This document shows, in pieces, positions 1-64,000 of a stretch of 64,000 bases of DNA. A model generated the notes under the pieces. That model saw nothing but the letters and a program-made list of their open reading frames with translations, made no database searches and was not told the origin of the DNA. The stretch is from contig JADHYV010000089.1 of assembly GCA_027604705.1 (NCBI GenBank), positions 1 to 64,000 of the forward strand. The letters run 5' to 3'. Each line of letters starts with the position of its first letter. Positions within the stretch are counted from its first letter, which is position 1. A program made the translations under genes and the position numbers. Source of the DNA: Allomyces arbusculus. Lineage: Eukaryota > Blastocladiomycota > Blastocladiomycetes > Blastocladiales > Blastocladiaceae.

Positions 1-283
1 ACCACCCGACCAAATCGACGAGCTCGTGGCCACAAGTTCCAGAGACGCGCGCGGCGGCTCTGTCTACTCCCCACCCGGCCATCATGTCGCTGCGCGGTCA
101 CGTTCCATATCCCGCTGCGCGCTGGCCGCGTGCACCACATGGCACGCTCTTCGCCGTGTCTCTCGCGACCACCTGCAACTGATCCTGTCTGCCTCGAGCG
201 CGTGCGGCGCCATCAACACGCTCCTCCACCGCGTATTTGCTCGACCGCAACATTTCATCCCACCACGGCACCCGCGCGCGATC

Positions 284-2946
284 ATGAATGGCTCCAACTT
301 CCCGACTGCGCCCGGCGCGCCGCCGCTGTCTGCGGGCTCGCATGCACCCGTCGCTGACGTTTACACCTACGCGCTGGCAAGCACTGGCTTTGCTAGCGGC
401 ACGTTTGCGTGCGGCGCGTTCAATGACGATTTGTCCGCCACCTACCCGCCCAGTCTGATGGCCTACCGCGCATACGCTTCTTCGTACCCGCCGTGGGCAG
501 CGTCGCCATATGCCGCGAGCTATTTCCCGTCGCCTGGCCCAATCGCCGCCTTCCCACCAGCAAATGCAGACCCGCCGCTGCAACCCAACCTTGATCCTCG
601 CCTTGGCCCTGCAGCCGCTCCACCTGTGGCGCCGCCGAGTCTTCCTCCTTCAACGCGACTGATTCCGGCACCAATCGCCATGGCTGCTGAGAATGGACCC
701 ACTCCTGCACCTGTTACTCGCCTGGCGCTGACGCTGCCAACCACCGCACCATCGGCCGCTGCACCATCGCCCGCGGCCGCCATACCGTCTACGACGTTTA
801 CCGAAGCAACGCTCAAGCACACCGCTCCCTCCACAGCGCCCGCACAGCCGGCAACAACTGGCGCCGTGCTCACATCTGCCCCGCAGCCCGCGATGGCCCC
901 AGTTACTGCGCCCAACGAGTTATTTGACCCAGTTCACGTTGCTCGTGAGGTTGCCGCTGCACCTCCAGCCCCACCAATTCGTGCGTCGGTGTCGCGGAAG
1001 CATCGCCGTGCTGCGATTGGTGGCGCGGCCGCGCTGAAGACAGCTCAACTGGCAACGACTCGACCTCCAGCACCCGCGACCTCTCGTCGACGGCGTCCGC
1101 TCGAGGACGCCAATGCCGACCCTCGTGCTCCCAAGCACTGAGGGCACTACACGCTCGAGTTCAAGGTCAAGGTCATTGAGTCCCATGAGGAGCACCCGAC
1201 CATCTCGTGGGTCGATCTCGTGCGCCAATTCTGGGACGAGAACTACCCCAATCTCACAGAGTCGACCATCCGCGGGTGGTGCGACAAGGAAATGGACTTG
1301 CTCATTGCGGCGCGCGACGCATTCGCTCACCCAGAGCGGGTCATGCGCGCCAGTGAAACAGTGCTTGGGCTCAAGGTCGAGAAGGCGCTCGTCCGCTGGA
1401 TTCGCGAGCTCATTGGCCGCAGGATCACGGTGACCGGTGCGCTCATTGAGGCCAAGGCCCTTGAGCTGGCGGGTGCACTTGGTCTCGAGGAGGGGTCATT
1501 CAAGGCGTCGCCTGGTTGGCTCAACCTGTTTTTGCACCGGCATGGGCTCAAGTCGTATGTCATGCATGGTGCGTTCCTCCTCATCATTTCCCACTCGCGT
1601 ACCTTGATCTCACCAACCAACCATTCCTACAGGCGAGGGCGGGAAAGTGACTGAGGATATGCTTAAAGCTGCCCGTGCCAACGCGAACCGTCTTTCCGTC
1701 AATTGGACCTCGGAACACATCCACAATGCCGACGAGGGTGCGCTCTTCTACCGCACGCTCCCGTGGCGCACGTACGCGTTTGCCCCAATCAATGGTAGCG
1801 AGGTGCGCAAGGACCGGATCACGTTCCTGATTGCCACGAACGCGACAGGCATGTTCAAGGACCTCATGGTCATTGACGAGTCGAAGACCCCTGCTGCTGT
1901 GAAGGAAGCGGGTGGCCGCGAGCAGTGGGGCGATCTTTTCCGTTGCGTGTTTTACCAGCACAACTGGTCAACGGCATGGATGATGGGCAAGCTCTTTGCC
2001 GAGTGGCTCAAGGCGTTTGATGCAAAGCTCTCGCACCCAAGTCTATTGTTTGTGGATGATTGCATCCGTTCACATTCTTGATGCTGCTGTCTACAGGGGT
2101 CTCAACTTGCAGCACATCCGGCTTGAGTTCTTGCACCCAAACGTGACCTCGCACATCCAACTGGCTGACCAAGGAATAATCCGCTCGCTCAAGGCCATGT
2201 ACCGCGCGCTCCTGCTGCCCAAGTTCTTGGACATCATTGGTCGCAACTGCGCGTCCACCCCCAAGGGCCAGACCTACGCGCAGTTCACGAACCCATACTT
2301 GGCCTGCAACTTCTCGATGCTCGATGTTGTCACGCTGCTCCTGAACGCGCTTGATCACCTGTCGCCCATCACGATCCGAAATTGATGGCTCAAGGCTGGA
2401 TTTCTGACCAATGAGCAGCAGAAGGTGCTGCACGGTCTCAACTGCACCGCATTGCAGGTTGCCAACCCGCAGCTGACGGATCCTGCAGTTGTGTCGCTGA
2501 CTGAAATGGCCATGGAGCATCGCGACGACTTGGCGGGTGTGGAGATGCAAGATCTGATGGATGCGATTCGCGACTTCATGGCCCAGTGTCACCTGCCCCC
2601 TGCATCAGCCGACAAGCTGAAGGAGATTGCCCATGCGTGGGTGGAGCGTGGGCACACGGATCCGGATCCGAAAGGCGTCGAGGAAGATGCACCCGACCAT
2701 ATTCTGGGACTGTACGATCCGAGTGAGTGGGCGCAGGTGTTTGTAGCCGCTGTGGGTCATGATGCTGGAGCAGACAGGAATGGTGGGGACGTGGCGGTCA
2801 TGGATGAGGTCGATGAATTGACACATTTGCAGGTGAGCAACGACGAGTATGTGGAGCTCCTTCGGAAGCTGGCCATTGGGGCAAAAGAGCACGGAAAGAC
2901 GACGTTTGAGTACCATGTGTGGAAGCAGTTGGTCTTGTTTGAGTGA
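284..2946 (+). pseudogene. Degenerate pogo/Tigger-type (DDE_1) transposase gene
   Basis: Decayed DNA-transposon gene. The first ~285 codons from ATG 284 are Pro/Ala/Thr-rich without a recognisable fold. From about 1145 the frame reads two CENP-B-like helix-turn-helix modules (LEFKVKVIE..., then a segment ending GWLNLFLHRHGLK). The DDE_1 core follows: NADEGALFYR (Asp codon 1731), LLFVDDC (Asp 2055), and HPNVTSHIQLADQGIIR (Asp 2167). The last two Asp lie ~37 residues apart, as in pogo/Tigger. A normal intron (1569-1632) splits the HTH part from the catalytic part. An acidic tail runs to TGA 2944-2946. It is broken by TGA at 1139-1141, a one-base frameshift near 2078 (the frame resumes as LDAAVYRGLN) and TGA at 2383-2385. 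No terminal inverted repeats were identified, so the element's limits are unknown. Whether the Pro/Ala-rich head belongs to the element or to a host gene it landed in is unresolved. Confidence 0.8.
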
Positions 2947-5424
2947 TGTATTTCTAGTATCGCTATTGAATTGATTGTCTGTCTGAATTCTGATTGTGCT
3001 CTAAAACGAAAAGAAAAGCCCATCCTGCACGCACAAGTGGAACCTGCTCAAGGTTCATGTGTGTGCAGAACACGCCCATGGTACATGCACCTCGTGCCGT
3101 CCCTCCATGCTGGGGTTCATTCATGAGGTGATCATTGGCCACAATGTCTTGATGGCAGTTGTGGTAGTGGAAGCGCTTGGATTTACAACGTTGAAGAGTC
3201 AAGTGCAGGTCATGTGATTTCTCAATACAACGCGGATTTGTTACAACACACGCGCCCAGGCAGGCGCGCTCTAACAAGTGACCACTGTATTAATGGTTTG
3301 GCCCTGCTGCTTCCTTGACACTGCATGACTGGTCTTGATGACAAGCACTTGCCTGGCTGTGATGGCATATTGTTCTCTGAATGGTAACAACCTTGCTGCT
3401 GCTGCAATTGGTGCTTTTCATGCGCCCTGGCTGTGATAAAATCCTACCCAGACCTGGCTCATCTTCACCAACTTGCCCAATGCAGCCTTGCCAATTGATG
3501 CCCAATTTTAATGTGGGGTGGTTCCAAATATGTTGATATGCTCACTGCCTTCCTGGTTGTCCTGACAGCATTGTTGGCCTTGACAGAGAGGACTTGCGGC
3601 TGTGAATTCATGACCATCGTGTGAGAATATGCCTGCTTTCGCTCAATGGTCCTCACACTTGCTGAAGAGCAGCAACTGGTCATTATGAGGGTGCACAAAG
3701 GTCCACCTTGATATATGTAGGAGTCATGCTCAATTCCATTCTCAGAACCTCAAGCATCATGTCAGACTGGTGGACTTGTTTTGATCATGGGCATGCTGCC
3801 AAGTCGCTTCATCTTTTTGCACAAGCACATTGCACAGCTCAGCATGTGATTGACTTGGCGAAATGCTTGTGACATGCTTGGAGACAGCTCAAGTTGCTGT
3901 CACGGTGTCCATCTTGCTGTGCCGCTCACAATTTGGAATCAGGTGGTGATGAGGGTTGCACCACATTGTGCAATGTTCTTGCTGTTCTGGCTGCTGAAAC
4001 TCTGGTCTTGCCCAACATTGCATGCACTTTGTTTCCTCATGTCAATGTGATTGCCTTGGGGAAAAGGACAAGATCCAGCTGGCTTTGCTATTGATTGACC
4101 AAGCAACATGCATCGTTTGCAAGTTCTGATTATGACTATGGCAAGCATTACTGGGACCATCTTCTACCTGTGCATCAAGCATGCATCATGACCAGCAAGC
4201 CAATCTTTTCCATCTGGATGATATTACAACAGCACCAGGTCCCACTTGAAACGTGACAATGTCACATGCAAACTACAAATTCTTCGCCACCCCAGAAATG
4301 ACAATTCTGCACGATTTCGTTCATGCATTTGTGCAACCCATTGCAATCTGACACGTTTGTTCAGTTTGCAGTATAGGTACTGACTCATTGGGGCTGATGC
4401 ACTCCATTCCTGTTGCATGTTCCATGAGAGGAGCTGGGACGATCAGGGATGGATCACAATACAATGGACTTGATTCTATTCAGTAAAGGAATGTGTTGGA
4501 GCTGCATAACTGTCAGGTCTGTGCTTGTACCAAGCTGGGGCACAGTGTCATACCTAGCTGTCACACCAGCGTCTGGATTGCTCTATGGCTGCATATATAT
4601 AGATCGCGGCAAAATTGGTCGTTGGCAGCAATTTCCGGGTGGACTGTCGAGTTGGCAGCAATTTTTTCCAGGTGGAGAGTGTCAAAAAATTTGGCAAAAA
4701 AGGATGGCAAAGCTCACTTCTCAGCACTTTTTTGCAACATGAAAACATCAACCATGACGAAAATGAGGCATGCTGCGATCAAAAACCTGTGTCAAATGTT
4801 CATCGACCTGACAGCCGAGTTCCAAACTCGTGAAAAGACACTGTGGTTAATGTCAGAGTGAGCGTCTCACTGTTGAGCGCAAAACCCTGGACCAAGTCGC
4901 GTTGCAGAGTCTGGGGACAGGTTCAAAAGAGAGCAAATTGGAGAGCACGGCTTGATGATTGGTGAGGGACGAAGAGTTGCTGAAATTCGTTGATGCATGC
5001 AAGAAAAAGCGTGACAAGACTGGCAAGACCTTCATGCTTGGAGTAGAGGATGTAACTCGCAACGCTCAAGTTCAGCGGACGCGTCATTCGCCATTCTTTG
5101 TCGCTCACAACGGCGGAAACTTCACGTCGAACTGACGACTTCTCTTGCTTCTCCCGCCGATCCAACATCTAACTTGCCGCAGTCGCCTCTTCGACCCCTT
5201 TCTGCTCGGTGCTGGCGCTGGGCTTCCGATCCGCTGTTAATCCGCACCGGATCAGCACTTGACGACCTCACTCCTCGTTCGACTGCTCTTCGCTGCTCTG
5301 TCGTCACCAAGCATATCACCCAAACCTTTGACCCAGTACCTCAGCTCTCGGCGTGCTGGATTCCTCTCGCTGGCGCGGGCATGCGTCTCCATCTCGCCTG
5401 CTCGTTGGGCCTGTCGCACTGGCC
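2947..5424. other. Gene-free, AT-richer stretch
   Basis: No open frame here has the codon bias, domain content or splice pattern of the surrounding genes. Base composition is clearly lower in GC than in the flanking genes and resembles the islands at 24.9-27.0 and 44.1-47.5 kb. It probably holds decayed mobile or intergenic DNA. The last ~350 bases, where GC rises, would include the promoter and 5' leader of the homeodomain gene. A TATATATA run lies near 4594. Confidence 0.5.
4618..4677 (+). repeat. Two-copy direct repeat, ~25-bp unit
   Basis: The unit GTTGGCAGCAATTTCCGGG (plus TGGA) at about 4620 is repeated at about 4651 as GTTGGCAGCAATTTTTTCC (plus AGGTGGA), separated by a few bases. The copies differ mainly by extra T residues. 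No function is evident. Confidence 0.7.
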
Positions 5425-7583
5425 ATGACGTCCATGCCCCGCCCTGGCATGGATCCGCACCTCGATCCGACCGCACGGCGCGACTCTCGAATCTTTCCAC
5501 CGCACCCAACTATGCCTGTGGCGCCGTCCTTCTCTGGACCAAGCTTGTATTCTCTTCCGGGGGTCCCTCCTGTCATTGGGATGTCGTCCGCTCGCCAGCT
5601 CGGAGACACGACGGACCTTTTCAGTTCTGCCGTGCCGTCCTTGACGCATCACGCACCAATGACCGAGCACGTCGAGCATCGTCTTGCCGGGCACAGTGGA
5701 GTGGCGCGCCAGCCGCCGTCGCCCCCGCGCAAGTACCGGACGATTTTGCCGTCCTCGGTCCCGGTATGTTGCGCGCATCGATGCCTTTGTCAATCCTGCA
5801 TCTTCACGCCGAATTTGACCCCGCCTTCTCTCCCAACCAACAGGCTCCTCCACCCGTCCACCCGCTCGAGGAACTCGTGCATGACCCTCCCGAATCCCCC
5901 ACACGTAATACCTCGGAATCGCGGTCGCACTCGCTTGACCTGACGACGCACGAGCTTCGCCCGCGCAAGAAGCGAAACATGTACACACCGCAGCAGCGCG
6001 ACGTGCTCGTGCACTACTTTGAGACGGTCACGGACCACCCGACCAAGGACGAGCGCAAGCACTTGATCAAGCTCGTCGGTACCGACGACCAGACGGTGCG
6101 CGTGTGGTTTCAGAATTACCGCGCCAAGATGCAGCGCGACGTCAAGCAAGTGGGGGTGCCGGGTGCCGAGGCAGGGGGTGGCGCGTATTGGTCGGCACCG
6201 GTGGTTGCGGGGTACGCGCCTGTTTTAATTCCGACCGGTTCGGCGGCGACGGTGGGGGCGAATGTCGTCGGGTTTGTCGTGCCGCAAGGGTATGCGGAGC
6301 CGGTGCCTGCGCCGGTGCCGGGGTACGCGTGGGTCGCAGCACCGCTCGCGCCCGAGTATCCCGTGGTGCAGACGATGGGACCCCCGTCGCCCGTTCATCA
6401 AGCCGCGCTGCTTGCAGGAATTCCGTCGCCGCCGCTGTTTGGCATGCCTCCGGCACCGACCGACTCGGCGCAGTGCATGATGCAGTTCGTGGACCGGCCG
6501 CTGTCCCCGGCCGACGGGGCACTTTCGGCATCGCCAGTTTCACGTCAAGCGCGCGACAAGGCCAAGCACGTTCCACACGTGTCGCAATCAAGTTCCGCGA
6601 GTGCCCATGCCACGCTCGCGGCAGCGATTCCTACTTTGGCGCTACCGGTTCCTCTTCATGCCGACGTGATACATGGCGGCACGGCGGTGTTGCGCAAGAG
6701 TCTGGGCCGATTTCGCAGCTCGCCGAGCAAACGGCGTGGAGGTGGGGACGCGCCAAGCTCACCGACCAAGCGCGCGAAGTGCAAGGAAACGGGCAGCCCT
6801 GCGCACGCACTGGCCGCGCAAATGTCGTCGCTTGGGCTCGTGGCGAGTCGCGCCGATTCGGTTCCGGCCGTCGCACACCCGCCCGCGTTCCTTTTGCCCG
6901 ACGGGCTCGTGGGCACGGCGTCGTTTGACGACAAGCAGAATGCCGTGATCCTGCCGGACGCGCCTCCGGCAACCGGTGCCTTGGGCGGTGCACCCGTCTC
7001 CAGCGACCTCGTCGACCCCGCACTGGCCATCGACCTCAACTTGGTTCCGAACGATATTGTGCCGCTCCCGTTCCCGACCGATGTTGAGCCGCTGCCGTTC
7101 CCCACCGACGCCGTGCTGCTTCCATTCCACGCCGACACTGCACCACAAGTACAGTCGCCGCCGCCATTCCAACACCCGGCCGACCGGACGCGGTGGATCA
7201 AGGCGGACGCCGACTCAATGCTCGATGTGACGGCCGAGACGCCGTTCCGCGACGCGGCGGCATCGCCGTCGGTGCTGTTTGGGTCGGCCGGCACGGTTGG
7301 CGACTACTCGCCTGATACGCTGCTCGGTGCGCGACTCGGCGCTGTGCCGGCTGACGCTGGACGTGACGCGTGGGTCAATGCGAGCTTTCCAGAGCCGCTC
7401 GACGTGGATGTGGCGTTGCAGCGCTGGGCCGAGGTGGAGCCGGACCCGGTTGTCGCAGGCAAGAGTGAGGACGTGAGTGCGCTCGGGCCAGCGTCGATCG
7501 CGGGCGGCACGCACGGGTATATGCTGGGGACTGCCAGCGGTGCGAACGACCGGGTCGTCTCTGGGCCGCGGTTTGCGCTGTAG
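5425..7583 (+). CDS. Homeodomain transcription factor
   Basis: Predicted nuclear DNA-binding protein of 692 aa from two exons (5425-5763, 5844-7583) with an 80-bp GTATGT..CAG intron. The homeodomain lies at residues ~153-212, starting RPRKKRNMYTPQQRDVL and ending in recognition helix TVRVWFQNYRAKMQRD. The invariant Trp48, Phe49, Asn51 and Arg53 are kept, but position 52, normally Arg, is Tyr. The loop between helices 1 and 2 looks of normal length, so this is not obviously a TALE type. The rest is Pro/Ala/Val-rich and low complexity, with a short repeat around LPFPTDVEPLPFPTDAVLLPF (about residues 515-545) and a basic SPSKRRGG...SPTKRAK segment that could be a nuclear localisation signal. ATG 5425 is chosen because it is the first in-frame Met that reads through the intron. 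Other Mets follow at 5434 and 5449. The target genes are unknown. Confidence 0.85.
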
Positions 7584-8150
7584 TGTACGGGGTTTGTGGA
7601 GGTAGACTTTGCGAAAGTTGGACTGTAATTGCTCGCGCTGTGGCATGTACTTTGCTCCGGCGTCCGTGGCGGACGCGTTGAATAAAATGGGGGCGCCACG
7701 TGCTGTCCGTTCTTTTTCTCTTGCACCCTCATTGCATCCTAGCCGATCAGAGCAATAAGGCCATACCGACCGGCTTGGTGGTTGGAGGTGATTGAGATGC
7801 CGGTCGGCTCGGCATTTTGGTCAAACGTGACCGTGGTCTGAATTGTCCACCCAATTTCTTCGGCCCGAAACGCTCGGCAAACCGCCTTTGCCCGGAACGG
7901 TTTTGCCACCGCTGGCCACCCCTCCTCCCATCTCCTCACGTCTCGAATCGGCCGCCGCCGCCGCGACGACGACGCCGACGCTCTCCTCAAAGACGCTGGC
8001 GCACTACGACGCTCCCCCGACCCGCCCAGCGCTCGCGACTCGCTGCAATCCGACCGCTCCCGCCCGCTCCCGCTCCCGACCAAGTGCGGCCCCACTGCAG
8101 CAACCAAGGCATCAACCAACCTTCCAACTCCCAGCCCCCGACCAACCACC
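7584..8150. other. Intergenic: homeodomain 3' end and PEX5 promoter/leader
   Basis: Holds the homeodomain gene's 3' untranslated region and the upstream region of PEX5. The last ~150 bases before ATG 8151 are C-rich and poor in G, typical of 5' leaders in this window. No supported gene. Confidence 0.5.
7681..7686 (+). promoter_or_regulatory. Candidate polyadenylation signal
   Basis: A perfect AATAAA lies about 98 bases after the stop codon of the homeodomain gene, a plausible place for 3' end formation. Confidence 0.45.
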
Positions 8151-10448
8151 ATGGACTGCGGCCCCGTCAACCCGCTGGCCTCGCTCAAGCAGCAGCTCGA
8201 CCAGGACACGTTCCAGGACTCGTTTGGCCAGGCCTCGCGCCATGTACGCCTCCACGTCGCTCTTGCGCTGCTGCCGCGACCATCGCAAACGGACCGCTGA
8301 CGACGCCCCGTTCGCGCTCTCTCTCCCTACCCGCAGCTCCGGCAACAGCAGCAGACGCAAGATGCCATCCGCCAGCAAGAAGTACGCCTCGTGTTCGCAT
8401 CTCTGCCCTGCTCCGGCCCGTTCCGCCCCCTGACCATCGCCGCAACGCGCACCCGCACAGCTCGCCGAAGAATTCCTGCGCGCGTCGGCCGGCCCGTCGA
8501 CGTCGCGCGTCGCCACCGCGCGCATGCCGCAAGACGACATGTTTGGGTTCCGCGACATGCACCGCGACTTGGACGCGATCCACGCGCCGCCGCCACCGCC
8601 GCCGGGCGCACAGATGCAAATGCAGCGGCCTGGTGCCGACTGGCACGCGGAATTTGCGCAGTTCCAAGGGCCCGCGCCGGGACTGTCTCGCGACGACATG
8701 AAGCAGTTTGACGCGGCGTTCCAGACGGCGCGCGACGCGCACCGTGCGGCGACCTCGTTTGCGCCGCCGGCAGGTACGTCAAGCTGCCTCGATTGATCGG
8801 GCGACGGAGGTGTGAACGTGGGGTGCTGACGCGCCGGTTTGTGTTCGACGTAGCGTGGGCGCAAGAGTTTGAGCAGTTCCAGCACCACCAGCGGCCCGTG
8901 CTTCTCTCGGCCGAAGACCACGCCGCACTCGACCGCGCGTTCCAGGAAGCGCGTGCCGCGCCCGCGCCGCCGGCGACGTGGGAGGCCGAGTTTGCGCAGC
9001 AGCAGCAAGCGCAGGCCGCGCAGTGGATTGACGAGTTCCAGGCCGCGCAACCGGCTGATGCGACAAAGTCGGACTTGGCCAAGACCGCGGCGGAGTTGCT
9101 GAACTCGGTCGAGACGGACGACCCGAAATTCGCCAATTCCGAGTTTGTCAAATTCATGCAGAAGCTGCGCGACGAGGAACTCACGATCGAAGGGGACAAA
9201 GTCGTCGAGGGCAAGGGTAAACCTGGCACGACCGCGGGCGGCGACTGGGCCGACCAGTTCCAGGCGCACACCGACAATTTCGTCGACTCGATGTGGACCA
9301 AGGAGTTTGAGCAGGGCGCGGGTACCGCGCAGGGGATCGAGGCCGACTGGGCCGAGCAGTTTGATATGCCCGATTTCGGTGCCGGCATGTCCGACGGCGA
9401 CTGGTTCCAGGAGTTTCAAAAGGCTCAGGCCGAGATGGAACTCTACAATTCGTGGGACGCGCAGGTGCCCGAGTACGAAGAGTACCAGTTTGAGCCGGCG
9501 AATCATTTCTTGGCCGAGTCGCCGCAGGCGTTGGACGCGGTGCCGATTGAAGGGTTGTCGCTGTCGGACGCGATTTTGCTGCTCGAGGCCCGAGTGGCCA
9601 AGAATCCGACCGATGCGCATTCGTGGATGCTGCTGGGTACGCGTTTTCTTTTCAAAAATTTTCCCGTCCCCGACGAACGGATCCTCACTTGGCATTCCAC
9701 GATAGGCACCAAGCAGCAGGAAAACGAGCGCGAGCAGCAGGCGATTGCGGCGTTGCGGCGCGCCATGTCGCAGAACCCATCCATGCTCGACGGGTGGCTT
9801 GCGCTCGCCGTCTCCTACACGAACGAGTCCCGCCCGGAACCGGCGTTCGACTCGCTGCGGCAATGGATCCACAACAACCCCAAGTACGCGCACCTCGAGT
9901 CGAACGTGGTTAAGACGGGCGACTCGATGCGTGACGTGCTCAACCTGTATCTCGAAGCCGTGCAGCACTCGGTCGACGGCGAGATCGACGCCGACGTGCA
10001 AGCCGGCCTCGGCGTGCTCTTCAACGTCTCGGAAGAGTACACGAAAGCCGTCGACTGTTTCCAGGCCGCGCTCAACCAGCGGCCAGGCGACTACCTGTTG
10101 TGGAACAAGTTGGGCGCGACCTTGGCCAATTCGCATGAGGCGTCGCGTGCCATGGACGCCTACTTCCACGCGCTCGCGATCAACCCGTCGTATATTCGCG
10201 CGCGGTACAACTTGGCGATTGCGTGCATTAACCTCGGACAGCACTCAGAGGCCGTGCACCATTTGCTCGAGGCATTGTCGATCCAGGCGGCCGCAAATAA
10301 TGTGACCTCCGGGTTCATGTCGGCCAACGTCTGGGAAACGCTCAAGATGGCGACGTTGCTCATGAACAAGTCGGATTGGGCCGCGTTGTGCGATACGCGC
10401 GACTTGGGCGCGCTCAGGGCCGCATTTGATGCGTCGCATGGCGCGTAA
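8151..10448 (+). CDS. PEX5: Peroxisomal targeting signal 1 receptor PEX5
   Basis: Cytosolic shuttling receptor that binds the C-terminal SKL-type PTS1 of matrix proteins and docks at PEX13/PEX14. Model of 658 aa from five exons: 8151-8243, 8337-8381, 8461-8773, 8854-9636, 9706-10448. The start MDCGPVNPLASLKQQ matches the PEX5 N-terminus, with the conserved Cys at residue 3 that is mono-ubiquitinated for recycling. Eight WxxxF docking motifs follow (WHAEF, WAQEF, WEAEF, WIDEF, WADQF, WTKEF, WAEQF, WFQEF). The C-terminal half (from about residue 390) carries TPR repeats, including LGTKQQENEREQQAIAAL, LAVSYTNES and a well-kept repeat around DYLLWNKLGATLANSHEASR. The last intron (69 bp) is a multiple of three without a stop, so its removal rests on family alignment: unspliced, it would insert 23 residues into TPR1. 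No PEX7-binding box was noted. Confidence 0.95.
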
Positions 10449-11290
10449 GGAGGGGGTTTGGGGGTCTCAAGTGCGCGGGAAGATGGGCGCGCGATCTGAT
10501 ATCTTTTTTGTAGAGGGCAATTTAGGGTGTCTAGTTTGTCAGGATTTCGTTTGTGTCGTTTACTCATCGTCGTCGGTCAACGCACGTTCGCTCGTCGTCA
10601 GCTGCAGCGCTTATTGTCGCGAGCTCGAGCGCGATTGTCGTCAGCGGCACGCGATGCTCAAACGAACGGCCCGTCAGGGCGTGCAACGTGTCGGTCCGTG
10701 CAAGATGTCATGTTCGCACTAGTCATTTGCACGTGATGTATTTGAACTTTCGCCACCCCATTTTTGGCCAGCGTCGCTTGGCATGCTGCAGCAGCGAGCA
10801 GCAACAACAACAGCCAAGCATCCATCGCTTGCATCGACCCATCGGCAACCGGCTCCATCCTCTCTTTGCGCTGCAATAATAGCACATCTGTCCGGTAAAC
10901 ATGATCATTCCCCTTCTTGTGCACGAGCGCGAGCGAACGCGCGGCCAATGCCGCCACCACCATCCGGAAAGACCATTCCGCTTCCTATCGCTTCGCCGCG
11001 ACAATACCGGTTTGGATGTGCCCTCGATGACGGCCAATAACGGCCACCACCATCGAATGCTGCTTCAATGAACGCCGATGAATGTCGTCGCGTTCCACGT
11101 CGTCGCGAAGCAAAAAAGAGCAGCGGAAACTGGGTCGGGCGAAGCGCACGATCGTAAACACACTCTTTGTCGCGTCACCCAGCATGGCTGGCCTGCTCGT
11201 GAACCAGACGCTGTACCCAACATCAAATACCAATGGATACTAATCTGCTCGCGGCATGTGGTCCACCATGACCCAGACCTATCCGCGACC
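10449..11290. other. Intergenic, PEX5 to coiled-coil gene
   Basis: No supported gene. There is a run of CAG/CAA-type trinucleotides around 10783-10815. The last ~200 bases would hold the promoter of the gene starting at 11291. Confidence 0.4.
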
Positions 11291-12869
11291 ATGGACAGCC
11301 AAATCCCTGGCCTCGGTATGGCCCCCGTGCCGAGTACGTTCTGTCGCGCCGTCACCAATTCGCGTCCTCTCCATCTCTTCTCACCGCGAACCCACATCAT
11401 GTAGCCGTGCAGCACATTGCCGCCACGTCGGCAGGGTCGCAGGCACATGCCCTCGCGCAGCAGCACCAGCAACAGCAGCAGCAGCAGCCGCTTCCGCCAC
11501 CGGCACTGACCACGTCCCCGCAGCATCAGCAGCGGTTCGAGTCGATCTCGCAGTTCTTGAGCGCGGCGGCGACCCCAACAACGCCCTCGGCCGCTGCTGC
11601 GGCTGCGGCCGCCGCCGCTGCCGCCGCCGCTGCGTCTTTGCCTGCCGCCACAACCGCGCACAACTTGGCCGCGCTCGTAGCGATCCCGCACCCGCCCATG
11701 CACCCGCTCGCCGACCCGACGACGGCGGCTGCGCTCGCCGGGTTACCGCACATGTCCCCCGCAGGCGGCCGCGTGCACTCGCCCGCCGACCTGTCGAGTG
11801 CGGCATCGACGCCCTTGATGCGAAACAGTGCCGGGATGTTGGGTCTGCAACAGCATACGCCGAGTGTTGGGCACACGGAAATCGACTTGGTGAGTGTCTG
11901 CGGCGCGCAGACGCCGCTGTATTTCGTGCATGCCGGGTTCATGGAAGTGGCCTCGAAGAACCTGAAAAAGCGCGTGACTGGCGATATCTCGTCGATTCAA
12001 AAGGACGACCGCGACCATGTCTGGGTCGTGTTTGATGGGCAGCGCGTCTATGCCGAGTTTGATCACTTGACGCAGCCGATGAAGGTGTTTTTGGCGCAGC
12101 AGTTTCGCAAAGTGTTGGAGCAAGAAGCGGTCGCGCAGGGGACGGTGCCAGAAAAGGTCATGGAGATCGCAAATATTGTCAAGGTACGAACGCGAGACAA
12201 TCTCCGCGTCTTGCCGGTTCCATCGTATCGCTCACCAGGCCGCATCAACTCATAGTGCCGCGACTTGTCCAAGAGGGCGCGACGCACGACAACGAGCGCG
12301 CCGCCCGAGGCCATGATGAGCCCAAGCGGGCGCCGCGTTCGTACTGGGTCGCGGTCCCCGACGCCGGAACTGATCTTGCAGTATAAGCGGCGGCGCTTCG
12401 ACGAGGACGGGCGCGATCAGACGCAGCCGATGCGCATGAACGCGGGGCCGTTTATTGTGCGTATCGAGTCGAGACTCTTCTCCACCCGAAATCGAGCTTG
12501 TACTGACTCTCCAATGATTAGGAACCGGCCGCATACGTGCCGCCGCCGTCGCTCAGCATTGAGTACACGACCGTCGTCGCCAACGAGTTCCAAGGGGCGT
12601 TACACCGCGCCATGGGCGACTTGGACGGCAAGTTCCGCAACTTGCAGCACATGTGCACGGCGCTGCACGCGGAAAATGATCAGCTCAAGCGCGAGGGGTA
12701 CCCGGCCATGGTGCTCGAGGAATTGGAACGCGTGAAAGCCAAAGTCGCGCGGCTCGAGCGCGAAAACGAGGTGCTCGAGTTGCAGTTGCGCGAAAAGACG
12801 GCGGCACTCGACGCGATTCGCAAGTGTATTCCGAGCGCGGCGCCGGCGCCGGGCGAGAGGCTCGAGTAG
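11291..12869 (+). CDS. Unknown protein: poly-Q/poly-A head, conserved-looking core, C-terminal coiled coil
   Basis: Function not recognised. Model of 456 aa from four exons: 11291-11333, 11405-12183, 12256-12456, 12522-12869. All introns are 65-79 bp with clean borders. Residues ~30-50 are Gln-rich and ~80-100 hold an uninterrupted run of about 16 Ala encoded by mixed GCN codons. A compact middle segment (about residues 175-275: EIDLVSVCGAQTPLYF... to MEIANIVKCRDLS) looks like a folded domain with balanced composition. A basic stretch with KRARR and YKRRRFDEDG follows and may act as a nuclear signal. The end (about residues 355-445: TTVVANEFQGALHRAMGDLD ... RLERENEVLELQLREKTA) is a heptad-rich coiled coil. 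Poly-Q/poly-A plus basic patch plus coiled coil suggests a nuclear regulatory protein, but this is inference only. Confidence 0.7.
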
Positions 12870-13648
12870 GAGGCCGAGCTGGTGACGTGGGGCGTGTGTT
12901 GTGCCGGCCGGGCCGGGCGGCGGGCACACGGCGCGCGGTGCCGGGCCGCCTCCAGACCCGGCAGACGCGACGTAGGGAAATGGTGGGTGACCAGGATTCT
13001 GTATTTCGATATATTCGTTACGTCTGTCTCTCCAATCGCGCCGGCTTTTGACGCGGTGTCTTCCCGCGGCTTGCGGTGACAAGATTGAAATTGCAGCAGG
13101 TTCACTTCATTACGCGAAAAACGCATCTCGGCATGAAACCTTGGTCATGTGAGAGCACGCTTGTGCCCGACGAAAATGGCTGCCCCCCACTTCCCAAGGT
13201 AAAGTGCGCTTTTTGGCCCTTGTCCAGCCAGCTGTCTGGCGCTTTGGCGGCGTCATGGGGCCTCGTCGTGCCCATTTGGCCCTTGGCCTCGGTCGTTTCA
13301 TTCACACTGCCCAAGCTCTCGAACTGTCTGCGACACCGTCGACCCACCGCCAACGCGCTGTCGTCACTTGCCACAACCGCCCGCAACACGCTCGCCACAC
13401 GCTCTGCAGCTGACTCGTACCGCCGCTGCGTGCCCGCCCTGGCTCCCGTCTGCCTTCCCCAAGCCGGCCCTGCCGCCTCGAAGTTTCTTGCGAGTCCTCA
13501 AGTTCGACAAGCCCAAGCCCAAGCTCGGTACCGCCCAGACCCCGCTGTACGCCCACTAACACCACCCCGTAACGCAAGCTCGACTTGCGCCGCGCCATTT
13601 GCCCCTCTCTCCCGCCCGCTTTCCTTTCCCCGCTTGATTCCGGCCGAA
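12870..13648. other. Intergenic before the acidic protein gene
   Basis: No supported gene. The final 150 bases before ATG 13649 are pyrimidine-rich, consistent with a 5' leader. An open frame continues upstream of ATG 13649 to 13076, but its composition changes at the chosen start. Confidence 0.4.
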
Positions 13649-14785
13649 ATGTCGTCCCTTTCCACCCCTCTTCTCGCGCCGCCATCACTCGGCGTTTCGC
13701 CCGCAACGGCCGTCTCGCCCGCGTCCTCGCCCATGGCCGCGAGCCCTGTGCACTCGCCGTCTTACTTGCCCGCTGCCGACGCCATGCAGTTGGACGTGCA
13801 CGATGATGACGTGGACGCAGTGATGAACGACGGCGCCGGCGCCGACTATGACGACGAGGACGCGCTGTCGGCAGTCATGGACGATGTCTTTGACGACTCG
13901 GACGTGGAAATGGGCGTGACCACGCCCGTGGCCCGCGCCGAGCACCCGCCGGCGGTCGCAGGGCATGTCTCGCCCTTGTTTCGCCCGCACGACGCGGCGC
14001 ATCCGCTCGCGCCTCTGATGCCCGCCGCCCACCAGCAGCAGTCGGCGGCGACGTCTTCGGACTCGCCTGTCGCGCAAATGCCGACGCCCGTGAGCCCACT
14101 CTCGGCCGCGTCGGTGCTCGCCGACCTGGTCCCGCCGCTGGCCGGCGCCGAAGTTGAGTCATTCGTTTCGGGTACGGTCGCAGCGACCGTGGACTCGGCC
14201 GTGGACGCAGACATGAACAAGCACGCGTCGACCGACTTGGCTGAGGTGCCGTTGTCGTCGCTTGAGACGGACGACGCGGTGGAAGTTGCGGCGCCGACCG
14301 ACGCGACCGCAGCTTCTCTTCTCCCTTTGCAGGCTCCCGACAGCTCCGTCGATTCTCTGGCCCATGCCGATGACAAGTTTGACTTGTCTCACAGCTACAG
14401 CCATCTCGACGACGACGAGCCCGAGTTTGTCAAGTTGCCGTCGCACGACGGCGGCGAGGACGACGAGGAGCACCAAGAATGTGACGGTGAGGGAGAGGAA
14501 GAGGAGGAAGAGCTCGAGGCCGCGGCGCTGCTCAAGTACGACGTCCACACCTACACGCTCTTTGGCCACCAGGACACCACCGCCGGCACCGCGCTCTTTG
14601 CCACCACTGACTTGTTCTACGACGAGCCCATCAACGACTTGATTCGCCAGCTCAAGGCGCACTTTGGCCTCGCGCAGGCCGAGGTCGCCTTGCGGTTTGA
14701 CAACCTCGAGGGCCTGACGATTCACGAAGTACGTTTCCACTTTTTTCTCTCTTTTGCCGCTCTTTCTTTTCTGATCGAGTCGCTG

Positions 14786-14826
<41 letters not shown>

Positions 14827-16033
14827 TTCTCCACCAGGAAACTGACATTGCCCACTCAAACCACCTCGTCAACTTTGCCAATTTGCTGCGCACGCTTGCG
14901 CCCGACTCGGACACGCCGCTCACCATGACGCTGCAGGTCCTCGGTGAGTCGGCGCAGTGGAAGCTCGATCAGTTGGTGCGTCGCGCGCAGTCATTGCTTG
15001 AACAAGACGAGGACGAGTACCACCAGGATGACGACGAGCACGGCTCGCTCGAGCACGACGAGACGCACTTCGACGATGACGAATTCGCCTTGGACGCGTC
15101 CGCCGAGACACAGTCGCAACCGGAGCAGCATCAAACTGAGATCGTTCACGACGCAGATGACGCACAAGACGCGCAACAGCAACCACCGGCCAGCAGTGAG
15201 TCCCACCCTACGACCCCGACCAAAGCACAGATTTCCCAGGCGCACACGCCGACTTCCACCACGACGACCCTCCCGCCGCCCGCGCGCACCAGCTCGGCCA
15301 CCTTGCTCCCGGCATCGCCGACGTCGGTCTCGCCTGTGCCCGCGGCCGACGCGACCGTCGCACACCCGACCTTGACCGTCGACGCGGTCGTGGCCAACGG
15401 GCACCAGTCGCCGGTCCCGACGCACCAGGCGCACAAGGACGACGACGGGCTCGTCGCGTATGAGGACGCGATCGCCGACGACCACACGTCGTTGGGGCCC
15501 GCGGTACCCCTGTCGCCAACGGCCGACCACGTGTTCCCGGCGCGGTACGGCGCGTCGCGCACGGTCTCGCCCACGCTCTCGCCGCAGCAGTCGGGCTTTT
15601 CCGTGGCCGCGGCGTCGGCATCGGCGCCGATGAGTCCCCGGATGGGTGCCGCGGCGGCGGTGGTGCCGACGAGGCCTAGGTTGATCGCGTCGCCGTTGCT
15701 CGTGGGCGCGGCACTGGGTGCAGTCGCGGCCGCGACTTCGGGACGTGGGGCATTGTTTGCACCGGCGCAGGCCGAGGGTGCCGAGACCGAGGAGATCGCG
15801 AGTGAGACGTTGAGCGATGCGGCGCCCGCAGCGGTCTCGGTGGTGGAGGACGCGCTGAACGGGTCGCGCAAGCGCGGCTTGGAGTTGGACGATGGTACGC
15901 TTCCCATTTTCGTCGCAGCCCTCGGCTCTCCCGTTTCGGAGCCTGACTTTATTTCTGTTATCCTCTAGGATCTGCCTCGTCACCCAAGAAGCCGCGCTTG
16001 GACGGGGCCACCACCGATGTGCAAGGCCAATGA
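13649..16033 (+). CDS. Unknown acidic low-complexity protein
   Basis: Function not recognised. Model of 733 aa from three exons (13649-14728, 14838-15894, 15969-16033). It starts MSSLSTPLLAPPSLG and soon becomes very acidic (DDDVDAVMNDGAGADYDDED). A second acid patch of Asp/Glu runs lies at about residues 265-292. One segment looks like a folded domain, about residues 293-450: it starts LLKYDVHTYTLFGHQD, continues TDLFYDEPINDLIRQLK, crosses the first intron and includes NHLVNFANLLRTLAPDSDTP. Another Asp/Glu/His/Gln-rich stretch follows, then a Ser/Thr/Pro/Ala-rich tail ending KKPRLDGATTDVQGQ. The KKPRL near the C-terminus could be a nuclear signal. The acidic runs suggest a chromatin, histone or RNA-processing role, but nothing proves this. 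The short last exon is supported by matching phase and composition. Confidence 0.7.
14788..14824 (+). repeat. (CT)n microsatellite in an intron
   Basis: About 37 bases of uninterrupted CT dinucleotides just upstream of the 3' splice site (14837) of the first intron of the acidic-protein gene. It doubles as the polypyrimidine tract. Confidence 0.95.
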
Positions 16034-16839
16034 ACGTGTCTGTTACGACTTTCACGTGGCTGATGCACCGCCGCAACTCACTTGTCGACGACGACGACGG
16101 CATGGCGTTCCGGTTCCTGGTGCGGCGGCGGTTCGCCCGCACACCGATTTACCGCGACACGTCGTGTACGGAGTCTTGCATTTATACCCCCCCCCCCCCC
16201 CTCGTGTCGGTGTGCCGTTCCAAGTCCCTGTCTTCGTTCCCGTTCTGCTGCTCCTTTCTTTTGGTCTCCACCCTCCCTGTCGGTCGTGTGTCTGCGCTCC
16301 TTCGTTCCGCTCCGTTCTGTTTAATTCTCTGTCTTCTCCCCACACCATCATCTTTCCTCTCTCTCTCCCTGTCCGTGTGCGCATCGGTGTTTTGGCGAGG
16401 CGAGAGAGACGTCGGAAGGAAGGAAATACACGAGCACTGTCCGATGTGCGCCGTGCGTGCCGATCGCCGCCCTGGGCGGGGCGGTATTGTGCGCGTGCGG
16501 CGCGTCGGGCCTTCTCTACTTATCCGTGGTGTTGGATTTATTCGGTTCAGGGTCGATGCGTCGTTACAGTGGGAAATATCTGGTTTCGTGAGGTTCATGT
16601 CAGCATGAAGGTGATGGCAGCATGCGAAAGACATCGGCTCACGAACAACCGCCTGCTACTTTGACAGGGGCACAATGTTGATCCTCAGTCTCCGCTCCTC
16701 ACTCCACCTCTCGCGGCAATAAGGACAAAGGAGCCAAGATACGATTGCTGTTCCTAACTCCGACCAAACATGCCCATCATACTCGATCCGCGCGTCCCTA
16801 CTCACGCCCTCCTCTCCCCAACTCTTCCGCTCACGCGGT
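16034..16839. other. Intergenic between converging genes, with a C15 tract
   Basis: Lies between the 3' ends of the acidic-protein gene (+) and GRASP (-). It contains an uninterrupted run of 15 C at 16187-16201 and a long pyrimidine-rich stretch to about 16380. No supported gene. Confidence 0.6.
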
Positions 16840-18815
16840 CTAGGCATCACCGCCCTCATCCAGCGCGGCCACCGACCTACTCGCCTGCAACCCGGGCGAC
16901 GGCGACTGCGGCGCCTTGACTTCCTCTGCAGTCGACTCGGGCGCCATGGGCACGAGTGCTGACAAGTCGAGCAACCCGGCATCTGCAAACGCCGCGGCCG
17001 GATTCGCATCGCCCATCCCAAACGCGGCCGACAACGGGTTTGCATCGGAGCCCGTGCCAATCGCGGCTGTGATCGCAACGGCTTCGGTGGTCGCGAAATG
17101 GTCGTTCTCAAGGTCGAGGTCGGCAAGGACCGCGTCAAGGTCTTCGAGCGAGTCGATGGCCGTGGTCGACTGGTCGGGAACGGGGGTCGGGTCGGCGTGC
17201 GCGGGTTCCGGGGACGCCGGGAGTGGAGTCGCGGGGGCCAGGTCGTCGAGAGCGGCGTCGATGGCGCTTGGGTCTGTGTCGAGGACCGGGTCCAGGTTGT
17301 GGTCAGCGGGAGCGGGAGCGGGGGAGAGCGCGTCGTGGAGATCGTGCGGTGCAGGGTCGTGAACGTGGTCATGGCCGCGACCATCGCAACCGTCGTGATG
17401 CGCGTGGTTGTGGTGCGCGTGGTCGTGCGATTCGTGGTCGTGCACGGCATGACCGTGACCAGACGCGTCCTGCGCGTGCCCGCCGTGCTCGTGGCCGTGG
17501 TCGCACGCGCCGTGCACATGCTCGTGCTCGTGCTCGCCATACTGCGCATGCGCATGCTCATGCTGGCCGTAATACGCCTGCTCGCCATATTGCTCCTGCG
17601 CCGGTACCACGTGCAGCGGCACCTCCCCCGGCACCTCCCCTCGGGCGTGCGCAAGCATCGCATCGGTCGGCGGCGCGCCCATGGCCGCAAACGGCGTCGC
17701 CGGCGCGTTTTCGAGCGGCGCGTTGGGCAAGTGCGTCGCCAGCGTGTGCGCGTACCGCGTATTGGCGGCGGGACCGAAATGCGGGACGGCCGCGTCGGCG
17801 AGCGTCATGAACTGTGCATCGTCAGCGGCAGTGGGCGGGGGTGGCGGAGGGAGAGTGGTCGCCGAGGATTCGGCGGGGGCCGCGTGGGGAGCTTCCGAGG
17901 TGGCGTGAGGTGCAGCGGCGGAAGTGGTAGGAAGCTCGTCGTCTGTCGGGATCTTGTGCAGCGCACCGTACCCTAACGAAGATTGCGTGAGCGGTCGGTC
18001 GGTTGACTTCCATCACCACGCGGTTGCAACACCGTTCATGAACGTACCGAGCTCGGCGCCAATCAGCCCTTGCCCGCCCCAATTCGGGTTCGGCATCAAA
18101 ACCACGTCGCGCACGGCGCGTTGCGTGGCGCTGTAGACAAATAGACGCACGGGTTTCCCCTCATGCGCGCGCGCGGCGATTAACGCATACAGTTCCTGCT
18201 GTTCGCGGAAAATCACGTCGGGCGTGCCAACAATGTAGTCGTCGTCAATGACGAGCCCCGCATGGGCCGCGGGCGAGTTGGGCAGGACTTCGACCACGTG
18301 CCAGACGTGGGCGGCGGCGCCGTTGTAGTCAGATTGCCGGATGGAGCAGCCGATGAGGCCGTCTGCGGGAAAACGGTGGAGGTGGAAGGGTCAGCAGGGT
18401 CGCGAAGGGTCGAGAGACCGAGAGAAAACGGTACCTTTCGGCTCGGCAAACTGATGCGGCGTGAGAACGACGTCGCGGTACTCGTTTTGCTTGCTCGAGT
18501 AGACGGTGAAGGTGACCTGCTGGTCGACGCTCGCCTTGATGGTCTTGGCAAAGATGGAGTGGTCCTCGTTCTGGTCCATTGCAGAGGAGGGGATATCACT
18601 CGGTCAGCAAACAAGGTGGAGAAGAGAACACTTGTTCGCGGCAAGCAGATCAGGAACCAACAACTTACCAGCGACTGGCCGTTGATGGCGACAATAAAGT
18701 CGAAGTAGGCGACCAAACCGGCGTCCGAGGCCGGCGAGTTTTCCTTGACCTTGAGGACATGGAAGCCGCGTGTGTTCGGGTCGATGCTGGCCGACGAAGA
18801 CGGCGTGTTGCCCAT
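16840..18815 (-). CDS. GRASP55/65-type Golgi reassembly stacking protein with His-rich tail
   Basis: Peripheral Golgi/ER-exit-site protein that tethers membranes by trans-oligomerisation and takes part in unconventional secretion. Model of 576 aa from four exons on the minus strand: 18815-18669, 18570-18435, 18362-18048, 17972-16840. It begins MGNTPSSS, a good N-myristoylation site (Gly2, Ser6). The first PDZ-like half (residues ~16-100) has GFHVLKVKENSPASDAGLV and FDFIVAING. The second (~105-205) has HVVEVLPNSPAAHAGLVIDDDYIVG, and the hallmark end GLIGAELGYGALHKIP is formed only after splicing the third intron. The C-terminal ~370 residues are a Pro/Ala/Asp tail with an exceptional His-rich block (about residues 290-370, repeats of HEHEH, HGHEHGGH, HDHAHHNHAHHDG). 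That block is not part of the usual family. The start is shared-promoter distance (274 bp) from PDK1. Confidence 0.93.
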
Positions 18816-19089
18816 GTTGAATGGTTGGTTGGTCGCTTCTTGTTGATCAGCAGGCCTTGGCCGTGGATTGGTGATGGTAGTGAGCCTTTTTCCAGCTCGT
18901 GTCGCCAGCGGACAGGTCGTGCGCGACCGCGTAGGTGCAGAGCGTGCCGTGCGAGTCTGCACGAGCAGTTGTAGCGCGCTGATCGTCGTCGTCGGCGTTG
19001 TTGTCGTCCCGACCGTCGCGTTGGCGAGCCGGTCGTCGTGCGGGGCGGTTCGCCACGAAGGCTGCCCCAGGGCAGTTTTGCAGCCTGTG
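18816..19089. promoter_or_regulatory. Short bidirectional promoter between GRASP and PDK1
   Basis: The two start codons diverge and are 274 bp apart if PDK1 starts at ATG 19090. Promoter elements for both genes must lie here or inside the 5' leaders. No clear TATA box was seen. Confidence 0.55.
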
Positions 19090-21201
19090 ATGGATCCGCC
19101 CCGAGCGGCCCCAAGCTCAACCCCACGTGCACAGCGCGACAGGACGCCTCCACCGCAAACCGTCGGTGACACGATCGTGGACGTCTTCGACTACGACGCC
19201 GACGACGCGCTGCACGCCCTATCCTGCGCCAACTTGCTGCACCCGACGCGGACCCTCACCATGGCCGACCATGGCCTCCCCGGCGCGCCGGCGCCCGCCA
19301 ACGCCGTCGACGGCGGGCTTACATCGGCCACCAATGACGATGCCGGCCCCTTGGCCGCCATGCACCCGCTCGCCGCCGCGCTCGCGCATGTCCACGTACC
19401 GTCCGACGCAAGAGCACATGGAACCGCACACGCCGCGCACGCGCAGGCGCACGTCTCGCGCTCCGGCGCCTCGTCGCCGCCCACGATGCGCAAGCGGTCG
19501 CCTGCCGACTACGATTTTGGGCAGACGCTCGGCGAAGGCTCCTACTCGACCGTCGTCCGCGCCACCGACCGTCATTCGCACAAGGTTGTCGCCATCAAGA
19601 TCCTCGACAAGCGGCACATTGTCAAGGAAAAGAAGACCAAGTATGTCGCCGTCGAAAAGGCGGCCCTCACGCTCCTCGCGCGCCATCCGCTCGTCGTGCA
19701 CCTTTTGGCCACGTTCCAGGACGCGCAGTCGCTCTATTTCGTACTCGAGTGCGCCGAGAATGGCGAGCTACTCGCCTACATTCGCCGCACGCACGACGGG
19801 CTCGATCTCGATGCAGCTCGGTTTTATGCGGCCGAGTTGATTTTGGCTGTCGAGTACCTGCACTCGATGGGCGTATTGCACCGCGATCTCAAGGTACTGT
19901 AACTGAAGGTTCTCGACTGCGATGGATCCGCGAAGCAACCCGGACGGACCCTCACCTCAAACCAGCCAGAAAACGTGCTTCTCTCGTCCGACATGCACAT
20001 CAAGCTCGCCGATTTCGGGTCGGCCAAGTTATTGCGGCCCGAGTCGCCGCCTCAGCAGTCCCCAGCGCCACCACGAGACCCTGGCCACCATCACGACGCC
20101 GACACGCACGCCGATCCTGACGCGCCGCCAAGGAGCACGCGCTCGTTTGTCGGCACCGCCGAATACGTCTCACCCGAGCTGTTGCAGGACCAGCCCGCGG
20201 GCGCAGCCAGCGACGTCTGGGCGATCGGGTGCATTCTCTACCAAATGCTCGTGGGCCGCCCGCCGTTCAAGGGCAGCAATGACTACCAGACGTTCCAGAA
20301 AATCCTGAAGCGCGAGTTTACGGTCCCCGACCGCGTCGATCCGGACGCGCGCGACTTGATTGACAAGATGCTCGTGCTCGATCCGACCGCGCGGATCTCG
20401 CTCGCCGACGCCAAGCAGCACGCGTTTTTCAACGGGTTTGATTGGACGATGCCGGTGTGGGAACAGACGCCGCCGCCGTTGCCGAGGGCGCCGTCGACGG
20501 ATGCAGATGCGGATGGGGACGAGTGGTTGGATGGGAGTGATCCGACAGCGGCCGCGTACTGGAACAGTGGGCGTGCCGAGTCGCTCGCGAGCGACGACGA
20601 CAGCAGCCGCCATCATCTTACGCCGTCGCCGCCATCGTCGGGCGAACCGTTCCCGCCGCTCCACGCCGACTCCCCACTACCGCCACTCCCGGCCATCCCC
20701 GCGGCCGATTTGGCGCGGTGGTCCCCCTTTTTGCACCCGGGCGAGCGCCTTCTCAAACTCGGGTACGTAGTCAAGCGTAAGGGCTTGTTCCGCACGCAGA
20801 CCAGGATGTTGCTCGTCGTCGACCCGCCGCGACTGCCGTACGTGGACCCCGAGAAGATGGTCGTCAAGGGCGAGATCCCATGGACGCCGCGTACCGTACC
20901 GGAACGGCGGTCGACCAAGGCGTTCTACATTCATGTGCCCGGACGGACGTACGATCTCGAGTGCTGTGACCACGATGCCGGGTCGTGGGTCGATTTGTTG
21001 GCGGCGATGCGGGCCAGGGCGTGGGGGCGCGGGGCGGGCGGGATTGGTGGGCCGTTGGTCGTGGCGAGGGGGGTGCCGGCAGGGGCGGGCGGGAGTGGAG
21101 CGGTGTCCCCGGTCGGATCGGCGCGTGGGCGAGGACATGGCGGGGATGGTGTATCGAGGGGCGATGTGGACGACGGCGACGATGACGACGATGAGAAATG
21201 A
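19090..21201 (+). CDS. 3-phosphoinositide-dependent protein kinase 1 (PDK1) with PH domain
   Basis: AGC-family Ser/Thr kinase that phosphorylates the activation loop of other AGC kinases (fungal Pkh/Ksg1 role). Model of 679 aa from two exons (19090-19893, 19966-21201). The kinase domain spans residues ~141-425: Gly loop LGEGSYSTVV, Lys in VAIKILDKRHI, PIF-pocket helix VAVEKAAL, catalytic HRDLKPENVLL (spanning the intron), DFGSAK at Asp 284, and the activation loop SFVGTAEYVSPELL with the autophosphorylated Ser. Between DFGSAK and SFVGT there is a ~35-residue Pro/His/Asp-rich insert, far longer than usual. The C-terminal PH domain (~residues 525-615) has the PDK1-specific KRKGLFRTQTRMLLVVDPPR, VKGEIPWTP and FYIHVPGRTYDLE. 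Met 19090 is the first Met after the GRASP leader, but Met 19261 (MADHGLPG) is a fair alternative. The first ~130 residues are disordered. Confidence 0.93.
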
Positions 21202-21666
21202 TGGTTGATACATGCTTGATTGGGGGAGGATGTCATGGATCGTGACGACGAGATGCGGAAAATGGCCAAGTGGATTGGACTGAAGGATCACTTCTCGATG
21301 GAGACGCGTCGTTCTTGCACATGGCGGGGCAAGGCACGGGCCGACATGCGGGCCGACACGCAGGCCGGACTTTGGCGTCCATGGGAACATTGATTGTCGG
21401 GCAAACCGCGTCAGGGGAGCGCGTGCCTGGCGCACGCACGATGGCGACGTGCCGGTCGTGGCCGGCAGCGATCTTCGTTCACAACGGGCCAAGGCCGGCC
21501 GCAGCGCGTCGTGTTCGATGAGTATAAAGACGGAGGGGACGCATTGTGAACGACGCGGATCACCAGGCTGCCTGTCGTCCTTCTCCTTGCTCGGCGCTCC
21601 CGTTCTCTCCGCAAACAATCAATTGCAGCCAAGCAGCTTGCAACTCGCTGCACCCGCTCGACCAAG
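21202..21666. other. Intergenic with TATA-containing promoter region
   Basis: Holds the PDK1 3' end and the upstream region of the amidohydrolase gene. No supported gene. Confidence 0.5.
21523..21528 (+). promoter_or_regulatory. Candidate TATA box
   Basis: TATAAA lies in GAGTATAAAGACGG, about 139 bases upstream of ATG 21667. It stands out in very GC-rich surroundings and is well placed for the amidohydrolase gene. Confidence 0.5.
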
Positions 21667-24600
21667 ATGGCCTCGCTCAAGCGGCGCGCGCCCGTCACCG
21701 GGTACCCGGGCCACCACGCCGTGCCGATGCCCGTGCCCGGCAACTACGCGTCAAGCACGTCGTCGACCTCGGGCTCCGACTTTGACGATGCCGCCTACCT
21801 GCTGTTCGACGAAAAACGCGCCGTCGGCGCGTACAAGCACAAGAAGAACCGCAACAAGTGCACGCCACGCAGCGTCGCGTTCGCCGGGCTCGCCGTTTTC
21901 GCGGCCCTGTTTGTCCTCGCGTATTTTGGCCACAAGCACGCCGTGCGCACCGAGCGCCGGGACCGCTCCGAAATGCTCGCGGGCGGGAACGCGGCGCTTT
22001 TGTCGGACCGCGAGTGGCAGCACGGGCTCGCGAAGTGCCGCGCGCGTGCGCCAACCTCGTCGTCGGCCACGGTCGCGAACCGGATTAATCCGCGCGACGC
22101 GTCGAACGGCGTAGTTACGGTGATTCGCAACGCGACCGTCTGGGACGGCCGTGGCGGCGTGTTCCCCGCGACCGACGTGCTGCTCAAGGACGGCCTGATT
22201 GCGGAGATTGGCGCGGACCTCGAGATTCCCGAGGGCGCAAAGGTGGTCGACGCGCACGGTCGTGTTTTGACGCCGGGGATCGTTGACATGCACTCGCACG
22301 CGGGCGTCGATAGTTACCCGACGCTCGAGGCAACCGACGATACAAATGAGTACGGGAATCCGAACCTGCCGCATGTGCGGTCGATTGACGCGTTCAATCC
22401 ACGCGATAAGGCGTTGCCGCTGATCTTGTCGGGTGGTGTCACAACCATTTTGGTGCTGCCGGGGTCAGCCAACTTGATGGGTGGCGAGGTATGCTTGTCG
22501 ACAGTGTTTGGTTCCTCTTTCTTGATGGGACAGTTTGCTGACCGTAACGCGCTCGACCATCTCTGTAGGCCTACGCGTTCAAGACGCCGCTCAAGCCCTC
22601 GAACAACGTCGAGGACATGCTCCTGCACGCTAACATCACGGAGGACAATGCCGAACAGGTCGGCGGACCGCAGTGGCGATGGGCCAAGCACGCGTGCGGC
22701 GAGAACCCGAAGCACTACGGCCGCGACCGCTCGGAGATGCCGTACACGCGCATGGGCAGCTCATTCTTGGCGCGGTCCAAGTACGAGCAGGCCGCGGCGT
22801 TGCGCGACCAGCAGGACGAGTGGTGCCGGATCGCCGAATTGCAGGCCAAGGACGCGGCCAAGTTTGCCAAGTACCACTCGGGCAGCGACAAGCGCGCGAT
22901 TGTGCACCCGAAGGGCCGGTTCCCCGAGTCGATTGAGCTTGAGCAAGTGGTCGCGATCTTGCGCGGCCAAATCAAGGTCAACTGGCACTGTTACACGGTG
23001 AACGATATTGTCGCGCAGATGCGGATCGCGCGCGAGTTCAACTTTTCGATTGCCGCGTTCCACCACGCGCTCGACATGCACGCCGTCACGCCGGCGTTCA
23101 AGAAGTGGGAGGCCGAGGGCCGTGAGCCGATTGGTGCTGCTGTCCGTTCAACGTTTTGATTTGCTCCGACACGCTACTCTGGGTGTTGTCGCTGACAGCT
23201 CGCTTCGCCACCACCTCCAGATCTTCTCGGACCACTGGGGCTTCAAGGCCGAGGCCTACCAGGGTTCTGTCTACGCGCCGCAGATCCTCAATAATGCCGG
23301 TATCCAATTCGCGTTCAAGTCGGACCACCCCGTCCTGCACTCGCAGTTCCTCGTGCACGAATCGGCTCGCTCGATCCAGTACGGACTTGACGAGCAGACG
23401 GTCATCAAGGCGCTCACGTCGATCCCGGCCAAACTTATGGGCGTCGACCACCGTGTCGGGTCCGTGGCCGTTAACATGGACGCCGACGTGGTCCTGTGGC
23501 CCGCGCATCCGTTTGCCGTCGGCGCCATGCCCGACGCCGTGTTTGTCGATGGCGCGGTCGCGTACGAGAACCCGATCAAGAAGTTGGTCACGGGCAAGGT
23601 GCAGGACGCGCTGGACGAGGGGCTCACGCCGCCCGCGGTCGTGAGCGTGCCGGGCACCGACGCGACGTCGGCGTGGTTCAAGAACGTGGGCCGGATCGTC
23701 ACGGGTGACGCGGTCCGGCATGACCAGCAAGTCGTCGTCATCAAGGGCAAGGTCGCGTGCGTTGCTGCCGATTGCTCGTCTGTCGCACCCGCCGGTGCGG
23801 CCATCGTCGATGTGCGCGGCGGTGTGATCACGCCGTCACTCGTCCTGGCCGGAACGACGCTCGGTCTAGTTGAAATCGTGCAGGAGAAGGGTACGACCGA
23901 CGGGACGGCGGTCGTTGGGCCTGACATGATCGTGTACGGCAAGGACGCGCTCCAGGCGGGCGGCAAGCTCGAGGCCGCGGCGCACAACCAAGGGATCGGG
24001 CTCATTATCAGCCCGCCGCAAGTCGAGTACTCGTCTGGGATCGCGTTCTCCGTCTCGGCCGTTGCGGCGACGGGCCACGATATCCCTGTGATTGTCGACG
24101 ACGAGGCCGCCGTGCACACGTGGGTCAACAGCGAGTCAAAGAAGCAAGGGTCGCCCGCCGGGTCGATTGCCGGGCAAATCGGCGCGCTGCGCCGTGCACT
24201 GCAGTCGGCCGGTGACGGCCCGCTTGCGCGCGTCGTTGCTGGTAAACTCCCGCTCGTGATCCACACCGACTCAGCCAACCACGTTGCCGCCGTCCTCGGC
24301 GTCAAGCGCGACGTCGATCCGGCACACAAGCAGCAGTGGGTGATTGCCGGCGGTGCCGAGGCGCACCTCGCCGTCGACTTGCTTGCGGCGTCCCCGAAGA
24401 CGAGCGTGCTCCTGAGCCCCGCGCGGTGCATCCCCAAGGCCTGGGACGCGCGCCGGTGTTTGTCCCCACCGCACGAGTTCCGTGGTGCCGTGCACGCCGC
24501 CAAGGTCCTGCGCGACGCAGGTGTGCGTGTTGCGCTCGCGACGTACCCGAAGGAGATCTCGCACGCGCGCAACTTGCGGTTTGATGCCGGGTGGGTGCGT

Positions 24601-24840
24601 GCGTTGGCCGGGTGGACCGAGCAGGAAATGGTGCGCGCTGTCTCGACGGAAGTGTTGGATTTGTTGACGGGTCGCGAGGACAAGCCGCGTTCAGTCGAGG
24701 AGGCATTGCAGTTGGGTGGAGTTGCGCGGTTCAATGTGTGGAACGGCAATTTGGGCGAGTTGAAGACGCAGCTCGTCATGTTTGTGGATGGGGTGGCCGA
24801 GGAGGGCGTGCTGCGGAAACCCGTGCATGTCTACCAGTGA
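21667..24840 (+). CDS. Membrane-anchored tandem amidohydrolase (imidazolonepropionase-like)
   Basis: Predicted type II membrane protein of 1004 aa. Exons are 21667-22488, 22569-23141, 23221-24840. The second intron uses a GTCCGT donor, chosen to keep phase. A ~56-residue cytosolic head is followed by one hydrophobic helix (~residues 71-92, [17 protein letters not shown]), placing the catalytic part in the lumen or outside. The first amidohydrolase half starts [20 protein letters not shown] and has [18 protein letters not shown] with the metal-binding HxH (His 209, 211), later His candidates near 414 and 439-445, and the Asp of FKSDHPV (about residue 500). A second, related half starts near residue 630 ([16 protein letters not shown]...[20 protein letters not shown]) but lacks the HxH, so only one metal site is expected. 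The substrate is not predictable. Homologues of this long double form occur in fungi and amoebae (recalled, not searched). Confidence 0.85.
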
Positions 24841-25719
24841 ATCTGGCATGGGACGCATGAGCGACGTGGTTTGCGGATTGCAAAGTGTTGAATTGCGATC
24901 CACCAGGGCAATTGGCCATTTTGCCTGCATACAGAGCTCGAGTTTTGGTTTTGGATACCCATGGTTCACGGAATGTTGCTGCGACCACGACATCCAGTTG
25001 GATCTGTCATGGATCCGATCGCTCAAGGTTTCCACAGCTGCGAAAGTATGAATTTCGTATGAGTCGCTCTCAATTACGGCTAAATTGTGTCGTCCCCCAT
25101 CCACGTTGAACCGCATTGAAACATTTTGGAGCGTGCCTTGAAAGACGTTGCATAACAAGGGCAAAGCGATGAGAACAACGCAGCATTCAGGAACGGTTTT
25201 AATGCGGCAAGCCATGGATCCCAGCGTCACAAATCGACCGACTCAACTCGGCTCATCGCAAACACCAACTTGACGCGAGCACCCATTGTGTTGGCCCAAT
25301 TTGAGCCGTCAAAAAGTTGCCGCAATCGCCATCACCGACCCTGTGTGATGGCTCTCGAGACTGGTGGGCAAGCGCCAGCTGCACCGTCCACGGCCGCAAC
25401 GCCCAAGTCAGGCCTAACAAACGATCTCTACAGCAGCTATTTGCAAGACAAGAGTGGCACGGAGCGGCTTGCTGAATGGCGCATTAAGACCGCGGCAGCG
25501 CTTGGCCACGACTTTCTCTCAGCGTCGATGCCAGACCCGGCACAGAGGCCGATTATCCCTCGCAACAGTGACCTGCACCTCATGGCAAGGGCAGACCGCG
25601 CAAACGGCTGGATAACCACCATCGCCAGCAACAGGTGGCGACATATGTGGGTCAGCACGACAAGGAAGAGCAGCGCAATTGTCTTGACCGCGTCGACCAT
25701 TCCTAAACTGTGTCGACGG

Positions 25720-25945
25720 TTCCTTGATCGCTTCGGCAGGCAATTTGAGTAAGTTGAAGACAAAGCTCGTCATGTTAATGGATGGGGTGGCCAAGGAGGG
25801 CGTGATGTGGAAGCCTGGCTGGACCTGTTTACCTGCAGTAAATCTGGCATGGGCTGTAAGCATGGAGCAGGCTGCAATTTGTGTAGCGCTGAGAAGTGAA
25901 CGAACAGCGCAATTGGCCATTATGTCTGAATATAGAGTTTGAGAT
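25720..25945 (+). pseudogene. Degraded partial copy of the amidohydrolase 3' end
   Basis: This stretch matches 24725-24935 of the intact gene in order. Shared words include GGCAATTTG, AAGCTCGTCATGTT / CAGCTCGTCATGTT, ATGGATGGGGTGGCC / GTGGATGGGGTGGCC, GAGGGCGTG, AATCTGGCATGGG and GCAATTGGCCATT. The match covers the last ~30 codons and runs ~95 bases into the 3' untranslated region. The copy carries many substitutions and a few small indels. Its reading frame, which in the parent reads [20 protein letters not shown], survives as LKTKLVMLMDGVAKEGVMWK before diverging. Inclusion of non-coding flank, about 1 kb downstream and in the same orientation, points to a local segmental duplication rather than a retrocopy. 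Confidence 0.8.
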
Positions 25946-26170
25946 ACTTTTATGCCTTGTCCGGTGTCATTGCTGCTGGCAGACGGGAGGTGCTGCGGCC
26001 TTGAACGCAGTCACGGCCCATCGTGCTGGCAACCAAATCTCGTGCGCCGGATGCTTCGTGGCACGCCCGCACTAAAACCTTAGAGCAACGCGCATTGCTC
26101 CCAGGAGCAACCGATACTTCCAATGCACGACCAATAAAGCCAGCAATTGCATAGGGCAACAGCATATAAC

Positions 26171-26201
26171 AGCAAACAACAGCAAACAACAGCAAACAAC
26201 A
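26171..26201 (+). repeat. Tandem decanucleotide repeat (AGCAAACAAC)x3
   Basis: Three perfect copies of the 10-base unit AGCAAACAAC lie in the gene-poor stretch, preceded by a variant copy (AGCATATAAC). No function is evident. Confidence 0.85.
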
Positions 26202-27051
26202 GCGCCAAACCATCCACCAGCAAGCATTCCTGCACAGCCTCTCGACGAGCAAGGGGCACAGCAATCTCGGTGCTTGGACCCACGACGGAGAAAGACCGCC
26301 GTGAAACCCAAGCTCCATACACAGCTCTTCTCCATTTCATCGCGCACAGTGCGCAGCCAGTGGGAGCGCGACAACGTACCCGCGCACGGACCCATGATAC
26401 TTCCTTGTGAACATTATTACTCTTAGCGTTGATGCTTGTCCATGAAATTGAATACAGTTCTCTCTTGCTGTTTCACTTCCGATTGTTGCCCACCCTCGCG
26501 TTTGACTGGCTCGTGCTCGTACCCTCCATGTGCTCTGAGAAAACGGATCGGCTCTTGTTGCACATATTTCTCCTGGCACGCATGCGCGCCGATGATTTCG
26601 CCTGACCACCACTTCGTCGGGGCGTCGCACCCATCGATTCTCAAAGCACCACGTCAGGCCTTGTCAATGGTGACCCTAACTGCTGACGATGACACACCGC
26701 TGCTCGTCATATTCCACGTTTTCATTCCAATTCCGAGCTCAACTTCGAACGTAACGGCACAGCACAATTCAAGTGTCGAGCTTGCTCGAGGTAAGCAAAG
26801 CAGCGATCTCGATCATTTTGGAACAAGCGTGCGATTCGTGTTGAATGAAAGGTTGCAAGCACAAACGAACAATGAGTCGAGGATGACAAAAGCAAAATGA
26901 TGCGATGAGCAAAAGGGGGGCAAAGATGGAGCAAACGAGGGGCAGGAAAAAATAAACGATAAGATTGTTGGATGAGATGGGGGGGCGTAGCAAAAAGCAA
27001 ACGGTCAACACATCAGAGCGGTGCGCAGTGGGCATCGACGACCTCGGCGCT

Positions 27052-30000
27052 TTACAGCAGCACTTGCTCCAGGAGCCCCTCGAGCATGCGGCATCGCGAG
27101 CACGTGCACCCGTTGCGGGCGCCGACGCACACCGACTTGCGCGTCTTGCCCGAGGCCGTCGTCGACGCAACCGACTGAGCCGACCCCTTCATGGCCGACC
27201 GCACAAGCTTGGACGACGACGATTCCTTCTTGGTCGAGGTCGTGGCCGACGCGTTCGACATGCCGAGGACCTTGAGCAACTGCTCGTCCTGCTGCTTCTT
27301 GGCGGCTTTGCTGGCCGACGCCGACGAGGCCGACGACTTGGCGGCGCCCGACTTGCTGGTGCTCACATTGGCCGTGACCGTCGCCGAGGTCTTGCCCGAC
27401 GAAACCGACTTCTTGACGGACTTGCTCGACTGCGACTGCGAGCGGGAACGGCTCTCGCTGCGCGAGTGGCGGTGGCGGCTCTGCGACCGGCTCGACGAGC
27501 GGCGCGACGAGGCCGTCGACTTGTTGGTCTCCGACAGCGCCGGGAGGCCGGCCTGGCGGCGGCAGTCATCGCAGAAGCAGCGGATCGTCGAGTTGGCGGC
27601 CGACGACGAGGCCTGTTGCTGCTGGCTGCGCTGCTGGACGTGCTGCTCCTGCTGCTGCGAGATGTTGGTGGCGTTGGCGCCGAGCTGGTACATCATCTGC
27701 AAATTGGACCCGAAAATAGAGCGTTTGTCAGTTGATGGTTCCAGTGAGAAAAACGGCACGATTGCGGAAGTTGCAAGTAAAAAACCGTACCGAGGCAAAG
27801 TCGTAGATGCGCTTGGTGCGCTCATCGACGTCGGCGCCGTGAATGTTGCTCGTTGAGTCCTGGAACGTCGACGAGTAGGTCTCGTTCTTGGACGCCTTCA
27901 ATGCGGCCGTCCCGTGATTCACGACGTTGGTCGAGTCGGTCTTAGTGATGGTCACGTTCGTCTTGACGTCCTTGACGTGGTTCGAAACGCGCGCACCAAC
28001 GTCCTGGATGTGCCATAGAATAATGTAAGCCAACGAGTTTTTCGGTTGTGAGTTGGCGAAGTCAAGCGTACCGAGTCCGACGACGAAGACGACGAGGACG
28101 ACGAGGATGACGAATCGTCATGGTGGTGGTGGTGGCGGCGCGACACGCGCTGCTCGGTCTGGTAACGCTGGATGACCGTGTTGATACGGTCATCCTCGCT
28201 CTGAACACGCGCTGAGTCGCGGCGATGGCGGCGGTGCGACGACGACGAGCGGTGGTGTTTGTGGCCGTGGCGCGCGACGGACGACTCATCATCGCTCGAC
28301 AACGACGACGAATCGCTGTCCGACGAGTACTCCTCGGTATGCACGTGCTGCTGCACGTAGACGTGCTGGTTGACGTGCACGTTGACCGTCGGCTGCTGCG
28401 GCAAGGGAACCGGCGCCGGCACGACCGCAGGAACGATGGGGCGCTCCGGGCGGTCGCGGCGGTGGCGGTGGCGGCGGCAGTAGTGGTGCTGGTGGTGCTG
28501 GCTGCCGCCGCACGACATGGCCATGGTCCCGGCCACGGCCGAGTTCGTCAAGGTCTCGTCGTGGTGCACAACCGTCGTCGAGTTGGTCTGCTGTTGCTGC
28601 TGCTGGTGGTGGTGCGACGTGGTCGCGACTTGGACGGGCGCGGGCGGGCACACGGCAATGAACGGGCCCTGGGCGGCGCCATTGTTGTCGTTAATCTCCT
28701 GGTGGTTGGTGGTCGTCGTCGTGGTCGTCTCCACGACCTGCGTCTCGCCGTACTTGGTCTGGATGTCGTTGAGCACCGCCGCGTACTGCGCGAGATCCTG
28801 ATCCTCTGCCTGCGGCTGCGTCTTGTGGATGACCTGGCCCGACTGCTGCGACTGCTGCATCTGCATCTGCATCTGCTGCTGCTGTTGCTGTTGCTGCTGC
28901 TGCATGTGCTGCTCGTACTGCATGCGCTGCTCGTGCTCGTATTGCATGCGCTGCTCCTCTTCAAACTTCATGCGCTGCTCCTGCTCGAGCTTGATGCGCA
29001 TTTCCTCCTGCTGCTGAAGCTGCATCTGCATCTGCTGGATCTGCTCCTGCTGCTGACGGAACTGCTGCTCCTGGAACCGCATCTGTTCCTGCTGGTTCTT
29101 CCACGACTCCACGGCCGACTCGGCCTGCGCCTGGAGACGCTGCTGGCTCGACTGCGACGTGAACGCGGCCATGTCCGACGACATGCCCATCACATACTGC
29201 AGGTGGTGCGGAATGTACTTGCCCGAGGTCATGAACGATGGCTGGCCCTGGATCACAACCGACGACAGGTCCTCGGACGTGAACGACGACGACACGGCCC
29301 CCATCGTGGTCATGTTGCCCGCGGCCATGTTCGTCGCGCCAAACTGCTGCGACTGCTGATAATCCATCGACTCCTGCTGCTGCGACTGCTGCGTCTGCTG
29401 GAACGAGGCCGACATGCCGTTGCCCGCCGTGACCGACATGTAGTCAGCGTTGCCGCCCTGGAAGCTGGCCGCGCCCTGGAAACCGGCGGCACCCATGGCA
29501 CCCGCAGCCGCGTTCTGGAAACTGGCCGAGACCGAGTTGCCGACCTGCTGGAAGTTCAGCGCATCGCCCGTGCCCGCGTTCAGGTACTGGATGTTGGCAT
29601 TCACTTCCTCGACCGTCGCGTTGGGCTGTTGCTGGTTCTTGGCATCGTCACCACCAAACAGCTTCTTGAAGAAGCCGCGCGAGCGCGACCCGTCAGCGTC
29701 GCGCGCGTTCTCGTCGTCCGAGTCGGACTCCGAGTCGTCGCCGCCAAAGAGACCGCGCGAGCGGTACCCGCTCGACTGCTGCTGATAGGACGACGAGTAC
29801 TTGGACGAGCTCGCCTGCTGCGCCGCCGACGACGAGGCTGCGTGGTAGGACGACGACGACGCGGCATTGTACGACTGGCCGTTGGCGCCCTGCTGCTGCT
29901 GCGCGTAGCCCCATTGCGAGCCGTTCATCGACATTTGGCCGCCGGGGACCGGCATGCTGCAGAGGCCAATGGTCGACTGGTACCCGCTCGACGCACCCAT

Positions 30001-32016
30001 CATGCCCGACGGCATCATGCCCGAGGACGACGCCGACCAGCCCGTCTGATACGCGTTGCCGCCGTTGACACGGCCCGAGTTGTTCCACGACGTTGACGAG
30101 CTCTGGTTCTGGTTCTGCATCTGCTGCTGGTTCCAGGCCGACGACGACGACGAGTTCTGGTTCTGGCTCTGCTGCTGGTTCCACGACGTGTTCGAGTTGG
30201 CGCCCGAGTTCCACTGACCGACCTGCTGCTGCGACTGCTGCTGCGACGACGAGCCGTTGTTCCACTTGCCGCCCTGCTGCTGCGACTGCGACTGCGACGA
30301 GCCTGAGTTCCACTGGCCACCCTGCTGCTGCGACTGCGATTGCGACGAGCCCGAGTTCCACTTGCCGGACGACGACTGCTGCTGCGACTGCGACTGCTGC
30401 GAGTTCGATCCGGTCGTCGTGCCCCACTTACCCCCACCGGCCTGCTGGTTGGTCGAGTTCCACTGCGACCCGCCCTGAATACTCGTCGACGACGCGCCCT
30501 GCATGCCCGTATTCCACTGCGACCCGCCTTGAATGTTCGTCGACGAGGTGCCCTGCGCACCCGAGTTCCATTGGCCACCAGACTGCTGGTTTGACGCCGA
30601 CTGGTTCGACGCGTTCCACTGGCCGCCCGACTGCTGGTTGGTGGAAGACTGGTTCGACGAGTTCCACTTGCCGCCCGACTGCTGGTTGGTGGAAGACTGG
30701 TTGGCCGAGTTCCACTGCGAGCTGCCGCCTGACTGCTGGTTCGACGCCGACTGGTTCGACGAGTTCCACTTGCCGCCCGACTGCTGGTTGGTGGAAGACT
30801 GGTTGGACGCGTTCCAACCACCCGACTGCTGCGACTGGTTGGACGCCTGGTTGGACGCGTTCCACTGCGAGTTGCTCGACTGCTGGTTCGATGCCGACGT
30901 CGAAGTGTTCGTCTTGCCGCCGTTCACCATGTTCAAGTAGGCCTGCTCGGTCGCCTGGTGCGCTGCAATCTGTTGCTTCCACTGGTCCTGGCCGGCCTGC
31001 CAGGCAGCCATGTTCGACGACGAACTCGACGCTTGGTTCGAGGCCTGGTTGGTCGCCGACTGGTTGCTCGCGTTCCATTGGCCCGACTGGTTCGAGGCCT
31101 GGTTTGACTGGTTGGACGCGTTCCATGCACCCGACTGCTGCGACTGGTTGGACGCCTGGTTGGACGCGTTCCACTGCGAGTTGCTCGACTGCTGGTTCGA
31201 TGCCGATGTCGACGTGTTCGTCTTGCCGCCGTTCACCATGTTCAAGTAGGCCTGCTCGGTCGCCTGGTGCGCGGCAATCTGTTGCTTCCACTGGTCCTGA
31301 CCGGCTTGCCAGGCAGCCATGTTCGACGACGAGCTCGACGTGTTCTGGTTCGAAGTCTGGTTGGTCGCTGACTGGTTGCTCGCGTTCCACTGGCTCCCGC
31401 TCTGCGCGCTCGTCGACGTCGTGTTCGTCTTGCCGCCATTGATCGACGCCAGGTAGGCTTGCTCGGTCGCCTGGTGCGCCGCGATCTGCTGCTTCCACTG
31501 GTCCTGGCCAGCCTGCCACGCGGCCATGTTCGACGAACTCGACGACGCGGCCGCGGCACCCGACGAGGCCTGTTGCTGCGACTGCGACTGCTGCTGCGAG
31601 GACTGGTTACTCGCGTTCCATCCACCCGACTGGTTCGATGCCTGGTTCGACTGGTTGGACGCGTTCCACCCACCCGACTGGTTGGACGCGTTCCAGCCGC
31701 CGGACACCGACTGGTTCGACGCCGACGCGCCGCCCTGGTAGCTGGCGCCGCCCTGGTAACTCGCACCGCCCTGGTAACTCGCACCGCCCTGGTAACTGGC
31801 ACCGCCCGACGCAGCGCCGCCGTGGCACGACGACGAGGCGCCGCCGCCCTGCTGCCACGACGAGCCGCCCTGGGACTGGCTCTGCGACTGGCTCTGCGAG
31901 CCCTGGTTCCAGGAACTGGATGCCTGCTGCTGCGACTGCGACTGCGACTGCGACGACGAGGCGCCGCCGGACGCGCCGCCGCCGTACGAGGTGGTCGTGT
32001 ACTGGTAGGTCGACAT
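27052..32016 (-). CDS. Giant prion-like Q/N/S-rich repeat protein with Cys-motif tail
   Basis: Function not recognised. Model of 1600 aa from three exons on the minus strand: 32016-28072, 28003-27791, 27696-27052. There is no signal peptide or membrane helix. The N-terminal ~700 residues are Gln/Asn/Ser/Gly/Trp-rich: SYQGGA repeats, many QWNASNQS units, and three copies of a larger repeat containing AAWQAGQDQWKQQIAAHQ. The middle has SRGLFGGDDSESDSDDENA and a Gln/Met/Glu coiled coil (about residues 1000-1105, QEQQFRQQQEQIQQMQMQ). Then come His/Arg- and Ser-rich patches. Exon 2 (SNHVKDVKTNVTITKTDSTN...) has ordinary composition. The tail is SR-like (SRSESRSRSQSQSS), with two small Cys motifs, CFCDDC and CVGARNGCTCSRC, the second only 13 residues from the end. 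Its composition suggests a condensate- or fibre-forming protein. Multiple in-frame repeats with no stops across 3.9 kb and preserved splice phases support a real gene. Confidence 0.85.
30840..31540 (-). repeat. Three-copy internal repeat in the prion-like gene
   Basis: The segment coding AAWQAGQDQWKQQIAAHQ and the following Ala-Thr-Glu-Gln-Ala-Tyr-Leu occurs three times, offset by about 309 and 207 bases. The two downstream copies (by gene direction) are nearly identical over roughly 190 bases, including NMVNGGKTNTSTSASNQQ. That near identity indicates recent duplication or gene conversion. Confidence 0.9.
31732..31803 (-). repeat. 18-bp tandem repeat coding YQGGAS
   Basis: Four consecutive units of an 18-base repeat (plus-strand CCCTGGTAACTCGCACCG and near variants) encode SYQGGA repeats near the N-terminus of the prion-like protein. 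Confidence 0.9.
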
Positions 32017-33267
32017 GGTGGATAACTTGGTGGTCAAGAGGCTGTCAAGTGGAGGAAGTTGGTGCGGGTTCGCGTTAGCTTTTCGCGCACAGGCAGAGAA
32101 ACGAGGAAGCAGGACGAGTGGCGGCCCGAGGGACGGAAGGTCGCCGCAGCGCGCGCGCGCGAGGTCCGACCACCGTCGACGACGGCCTTGATCCCCGCCG
32201 CGAAAACGCAAATGGAGACCTGGCAAGGAGGCGCACGTACTTGGACGATGTGGGCAAGGGCGAAGCAAAAACCGGCAAAGCGCGATCGGCGCGGATACGG
32301 CACGGCTTCGAGCAGCAAACGCTGGCAAACGGCCCACGAGTCGAGACACGGGACTGGGTCGTCGAAGAGGACGGGAGGGTACGATGCGAGCGCTATGTAG
32401 TTGAAGGCGGTCAGCTTTCAGATCAGCAAGGACCAACGCGGGGCAGGCGGCGACTTTGCAGCCTGCTGTGCCCGGCGTGCGACAGGTACTCACGTCAAAG
32501 TCGGGACACGCTCGGCAACGGACGCTCGGCACCACGACGAGCACGAAAACTTGGAGCTTGCGAAGAACGCGAGGACGATGAGCGGGCGACGATGCGCGAC
32601 GCTGCCGAGAGAGAAAGGAAGCGCGGCCCGGCGCCTTTGAGGTGGAGCCTTGGAGGTGGTGCGTTTGTGGGGGCGCTTTTAGTGTGCGCTGCGCCCAACC
32701 AGTGCAAAGTGCAAAGTGGCCCAGGCAGCCTTTCCAACTTTGGCACGGCCACAGAAGGCTTTGCACGCTTCCATTTCTCTTGTTTCTTGCGCGCACGCCA
32801 TGGACACCCACCAACAAGAACTCCGCCATGAACCTGTCGGTCACGGCCACGGACGATACGCGAGAGCATAGCCGACGCGCGTGCTTCCATGGAGAAGAAC
32901 CCGACAACGCGGACGGCTAACCCAAAATAAATATGGATGATTTTCGGTCGCTCAGAGCGCGCGGCTCCGTCTATCGCAAAATCAATCAAGGCAATAAAAA
33001 AGACAAACAGAAAGAATACACGCGCCCACAGCGCGCTCGACACACGATCATACACGACGCCGTGGACCCTCTCTACGCTTCCACCCCCTTGATTGCTGCT
33101 GCCCGGGTCGGCCCGCGCACACTCCACCCTCAAGGTTCATGGTCCTGCCGCTGCACGACCAGCGCGCAACCACAGCTCAACCTGAGCGGCTCTCCAACCC
33201 TCGCTAACCCAGGGCCTGATGCGACATCTCGGCAGCGTCCTTGTCCACCCGGCCGCCGCCCTCTTGC
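32017..33267. other. Intergenic upstream of the prion-like gene
   Basis: About 1.25 kb between two minus-strand genes, an unusually long 5' region for this gene-dense segment. It contains a short (CG)n-type run near 32150. No supported gene: open frames here lack codon bias and splice support. Confidence 0.45.
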
Positions 33268-33894
33268 TCAAACCATAAACCACGGCATCGGCGCCCCCGC
33301 CGCGGCAAACTCGGCTTGCGTCAACACCCTCGCGTAGGCCAAGAACGCCAAACTCGCATAATCCCCAAACGCGAGCCCGAGCCACGGCCACGATTCGCTC
33401 AATGGTGCGCCCAAGATCATGATCGACACGAGCGCCGCCACGTCCAGCAGGTAGAGCACCGAGAAAATCCTGAATGCACGTGCGCGTGCGGCCGTCGCGG
33501 CCCACAGACCAAAGAGAAGGATTGGGAGAGAGCACAGGGCGAGCACCGCGGCCGTGTGCCACCGTGCCGGCAAGTCCTTGCCGACCGTAAGCAGCAGACC
33601 GGCGGCGATGGGCAGCGCGATGAGCCGGATAACGAGAAGCGCTTGCACGCCTTGACGGAGCGGAATGCACGACATGAATGGGAGGCCCGGGCGCTGGTAG
33701 AGCGCCGCGGGCGTGCCAGGGACAGGGTTACGCATGCCGCTCCCCGATGCGCCGGGATGCACGGCCGGCTGCGGCCGTTTTTCGTCGTGGTAGGGGGTCT
33801 TGACATCGTCGAGCCGCGGACTCGGCGTGGCGGTCGGCAGCGGGCGGGACGGGGCCGCGTGCGCGGCGGTGCGATGGGTTGCAGGTGGGGTCAT
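33268..33894 (-). CDS. Unknown four-helix membrane protein
   Basis: Function not recognised. Intronless, 208 aa. The first ~75 residues are Pro/Thr/Ala-rich and probably cytosolic. Four hydrophobic segments follow: ALLVIRLIALPIAAGLLLTV (~86-105), AAVLALCSLPILLFGLWAAT (~114-134), FSVLYLLDVAALVSIMILG (~143-162) and WLGLAFGDYASLAFLAYARV (~169-190). The order and length resemble small fungal four-helix membrane proteins of several families, but no diagnostic motif was recognised. The start at 33894 is the most upstream Met in the frame. Met 33733 (MRNPVPGT) is an alternative that would drop most of the disordered head. It is transcribed the same way as its neighbours on both sides. Confidence 0.65.
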   Translation of the reverse strand: MTPPATHRTAAHAAPSRPLPTATPSPRLDDVKTPYHDEKRPQPAVHPGASGSGMRNPVPGTPAALYQRPGLPFMSCIPLRQGVQALLVIRLIALPIAAGLLLTVGKDLPARWHTAAVLALCSLPILLFGLWAATAARARAFRIFSVLYLLDVAALVSIMILGAPLSESWPWLGLAFGDYASLAFLAYARVLTQAEFAAAGAPMPWFMV

Positions 33895-34678
33895 GATGGC
33901 GACAACGGGTTCGAGAACGGGACTTGGTGGCGAGAAGGCAGGTGAAGTATTTACGAAAGCACGAAATGGATCGGCCGAGGCGGGTTCGTGGCCACTTCTA
34001 GCGTCGTTCAGGCTGCTGCGCGTGGTCTACGCGGGTGGAACAGCTTTATGCGAGCGCGATGGCCTTGATGCTGAGGGTTGGAGAGGAGGGTCCGCCGCGG
34101 CGTGCAGCTTAGATGGTCGAGGACGACTTGGATGGGTTGACGTTGGAATGAGTTTGTCGGAGCGACGATGCAGCGAGCGATGACCTGGGGCTGGCTGGCG
34201 CCGGGCGGACCAAATGCGGGCAGTTGTCGTCTCTGGCCGTTGCGTTGCTGCGGCCGCCGTGGTTCGTGACGTGCGAGAATACGTTTGGGATGAGTTGACG
34301 GGGACAGGCCGGAACGGGTTGGTGGCGGGTTGGTGGTGCAAAGGAGCGCCAAAGACGCAGCACGGACTTGCCCTCGTGGAGCGCGCCCTGTCAACGTCAT
34401 GGTCGATTTACCGCTGCTTCATGCAGCCAGCTGCAGCGCGGCGTAACGCCTGCAGCACCGTGGTCTATTCGAAATCAAGAAATGGGGCCCATTGAAGAGC
34501 GTTGGCCACACGAAAACATCACGCAAAGGAGGAGCCGATGAGGTGCACAAGCGTACAGACGTGTATTGTATTCAGGGTATCCAGAAAAGAAATCGAAACG
34601 GAGGGCGGTACACCGGCAGGGGGGTAAAAATCGCGACCGACCAACTCGGGTGAGCGCGCCGACGCGGGCGCGTGCGGG
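33895..34678. other. Intergenic between two minus-strand membrane-protein genes
   Basis: No supported gene. It should hold the promoter of the 33.3-33.9 kb gene and the 3' end of the next gene upstream. Confidence 0.4.
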
Positions 34679-36166
34679 TCACTTGGCGGCCTCGACGTCG
34701 TCGTCGCTGCTATGCCTGCTATGTCGCCGCCGATGACCATGCCGGCCGTCGCGACCAGTCGGCTGCCGCCCAACCCACCACGCGTACATGGACCAGAAAT
34801 GCATGGCCACCATGACGAGCGCGATCCCGGAAAACTGCAAGACCACGTACGACGTGCCCGGCAGACCCAGTGTCGCGACGACCAGCACGACGCTGTTCAA
34901 CCACTGGATCCCAACCCATGTGCGAATCGCCCACGCGGGCGCACCAGCGCCCACCACAACCAGCCCCACCACGATCCACCAGCCCGTGAACAGCGACCAG
35001 GTCGCAAAGACGGTCAGCGGGATCCCGAGCATCCGCGTGCGTGCCCGCGTATGCTGCTGCTGCTGGTACCATGAGTCATTGATCCAGTACGGATCCACGC
35101 CGCCGTAGGTCGCCAGTAGCATCATGCCGATCGCAATCGCGTACCCGCACACCACGAGTTGCAAGAGCAGCACGTGCCACGCGTGGTGCAGCCGCACCGA
35201 GAAACTATCAGCCATCTCGTCGCTGCTCGTATCCGAATCGTTGGCTGGGTCAGCAGCAGCAGCAGGAGCGCGCGTACTCGCGGGATGTGCACTCGCAGGC
35301 CGTGGGCGTGTCGACGCGCTGCTGACCGGCCGCGCCTGCGGCTCGGTGAGCGGGTGCGGCATGACCCATGGCGGCGTCGTGGCGAGTGGGCTGCTGGAGG
35401 TTGGTCGTGGTGCGGTCGGCGCGGCGGCGGTAAGCGCAGCCGATTGCGAGGCCAGCGTGAGCAATGCTGCCTGCGACGCGCGCACTTGCGCAAGTACGTC
35501 CATTTCCTGCGGGTCCTGATCGGGCGGGCGTGACGAAGCGTGGTCACGTCCGCGATCAGCGTGGGCCGTGTCGTACGGCTCAGTCGCGGACACGCGACGC
35601 GCACTGGCTTGTGGCACCTGGAACGCGCCCGATGCGGTCGTGCCGACGGGCCATCCGGGTGGGGCCGTGGCGACGGTGCGCACACTGCCAACGTCCGAGT
35701 GCAGGACGCTCGTGCGGCGCAGGTGCGAGAGAAGGGCTGCTGGTGGGACGTTGATGACGGTCGGGACGCCCGCTGGTCGCGCGAGCGACTCGGTGCGCGG
35801 GAAGACAGGCGGTTTCGTTCCGGGTGGAGGAAGGAACTCACCGCTCGAGCCCCACGAGACGGTGCGCGCGAGAGCTCGTGGGATACTACTGCTCGTGGCC
35901 GAAGCCGGAATGTCGGTACTCGAATCTCCCACTGCACGAGCGAGCGGGACTGACGCAGCCGTTGACCACGTGTCGTAAAGCATCATCGGGAGCGTGGCCA
36001 TGGGCGCAGTCGTTGGTGTTGAAGTCGGGCGCGATAAGGATGCCAAGTGGGGTATTGTTGGCGACAGTGGGGTCGAGGTCGCCGCGGACGTGGGCGTCAT
36101 CGATGGTGGTCGTGCCACATTGGGCTTGTCGAGCAGGAACCCTGCATCAGGCGCGGGCGTGGCCAT
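34679..36166 (-). CDS. Unknown membrane protein with long disordered head and four helices
   Basis: Function not recognised. Intronless, 495 aa. Residues 1-~310 are Pro/Ser/Thr/Ala-rich and disordered. A membrane domain follows with helices at about 323-350 (HVLLLQLVVCGYAIAIGMML), 375-402 (LTVFATWSLFTGWWIVVGLV), 405-430 (TWVGIQWLNSVVLVVATLGL) and 436-460 (VLQFSGIALVMVAMHFWSMY), with a loop containing YWINDSWYQQQQ. The end is short, basic and His-rich (GHRRRHSRHSSDDDVEAAK). Both this gene and the one at 33.3-33.9 kb pair a disordered N-terminus with four helices, but no sequence similarity was evident by eye. Met 36166 is the first Met of the frame. Confidence 0.65.
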   Translation of the reverse strand: MATPAPDAGFLLDKPNVARPPSMTPTSAATSTPLSPTIPHLASLSRPTSTPTTAPMATLPMMLYDTWSTAASVPLARAVGDSSTDIPASATSSSIPRALARTVSWGSSGEFLPPPGTKPPVFPRTESLARPAGVPTVINVPPAALLSHLRRTSVLHSDVGSVRTVATAPPGWPVGTTASGAFQVPQASARRVSATEPYDTAHADRGRDHASSRPPDQDPQEMDVLAQVRASQAALLTLASQSAALTAAAPTAPRPTSSSPLATTPPWVMPHPLTEPQARPVSSASTRPRPASAHPASTRAPAAAADPANDSDTSSDEMADSFSVRLHHAWHVLLLQLVVCGYAIAIGMMLLATYGGVDPYWINDSWYQQQQHTRARTRMLGIPLTVFATWSLFTGWWIVVGLVVVGAGAPAWAIRTWVGIQWLNSVVLVVATLGLPGTSYVVLQFSGIALVMVAMHFWSMYAWWVGRQPTGRDGRHGHRRRHSRHSSDDDVEAAK

Positions 36167-37299
36167 GATCTCAGTTGGCGCTCAAATGCAGAACGTGAGC
36201 GCGTCGGCGGTACGTGGCAAAGCGAGTCTGTGGAAACAAGGCGGGGCAAAATGGGCGGATAGTGCGCCGTGCGTCAATCGAAGGTAGGTCGAAGGGCGAT
36301 CCGGAAATTCAAGCCAACCCTGGTTCGGTGCAGCGGGCCGCATGCGCGAGCGAGCGGCATGCACGAGCAAGGCATTGCCACAACCAATGGTGGTCAGGTT
36401 GGACATGGGCGTGAACAGCACGAAAACGACGTACTTGACGCGCTTGTGTCGTGCTGGGGAGGGGATCGACGACGGCCGGGTCGTGGGGGAGGGTGGTCGC
36501 GCGCGCAACCAGACGCTGATCGGCCACGTCAATCGAGAGCGTTCACGTTGCAAGACTGCACCGAGCGTGGGTGCGTGCGCGGGCGGCGTGGACAATCGGG
36601 GACGCGACGCGCGACGAGAGTGCAGCGTGTGGTCGAGCGCGTTCACGTTGGCCGACGCGGGCCGGCGCCGGGCGGGGGCCCAGCGTGGGGTGATCTTGGG
36701 TGAATTGCAGCAAGAGACGGGCGCGCGCGACCGACACGGCGCACGCAGGGCGCGACGGCGGCGATCAGTCGAGGTTGGGCGGGCTCGACGGTGGCGAAAG
36801 GAGGAGAGAGGAGGCACGGTCGAGGCAGGGCGAGCGCCCAAAAAAGCGAACGTCGACAGGGGTGTGAAGTGCGCGCCTTTCGCCCGCGCGTTGTCTTTTC
36901 GTTGGGAAACGCAAGGGAAACTTGGAAAAGCACTGGCAGACGAACAGAAAGAAAGGCACAAAACTGCGATTTCCAAGTCGATGATTTGGCCACGCTACTC
37001 GCTGTTTTTGGGTGCAGGCGTCGTAACCGCGCATTTTGCCGGAGCGTTGAGGATGCCCGCCACCTGCATGCGCGCACTGGCACGCACGCTTCCTGAAACG
37101 GCGTCGCAGGCAGGCCTGCCACAACCGTTTCGGCCACACGTGACGCCTGATCAGCGGCCCACCGCACCTGCCTCTCCTCTACCTCACCACAGCCGTGGAC
37201 CGACACGCAACGAAAACTATCCCGCCAACGACGCGGCGACCGGCCCACCAACTGTCCGCCAACTGCCCGCAAACTCTGCGCGCCGCACTGCCCACCACG
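36167..37299. other. Divergent intergenic region (membrane protein / Fun30)
   Basis: 1.1 kb between genes transcribed away from each other. Long open frames cross it on both strands but have no domain content and run in the same direction as antisense shadows of neighbours. No supported gene. Confidence 0.45.
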
Positions 37300-40200
37300 A
37301 TGCCCTTCCGCCTCAGCGACGACGAGGCCGACCTGCTCGACGCGGCGGCCCCCGCGCAAGCGCGCCACACCCGCACGGGACCAAACGCAACCACGGTGAC
37401 TGCACCGGTCGCCCATGGTTCGCACCCGAGATTGGCCCTGCCGTCCATGCCGCAACACTACACGCACGGGCCTACCGCGTCGCCCTACTCGATGGTCCCT
37501 CCGGCACACGTCTCGCCCTACTCGACCGCCGCTCCACCAACCTACCCACCAGCGCAAGCGTACTCTGCGCGCCCGCCATCGCACACGCAAGCGTACCCGT
37601 ACCAGGTCCAGCAGCAACGGCCACCGCACGCGCACGCGCACGCGCACGCGCAAGCGCACCATTACCACCAGCAGCAACAACCCCTGCCGCACCCGCACCC
37701 GGCCGCCTACACGAACGCGGCAGCATTCGCCCACTCGGCGACCTACACCTACCCACCTCCCCCGCCTGCGCAATCCGTGTCGACGCACCCGTCCCCGGTT
37801 CCATCTGCGGCCATGACCCCGCGCACGCAGCGCTCCTGGCACCTTCTCTCCTCGCCGACCGCCGTCGTTGTCGAAACCCCCGACCGCGACACGCTCCGCG
37901 CATCTGCCGCTTCTGCTGACCCAACTGCGCGCGTCGTCTCGCAGTCGGCGCATACCGCGTACCCGGCACCCGCACCGACGACGATGGTCCCGCCAGCGAC
38001 CCGCCCGCGAACCGACTCGGGCGAAAAGTCGCCGACCCCCGTACGGAAACGGCGCCGGCTCGTGCGCAAGGGCGACCTCGCGCGCGACTTGGACGATGAT
38101 GACGATGATGTGCCATTGCTGGTCCCGCCACCAATGGCTGCCGCTGCGCGGCCAGAAGACCAGCTGGTTGCCCAGTTCCCGACCGTGCCGAGGTCCCGCG
38201 TCGCTTTGATTCTCGAAAATTGCCGCGGGGATGTAGCCGCGGCGACGGCGCGATTGCAGCAGTTTGTCGCTGCGGCACCGCAACGAGCTGTGGGGGCGGC
38301 GTCGACGGGGCCCGCGGCACGACGGACGGTGCGGTCGGACGCCCCGGCACCACCGCCGCCGCCACCGGCGGTCACGCTCGACGACGACGTTGAAGACGAG
38401 GCCGAGGATAGCGATGCGAGCAGTGAAAATGACGATCACGCAAATGCGCATGCGACGGTCGATTTCTTCAACACGGCCACGTCCGACTTGTTGCTCGAGT
38501 TTACGCAGTGCACGCCGGCGCAGGCCAAGATCTTGGCTGACTTGCGGCCGTACATGAGCGAAGACGATCTCTACGCGAAAATCACGGCCAAAAAGGGCGT
38601 GACCGTGCGCATTCTCGACAACTACGAGGCGACGCGCGCGGCCGTCGATGCCATGGACAAGATCATTGCCGAGTGCGAGACGATTGGCGAGGACTTGACG
38701 AAGATCACGTCCACGTGGCACGACGAGAACAGCTCGACCCACCACCACTTGTTGCGCACGCAGCCGGCGCTCGTGAACCCGTCGCTCACGCTCAAGTCGT
38801 ACCAACTTGTCGGCGTCTCGTGGCTCACGCTCCTCTACCAGCGCGGACTCGCTGGGATTCTTGCCGACGATATGGGGCTTGGCAAGACCGCGCAGGTGAT
38901 TGCGTTCATCGCCAACTTGCTGGAACTCGGACACCGTGGACCGCACCTGATTGTCTGTCCAGCGTCGACGCTCGATAACTGGCTGCGCGAACTCGCCCGG
39001 TGGGTGCCCGGTCATGCCCTGCGCGTCGCTTCCTATTCCGGATCACAAGCCGAACGTGTCGCTCTGCAATCCGACATTCGGTACGCCGAAGATCCGTACC
39101 ACGTCGTCGTGACGACCTACAATGTCGCGACGGGCGGGAAAGACGACCGCGCCTTCTTGCGCAAGATGAAGTTCCGCACGATGATTCTCGACGAGGGTCA
39201 TTTCGTGAAAAACGCTGACTCGATGCGATACAAGCACCTGATGGCCATCAACGCGCCGTTCCGGCTCTTGACGACGGGCACGCCCATGCAAAACGACTTG
39301 CAGGAACTGCTCGCGCTGCTTACGTTTATCATGCCGGCGCTGTTTGCGTCGGCGGGCGACGCCTGGCAGCGCATCTTCAAGCTCAAGTCGCTCGAGGCCA
39401 TTTCGGCGCAGCGAATCGACAAGGTGCGCCGGATCATGGCGCCGTTTGTGCTGCGCCGCAAGAAGACGCAGGTGTTGGCCGACTTACCGCCCAAGCACAT
39501 GCGTGTCGCGCACTGTACGCTCGAGGGCGCGCAGCGTGTGTTGTACGACGAGCTCGTGCGCGCGTCGCAAGAGGCCGTGTCGGCGGGCGCCGCCAAGCAG
39601 TTCAAGAACTACTTGATGGATTTGCGCAAGGCGGCCGCGCACCCACTCCTGTTCCGGCGGCGGTTTGATGACGCGACGGTCAAGACCATGGCGCGGAATT
39701 TGATGAAGGAGGAGCCGTATTGGGACGCGAACGTGCAGTACGTGACCGAAGACTTGCTGATTTGCTCCGATTTCGAGTTGGAGGGGATGTGCCGCAAGTA
39801 CCCGAAGTCGCTCGGCAAGTTTGCGTTGCAGAATGAGGAGTGGATGCAGTCGGCCAAGTTTGTGCAGTTGAAGGAGGTGTTGCGCGAGGGCAAGGCCAAT
39901 GGCGACCGCTGCCTGATTTTCTCGCAGTTTACGATGTGTCTGGATATCTTGGAGGCGTTTTTGACGACGCTCGGCTACGTCCGTGCTCGGTGGACTCGTG
40001 GAACGTGTGGACTGCGACTGACGCTTTGGGTTTGGTTGAATGTGTAGAAATACCTCCGGCTCGATGGCACTACTCCGGTCGTGGAGCGGCAAGGACTCGT
40101 CGACGAGTTTCAGGAAAACGAGGAGATGTTCGTGTTTTTGCTCAGTACCAAGGCGGGCGGGCTCGGGTATGTTCATTTTGCTGCCACTGCGTGCTCGATA

Positions 40201-40782
40201 ATGGTCGCACCCACTTGCTCACAATTTTGCCCTCACCAGACTCAACTTGACGGCGGCCAACACGGTCATCATCCACGACCTCGATTTCAACCCGTTCAAC
40301 GACGCGCAGGCGTGCGATCGCGCGTGGCGATTGGGCCAGACGCGGCCCGTGCAGGTGATCAAGCTCGTGTGCAAAGACACGATCGAGGACGTGATTTACC
40401 GGCGACAAGAGGCCAAGCTGATTCTCGACCAGCGGCTGCAGGAGGGCGTGAGTGCGGGTGGGGACGCTGCGATGGGCAACGGTGATGACGACGATGACGC
40501 GGCCCTGTCGGCGGCCGTTGGCGGTACGTTTTCTTATCGAATGAGATCGTACCGCGAATGACGGTCCAGGAGACTGACGCAGACTGTGCTGGGTGAGTAG
40601 GGTCGCTCGAACGCGACGTGATGCAGATCATGGCGACGCAGCTCGCGGGCGGCGACGCGGCAGCGGCAGCCGTGCTCGAAGGAGCCGACAGCGGAGACCT
40701 CGGAGACGGCGCGTCGTCGATGCTCGGCGACGACGTCGACACGGCGAGCTGGGGCACGAACAGCGTGACGGGCACGCGTTAG
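37300..40782 (+). CDS. Fun30/SMARCAD1-type SNF2 chromatin remodeller
   Basis: Nuclear ATP-dependent remodeller of the Etl1/Fun30 group, which acts in heterochromatin maintenance and DNA-end resection. Model of 1087 aa from four exons (37300-39978, 40048-40166, 40240-40523, 40601-40782). The first intron begins GTCCGT. Order: disordered Pro/His/Gln-rich head (~1-240), a CUE-like helix pair (~288-325, [20 protein letters not shown]), a second similar element near 400-425, then the SNF2 N-lobe from [14 protein letters not shown]. Walker A is [17 protein letters not shown] (~residue 523) and the DExH box is [10 protein letters not shown] (~630), the DEGH form typical of Fun30. The C-lobe is rebuilt across introns: [38 protein letters not shown] (split at the second intron) and [17 protein letters not shown] (motif VI). 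A short acidic tail ends in exon 4. Confidence 0.93.
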
Positions 40783-41299
40783 CTGCCTCGCCGCGCTGTA
40801 CGGGGGTGCGAAATTAGCGCTGTGAAGAGGAGCGGAAAAAATACGGTACCTAAACCGAAGGGCGTGTTGTGTCGCGAAGTGTCCAAGAATTAAGCAGCAC
40901 AGTCTTCTTGCTGGAAAGGGCAGGGAGGGCGTGGCGCGGTGCAGCTGGGCACGTTGCCCTTGAACAACACCGTGACAGGCCTGGCAGCGCACGGTCGGAC
41001 CTGGAAATGGCACGCGCACACCACCAGACCAAACCACCATCACCACCACACTCTGTTGCTTCCGGTTGACCTCGTTGGCTCGACGACGCACGCGTCGGCG
41101 GTCTCCTTCATCGCACCGCTTCTCTACGACTACCACCACCCGCAATCCAGCGCAAGCGGCTCGCACAACTCGCTGCAGCTGCCCGCCCGCCAACGGCCAA
41201 GTCGCCCGCCCGCACGCACACTCTATCCGCGGCCACCGCCCGCCTTCATTCACCTGCACCAACCACGACTGCCGCGACCACGCGCACCACGCCGGCACC
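40783..41299. other. Intergenic before NOT3/5
   Basis: Fun30 3' end and NOT3/5 promoter and 5' leader. The last 250 bases are C-rich. No supported gene. Confidence 0.45.
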
Positions 41300-44110
41300 A
41301 TGGCGACTCGAAAAATGCAAAGTACTGCAGCTTCACGCTCTTCCCTTCCAACATGGCACTGGGACGGTCAGGCTGGGGCCCACCGCACACGCTGGCGCAC
41401 CACGCGCGTCCTCACCGGCGCCACGGTAACCGCGCCACGACGCACCAACTCGCGCGACGGCAAGCGGTGACGCTGCCGTACCGCATGGGGAACGTCTACC
41501 CCCGGCTCACGCGCATGTGCGCGTGCGCGTCCGGCTGTCGCTGCTCCCCCTTGCGCGAGTCCCCGTGCCCGTCCAGGCTTACCCGCCTGCGGCGCGATGC
41601 TCCCGCTCGCAATTGTTACCGGACCGGTACTTATGCGCCCGGGCACCCCCACGACCATAGTGGAAATCGACAAGGCCCTGAAAAAAGTGGCCGAGGGCGT
41701 CGTCGATTTCGAGGCGGCCGTCGACAAGCTCAACACGAGCACGAACCCGACGCAGCGCGAAAAGTACGAGCTCGAGCTGAAAAAGGAAATCAAGAAGCTG
41801 CAACGAAGCCGCGATCAAATCAAGACGTGGATCAACTCGTCGGAAATCAAGGACAAGCGCGCATTATTGGAAAATAGGAGGTTGATTGAGACGGTGCGTG
41901 TGGAAAACATCTGCACGCGGGGTTCCAGACTCTCGAAGCGATCGGGGGCGGAAGCGGGAGCGAGCTCACCAACTGACTTGGATCGATCTTTCTCGTGCAC
42001 CAGCAAATGGAACGGTTCAAGGCTATCGAAAAGGAACTCAAGACCAAGGCCTTCTCCAAGGAGGGTCTCGGCCTGCCCGACAAGATCGACCCGGAGGTCG
42101 TCAAGAAGCAGGCGGCCGTGGATTGGATCAATGAGACGGTCGACCGGCTCAACCAGCAGATTGACGGTCTCGAGGCGCAGCAGGAGCAGCTGCAAGTGGC
42201 CGGCGGCAAGCGCGGCAAGAAATCGGCGGCCAAGGAGCAAATGGAACTGTTGGTGCGACAAATCGAGCGGCACCGCAAGCATATTCGCAAGCTCGAGATA
42301 GCGCTACGCATGCTCGAAAACGGGTTTCTCGAACCCGACCAGATTGACGAGATCAAGGAAAACGTCGAGTATTACCTCGAGACCTACGAGGTCCGTATTG
42401 TCGGCCAGTTTGGGGCGATGGTGACGTGGAACGGCTGCACGGCGATGCGCGCTCGCTGCACTCGTGCACGGCGACAACAGTTGCCAGCGCGACGCTCGCG
42501 CGGCATGTTCCTCTTTCCCCTCCCCTCCCCTACCCCCCTCTTGTCCCTCGCCTCCCTCTTCGCGGCCGCGAGCTGACGTGACCGTGGTGGCGTGCGTGTT
42601 CCAACCCCAGGACACCGAGGACGACTACCTCGACGTCTACGACTCGCTCTCGCTCGAAGAGGACGTGGAGCTGTTTGGCACGACGATTCTCGACGACCAT
42701 CTCGTACCGAGCCTCGACAAGGCGCGTTCCGACGAGGCTGAGCTCGACCACGTGCCCCCAGCAACCCCGTCCGTGACGACCACGCGCAAACCGGCATCAA
42801 CGCCGGCAAGAAAGAACGGATCCACGACCACGACCCCTGCCGCAACGCCCGCTCTGCCGACACCGAGCAAGCCGCCGTCTGCCGCACCGAGCCCGAAATT
42901 GGCGCGAGCCGATCAGCGGTCGTCGACGCCGACACCGACACCAACGACACCGCCCGCCGCAGTCCCGCCAACAGTCCCGCCACCGCCACCAAAACTTACC
43001 GCATGGAACCAGGCGGCCAAGCAGGGTACGGCGCAGGCGACGGCGACGGCGACAGCAGCAGCGAGTCGGGACGAGGTCGGATCGGCACCAGGCACCCCCG
43101 CATCGGCCATGGTCTCGGTCGCGGCATCGCGGTCGGTAAGCCCGTCGGTGCGCAACGACACGCCCAAGTCCTCAGGGCTCGCAACACCGCCGGGCACGGC
43201 GGCTGCGGCCGTACCACCATCCAAATGGTCGTCACCACCATCGAGCGCCAATGTCTCGACGCTCGGCGACTCGCAGTCGACGTCGCGCGGCGCAACGCCG
43301 TCGACGCTCGGGTTTGATGCGCATGCCGATGCGGCCGAGTTGGATTTGACCTCTTCGGCGACCGCCGCGGGCACGGCGTCGCTGTCGCATGGGGGCATGA
43401 CCGACGGCGACGTGGATTCGGCGGGGGCATCGTCAGATCCAGCAGCACCGACACTCGGCAAGGCCGAGACCACGACGCTCCCGGCACCCGGGGACGAGCC
43501 CGAGTCGGCCGCGGCAGCACCTGCTGCGGCACCGGTCGCCCCCGTTGCCGAACCTCTGGATAACCGGATCCCGTCGAGTCTGGCCGACCTCGTCGCGGCA
43601 TTCCAGACGGCCCGTTCACGCGCATTCGGTGCACGGACGGTTACCTCGACGGTCGACGCGGCCGCGCCGCTCGCTCCGCGCCCGATCCCGACCATGCTCG
43701 ATGCGGCGCTCGCGAGCGCGCCGATGGTGGCCGACTCGGAGCGCGGCAAGCCCTACGTCCCGCAACGGCCCTACGTGACGCCCGGGTACTACCCGCAGCA
43801 ACCGGCCGCGGTCCTGGCGCACCCGGCGCTCTACGAGCGGCTCGAGCTTGACACGCTGTTCTTCATGTTTTATTTCCAACCGGGTACGTATGCGCAGTAC
43901 ATGGCCGCGCGCGAGCTGAAGCGGCAGTCGTGGCGGTACCACAAGCAGTACCGCACGTGGTTCCAGCGGCATAACGATCCGGCGGCCATGACCGACGAGT
44001 ACGAACTCGGGACGTATTTGTACTTTGACCACGAGTCCGCATGGCGGCAGCAGACGCGCGACCAGTTCAAGTTTGAGTACCGGTACCTCGAGGATACGGA
44101 TATGGCATGA
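41300..44110 (+). CDS. CCR4-NOT complex subunit NOT3/NOT5
   Basis: Scaffold subunit of the deadenylase complex that controls mRNA turnover and translation. Model of 713 aa from four exons: 41300-41321, 41661-41893, 42004-42390, 42611-44110. The tiny first exon gives MATRKMQ and joins to [19 protein letters not shown], matching the family start. The Not3 N-terminal coiled-coil domain (~1-210) includes [40 protein letters not shown] and [15 protein letters not shown] (split by the third intron). The linker is Pro/Thr/Ala-rich. The C-terminal NOT box (~residues 600-713) has [40 protein letters not shown] and [13 protein letters not shown]. Introns 1 and 3 (339 and 220 bp) are several times longer than others in the window. 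Fungi often have separate NOT3 and NOT5, and which one this is cannot be told here. Confidence 0.93.
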
Positions 44111-47100
44111 TCGTAGAGCGTTGACGGGGCGGGCGCGTGGTCGGCGGTCGCGGGTCTCACTCGCGCCGTGCTCTGTGGTTGTGCCGGTCGGTGCGGGCGG
44201 ACGCGCCTGTCGTGTGGTGATTTGGAAGGAGGAGGGAGGGGGGCCGGACGGGCCAGTCGAGTGCCGGCCCCTGATGGCCCAGGCGGGGAAGGAAAATCGT
44301 TGTCGTCCACCGTATGATATACAAATTAGGATGGGGCTCGTTGTTTCCTCCTGCATTTTTCTGCCTGATCGGCGACCTTCGTGTCTTGGCTCGCCAGTGC
44401 TGTGCCTGTGTCGTGGGGAAAAGCAACCTGGGCAAGGCACAGTGTGCCTGCAAGACACCGTGCCTGCATCATTCTTTGGTGCCACAAGCAATTCCTCGAA
44501 TAAATGGATCTGCACGCCATGTCGCACAAATGGATTTGGGAACCCAGCTGCCATCAACCCATGTTGCAAGTGCCAGCTGCCAAGGTTGACACAGAGCATT
44601 GGCATTTCCTTCATCTGGATCGACAGAGCATCGATATTTCCTTCTTCTGGATTGAATCGGATCAATTTATGTATCTCTGTCATGTCAGGAATACCGTGGT
44701 CCAACCCTCAACACGCTGCTGGCAAGGTTGCCCAGCCCATGAGACTGGTGGCTCAACAGCCACAAACAGCAGCAACCACAATCAGTGATGGCTGAGCTTG
44801 ATGGCAATTTATAAGACACAAGAGCAGACTCGGTAGGAGCCCCAACTTACAGCACACCTGCTGCACCCAGCCCATCCAACAGCATGGGCAGTTGTACAGG
44901 CGCTGGACACACAATGGTCCCAGAAGACCAAGGGGAACATTGTCACAGCAAGTGATGCTGCTGTGACAAGCATGCTGACAGCTCAAGGCAAGGGCCAGCT
45001 GCCCATGCACAAGATTCTGCAGGCGATCAAGAGCAAGACCAATACCACGACCATGGCAGCATCATCATTGATATCATCTGGCTTGTCCCACTGGTCGAAA
45101 TTTGAGCACATAGTGAGCGCCAAGGCGACTGAGGCCATGGATGTTGTCAAGTGCACAGTGTACCGTTGTCGCAGGGCCTCCCGCTGAGGACGTTCTCAGT
45201 GACCAGGGTTTAGATTTGGACTCGGTTGGTGATGGGTCGTGCAACCAAAGTCGCGCCAACACTGGCTGATCACCCTGACTCACTCGATGGGGACAGCAGC
45301 CAACAGTTCAAATCCGACTCCACTTGACCAACCGTGTCAGGCCTGCGCCTCCGCCAGCCACCCCGAACCTCTTCCTGACCCAGCAAACCGCCGAGGCGGA
45401 CAACAGGCCGACTATGTGCATGCCATCCGCCACATGGCGATGACAATGCTACAAACCTTGCCCACACGCCCTGATTTCGTCGCGTTTTTTCGGGGAGTCT
45501 GGAGGCCCCACACCTTGTTCTTTGGTTGTTTTCCTTTGTCATTCCGATTTGGTCGCTGAGCGGCAGCACAAGCGTTGTGGGATTCAAAAGCTCAGTGGGC
45601 CCGCCTTGGTGTGGCCTTTGCCCCCTGCTTGCCCACCAAGGAAAACGAACTGCCCGCTGACGATTCTCGTTGCCTGTCGCTCAGAGCTCTCGCCGTCAAG
45701 AACGTACGATACGACCCGGGTTTCGAGGACGCAACGTGTTGTCCGCCCTGGTTTTGTATGCAGAGACGGTTCACTCATTGTGACAGGGACGAATTCGGGC
45801 CTTGCTTCTGTTCCTTCTTTTGGCCAGGCCACTGTGACCACAATGCGCAGGACTGTGCGCGAAGTGTGTGAGAAAAGCCGCGTGGCAGACCTCCTTTGAG
45901 AGAACCGCACGGTAGGCTTCTTCGGAATAATGCGCTGTCTTCAGGCACGCGTTTTGGTGATTCATCCCACTTCCATTGGTCGCAGGCTGTGGTGTGACTG
46001 TCAGCTTTGCAGCAAAACGGGCATCCACAGAAACCTGTATTTTCTCGCTGGGCTATTCGCCTCTGCTATATTGTCCATTCCACCTACCCGATACTCCTGT
46101 GTGCCCCCCACACTGTGCCAAGGGCACAGTCCAGGACTTGGCAAAGAGTGCTGTGGCCAAGGTCCAGCTGGGAATCATGGGCGCAACAATGAGCTCATTC
46201 AAGGCACAGGTGGTCGATTCGTGGGCAGAATCACCGGGTGCAGGTACAACTTCCTAGTCTGGCATGCTCACACTGGGTGGTGGCAAGAATTGGTTGGTGG
46301 GGACTGGAACAAAATGGGGAAGGGAGTGGACGTCAGGGAAAAGCTGGTGAGTGTGGAGTTTGGCATCATGCCACAGTTTCAGCACACCATCATGAATGCG
46401 AATGATGGATACTTGCCAGTGGCTGCTGCAATTGAGCATCAGCACCACTTGTGTGTGCAACTCGTGCAACTGGTGGCGACTTTGGCCGACCCAGCCATGC
46501 ACAAGGATGTACATAACCCAAGAAATCAGGTAACTGATAGTGTTGGCAAGTGTGACACTTTAAGAACAGCATGGTTTGACAATGGCTGTTCTCTTGCTGC
46601 AGTTCATATTCCTCTTGCATGGCTGATACTTCCACGTGCAGGGAAAGTGACAGGAAGGGGCTGCTGGCATGGCCACCTGACTGGCAGCAAATATCAGCAC
46701 TGGCGTCAAAGTATCCCTTGACATGTCCAACAACAGTGAAAATGGAGCAAAGAGAGAAAAATCGGTATATGCGCGTCAGAGACATTTGTCTTTGTTACCA
46801 GATGAATTGGTACATCTCAATGGCGGGTCAGACTGGTGGTTCACATTGTTGTGAGCACCAGTCATCCTCCTCACACATGTTGTACTTTGGTCAGCACCTC
46901 GACTCAATGATTAGGGGTCGTAAAATGGTCAAAAGGCAGTGTGCCAGTTTGATATGCTGATATGTTGCTGTCATGATAATATTTTGGTTGGTGTGTGCCT
47001 TGACATTTTCCATTGCCTCCTAACTGCAAAGATTCGACAATACAGCCTGGTCAGACATCAACAGCCCATGAAACTATCAGTGACGGTGCCAAATGTCAGA

Positions 47101-47518
47101 GGAAACCGCCAGCATCAAGTTCCTTTTTTGTGTGGACAAAATGAGCTGGCCACCAGGTCTGGGCAGCACAAGACCCTTTCAACCATGGCACAGCAATGTG
47201 GCTGATCCACAAGCCATTGCCAGCCCGTACATTTCAGGGCATGAATTCAAGGGATGTCATGTCGCATTGCCCTGCCTTGGTTTCCTCTCCCCACGCACCA
47301 TCCCATTGTGCTGTGTATTCGCGCCATTGTGCTGCATACTGAGCATCCACAACACTCGCCTCGTGGCCATGTTAGACAAGGCTCCTCAGAACAGTGTGCG
47401 TGAAAAACTAGATTCTCATTGACACAAAACCCCTTCTGATGCGATTTCATTAACACGATCCTTGATCATGCTACTCTGCTTGGGCACACCCCCAGTTCAG
47501 CAACCCAGCCATCCGACC
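44111..47518. other. Second gene-free, AT-richer island (3.4 kb)
   Basis: No open frame shows the GC-rich third-position bias of real genes here, and short frames on both strands have no recognisable domain. Composition resembles 2.9-5.1 kb. It is most likely decayed mobile or intergenic DNA sitting between the 3' ends of NOT3/5 (+) and BAP31 (-). No terminal repeats were recognised. Confidence 0.5.
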
Positions 47519-48684
47519 TCAATCATCCTTCTTGCTCGCGGCCTGCACGACACTGTGCCCCTCCTCCTCGGCACGGCGCGCCTTGAGCAAGTCGTACTTC
47601 TTTTCGAGCTCATTGTACTTGTCGGAGAGGTCCATGTACTGGCGGTGGTTGTTGTCGGCCTGCAGTTTCAAAATTTCGGTCTTGGCTGCGACTGCTGCCT
47701 CAACCTTTTCGTCAAACTTGTCGGCCGTTGCCGACGCGGCGGGCAGGGCCTTTGCCTTTTGCAGCTTGTCGTTTTCGTCGAGCAGTTGCTTCAGTTGGCG
47801 GCTGTTGTTGGCGGATTGCGCGACGAGAGCCGCGAGCTTGGTTTCGGCACGGACGACCTCAACGAGCAGGCCGCGCAGGACGTTGATGACGCTATGTTGG
47901 TGGGTCCGCGTGGAGGTGAGTGGGTGGAGAAGAGGCGCGTGGGATCGCCCGTGCTGAGCGTCGTCGAATGCAATACGTACAAGAGGAGGAAGAGAGCCGA
48001 GCCGGTCAGGTACATGCTAGGTACAGGAATGGATCCGTCAGATTCTGCCAATTCAATTCACTGGGACCGCTTCCACAGATCGAGCGAAGACGTACTTGCG
48101 CTGGGCCTGGAAGAGCTTGGCGCGCGGGTCCATGTCGTTGATCGGGTAGTGGTGGTGGTGGTGTTTGTCAATCTCGACGCCGTGGTGCTGCTGGGACAGC
48201 TTGTACTGGCGCTGCGTTGCGTCTTTGTCGTGAGGGAACGTGATGCGTCAGCAGACGTGTGCAAGGTCGCGATAGACGGGCTTGACGGTGTTGCGGCGCA
48301 TCGGAGCGTACCGGCAAAGTTGACGGCGAGGAAGCTAGAGCAAGTTGAATAGAGGCGCGTGACATGCGTCAGTTGGAGTGCATTGGCTTCACCACGACTC
48401 GAGCTCAACAAGACACGAACATGGCGAGGAACCAGAACGGGATCGAGGCCTGCCTCGCAATGGCCGACTCGGTGAGGAGGCGCGCGAGGGCCTTGCGCGC
48501 CTTGACCGGCAGCGGGATCTGGGTAAACGCGCCGAGGAAACGCGTCAGAACTTGGACGGCGCGTTGTGATCCAGGGCGCGCCGTTGGTGACGACGCTGGC
48601 TCAACGTCGGCGTACCGAGAGCAGCACGACGACGACGCCCTCGACGGCGAGCACGGCAAACGAGATTTGGTTGGCGAGCGACAT
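47519..48684 (-). CDS. BAP31/Yet-type ER membrane protein
   Basis: ER chaperone and export receptor of the BAP31 family. Model of 243 aa, the family's usual length, from six exons on the minus strand: 48684-48616, 48518-48415, 48334-48312, 48222-48096, 48016-47981, 47891-47519. Three helices are rebuilt by splicing: residues 5-23 (NQISFAVLAVEGVVVVLLS), ~43-60 (SIPFWFLAMFVFLAVNFAD, across two introns) and ~105-125 (NMYLTGSALFLLLFVINVL, across two introns). Between helices 2 and 3 lies the family element DMDPRAKLFQAQRN, preceded by a His run. The cytosolic C-terminal half is a coiled coil (LKQLLDENDKLQKAK ... YMDLSDKYNELEKKYDLLKA). It ends KKDD, a dilysine ER-retrieval signal of the same form as the KKEE of animal BAP31. 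Exon 3 is only 23 bp. The second intron uses a GTCTTG donor, chosen on phase and helix continuity. Confidence 0.9.
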
Positions 48685-49394
48685 GGTAGGTTGGAGGACG
48701 CGCGGATGTTGGGAGCGCGATGCGTGAGGGCCTGCGGGTGTTGGTGTTGGTGCTGATCCAAGAACGGGTCGCGTCAGGTGCGGTGCCGGTGGTGCGGTGC
48801 AGATCGCGTCGCCAGCGGTGCAGGTCGTGTCGGCAGTGAGACAAGAGAGGAGAGACGGTGTGGTCGTGGTGGGCCGGTCGTCGCTGGTTTTCACGGCGGG
48901 CGGATGTTCGCGTGCCAGGTCAAGCGCGGCCAAGCAGCCAAGCGCGGCAAAGCACGACAGCAAGCGACAGCAAGGAGCATGCCAAAGCGTGCAAGCGCGT
49001 GCGCGCGTGCACAGCGTGACTATCGCGTGCCTGCCCCCGGCTGCGCGAGACACGTTCGGCGCGTCTCTTTGGCGGCCGCTGTTCGACCCTTGCCCGAGCG
49101 CGGCCGTCCCGCGCCGCCGCCGTTCGCTGCCGCTGCTGCTGATCGGCTGCCTAGCTGCGCGTTCCTGCCCGCAAGACGAATCGCCCGGCCCAGCTATATC
49201 ACGGCAATCTCAAGCATCTGCCGGCAGCTACTTCCCGCTGCAGGCGCCTGCACTGGCGACGAACCCGAGTCGTCACCCTCCAACGACAGTACCAGCGGCT
49301 CCTATCCCGTCCCGCTGCCTTCGTGCCCACGCGCGCCTATTGCCGCGCGCTCTGCGCCATCCGTCGAGACCTCGCTTCGATTCCACAACCTGCC
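48685..49394. other. Divergent intergenic region (BAP31 / CCDC40)
   Basis: 710 bp between two genes transcribed apart. It holds both promoters. No supported gene. Confidence 0.45.
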
Positions 49395-52300
49395 ATGGCC
49401 GATCCGGCCGCGCCCGACGGCGGACTCGCCGATTTCTCGCCTCCCGCGGGCCTCGACGCCGACGGCCCACCGTCTACCGGCCTCGTCGCTCCAGACACGA
49501 TTTCCGGTGATGCCGCACCGACTGACTCGGACGCTCCCGTCACCGAGGACCTCGGCTTGCCTGACCTCGGCGCAGGCGGTGCACCGCTCGCCGCTATCGC
49601 CACCAACGACGCTGACAATGACACGACGGGCCAAGCGCGCCGCATGATCCAGGCCGCCATGGCCAAACTCGACTCGCCCGTCTTTGACGCTGCCGCTCCG
49701 CCGCCGATTCCCGAGGAGGAGGATGCGACCGGAGCACTTGACGCGGCAATGGCGACGGCTGCGCCGGCACGCGCGCCGCGCTGGGGTAGCAGCTCTGCCG
49801 GCGAATTGCCCGCTGGTGACGGTGGGGTTATGGACGGTAGTGACGATGTGGGGAGTGGGCCGATTGCCGATATCATGTCGGCTGCCGCAGCGGCGGGCGG
49901 AGACGTGGACGAGGATCTCGCCGTCATGGACCCGAACAACGTACTTGGAGTGACCACGGTGTTGCCGACGAGTGCGCATCGCTCACCACCGTGGTTCTCG
50001 GTCTGTAGCCGCTGATGCGCCGCGTGCAAGACGCGCTCGCCAAGCAGCTCGCGACCGCCGACGAGCAGCTGACGCTCGAGCTGCGCGAGAAAGTGCGACT
50101 TCAGCCGCCATCTCCACTCTCCTCCACTTCCCGCACCCGCTCACCCCCCTCATTCGCCCACAGGAAGAGGACCTGCGCAAGTCCAAGGTGCGTCGCGAAC
50201 AAGTCGGTGTCGAGCTCTACGCCCTGCAGCAACAGCTCGCCAAGGCGCAGTCGCAACTTGAATCCGCGCACCAGGCCTACGCCGTCATCAAGACGCACCG
50301 CGAAAAAGCTGAGGCCACGGCCAAATCCACGCGCGACAAGTACGCGACGCACCGCGACCAACTCACCAAGCAGCAACAGGCGCTGTCCGCGCGCAAGGGC
50401 GAACTCGAAGTGCTGTCCCGCACGCTCGGCCAGATTCAGCTGTTCCACGAGGAAATGAAGGGCAAATTGTCGACGACGCGCCGCGTCACGCTCAAGGCCG
50501 AGGAGGACTTGGTCAAGCAGGAGGCTGAGAAGCGCAAGCAGGACTTGTATATTCACCAGTTGACGCAGCGGCTCGAGGCGCTCAAGGATCAGCGCAGTAC
50601 GCTCGATGCGCAGATTGGCGACCAGAAGGAGGATATGGCGCGGTTGCAGGAGACGATTCAGGACGCCAACACGGAAATGGAGGTGCGTTTCCTGACGGCG
50701 TCGATGCTCGCGGATTCGCTTCACCTCACTTATTCTCGAACTCACCGGCTCGGCATCGTTCTAGGCGATCGTCTTTGAAAAGCGCCAGCTGCTGCACCAG
50801 TGGAAAAGCAGTTTGATCAGCATGCAGCGGCGGCAAGACGTGCTCGGGCAACTCGAGCAGGCCGTGTTCAAGGAAAAGGAGCGGCTATTGCACATGGACA
50901 ACGAGCTCGCCGGGTTCAAGCACGCGCTCGCGCAAGTCGCGACCGAGAACGAGACGCTGACTATGCTGCACGACAAGCTCGGCACCGAATCCACCTTGCT
51001 CTCGGCGCAGATCAAGCAGCTTGCCGAGCGCCGCGACACGCTCAAGCACGAGTACGGCGTCGTGCAGCGCAGTCTCGACGCGTGCGAGGCCGAGCTCAAG
51101 CAGGTCGCGCACCACCGGCAGTCGCTCGTCAACGAGGTGAATGCGCTCAAGAAGCAGTTGGGCACGGCGCAGCAAAAGGCGGTCAAGGTGGAGCGCGAGA
51201 TTGCCGAGCAGATCCAGAACGAGCTTGGACTTGATAAGAGCATGCAGGGTACGCTCAAGGACGCCAAGAAGCTCACGCAGGTGATTCATGACAAGGAGGC
51301 CATGATTGCCGTGACCGAGAACCAGGTCGCGCAGACCAAGATTGAGGCCGCGACCATGGCCGATACACTCGCGCAGCGGCGGCGCGACTTGGCCGATCTC
51401 GACGCGGTGATTCAGACCAAGAACGGGACCATTGAAAAGTACGAGCTCGAGATTCGGCGCGGCAACGACGAAATGGCCAAGAAGCAGTCGGAGATTGACT
51501 TGCTCAACAAGAAGCTCAATCAGATCTTGCAGCAGTCGACCGACGAGGCGATTGGGCCCATGGAGGCCACGATTCACAACTTGACCAAGTCGATTGCCGC
51601 CAAGGAAAAGGAGTGCTGGGACCTGCAGCAGTTTTGGCTGCGCAACCAGAACGAGCTCGTCGTCACGGCCAAGAAGGCCAGCGACTTGGCCGAGACGATT
51701 GGCAACTTGCGCATGCGGCTCACGATCTTGTCGCGCAAAAAGGCCATGCTCAACCAGGCGTTTGACGCCGAGGAGGGTGAGATCAAGTTCCACCAGCGCA
51801 ACATCAAGGCGCTGCAAAACGACATGGTCAAGATCAACACGCTCTTGTCGCGGCAGACGTCGGTGCAGGCCGATCTCGAGGAGGGGAACCTCGGCGTCGA
51901 GCAGGAGTTTCGGTTCCGGCTGCGGGTACGCCTTTCTTGCGTGCTCTCTTTGCCGTTTGCGCAAGCGAAGTTGTTCTCTGAACCTTGTTGACCGTCGCTT
52001 CCGGTCCACTTCTAGGAAGCCGAAATGGAGGCCGTGCGCATGGAGCAGCAAGTGCGCGACCTGCAATCCGAAAAGGACCGCGCGCTCGGCGGCCTGCTCG
52101 ACATGGAGCGGCAAATTATGCTCTGGGAAAAGAAGATTCAGCTGGCCAAGGAGACGCGCGAGGCACTCGACCCGAACATTGGCGCGCAGGAAATCAAGGA
52201 AATGGCGCTCGAGATTCACCGCATGGAATTGCGGCTCAGCAATCTCGAAAAACTGCAGGAAAAGCTCGTTACGGAAATGGAAAAGGGTGTCGTGCGCCGA

Positions 52301-52888
52301 GAAACGATTGCGCTGCGATCCAAGCTGCGCGGCAAGGGGTATACGCAGGCGACGCTCACCAAGGCCATCACGGATCTCGGCAAGCAGCTCAAGGGGACAC
52401 TCACGGATTTGAAGGACTTGGATGCAGATACCGCTGCGGTACAGGGAGCGCTCGACCGCGTACGCGCGCAGATCAGTGATGCACACGAGCGGCTCGCGGC
52501 GTTGCGCGACCGGCATCGCGCGCTTATCGAGGAGATTGTTGTCTTGCAGGACACGAAGTTGGCTGCGTTCACGACGATTGCGATGCTGCAAAAGAAGGCC
52601 AAGCGATACCAGAGCGTGCAGGAGGGGAAGTACGCGTTTGTCAAGGCCGACGCGGGCGAGCGCAGTACCGAGCTGTCCAAGCAGTTGGAGCGGCTCGACA
52701 AGGTGGACAAGGCGCTGCACACGGTCGTGGTGCGTGGCAGATGCCCGGCGTCGCGAACCGGAAATAGCGCCATTCACTAACGCTGATCAATCGTCTTGCG
52801 CTAGGCCGACTGTCCGCACGAACTGGCCGCCGCGGGACAAAGCCTCGACGTGTTCTTGACCAGCGCGCGGCAGTTTGTCTCGGGGTGA
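49395..52888 (+). CDS. CCDC40: CCDC40 (FAP172-type) axonemal ruler protein
   Basis: Coiled-coil protein that, with CCDC39, runs along the outer doublet and sets the 96-nm repeat for radial spokes and inner dynein arms in motile cilia. Model of 1035 aa from six exons: 49395-49940, 50009-50092, 50164-50682, 50765-51925, 52016-52729, 52805-52888. The first ~180 residues are acidic and disordered. Almost all the rest is heptad-repeat coiled coil. Family landmarks: LMRRVQDALAKQL leading into LRKSKVRREQVGVELYALQQ (~190-225), IVFEKRQLLHQWKSSLISMQ RRQ (~385-407) and RQIMLWEKKIQLAKETREAL followed by IKEMALEIHRMELRLSNLE and GVVRRETIAL (~790-870). CCDC39 could be confused with it, but WEKKIQLAKE and the VARRET-like motif match CCDC40 best. 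Its presence implies flagellated zoospores. Confidence 0.92.
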
Positions 52889-53213
52889 GCGTTTGGGTTG
52901 GATTGGACTTGTGCGAGGACTCGTAGATGGCAACAACGTACAGTAGACTGCATTCTTCTCGTCTCCGTCATTGTTGGTTTGACGCACGCCTGGTCTCTTC
53001 AAAACGACAGGGGCAGTTAATTAAACACGGTGCTCCATTTCATCACGGTGGGGCGAGAGCAATGACGGTAAGAGTGGCTGGCGAGGGTGGTGGTGGCAAA
53101 ACTGAGGAAGAGAGAGAGAGCGCGGCCCGCGCAGGGAAAGCGGAAACAGCGAACAGAACGAGCGGGCCAAAAACGAAAGGAACGAAACGGTCAAAAAGAA
53201 ATTTTTGCATCTA
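52889..53213. other. Intergenic between converging CCDC40 and ARP1
   Basis: 325 bp holding the 3' ends of both genes. No supported gene. Confidence 0.5.
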
Positions 53214-54922
53214 CTACGCAAACGAGCGCTTATGGATAATGTCGGGGTCCTCCTGGTACTCTTCCGCGCTGACCCACATCTTCTTGAAGGTCGACAGCGA
53301 GGCTAAGATGGACCCTCCAATCCACGTCGAGTACTTGCGTTCTGGTGGCGCAAAGATCTTGATTTTGACGTCGCGTTGGTCCTTGCTTGACGACAGCTTC
53401 TTGACCTCGGTCAGGAGACGGTCGCCGAGACCTATGGGGAGACGCAGAAGCAGAGTGGAGCGTGAGCAAACCGAACTGGATCAAAAGCGGATATCGAGCC
53501 GTCAAGCGGAGCATACCTTTAAACAAGGTCGTGCCCCCGCTCAAGACGAGATTGCTGTAGAGGTTGCGGCGCAGGTCGAGGTCGGCTTTTTGGATGCAGT
53601 CGACAATGACCTGGTGCATGCCCGGGTACTCGAGCCCAATCAAGTCCGGGTTGAAGAGAATCTCGGGCGCCTTGAACCGCTCGGCGCCCAGCTTGATGAC
53701 GCGGCCGTCGGGCAAGATAAACTCGTCGGGTCCCTTGGCGGCCATACCGGGCAGCGCCGCCGAGGCAAACGCGCCGGCAATAAACTCCTTTTCCTCTTTG
53801 ATCGGGTTTTGCGAGATATAGCACGTCTTTTCCTTGATGACGCGCACGACCTCCATTTCGGCCGACGTGTGGAACGCGTAACCGTTTTTGCGCAGCAACA
53901 CTTGCAGGTACTGTGTGATGTCGCGGCCGGCCACGTCGATGCGGCGAATGGCGTGGGGGATGGCGAAACCGTCGTAGACGGGCACGGCGTGCGTGACGCC
54001 GTCGCCCGAGTCGAGCACGAGACCCGTCGTTCGGCCGGATGCGTAGCTACGCGTTGTGCGAGTGGGTCGGGGTGAGGCACGATTCCAAGTCGCGCAGATG
54101 GAAATGCGGCAGAATCGTACAGCGAAAGGACGGCCTGTACGCTCATGAACATGGCGGGCACGTTGAAGGTCTCGAAAAAGATTTGCGCAACCTGCTCGCG
54201 GTTCTTTTTCGGGTTGAGCGGCGCCTCAGTCAAGAGGACGGGATGCTACGTGTGATGTGGAGAGAGTGGTCAGCTATGCGCTGAAAGGAAGGAGAGCTAC
54301 CACATCAATCGCGAACGCGCGCCGCACGCACCTCCTCGGACAAGGTCTTGAGTTCCTCGGTGTACATGTAGTCCCAGATGCGCTCCATGTCCTCCCAGTC
54401 GGTGACGATGCCGTGCTCCATTGGGTAGTTGATGCGCAGGAGGCCGCGCAGTTCCTGGGCCTTGCGACCGATGAACGTGTCGCCCTCGACGGCACCGGCC
54501 ATGATGCGCAGATGCTTTGGGCGGCCGACACTGGAGAATGATTGCGAAAACGAGGAGGGTGCGATCGCGCGGTGAGCACCGGAACGTGAGCGGCAGAGTT
54601 GCCATGGACAGCTCGGAGGTCCGGCGGCGGATCAAGCCAAAAAGCGCGAATACCGACCATGACGGGAAAAACGACTTAGGTTGCTCGTCACCGGCAAACC
54701 CGGCCTTGATGACACCCGATCCCTAGGAGCGCGTGTCGAGCGACGGAGTGTGAGGAGACGCATCATTCGCCGTGATCAGGGGCCGGTGGGCGCGAGCGGA
54801 AGTCGCGGAAGGGGCGAGCGAGCATGCGAGCGGGCAAGCACGGGGCCGGGTCAAGCAGCGTGTTGCTGCCGTACATTATCGATGACGACGGGCTGGTTGG
54901 TGAGGACGTCCTCAAACTCCAT
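53214..54922 (-). CDS. ARP1: Actin-related protein 1 (centractin), dynactin filament subunit
   Basis: Forms the short filament of dynactin, the adaptor that links dynein to cargo. Model of 394 aa from six exons on the minus strand: 54922-54875, 54722-54658, 54530-54332, 54245-54121, 54046-53517, 53431-53214. It starts [16 protein letters not shown], followed after splicing by [16 protein letters not shown] (phosphate loop 1). Then come [78 protein letters not shown] (loop 2), [20 protein letters not shown] and [28 protein letters not shown] and the [13 protein letters not shown] end are ARP1-like, not actin-like. An extra ~20 residues ([20 protein letters not shown]) sit after YISQNPIK and account for the length above the usual 376. 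The second intron's donor is GTCGGT, set by phase. Confidence 0.93.
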
Positions 54923-55888
54923 GGCGGCGACGAGTCAAATCACAGACGGCGGAGCGAGTGCGTGCGGGCCAAGCGGGGCCGGTTACGAGGAGCAGGTCGA
55001 GTCGGAGGCGCGCAGACACGTGGCGTGGACCCAGTCGGGGGGTCAAACGGGGCGCAGGGCGGTTGCAGCGAACACTAGTCGTTGGTGCTGCAGCGTGGGT
55101 TGACTGGCGTGACCGGCGGTGCTCGGCGGTGCAGAGCTGGCGCGATCGCTTGAGCCGCGGATTGGGCGGCGAGGGGCGCGCACGATTGGCGGGCACAGAC
55201 TGCAGCAAGTCGGCGGCGGTCCAAGGCGGCGTGGCGACGACACGGTCGCAGTCGAGGTGGGTCGCGGTGGAGGAGCCGGAGGAGGTCGTCGTGTCGTGTC
55301 GGCCGCCACCGTGCAGCCAGCCTGGTGCAGGCAGTGTGCTGCAGCGAGCCGACGTGTCAAGCCGGCCGTGCGGTGGGGCGGTTTGGGTTCACAGGCGGCT
55401 GTGGGCGGACGCGGTTCGTGTGCGGCGCGTGGCCAGCTCGGGCCAGTTCGTGTGCCGTTCGCACGAAGTTGGTTCGTGTGCTCTCCAACGGCACGTGAGC
55501 CATGTGAGCTGCACGCCCCGATCCCGTGGTGCAGGCGTGCCATCGGGCGTGGCAGTGACGCGGACGCAGCTCCACCACACCTCCGCACCACTTTGTCGTG
55601 AGCCAGGCGACCACGCCGTCCAGCACCACGTTGACCGTGATCCACGACTTAGTGTGCACGACACCGCGCGCAACCACCCGCACAAGTCGGACCCGACGCT
55701 GCCGAGACCACCGCCGCCGCCGCCAGCTCGCAGAGCGACGCGACGCCGCAGCCGCGTCGTACACGACCACCAGCCCGCCCGTCGTGCTCAACCAGGATTG
55801 ACAACGCTGCGCCAGCACCTCTGCGACTCGTGCGCCAAGGAACCTTTGCCGTCCCTTCGCTCCTTTCCACCGATCCTCGCGCCTCAAC
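54923..55888. other. Divergent intergenic region (ARP1 / RAE1)
   Basis: 966 bp between two genes transcribed apart. It is GC-rich, with long chance open frames on both strands that lack domains. It holds both promoters. Confidence 0.45.
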
Positions 55889-57285
55889 ATGGCCACGTTT
55901 GGCGGCCTCGGCGGCCTCGGCGCGGCCGCGCCTGGCCAGGAAAACGCCAAGGACTTTGAAGTACGCGCGGCTTGCTCTTCCAAGGCCGCGTGCCGAACGC
56001 GTCAAGCCGTTCCCAAGTCCTGATCGCTCACGCCCACTCTGCCGCTCGCCGTATCATGTAGCTTCCCGGCCAGCTGACCGACGGCATCTCTGACCTGCAC
56101 TGGTCGCCAAGGGCCGACATGCTCGCTGCCGCATCATGGGACAACCAGGTGCGCATTCTTGCCGTGTTGACGCGGTATTCTCAAGTCGTTGCGCTTCTTG
56201 GAGCCTGACCGAGGCCTCGTCCACCTTCTAGGTCCGCATCTGGGACGTCAACGTGCAAACCTCGCAGGCCATCCCACGAACCATGTTTGCTCTCGACGGA
56301 CCGGCCCTTTCCTGCCGCTGGACCTCGGTGCGTCACGCTTTTCGTCAACTCTGCGCGTCATTCGAACCGGACATGTCGGTTACCGACCCCCTCTGATCCT
56401 GATCTAGGACGGTTCCAAGGTCGTGGCCGCCGGCGCCGACAAGACGGCCAAGCTCTTTGACCTGCAGTCGAACCAGGCCGTGCAAGTCGCGGCACACGAC
56501 GCGCCCATCCGTTTTGTGCGCTGGTTTGAAGAGAACAACAACCGCGTGCTCATCACCGGGTCCTGGGACAAGACTGTCAAGTACTGGGACTTGCGGTCGC
56601 CGACGCCCGTCGGTACCGTGAACGTGGGCGAGCGCGTCTACGCCATGGACGCCTACGGTAACCTTTTGGTCGTGGGCACGGCCGACCGCAAGATCCACGT
56701 CATCAACTTGTCGACGCCCGGCAATATTTTCAAGACCATTGAGTCGCCGCTCAAGTGGCAGCTGCGCACCGTGGCCTGCTTCCCGTCGGGTACCGGGTTC
56801 GCGCTCGGGTCGATTGAGGGCCGTGTCGGGATCCAATACATTGACGACAAGAACAAGGCGTACGTGCTCTTGATATTTCTCCGTGACGCGACGGAATCGA
56901 CCGACACTGACCCATGCCTTTTGCCTCGAATAGCGACAACTTTTCGTTCAAGTGCCACCGTGACTCGGCGCAGCCGCCGAACGTCTACGCCGTCAACTGC
57001 ATTGCCGTCCACCCCGGGTACGGCACGTTTGCGACGTGCGGGTCGGATGGCGCCTTCCACTTTTGGGACAAGGACGCGCGCACGCGTCTGAAAATGTTCA
57101 CCAACGCCGGCAAGGGCGTGCCCATCTCGGCGGCCGCGTTCTCGGCGCAGGGTAACGCGTTTGCCTATGCCGTCTCCTATGACTGGTCCAAGGGCCACGA
57201 GCATTACCAGCAGGGCGCGGCAAACGTGATCAAGATCCACGCCGTGCAGGACGCCGACATCAAGAACCGGCCCAAGAAGCGCTAA
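55889..57285 (+). CDS. RAE1: mRNA export factor RAE1/Gle2
   Basis: WD40 seven-blade propeller that binds the GLEBS motif of a nucleoporin (NUP98-type) at the nuclear pore and helps mRNA export and spindle assembly. Model of 352 aa from five exons (55889-55960, 56062-56148, 56232-56327, 56408-56859, 56934-57285). It starts MATFGGLGGLGAAAPGQENA and continues FELPGQLTDGISDLHWSPRA, the family's blade-1 signature. Blades include AASWDNQVRIWDV (across the second intron), AGADKTAKLFDL, TGSWDKTVKYWDLR and CGSDGAFHFWDKD. Diagnostic RAE1 stretches are RVYAMDAYGNLLVVGTADRK, SIEGRVGIQYIDD, NFSFKCHRD and VYAVNCIAVHPGYGTFATCG. The C-terminus SYDWSKGHEHY is also typical. ATG 55889 gives a normal length (family about 350-370). 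Confidence 0.95.
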
Positions 57286-57868
57286 GCGGTCTTGGGACGG
57301 TTGGGGCGTGATGCGGGTTGCGTTTGCGACGCGTCAAGCGAGCGAGCAAAGCACGTTGACGAGGGGTTAGTAGTACGGGCGGTTGGGTTCGGGTTTTTTC
57401 CTTCTTTCGTTCGTTCGTTTCGTGGTCATTTTCTTCAGCAATATCACCGGTGCATTGTTTTGGGTAGCGATCCTTTGATATTTTGCCTCCTGGGAACTCA
57501 TTCATCATCTACCACTGCCGGCGTCGGAGTCGGGCGGGTCGCACGCGTCGGTCTGTGCAGGTGCTGGCTGGCCATGTCCAGATTCCGGCCAAATCGGTGC
57601 TGTTTCCAGCCAGATTGATCTCGCAACTCGCAGCGTCAACGCGTACAAGTCCCAGCGACCAACGACCACAGCTTGCTGCACTTGATGCTTGATTGTGATT
57701 GCGCTCGCTCGACGCGCCCCCACGATGATCAGCACGAAAACGTCGCCAACCGCAAGGACAGCTGGAGCAACGACCGTGCGCACCAAGGCAACCGCCAAGC
57801 TGATCACGACCACCATGATGACTGCAGGCGATACGAGCTCAAGAGCCCGTTCCGCTGCGGTGGACAGG
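57286..57868. other. Intergenic between RAE1 and the chimeric receptor
   Basis: RAE1 3' region and the promoter/leader of the receptor. The receptor's frame stays open upstream to 57689 (Mets at 57689 and 57725), so part of this stretch could be coding if an upstream start is used. Confidence 0.45.
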
Positions 57869-60800
57869 ATGCCCTCTTCTGTAACGAGCGCGGAAACAGC
57901 GTCTGCGAGCACGCACCGGCGACATGCGAGCGTCGACCTCGACGCAAGTCAACTTCGAGGTGTTCACTTCGTGCTCGTTCTGGCTCTGCTGCTTCTCCTG
58001 GCTGCTCCTACGGACGCAGCGACACAAGCAAAGCGGCGCACGCTTTCGTCATGCTTGCCCATGGCCGACACGGCATCGTTTGGCTGGGTCGGCCTCTCTG
58101 CCCAGGATCCCAGCAAGCCCGTGATACAGCAGCAGGCCGCGCGCATTACCTTGGAAATTAACCCGTGGTCGAGGTAAGGTCGTGCTCATCGTGCTCATAC
58201 TTCATACCATCGCGCATTCTGATCGAACCGATACTGTTCGCGACGTTTAGCGCAAACGTGACAACGTACGTGGCCGCCCTGCTTCTGCAGGATGTCATGG
58301 GCGTCAACGTCTCGCTCAGCGAGTACGGAGACTACGAGAATATCTTTGCGCGCATCGCCACCGGCCAAGTCGACGGCAACCTAGAAACGTGGCCCAACTC
58401 CCGGGTCGCGCTCTACCAGCAAGTGCGGACTCCCCTGTTCTGACTCGGCCGCGCGCAACCCGGCAGTTCAACTGGCGCTGACCATCCCGAATGGCCATGA
58501 TAGTACGTCGTGCAGCTCGGCGCCGTCGAGGACCTCGGCCTGGTCGGGTACACGGGCAAGACGTCATGGTTTTTGCCGGCAAGTGCCGTCAATGCCAACC
58601 CAAGCAAAATCTTTGACTCCTGGCGCTCTTACTACCGCGCCGACGTCTTGGCGCTCCTCCCACTCGCGGGCACGACCACGCCCGCGCGCAAACCCGACGG
58701 GTCGTGGCTGTGCGATACGGCCACGTTCTCGTACTGCTCCAACGGCATGTTCGTTCCGCCACAATGCCAAGGCAATCCGGCGATGCCGTGCCGCGAGTTT
58801 TGGGTCCAGTTTGCTCCTGCCCCCGCATATAGCAATGGAGGTTCACGCATTGACGAACTTCGACCATTTCTAGTCCATTAACCCGGCGTTGAGCCCAGGA
58901 TCCAACGAGCAGCGCATCATTTCTCTCAACTTGCCGCTCGTCGTCGTCTACCTCGGCTCCGACTTTCTCCCGGCAGTGCAATCCTGTGCCGCGCAAGCGT
59001 CAGCGTGCATTTTCCATTACTGGAAGCCCGAGGTGCTCGTCTCGACCACGGCCTTGACGCGCATCAACCTGCCCGAGTACTCGTCGACGTGTCTCGGCAA
59101 TTTTTCAGCGGCTCGGGTCGGCCAACCCGGGAACAGTCTGACCTGTGACTGGACCGTCGAGCTGCTCACGAAACTCGGTCGTCCTGCGCTCGCGACGGAG
59201 ACGCCGCACGTCTACAATTTGCTCCGGTTTCTCACGTTTCGCGACGTCGACATCGATGCGTTGCTGGCCGATCTGGCGCGGACCGGTTACGAAGCTGGCG
59301 CCGCGGCGTGCAATTGGATCATGGCGAACCGCAATATCTGGTCATCATGGATCCCGGCGCCGCCGGCCGACTACAGTGCGTTTTGCTGGCGCCCCTCGTT
59401 TCTCTGTTCGCCGGCGCACCACCGACTCACCAAACTCCTACCCTCTCCTTCCGTCTCCACCCGAAATTGCAGTCAAGACGCTCGAGCAGATCGAACCCAA
59501 TTCCCCGCTCTCGGCATCTCTGCTCACGGCCACCGCGGGTGTCGTCGTCGCCGCGATTCTATCTGCCGGCGGACTCGTCCGCTTTGCTCGCCACGACCCG
59601 ATCGTGCAGCAAGCGCCCGTGTATCAGTGGCTTGTGGTCGTATCCGTCCTCTTGGCCGGCGGATCGGTCGCGACCCTCCTCGTCCCGGCCACGACTGATG
59701 TCTGCATTGCACGTACCTGGCTGCTCGCCATGGCCTGGACCATTTTTCTCGGCGCAACGGCCGTCAAGACTTGGTACACATACCTGACCTTTGGCAACCG
59801 GCGCATGTCCGTGAACCCGCCCGCGCGCCGCGTCCTTCTCCCGGCGGTCGGAATCGCCGTCGCACTCGACGCGGCCATGCTTGCGGCATGGACCTCGCTC
59901 GCCGACCCGGGACCGACAGCAACGACCGTCTCGGTCAAGACGTTCACGCTCGTGTGCCGCCCGCGCGCCGCGACATCCACCGCGTACGCGCTCACGACGG
60001 CCCTCAACGTCTTCCACGGCCTGTTGCTGCTCACGGCCGCGCGCACGGCGCGCCGGATCCGTCGGGTGCGGCTACCTTATCGCGAGAACCGCGCTGTCGC
60101 AGGGGTCATGTCGGTCGTGCTGCTCGCCGGAGCGGTCGCCGGGTCGGTCTCGTTGTCGACGTCAGTCACGTATTTTGCCGAGGCGGTCGTGCAAGCCGTC
60201 GCGACGATTGTGGCCATGGCCGCGGCGTTGGGTGCGCTCGTCATGCGGCCGATTTGGGAGGCGCACAAGGCCGCCAAGAAGGGTGGGGGCAAGGTGGCGA
60301 CAGGGAACGACGGCAAGAGCGCTGCGAGTGACGGGAGCAAGTTTGAGACACCGCGCGTCGCGTCGTCGACGATATTGGAGAGCGCGACGTTGCCGTCGAC
60401 GCCCATCGAGGTTCCATCCAAGGGGGCCAATTTGCGGCCAGGGTCCGGATCGGCGGCGGGGACGGGCTCTGGTGCCGACGACCGGCCGGCAAATGGCGAG
60501 GATCCAACTACGGTCATGGTACGACTTTTCGTTTGACGAGATTCAGCATGCACTCCGGCGCTCACTTGCTTACCAGTTAATTTGCTCGTGATGTGGTAGG
60601 CCACGCGCGTCGGTATCAACTACGCGATGCAAAAAGTGTCGGGCGTGTTCCGGACCTGGACCGACGTGCATCTGCTGCTATTCAGCTCGCCATGCCCGGT
60701 CCTGCTTATCGCCGATGCCAAGGATCAGGTGCGTGACCTGATTTATTTCCTTCTCTATCCTGTCGCCGCAGCGTTTTCCGTGACGACTGATCCACATTTT

Positions 60801-61132
60801 TTTCGCTATCGTAGAGCGCGCCATGCCGCGCCTACACGACCAACCTGCAAGCGGCCAAGATCGACGCCAACTTGGCCAAGACATTCCCGGGCTGCTTTTT
60901 GCTGCGCGTCGACGGCACCGGGTGGATCGTGCAAACGACCGACGCGGCCGCGGCCGATAGCTGGGTTGCGGAGATTGAAACGGTTTTCAAGGACGTGGCG
61001 GCATCACACTCGCCCGCGCAATCGATGAGCATGAAGTTGTGGTCGGCCACGGCCAATAGCGGTGGGGGCGGAGTCGGGCGCGCGACGGCGCGCGGAGGAT
61101 TGCGGTCGCGCGGCGGGTCGACTGTCGGGTGA
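57869..61132 (+). CDS. Chimeric receptor: OpuAC-type binding domain + class C GPCR 7TM + PH-like domain
   Basis: Predicted cell-surface receptor of ~927 aa from seven exons: 57869-58173, 58251-58422, 58504-58840, 58899-59375, 59473-60518, 60600-60728, 60815-61132. A hydrophobic signal (HFVLVLALLLLLAAPTDA) ends near residue 50. Residues ~60-425 resemble the substrate-binding protein of bacterial glycine-betaine/proline ABC transporters (OpuAC/ProX): YVAALLLQDVMGVNVSLSEY, then IATGQVDGNLETWPNSRVAL and GLVGYTGKTSWFLP. Seven helices follow (~443-690). Helix 3 has the class C mark: CIARTWLLAMAWTIFLGATA leading to KTWYTY. The Cys of that helix and one near TLVCRPR could form the usual disulfide. 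Exons 6-7 (~780-885) look like a PH fold (WTDVHLLLFSSPCPVLLIAD ... GCFLLRVDGTGWIVQTTD ... SWVAEIETVF). The start codon is uncertain because the Met-to-signal distance is long. The fourth exon's 5' edge was chosen by phase. Osmolyte or betaine sensing through G proteins is inference. Confidence 0.82.
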
Positions 61133-61362
61133 GGATGATGGAGGACGACTCGCGTGGACTGGTGGGGACGACATAGCGAACAAACAGACATCTATTTTCA
61201 ACGTGCATATGATCGGACTTGAGAGAGCAAGGGAGAGGGGCATCAAAACGAGCAGAGAAAGTGAAGCAAAACGGAGCGTATCCATCAGCACGCAACTGAG
61301 AAATTAAATGCAATGAAAACGTGACTCGTTCGCTTCGTCCAGGCCGCGAAACGACAGCCCGT
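61133..61362. other. Short gap between converging receptor and SH3 genes
   Basis: 230 bp separating the two stop codons. Only 3' regions are expected. No other feature was seen. Confidence 0.5.
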
Positions 61363-63441
61363 TTATGAAGAACCAGCTCCCGATCCGGACCCCAGACTCG
61401 CTTCGGCAGCTGCACCTGCGGGACTCGCCGTCACGCTCGCGTGCGCCCGCGCAGATCGTGCTCGCGATCCCGACCCAGTGCGTCGGATCGTCACCGGCGC
61501 CGCAGCCTCGTCGTCTTCGATCGTGAACCGCGGGAACACACCGCGCACCTGGTCCATGTCGAGGTTCCGGCCAAGCACCCATCCGTCCGACAAGATGCGC
61601 TCCACGAGCATATTGTCGCCGCGCAACACCGACACTTCGTCGTCGCGGCGCGCCAGGTACGGCGCCGTCGCGCGGTACCGCGCGCCCACAACCAGCGTCG
61701 TCGTCAACGGATCGGCGTCGACTGAGACGGGCTCGGCAGTCGCTGCTGCTGCGGCGGTATTGGACGACGAAGGCGTCCACAGAATCGACCCGGCCGATGA
61801 AATGCGCTGGATGAGTCGCGAAGGTGGACGGTGCCGTCGCGCACCAGGACCGTGGCCGGTGCTCGATCCGGCGATGCTTGCTGTCGGGTTGACAATGATG
61901 CCAGATGAGGCAATGCGTTCGAGGAACTGCGACGGGCGGCGTTCGCGCAAGTGCGGCGGGATGGCCTTGGGCGATGGCGGGCCCCTAAGCGCGTCGGCTG
62001 CAGCTGGGCACGCATCGTTGCGCGCGGCATCGTTGCTGGGGGTTGGCAAGACGGTTGGGTTCGCAGTTGCCACAGTCGCGCTGCTTTCGGAACCCAACAG
62101 ATCGATTTCGGACTCGGCTCGCGAAAGGGCGGGAGAGGTCGAGTCCAATCTGCTGGAGGGTGGTGCCGCGGATGGAGTGGCCGGCGGCCGCGGTGGGGAG
62201 GGTGGAGACGGCGCCACGGGTGGTAACGGAGGAAAGGGTGCCGACGGCGCAGACGGTGAGGATGGTGGAGAAGGGGGAGAGGGTGCGGACGGTGCCGACG
62301 GTGGACAGGGCGGTGACGGAGGATGTGGGGGAGATGGTGGGATTGGCAGCGCGGGAGGAGACGGTGGGGTTGGCAGCGCGGGAGGAGACGATGAGGAGGG
62401 CGGTATCGGTGGAGATGGTGGAGTGGGCGGTGTCGGTGGAGCGAATGACTGTGGCGTCGTTGGGGTTTGCGGTGTCATCGGGGTTCGCGGCGTCGTCGGT
62501 GTCCGCGGCGTGCCGACCGAATGCGACGGATCAGACGAGGTCGATTCGCGGAACTGGCCGCCCATTGGAGCACTTCCGCTGCTGCTCGACGTGTCGACGG
62601 GTACGGGCGGCACGAGCTGCGCCAGCGCGGCTTGAATCTCGAGCGAGAGCGACGCGTTGAGCGTGCGCACCGGCGGTTCACGCCATTCCGGCACGGCCTG
62701 CTCGGCACGCTTCATGGCCTCGGACCGCCGCTTGCGCTTGGCCCGTTCTTCGGCCGCGACGGCAGCGCTCGCCACATGCGCGGTCGGGAACCCCATGGCA
62801 GCGCTCCCCGCGCCACCCATCATGACCGGTGCGGGCGCGGCAGTCGTCGACGACGATCCCGAAGCACTGCCGCCGGCGGCGCCGCGCCGTGGGGCATGCA
62901 CGGCGCCGTCCTGCTTCTGCGCGAGCATCTTGGCGCGCGTACTGCGACGTTGTGGCGTGTAGGTCTCGCCGAGCTCGGCGTTGGCCGCAGCCACGACGAG
63001 AATGCGGTCGAGGTCGCCGATGATGGGCCCCGGCGGCGCGTTGAAGTCGGTCGAAGAGGATTCAGACGAGGTCGGCGAGGTTGGTGAGGTCGGGCACGCA
63101 GAATGACCGGGCTGGGCCTGCTTTGCACGGTGCTGATCCTGATGGCCGTGTTTGCGGTGTGCGTGGTCAGGCAGCACCGCCGGGAGGCCAGGGCCGGGCG
63201 TGGCCGAGCGCGTTCGGGCGGGCGTGTAGTTGGTCATGATCATGGACGAGGTACGCGCGATATGGCGCGGGATCGGTGGGGGAGGCGGAGCCTCTGGGTC
63301 GGGCTGGAAGGGGATGGCGGCCTTGCTGGTGTGCGGAATGTCGATGGGCTTGCTGAGTTCGCGGTTGAGCGCCCAGACCAGCACCAAGACGGCGCCGATG
63401 CCGACAACGGCGAGAATAGCGATTGTGGAGGACGACGGCAT
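61363..63441 (-). CDS. Single-pass membrane protein with Pro-rich region and C-terminal SH3 domain
   Basis: Function not recognised. Intronless, 692 aa. The N-terminus MPSSSTIAILAVVGIGAVLV followed by LVWALN is an uncleaved signal anchor (helix ~7-27) with almost no residues outside. The cytosolic part contains Ser/Thr-rich patches, Thr-Pro repeats (TPRTPTTPRTPMTPQTPTTP, ~335-355) and a striking run of PPSPP/PPAPP-type repeats (~360-455). The last ordered segment is an SH3 domain (~583-640): VVGARYRATAPYLARRDDEV ... WVLGRNLDMDQVRGVFPRF, with the ALYDY-like start and the Gly-x-hydrophobic-Pro end (GVFP). Thr-Pro sites suggest proline-directed kinase control. The layout (one N-terminal helix, long cytosolic region, C-terminal SH3) recalls yeast Fus1 but this is only an architectural analogy. 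Its own Pro-rich stretch could bind its SH3 or that of another molecule. Confidence 0.8.
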   Translation of the reverse strand: MPSSSTIAILAVVGIGAVLVLVWALNRELSKPIDIPHTSKAAIPFQPDPEAPPPPPIPRHIARTSSMIMTNYTPARTRSATPGPGLPAVLPDHAHRKHGHQDQHRAKQAQPGHSACPTSPTSPTSSESSSTDFNAPPGPIIGDLDRILVVAAANAELGETYTPQRRSTRAKMLAQKQDGAVHAPRRGAAGGSASGSSSTTAAPAPVMMGGAGSAAMGFPTAHVASAAVAAEERAKRKRRSEAMKRAEQAVPEWREPPVRTLNASLSLEIQAALAQLVPPVPVDTSSSSGSAPMGGQFRESTSSDPSHSVGTPRTPTTPRTPMTPQTPTTPQSFAPPTPPTPPSPPIPPSSSSPPALPTPPSPPALPIPPSPPHPPSPPCPPSAPSAPSPPSPPSSPSAPSAPFPPLPPVAPSPPSPPRPPATPSAAPPSSRLDSTSPALSRAESEIDLLGSESSATVATANPTVLPTPSNDAARNDACPAAADALRGPPSPKAIPPHLRERRPSQFLERIASSGIIVNPTASIAGSSTGHGPGARRHRPPSRLIQRISSAGSILWTPSSSNTAAAAATAEPVSVDADPLTTTLVVGARYRATAPYLARRDDEVSVLRGDNMLVERILSDGWVLGRNLDMDQVRGVFPRFTIEDDEAAAPVTIRRTGSGSRARSARAHASVTASPAGAAAEASLGSGSGAGSS

Positions 63442-64000
63442 CTGGGCGCGCTTGGTGGTTGGTGGCGAGAGGACGCCGATCAGGTTGGATCAGGACCGTC
63501 GTGGGTGCTGGCACGACACCGGCGCGTGGTGCGGCGGCCGCGTCGGGTCGAGTGCAGCAAGTTCAGGTGCACGACAGGCGCGCGCGACGCGTCGGGACGT
63601 GCGTGGTGCGGATGCGGAGCACCAACGACCAAGGGCGTCGTACTCGACGATGGAGCGCGGCAGGCCGCTCGACCGACTGGCTGCTCGCATCATCAAGCTC
63701 GACAGATTTTGTCGTTAAGTGTTGCACGTTGCGCCACGCAGCTGCCATTCGCAGGGCGGGTGTCATGTGTGGCTCGTGTGGCGTTGGCCGCGCGCGTGAT
63801 GCGCCAAGAAATTGGCGGAAACCTAAGCAAAACTCTGGCGAAACCTGAAACCAGGCAGCACCAGCACGCGATGCAAGTTTGGGCTTTCGCCCAGGAGCGT
63901 TCCCTCTTTTTCCGATCTTGGGCGCCTGCTGCTTTTGGCATATAGGCAGCACCTGCTTCATTGCCTGATCTCGTGCGGCTGACGGGCCATCCCTGCCTTT
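63442..64000. other. Window end: upstream of the SH3 gene
   Basis: Holds the promoter and leader of the minus-strand SH3 gene. No other gene is supported before the window ends. Confidence 0.4.

Follow-up and report, generated by a model that had tools for sequence, protein, structure and literature searches.

A predicted class C receptor that carries an OpuAC-type binding domain on GABA-B-like helices, with a PH-like tail

Within the 64,000 nucleotides analysed here (the window), one predicted gene joins a bacterial-type substrate-binding domain to the seven-helix domain of class C G protein-coupled receptors, as a first-pass annotation had proposed for positions 57869-61132 and as Pfam matches to PF04069 and PF00003 confirm. 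Judged by sequence, the outer domain (hereafter the trap) and the helix domain clearly belong to their respective families, and the trap clearly retains cage tryptophans. The order trap, class C helices, PH-like tail is firmly supported for its first two members and moderately for the third. Taken as a whole, these features are best explained by a class C receptor that would sense a methylated onium compound by way of its OpuAC-type trap, a reading that we hold with somewhat better than even confidence.

The gene model was built by combining GT-AG splice sites between the named start codon and the stop at 61132, and we infer from it a structure of seven exons and six introns (Table 1). Four models were free of stops among the combinations offered. 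Two of them were rejected, in that exon 3 is read in a different frame and KTSWFLP is lost; the remaining one differs from the chosen model solely by two residues at intron 5. All four of the stretches GQVDGNLETWPNSRVAL, KTSWFLP, CIARTWLLAMAWTIFLG and KTWYTY are present in the product of the chosen model. The introns are 70-97 bases long, with phases 2, 0, 0, 1, 0 and 0 in order, and the third-position G+C of the gene is 78.5%. The first three lie in the trap, after residues 101, 159 and 259, and the others follow residue 426 in the linker, 775 in the tail and 818 in the PH-like part; the earlier expectation of introns inside every part is not borne out, the helix bundle (aa 436-683) lying wholly within exon 5. 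The donor of intron 3, at 58804 (gtccag), is weak. Exon 3 contains two further in-frame GTs (58645 and 58753); these were rejected as donors because their use would delete conserved or inserted sequence, and 58804 was retained. The exact N-terminus is unsure because additional in-frame ATGs lie upstream of the chosen start, at 57725 and 57818. No paralogue was found in the window, where tblastn with the protein (E up to 1) returned only its own exons.

Table 1. Coordinates of the predicted receptor gene, its domains and selected residues, and of a nearby flagellar gene.
Feature	Position	Strand	Basis
Whole gene model, 7 exons, 923 aa	57869..61132	+	splice enumeration, intron phases
Inferred exons	57869-58173, 58251-58422, 58504-58803, 58874-59375, 59473-60518, 60600-60728, 60815-61132	+	splice enumeration
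Hydrophobic signal-like segment, aa 29-47	57953..58009	+	hydropathy scan only
OpuAC-type (type II) substrate-binding domain, ~aa 85-420, introns 1-3 inside	58121..59356	+	Pfam, tblastn, alignment of 35 SBPs
W100 codon, cage position of DmpX Trp35 / TmoX Trp55	58166..58168	+	PDB alignment
W149 codon, cage position of DmpX Trp84 / TmoX Trp102	58390..58392	+	PDB alignment
T179 codon, position of DmpX Glu113 / TmoX Glu131, polar contact lost	58561..58563	+	alignment
F234 codon, candidate for cage position of DmpX Trp152 / TmoX Trp177	58726..58728	+	ambiguous alignment
W259 codon, alternative candidate for the place of DmpX Trp152 / TmoX Trp177	58801-58803	+	ambiguous alignment
H307-Y308-W309; W309 = DmpX Trp202 / TmoX Trp222; H307 = DmpX Tyr200 / TmoX Phe220	59015..59023	+	alignment
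Cysteine-rich insertion, aa 236-267, split by intron 3	58732..58897	+	absent from 35 of 35 aligned bacterial SBPs
Cysteine pair C332 (59090-59092) and C350 (59144-59146)	59090..59146	+	invariant in 35 aligned bacterial SBPs
Class C seven-transmembrane domain, aa 436-683, single exon	59499..60242	+	PF00003, PDB match, low-confidence model
Probable PH-like cytoplasmic domain (aa 785-874), with intron 6 (60729-60814) inside	60627..60982	+	PF00169
CCDC40-like flagellar gene	50765-51976	+	E 1.2e-46 vs solved CCDC40, 6 axonemal sequences matched

The junction between trap and helices hangs on intron 4 (59376-59472), placed by splice-site logic only, and it is here that one might suppose two separate genes to have been wrongly joined, the first for a secreted OpuAC-like protein and the second for a separate seven-helix protein. 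However, if intron 4 were retained the frame of the trap would hit a stop at 59698 and the helices would never be read, and the helix frame offers no ATG between the trap coding sequence and the first helix. The same domain order is moreover described in published fungal receptors, in the part of that source covered (PMC3251606). We regard two misjoined genes as very improbable and treat the product below as one chain.

The domain search set beforehand as a check on the trap gave a clear result. In a Pfam scan of the full-length protein, OpuAC (PF04069) scored 42.1 bits, above its cut-off of 21.2 (E = 1e-10), in two stretches, the best spanning aa 92-187 and profile positions 2-96 of 257. No ANF/LIVBP model appeared in the same scan at E up to 1, and an ANF/LIVBP outer domain was rejected on that ground. 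Five PDB sequences matched the trap at E up to 1, all of them either named as binders of the glycine betaine type or ABC transporter subunits. Taken over the whole sequence the best match was 7yle (E = 2.7e-8), and 4xz6 gave 2.9e-5; their single stretches are weak alone (0.12 and 0.00022 for 7yle, 0.068 and 0.7 for 4xz6). Among plasmid records, tblastn with the trap returned five (three of the five over 91% of the query; identity 21-29%), and a search through bacterial genomes yielded 235 confirmed stretches related to it, of which 80 loci were kept, with a best E of 2e-28 that is relative to the candidates only. No relatives were confirmed in viral contigs with either the helix domain or the trap alignment as query.

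For closer comparison the trap was aligned with 35 bacterial substrate-binding proteins (SBPs), drawn from 32 of the 80 genome loci and 3 plasmid loci, to which the receptor is 21.8-29.2% identical. Thirteen columns are invariant in the bacterial proteins, and the receptor matches 12 of these, with Asp for Glu at the remaining one; part of the invariance of W100 is built in, because the W100 motif was included in the pattern by which the genome-contig rows were retrieved. A profile made from the trap alignment matched nine PDB sequences, all binding proteins of the trap's family except one weak protein A construct, a result that is not independent evidence because four of the five profile rows are bacterial. 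In a tree of 36 rows, the trap falls together (100/99) with 15 rows that are actinobacterial and 2 from Chloroflexota. It sits on a long branch (2.34) and its composition was flagged as odd, and for these reasons we claim no donor.

Two of the matched structures allow the binding site to be read residue by residue: 7yle is DmpX with DMSP bound (PMC10030565) and 4xz6 is TmoX with TMAO bound (PMC8918994), each as given in the part of the paper covered. The cage around DMSP in DmpX consists of Trp35, Trp84, Trp152 and Trp202, with Thr64, Glu113, Ala153 and Tyr200, and replacement of Tyr200 by Ala or Phe abolishes DMSP binding; aromatic cages in such SBPs have three or four residues (all from the covered part of PMC10030565). 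The ligand residues of TmoX are given as Trp55, Trp102, Trp177, Trp222, Phe106, Phe220 and Glu131 (PMC8918994, likewise in part). By sequence, the receptor keeps three of the four cage tryptophans of DmpX (W100, W149 and W309), and its fourth site is aromatic in either of two alignments, being F234 or W259, which together would furnish an aromatic cage of the usual size. The column of F234 holds W in 18, Y in 11 and F in 6 of the 35 bacterial rows. The choice between the two residues is ambiguous because an insertion of 32 residues, with cysteines C237, C247 and C255, lies alongside, near the cage. Elsewhere in the trap, C332 and C350 likely form a disulfide.

The polar contacts of DmpX and TmoX (Glu113/131 and, in DmpX, Tyr200) are absent, with Thr179 and His307 in their places. 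Because the same sites vary across the bacterial rows (I 17, E 16, G 1 and N 1 in the Thr179 column; Y 16, M 10, V 5, Q 2, H 1 and T 1 in the His307 column), they speak on specificity and not on family. These two differences nonetheless favour an alternative with the same architecture in which the ligand of the trap has been lost or changed, so that the protein would be a non-binding heterodimer partner or would bind a ligand outside the methylated onium class. The cysteine-rich insertion near the cage, the long branch in the tree and the fact that the helix domain finds its best PDB matches in GABA-B2 chains lean the same way; GABA-B2 is itself the non-binding partner in a heterodimer. By contrast, the three clear cage tryptophans and the 12 retained invariant columns would be needless in a dead trap, and we consider a lost or changed ligand unlikely.

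Our best bet, then, is that the trap binds a methylated onium compound and not proline itself. A betaine- or proline-like ligand had been suggested in the first pass; the betaine-like part of that suggestion is supported both by the cage residues that the trap keeps and by the genes that surround some of its bacterial relatives, while proline itself finds no support. Genes for a betaine-homocysteine methyltransferase and for a ProV-type ATPase lie adjacent to relatives L005 and L021, respectively, both matched above cut-off. Matches under the cut-off include a demethylase-like gene, also adjacent to L021, and a ProV-type ATPase near L045. Choline dehydrogenase and ABC genes are found near L003, and a betaine/proline/choline ATPase is adjacent to L001. 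At each of L006, L007 and L061, the single flanking gene tested showed no betaine link. The choline-binder model TIGR03414 matched the receptor only at E 0.02; its matches to L005, L006 and L021, with E from 3e-11 to 5.6e-19, fall far short of the cut-off.

The class C assignment is carried by the helix domain, for which the domain search likewise succeeded: 7tm_3 (PF00003) scored 74.9 bits, well above its cut-off of 33.5 (E = 1.1e-20), and covered profile positions 4-248 of 251. Against the PDB, the helix domain matched 16 distinct sequences at E up to 1, namely 15 GABA-B subunits and one mGlu6, with GABA-B2 chains best (E = 1.2e-7). Structure prediction, which had been recommended as a way of counting the helices, gave a single-sequence model of the helix exon with seven helices of at least 22 residues plus one of 5, at low confidence (pLDDT 54). 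At a hydropathy threshold of 1.4, six of the seven helices pass and the fifth falls below, and an extra peak lies within the trap (aa 274-292). A fold search with the helix model returned 532 matches, all of them with E above 0.001. Among the best 50 of the 532, 39 are class C according to our reading of their titles, the others being unnamed, class A GPCRs or designed GPCR-like folds. We accordingly base the prediction of seven membrane helices mainly on the near full-length PF00003 match.

Membership of class C is also commonly judged by an ANF/LIVBP-type outer domain, in place of which OpuAC is present here; assignment by the helix domain stands because OpuAC outer domains have already been published for some fungal members, in the parts of those sources covered. 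The trap ends at about aa 420 and the first helix begins at about aa 440, and this short linker could not accommodate the cysteine-rich domain found in glutamate receptors. The receptor in this respect resembles the GABA-B receptor, its closest solved helix domain by sequence, in having no room for NCD3G; GABA-B is described, in a source covered in part, as having an ANF domain without NCD3G. The two differ in the trap, which has the ANF (type I) fold in GABA-B and is of type II in the present receptor.

Beyond the helices, the tail is probably a PH-like domain. Scanned alone, it matched PF00169 at 18.5 bits (E = 0.003) along nearly the whole profile (positions 7-102 of 105), and with other ends chosen for the tail the E-values ranged from 0.0035 to 0.0069. 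Control scans of its true reverse and nine shuffles gave a PH match in none of ten and a match to any family in three of ten (best E 0.22). The PH-like fold that the first-pass annotation placed at the end of the protein is moderately supported by this near full-length match and these clean controls, and is weakened by a score under the curated cut-off of 25.1 that is reached with the tail alone. A chance match, in a tail that lacks a PH domain and is disordered or belongs to some other domain, would account for that low score, for the absence of PF00169 from the Pfam scan of the full-length protein and for the lack of any PDB sequence match to the tail at E up to 10. It would fit poorly with the nearly complete profile match and with reversed and shuffled sequences that never produced one, and we think it rather unlikely.

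The core architecture, an OpuAC-type trap on class C helices, is already known. Krishnan et al. (2012; PMC3251606), in the part covered, described fungal receptors of class C. Allomyces macrogynus accounts for 78 of these, among which AMAG_01750, 04252, 14324, 14326, 15836 and 17562 bear OpuAC and others different type II domains, and the novelty implied in the first pass is thereby lost. Similarly, type II SBP domains sit on about half of the class C GPCRs of gut fungi (PMC5168858, 2016, in part). The present receptor resembles those of A. macrogynus in bearing OpuAC PF04069 on class C helices, in what is probably a zoosporic fungus, and without NCD3G; going by the description in the covered part of PMC3251606, only the present receptor is noted to have a PH-like tail, a cysteine-rich insertion and the cage residues. 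It shares with the gut-fungal receptors a type II SBP domain in place of ANF, but their traps are described as sugar-uptake-like (PMC5168858, in part), whereas the present trap resembles betaine/TMAO/DMSP binders. With DmpX (7YLE) and TmoX (4XZ6), as described in the covered parts of their papers, it shares sequence family and three aromatic cage tryptophans; those proteins, however, serve ABC importers, and the receptor has Glu113/131 and Tyr200/Phe220 replaced and carries the 32-residue insertion. The PH-like tail, the cysteine-rich insertion and the specific ligand prediction are possibly new. At the level of titles and abstract beginnings, in a literature coverage that leaves most subscription journals outside, we found no PH tail or cage analysis on such receptors.

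The G+C content of the window is 62%, and we take that of Allomyces to be similar. This value, together with the identical two domains in identical order (compared by description only, with a source covered in part), favours the gene being among the six class C receptors with OpuAC listed for A. macrogynus in 2012, or a direct orthologue. Such an identity is compatible with our best explanation, and we consider it quite possible, if somewhat short of probable.

Bacterial contamination was rejected as a source of the trap-bearing gene: the genes around it are eukaryotic, and several of them extend over more than one open stretch. These neighbours include CCR4-NOT NOT3, GRASP, an actin family member, SNF2, a kinase with a PH_3 domain and CCDC40, with a WD40 protein directly upstream of the receptor gene. 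The CCDC40 flagellar gene nearby supports a swimming, flagellated organism, and that organism is probably a zoosporic fungus. It is flanked by coiled-coil-like open stretches without clear Pfam match (50104-50718 and 52019-52732). The kinase, which is presumably PDK1-like, occupies 19156-21009 on the plus strand, its domain running over two open stretches of which the second ends in the PH_3 domain (E 7.2e-27). Convergent with the receptor gene, on the minus strand at 61366-63489, is an open frame of 708 residues. By eye, a hydrophobic segment is visible close to its N-terminus; it also has a long stretch rich in proline and serine, and weak SH3 matches at E 2.6e-5 and 7.8e-5, both under the cut-off. 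Its product has the look of a membrane protein with one transmembrane pass and an SH3 domain. Also in the window are a Tc5-type transposase DNA-binding domain near its start (1148-1588, plus strand; E 8.6e-17), marking a mobile element, and an open frame of 1259 aa (28270-32046, minus strand) with Ser/Gln/Gly-rich early residues and a high coding score, for which there was no Pfam match at E up to 0.001.

In the mechanism that we propose, the signal segment would direct export of a type II substrate-binding domain with two lobes, a member of the glycine betaine/TMAO/DMSP/choline family. To judge from the conserved residues, a methylated cation (quaternary ammonium, sulfonium or N-oxide) held in the aromatic cage between the lobes would close the trap. 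Closure would then be passed through the short linker, with no cysteine-rich domain intervening, to the GABA-B-like seven-helix domain and on to a G protein, and the PH-like tail may keep the receptor or its partners at the membrane by binding lipid or G-beta-gamma. The putative use of the receptor is likely nutrient or osmolyte sensing, for example in zoospore steering. A more specific proposal, which we offer tentatively and hold with less than even confidence, is a zoospore chemoreceptor in which a bacterial type II trap for methylated onium compounds, GABA-B-like helices, a eukaryote-specific cysteine-rich insertion and a PH tail tying sensing to phosphoinositide/G-beta-gamma signalling are united in one chain.

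In the parts covered, the two papers on fungal receptors give no tested ligand for receptors of this kind (PMC3251606, PMC5168858). The cage residues lead to a concrete prediction, a methylated cation, that would give one such receptor a ligand class. If true, it would show how a type II trap can drive the kind of helix bundle that a type I trap drives in the class C receptors of animals, and swimming fungal cells would be linked to common osmolytes of algae and plants.
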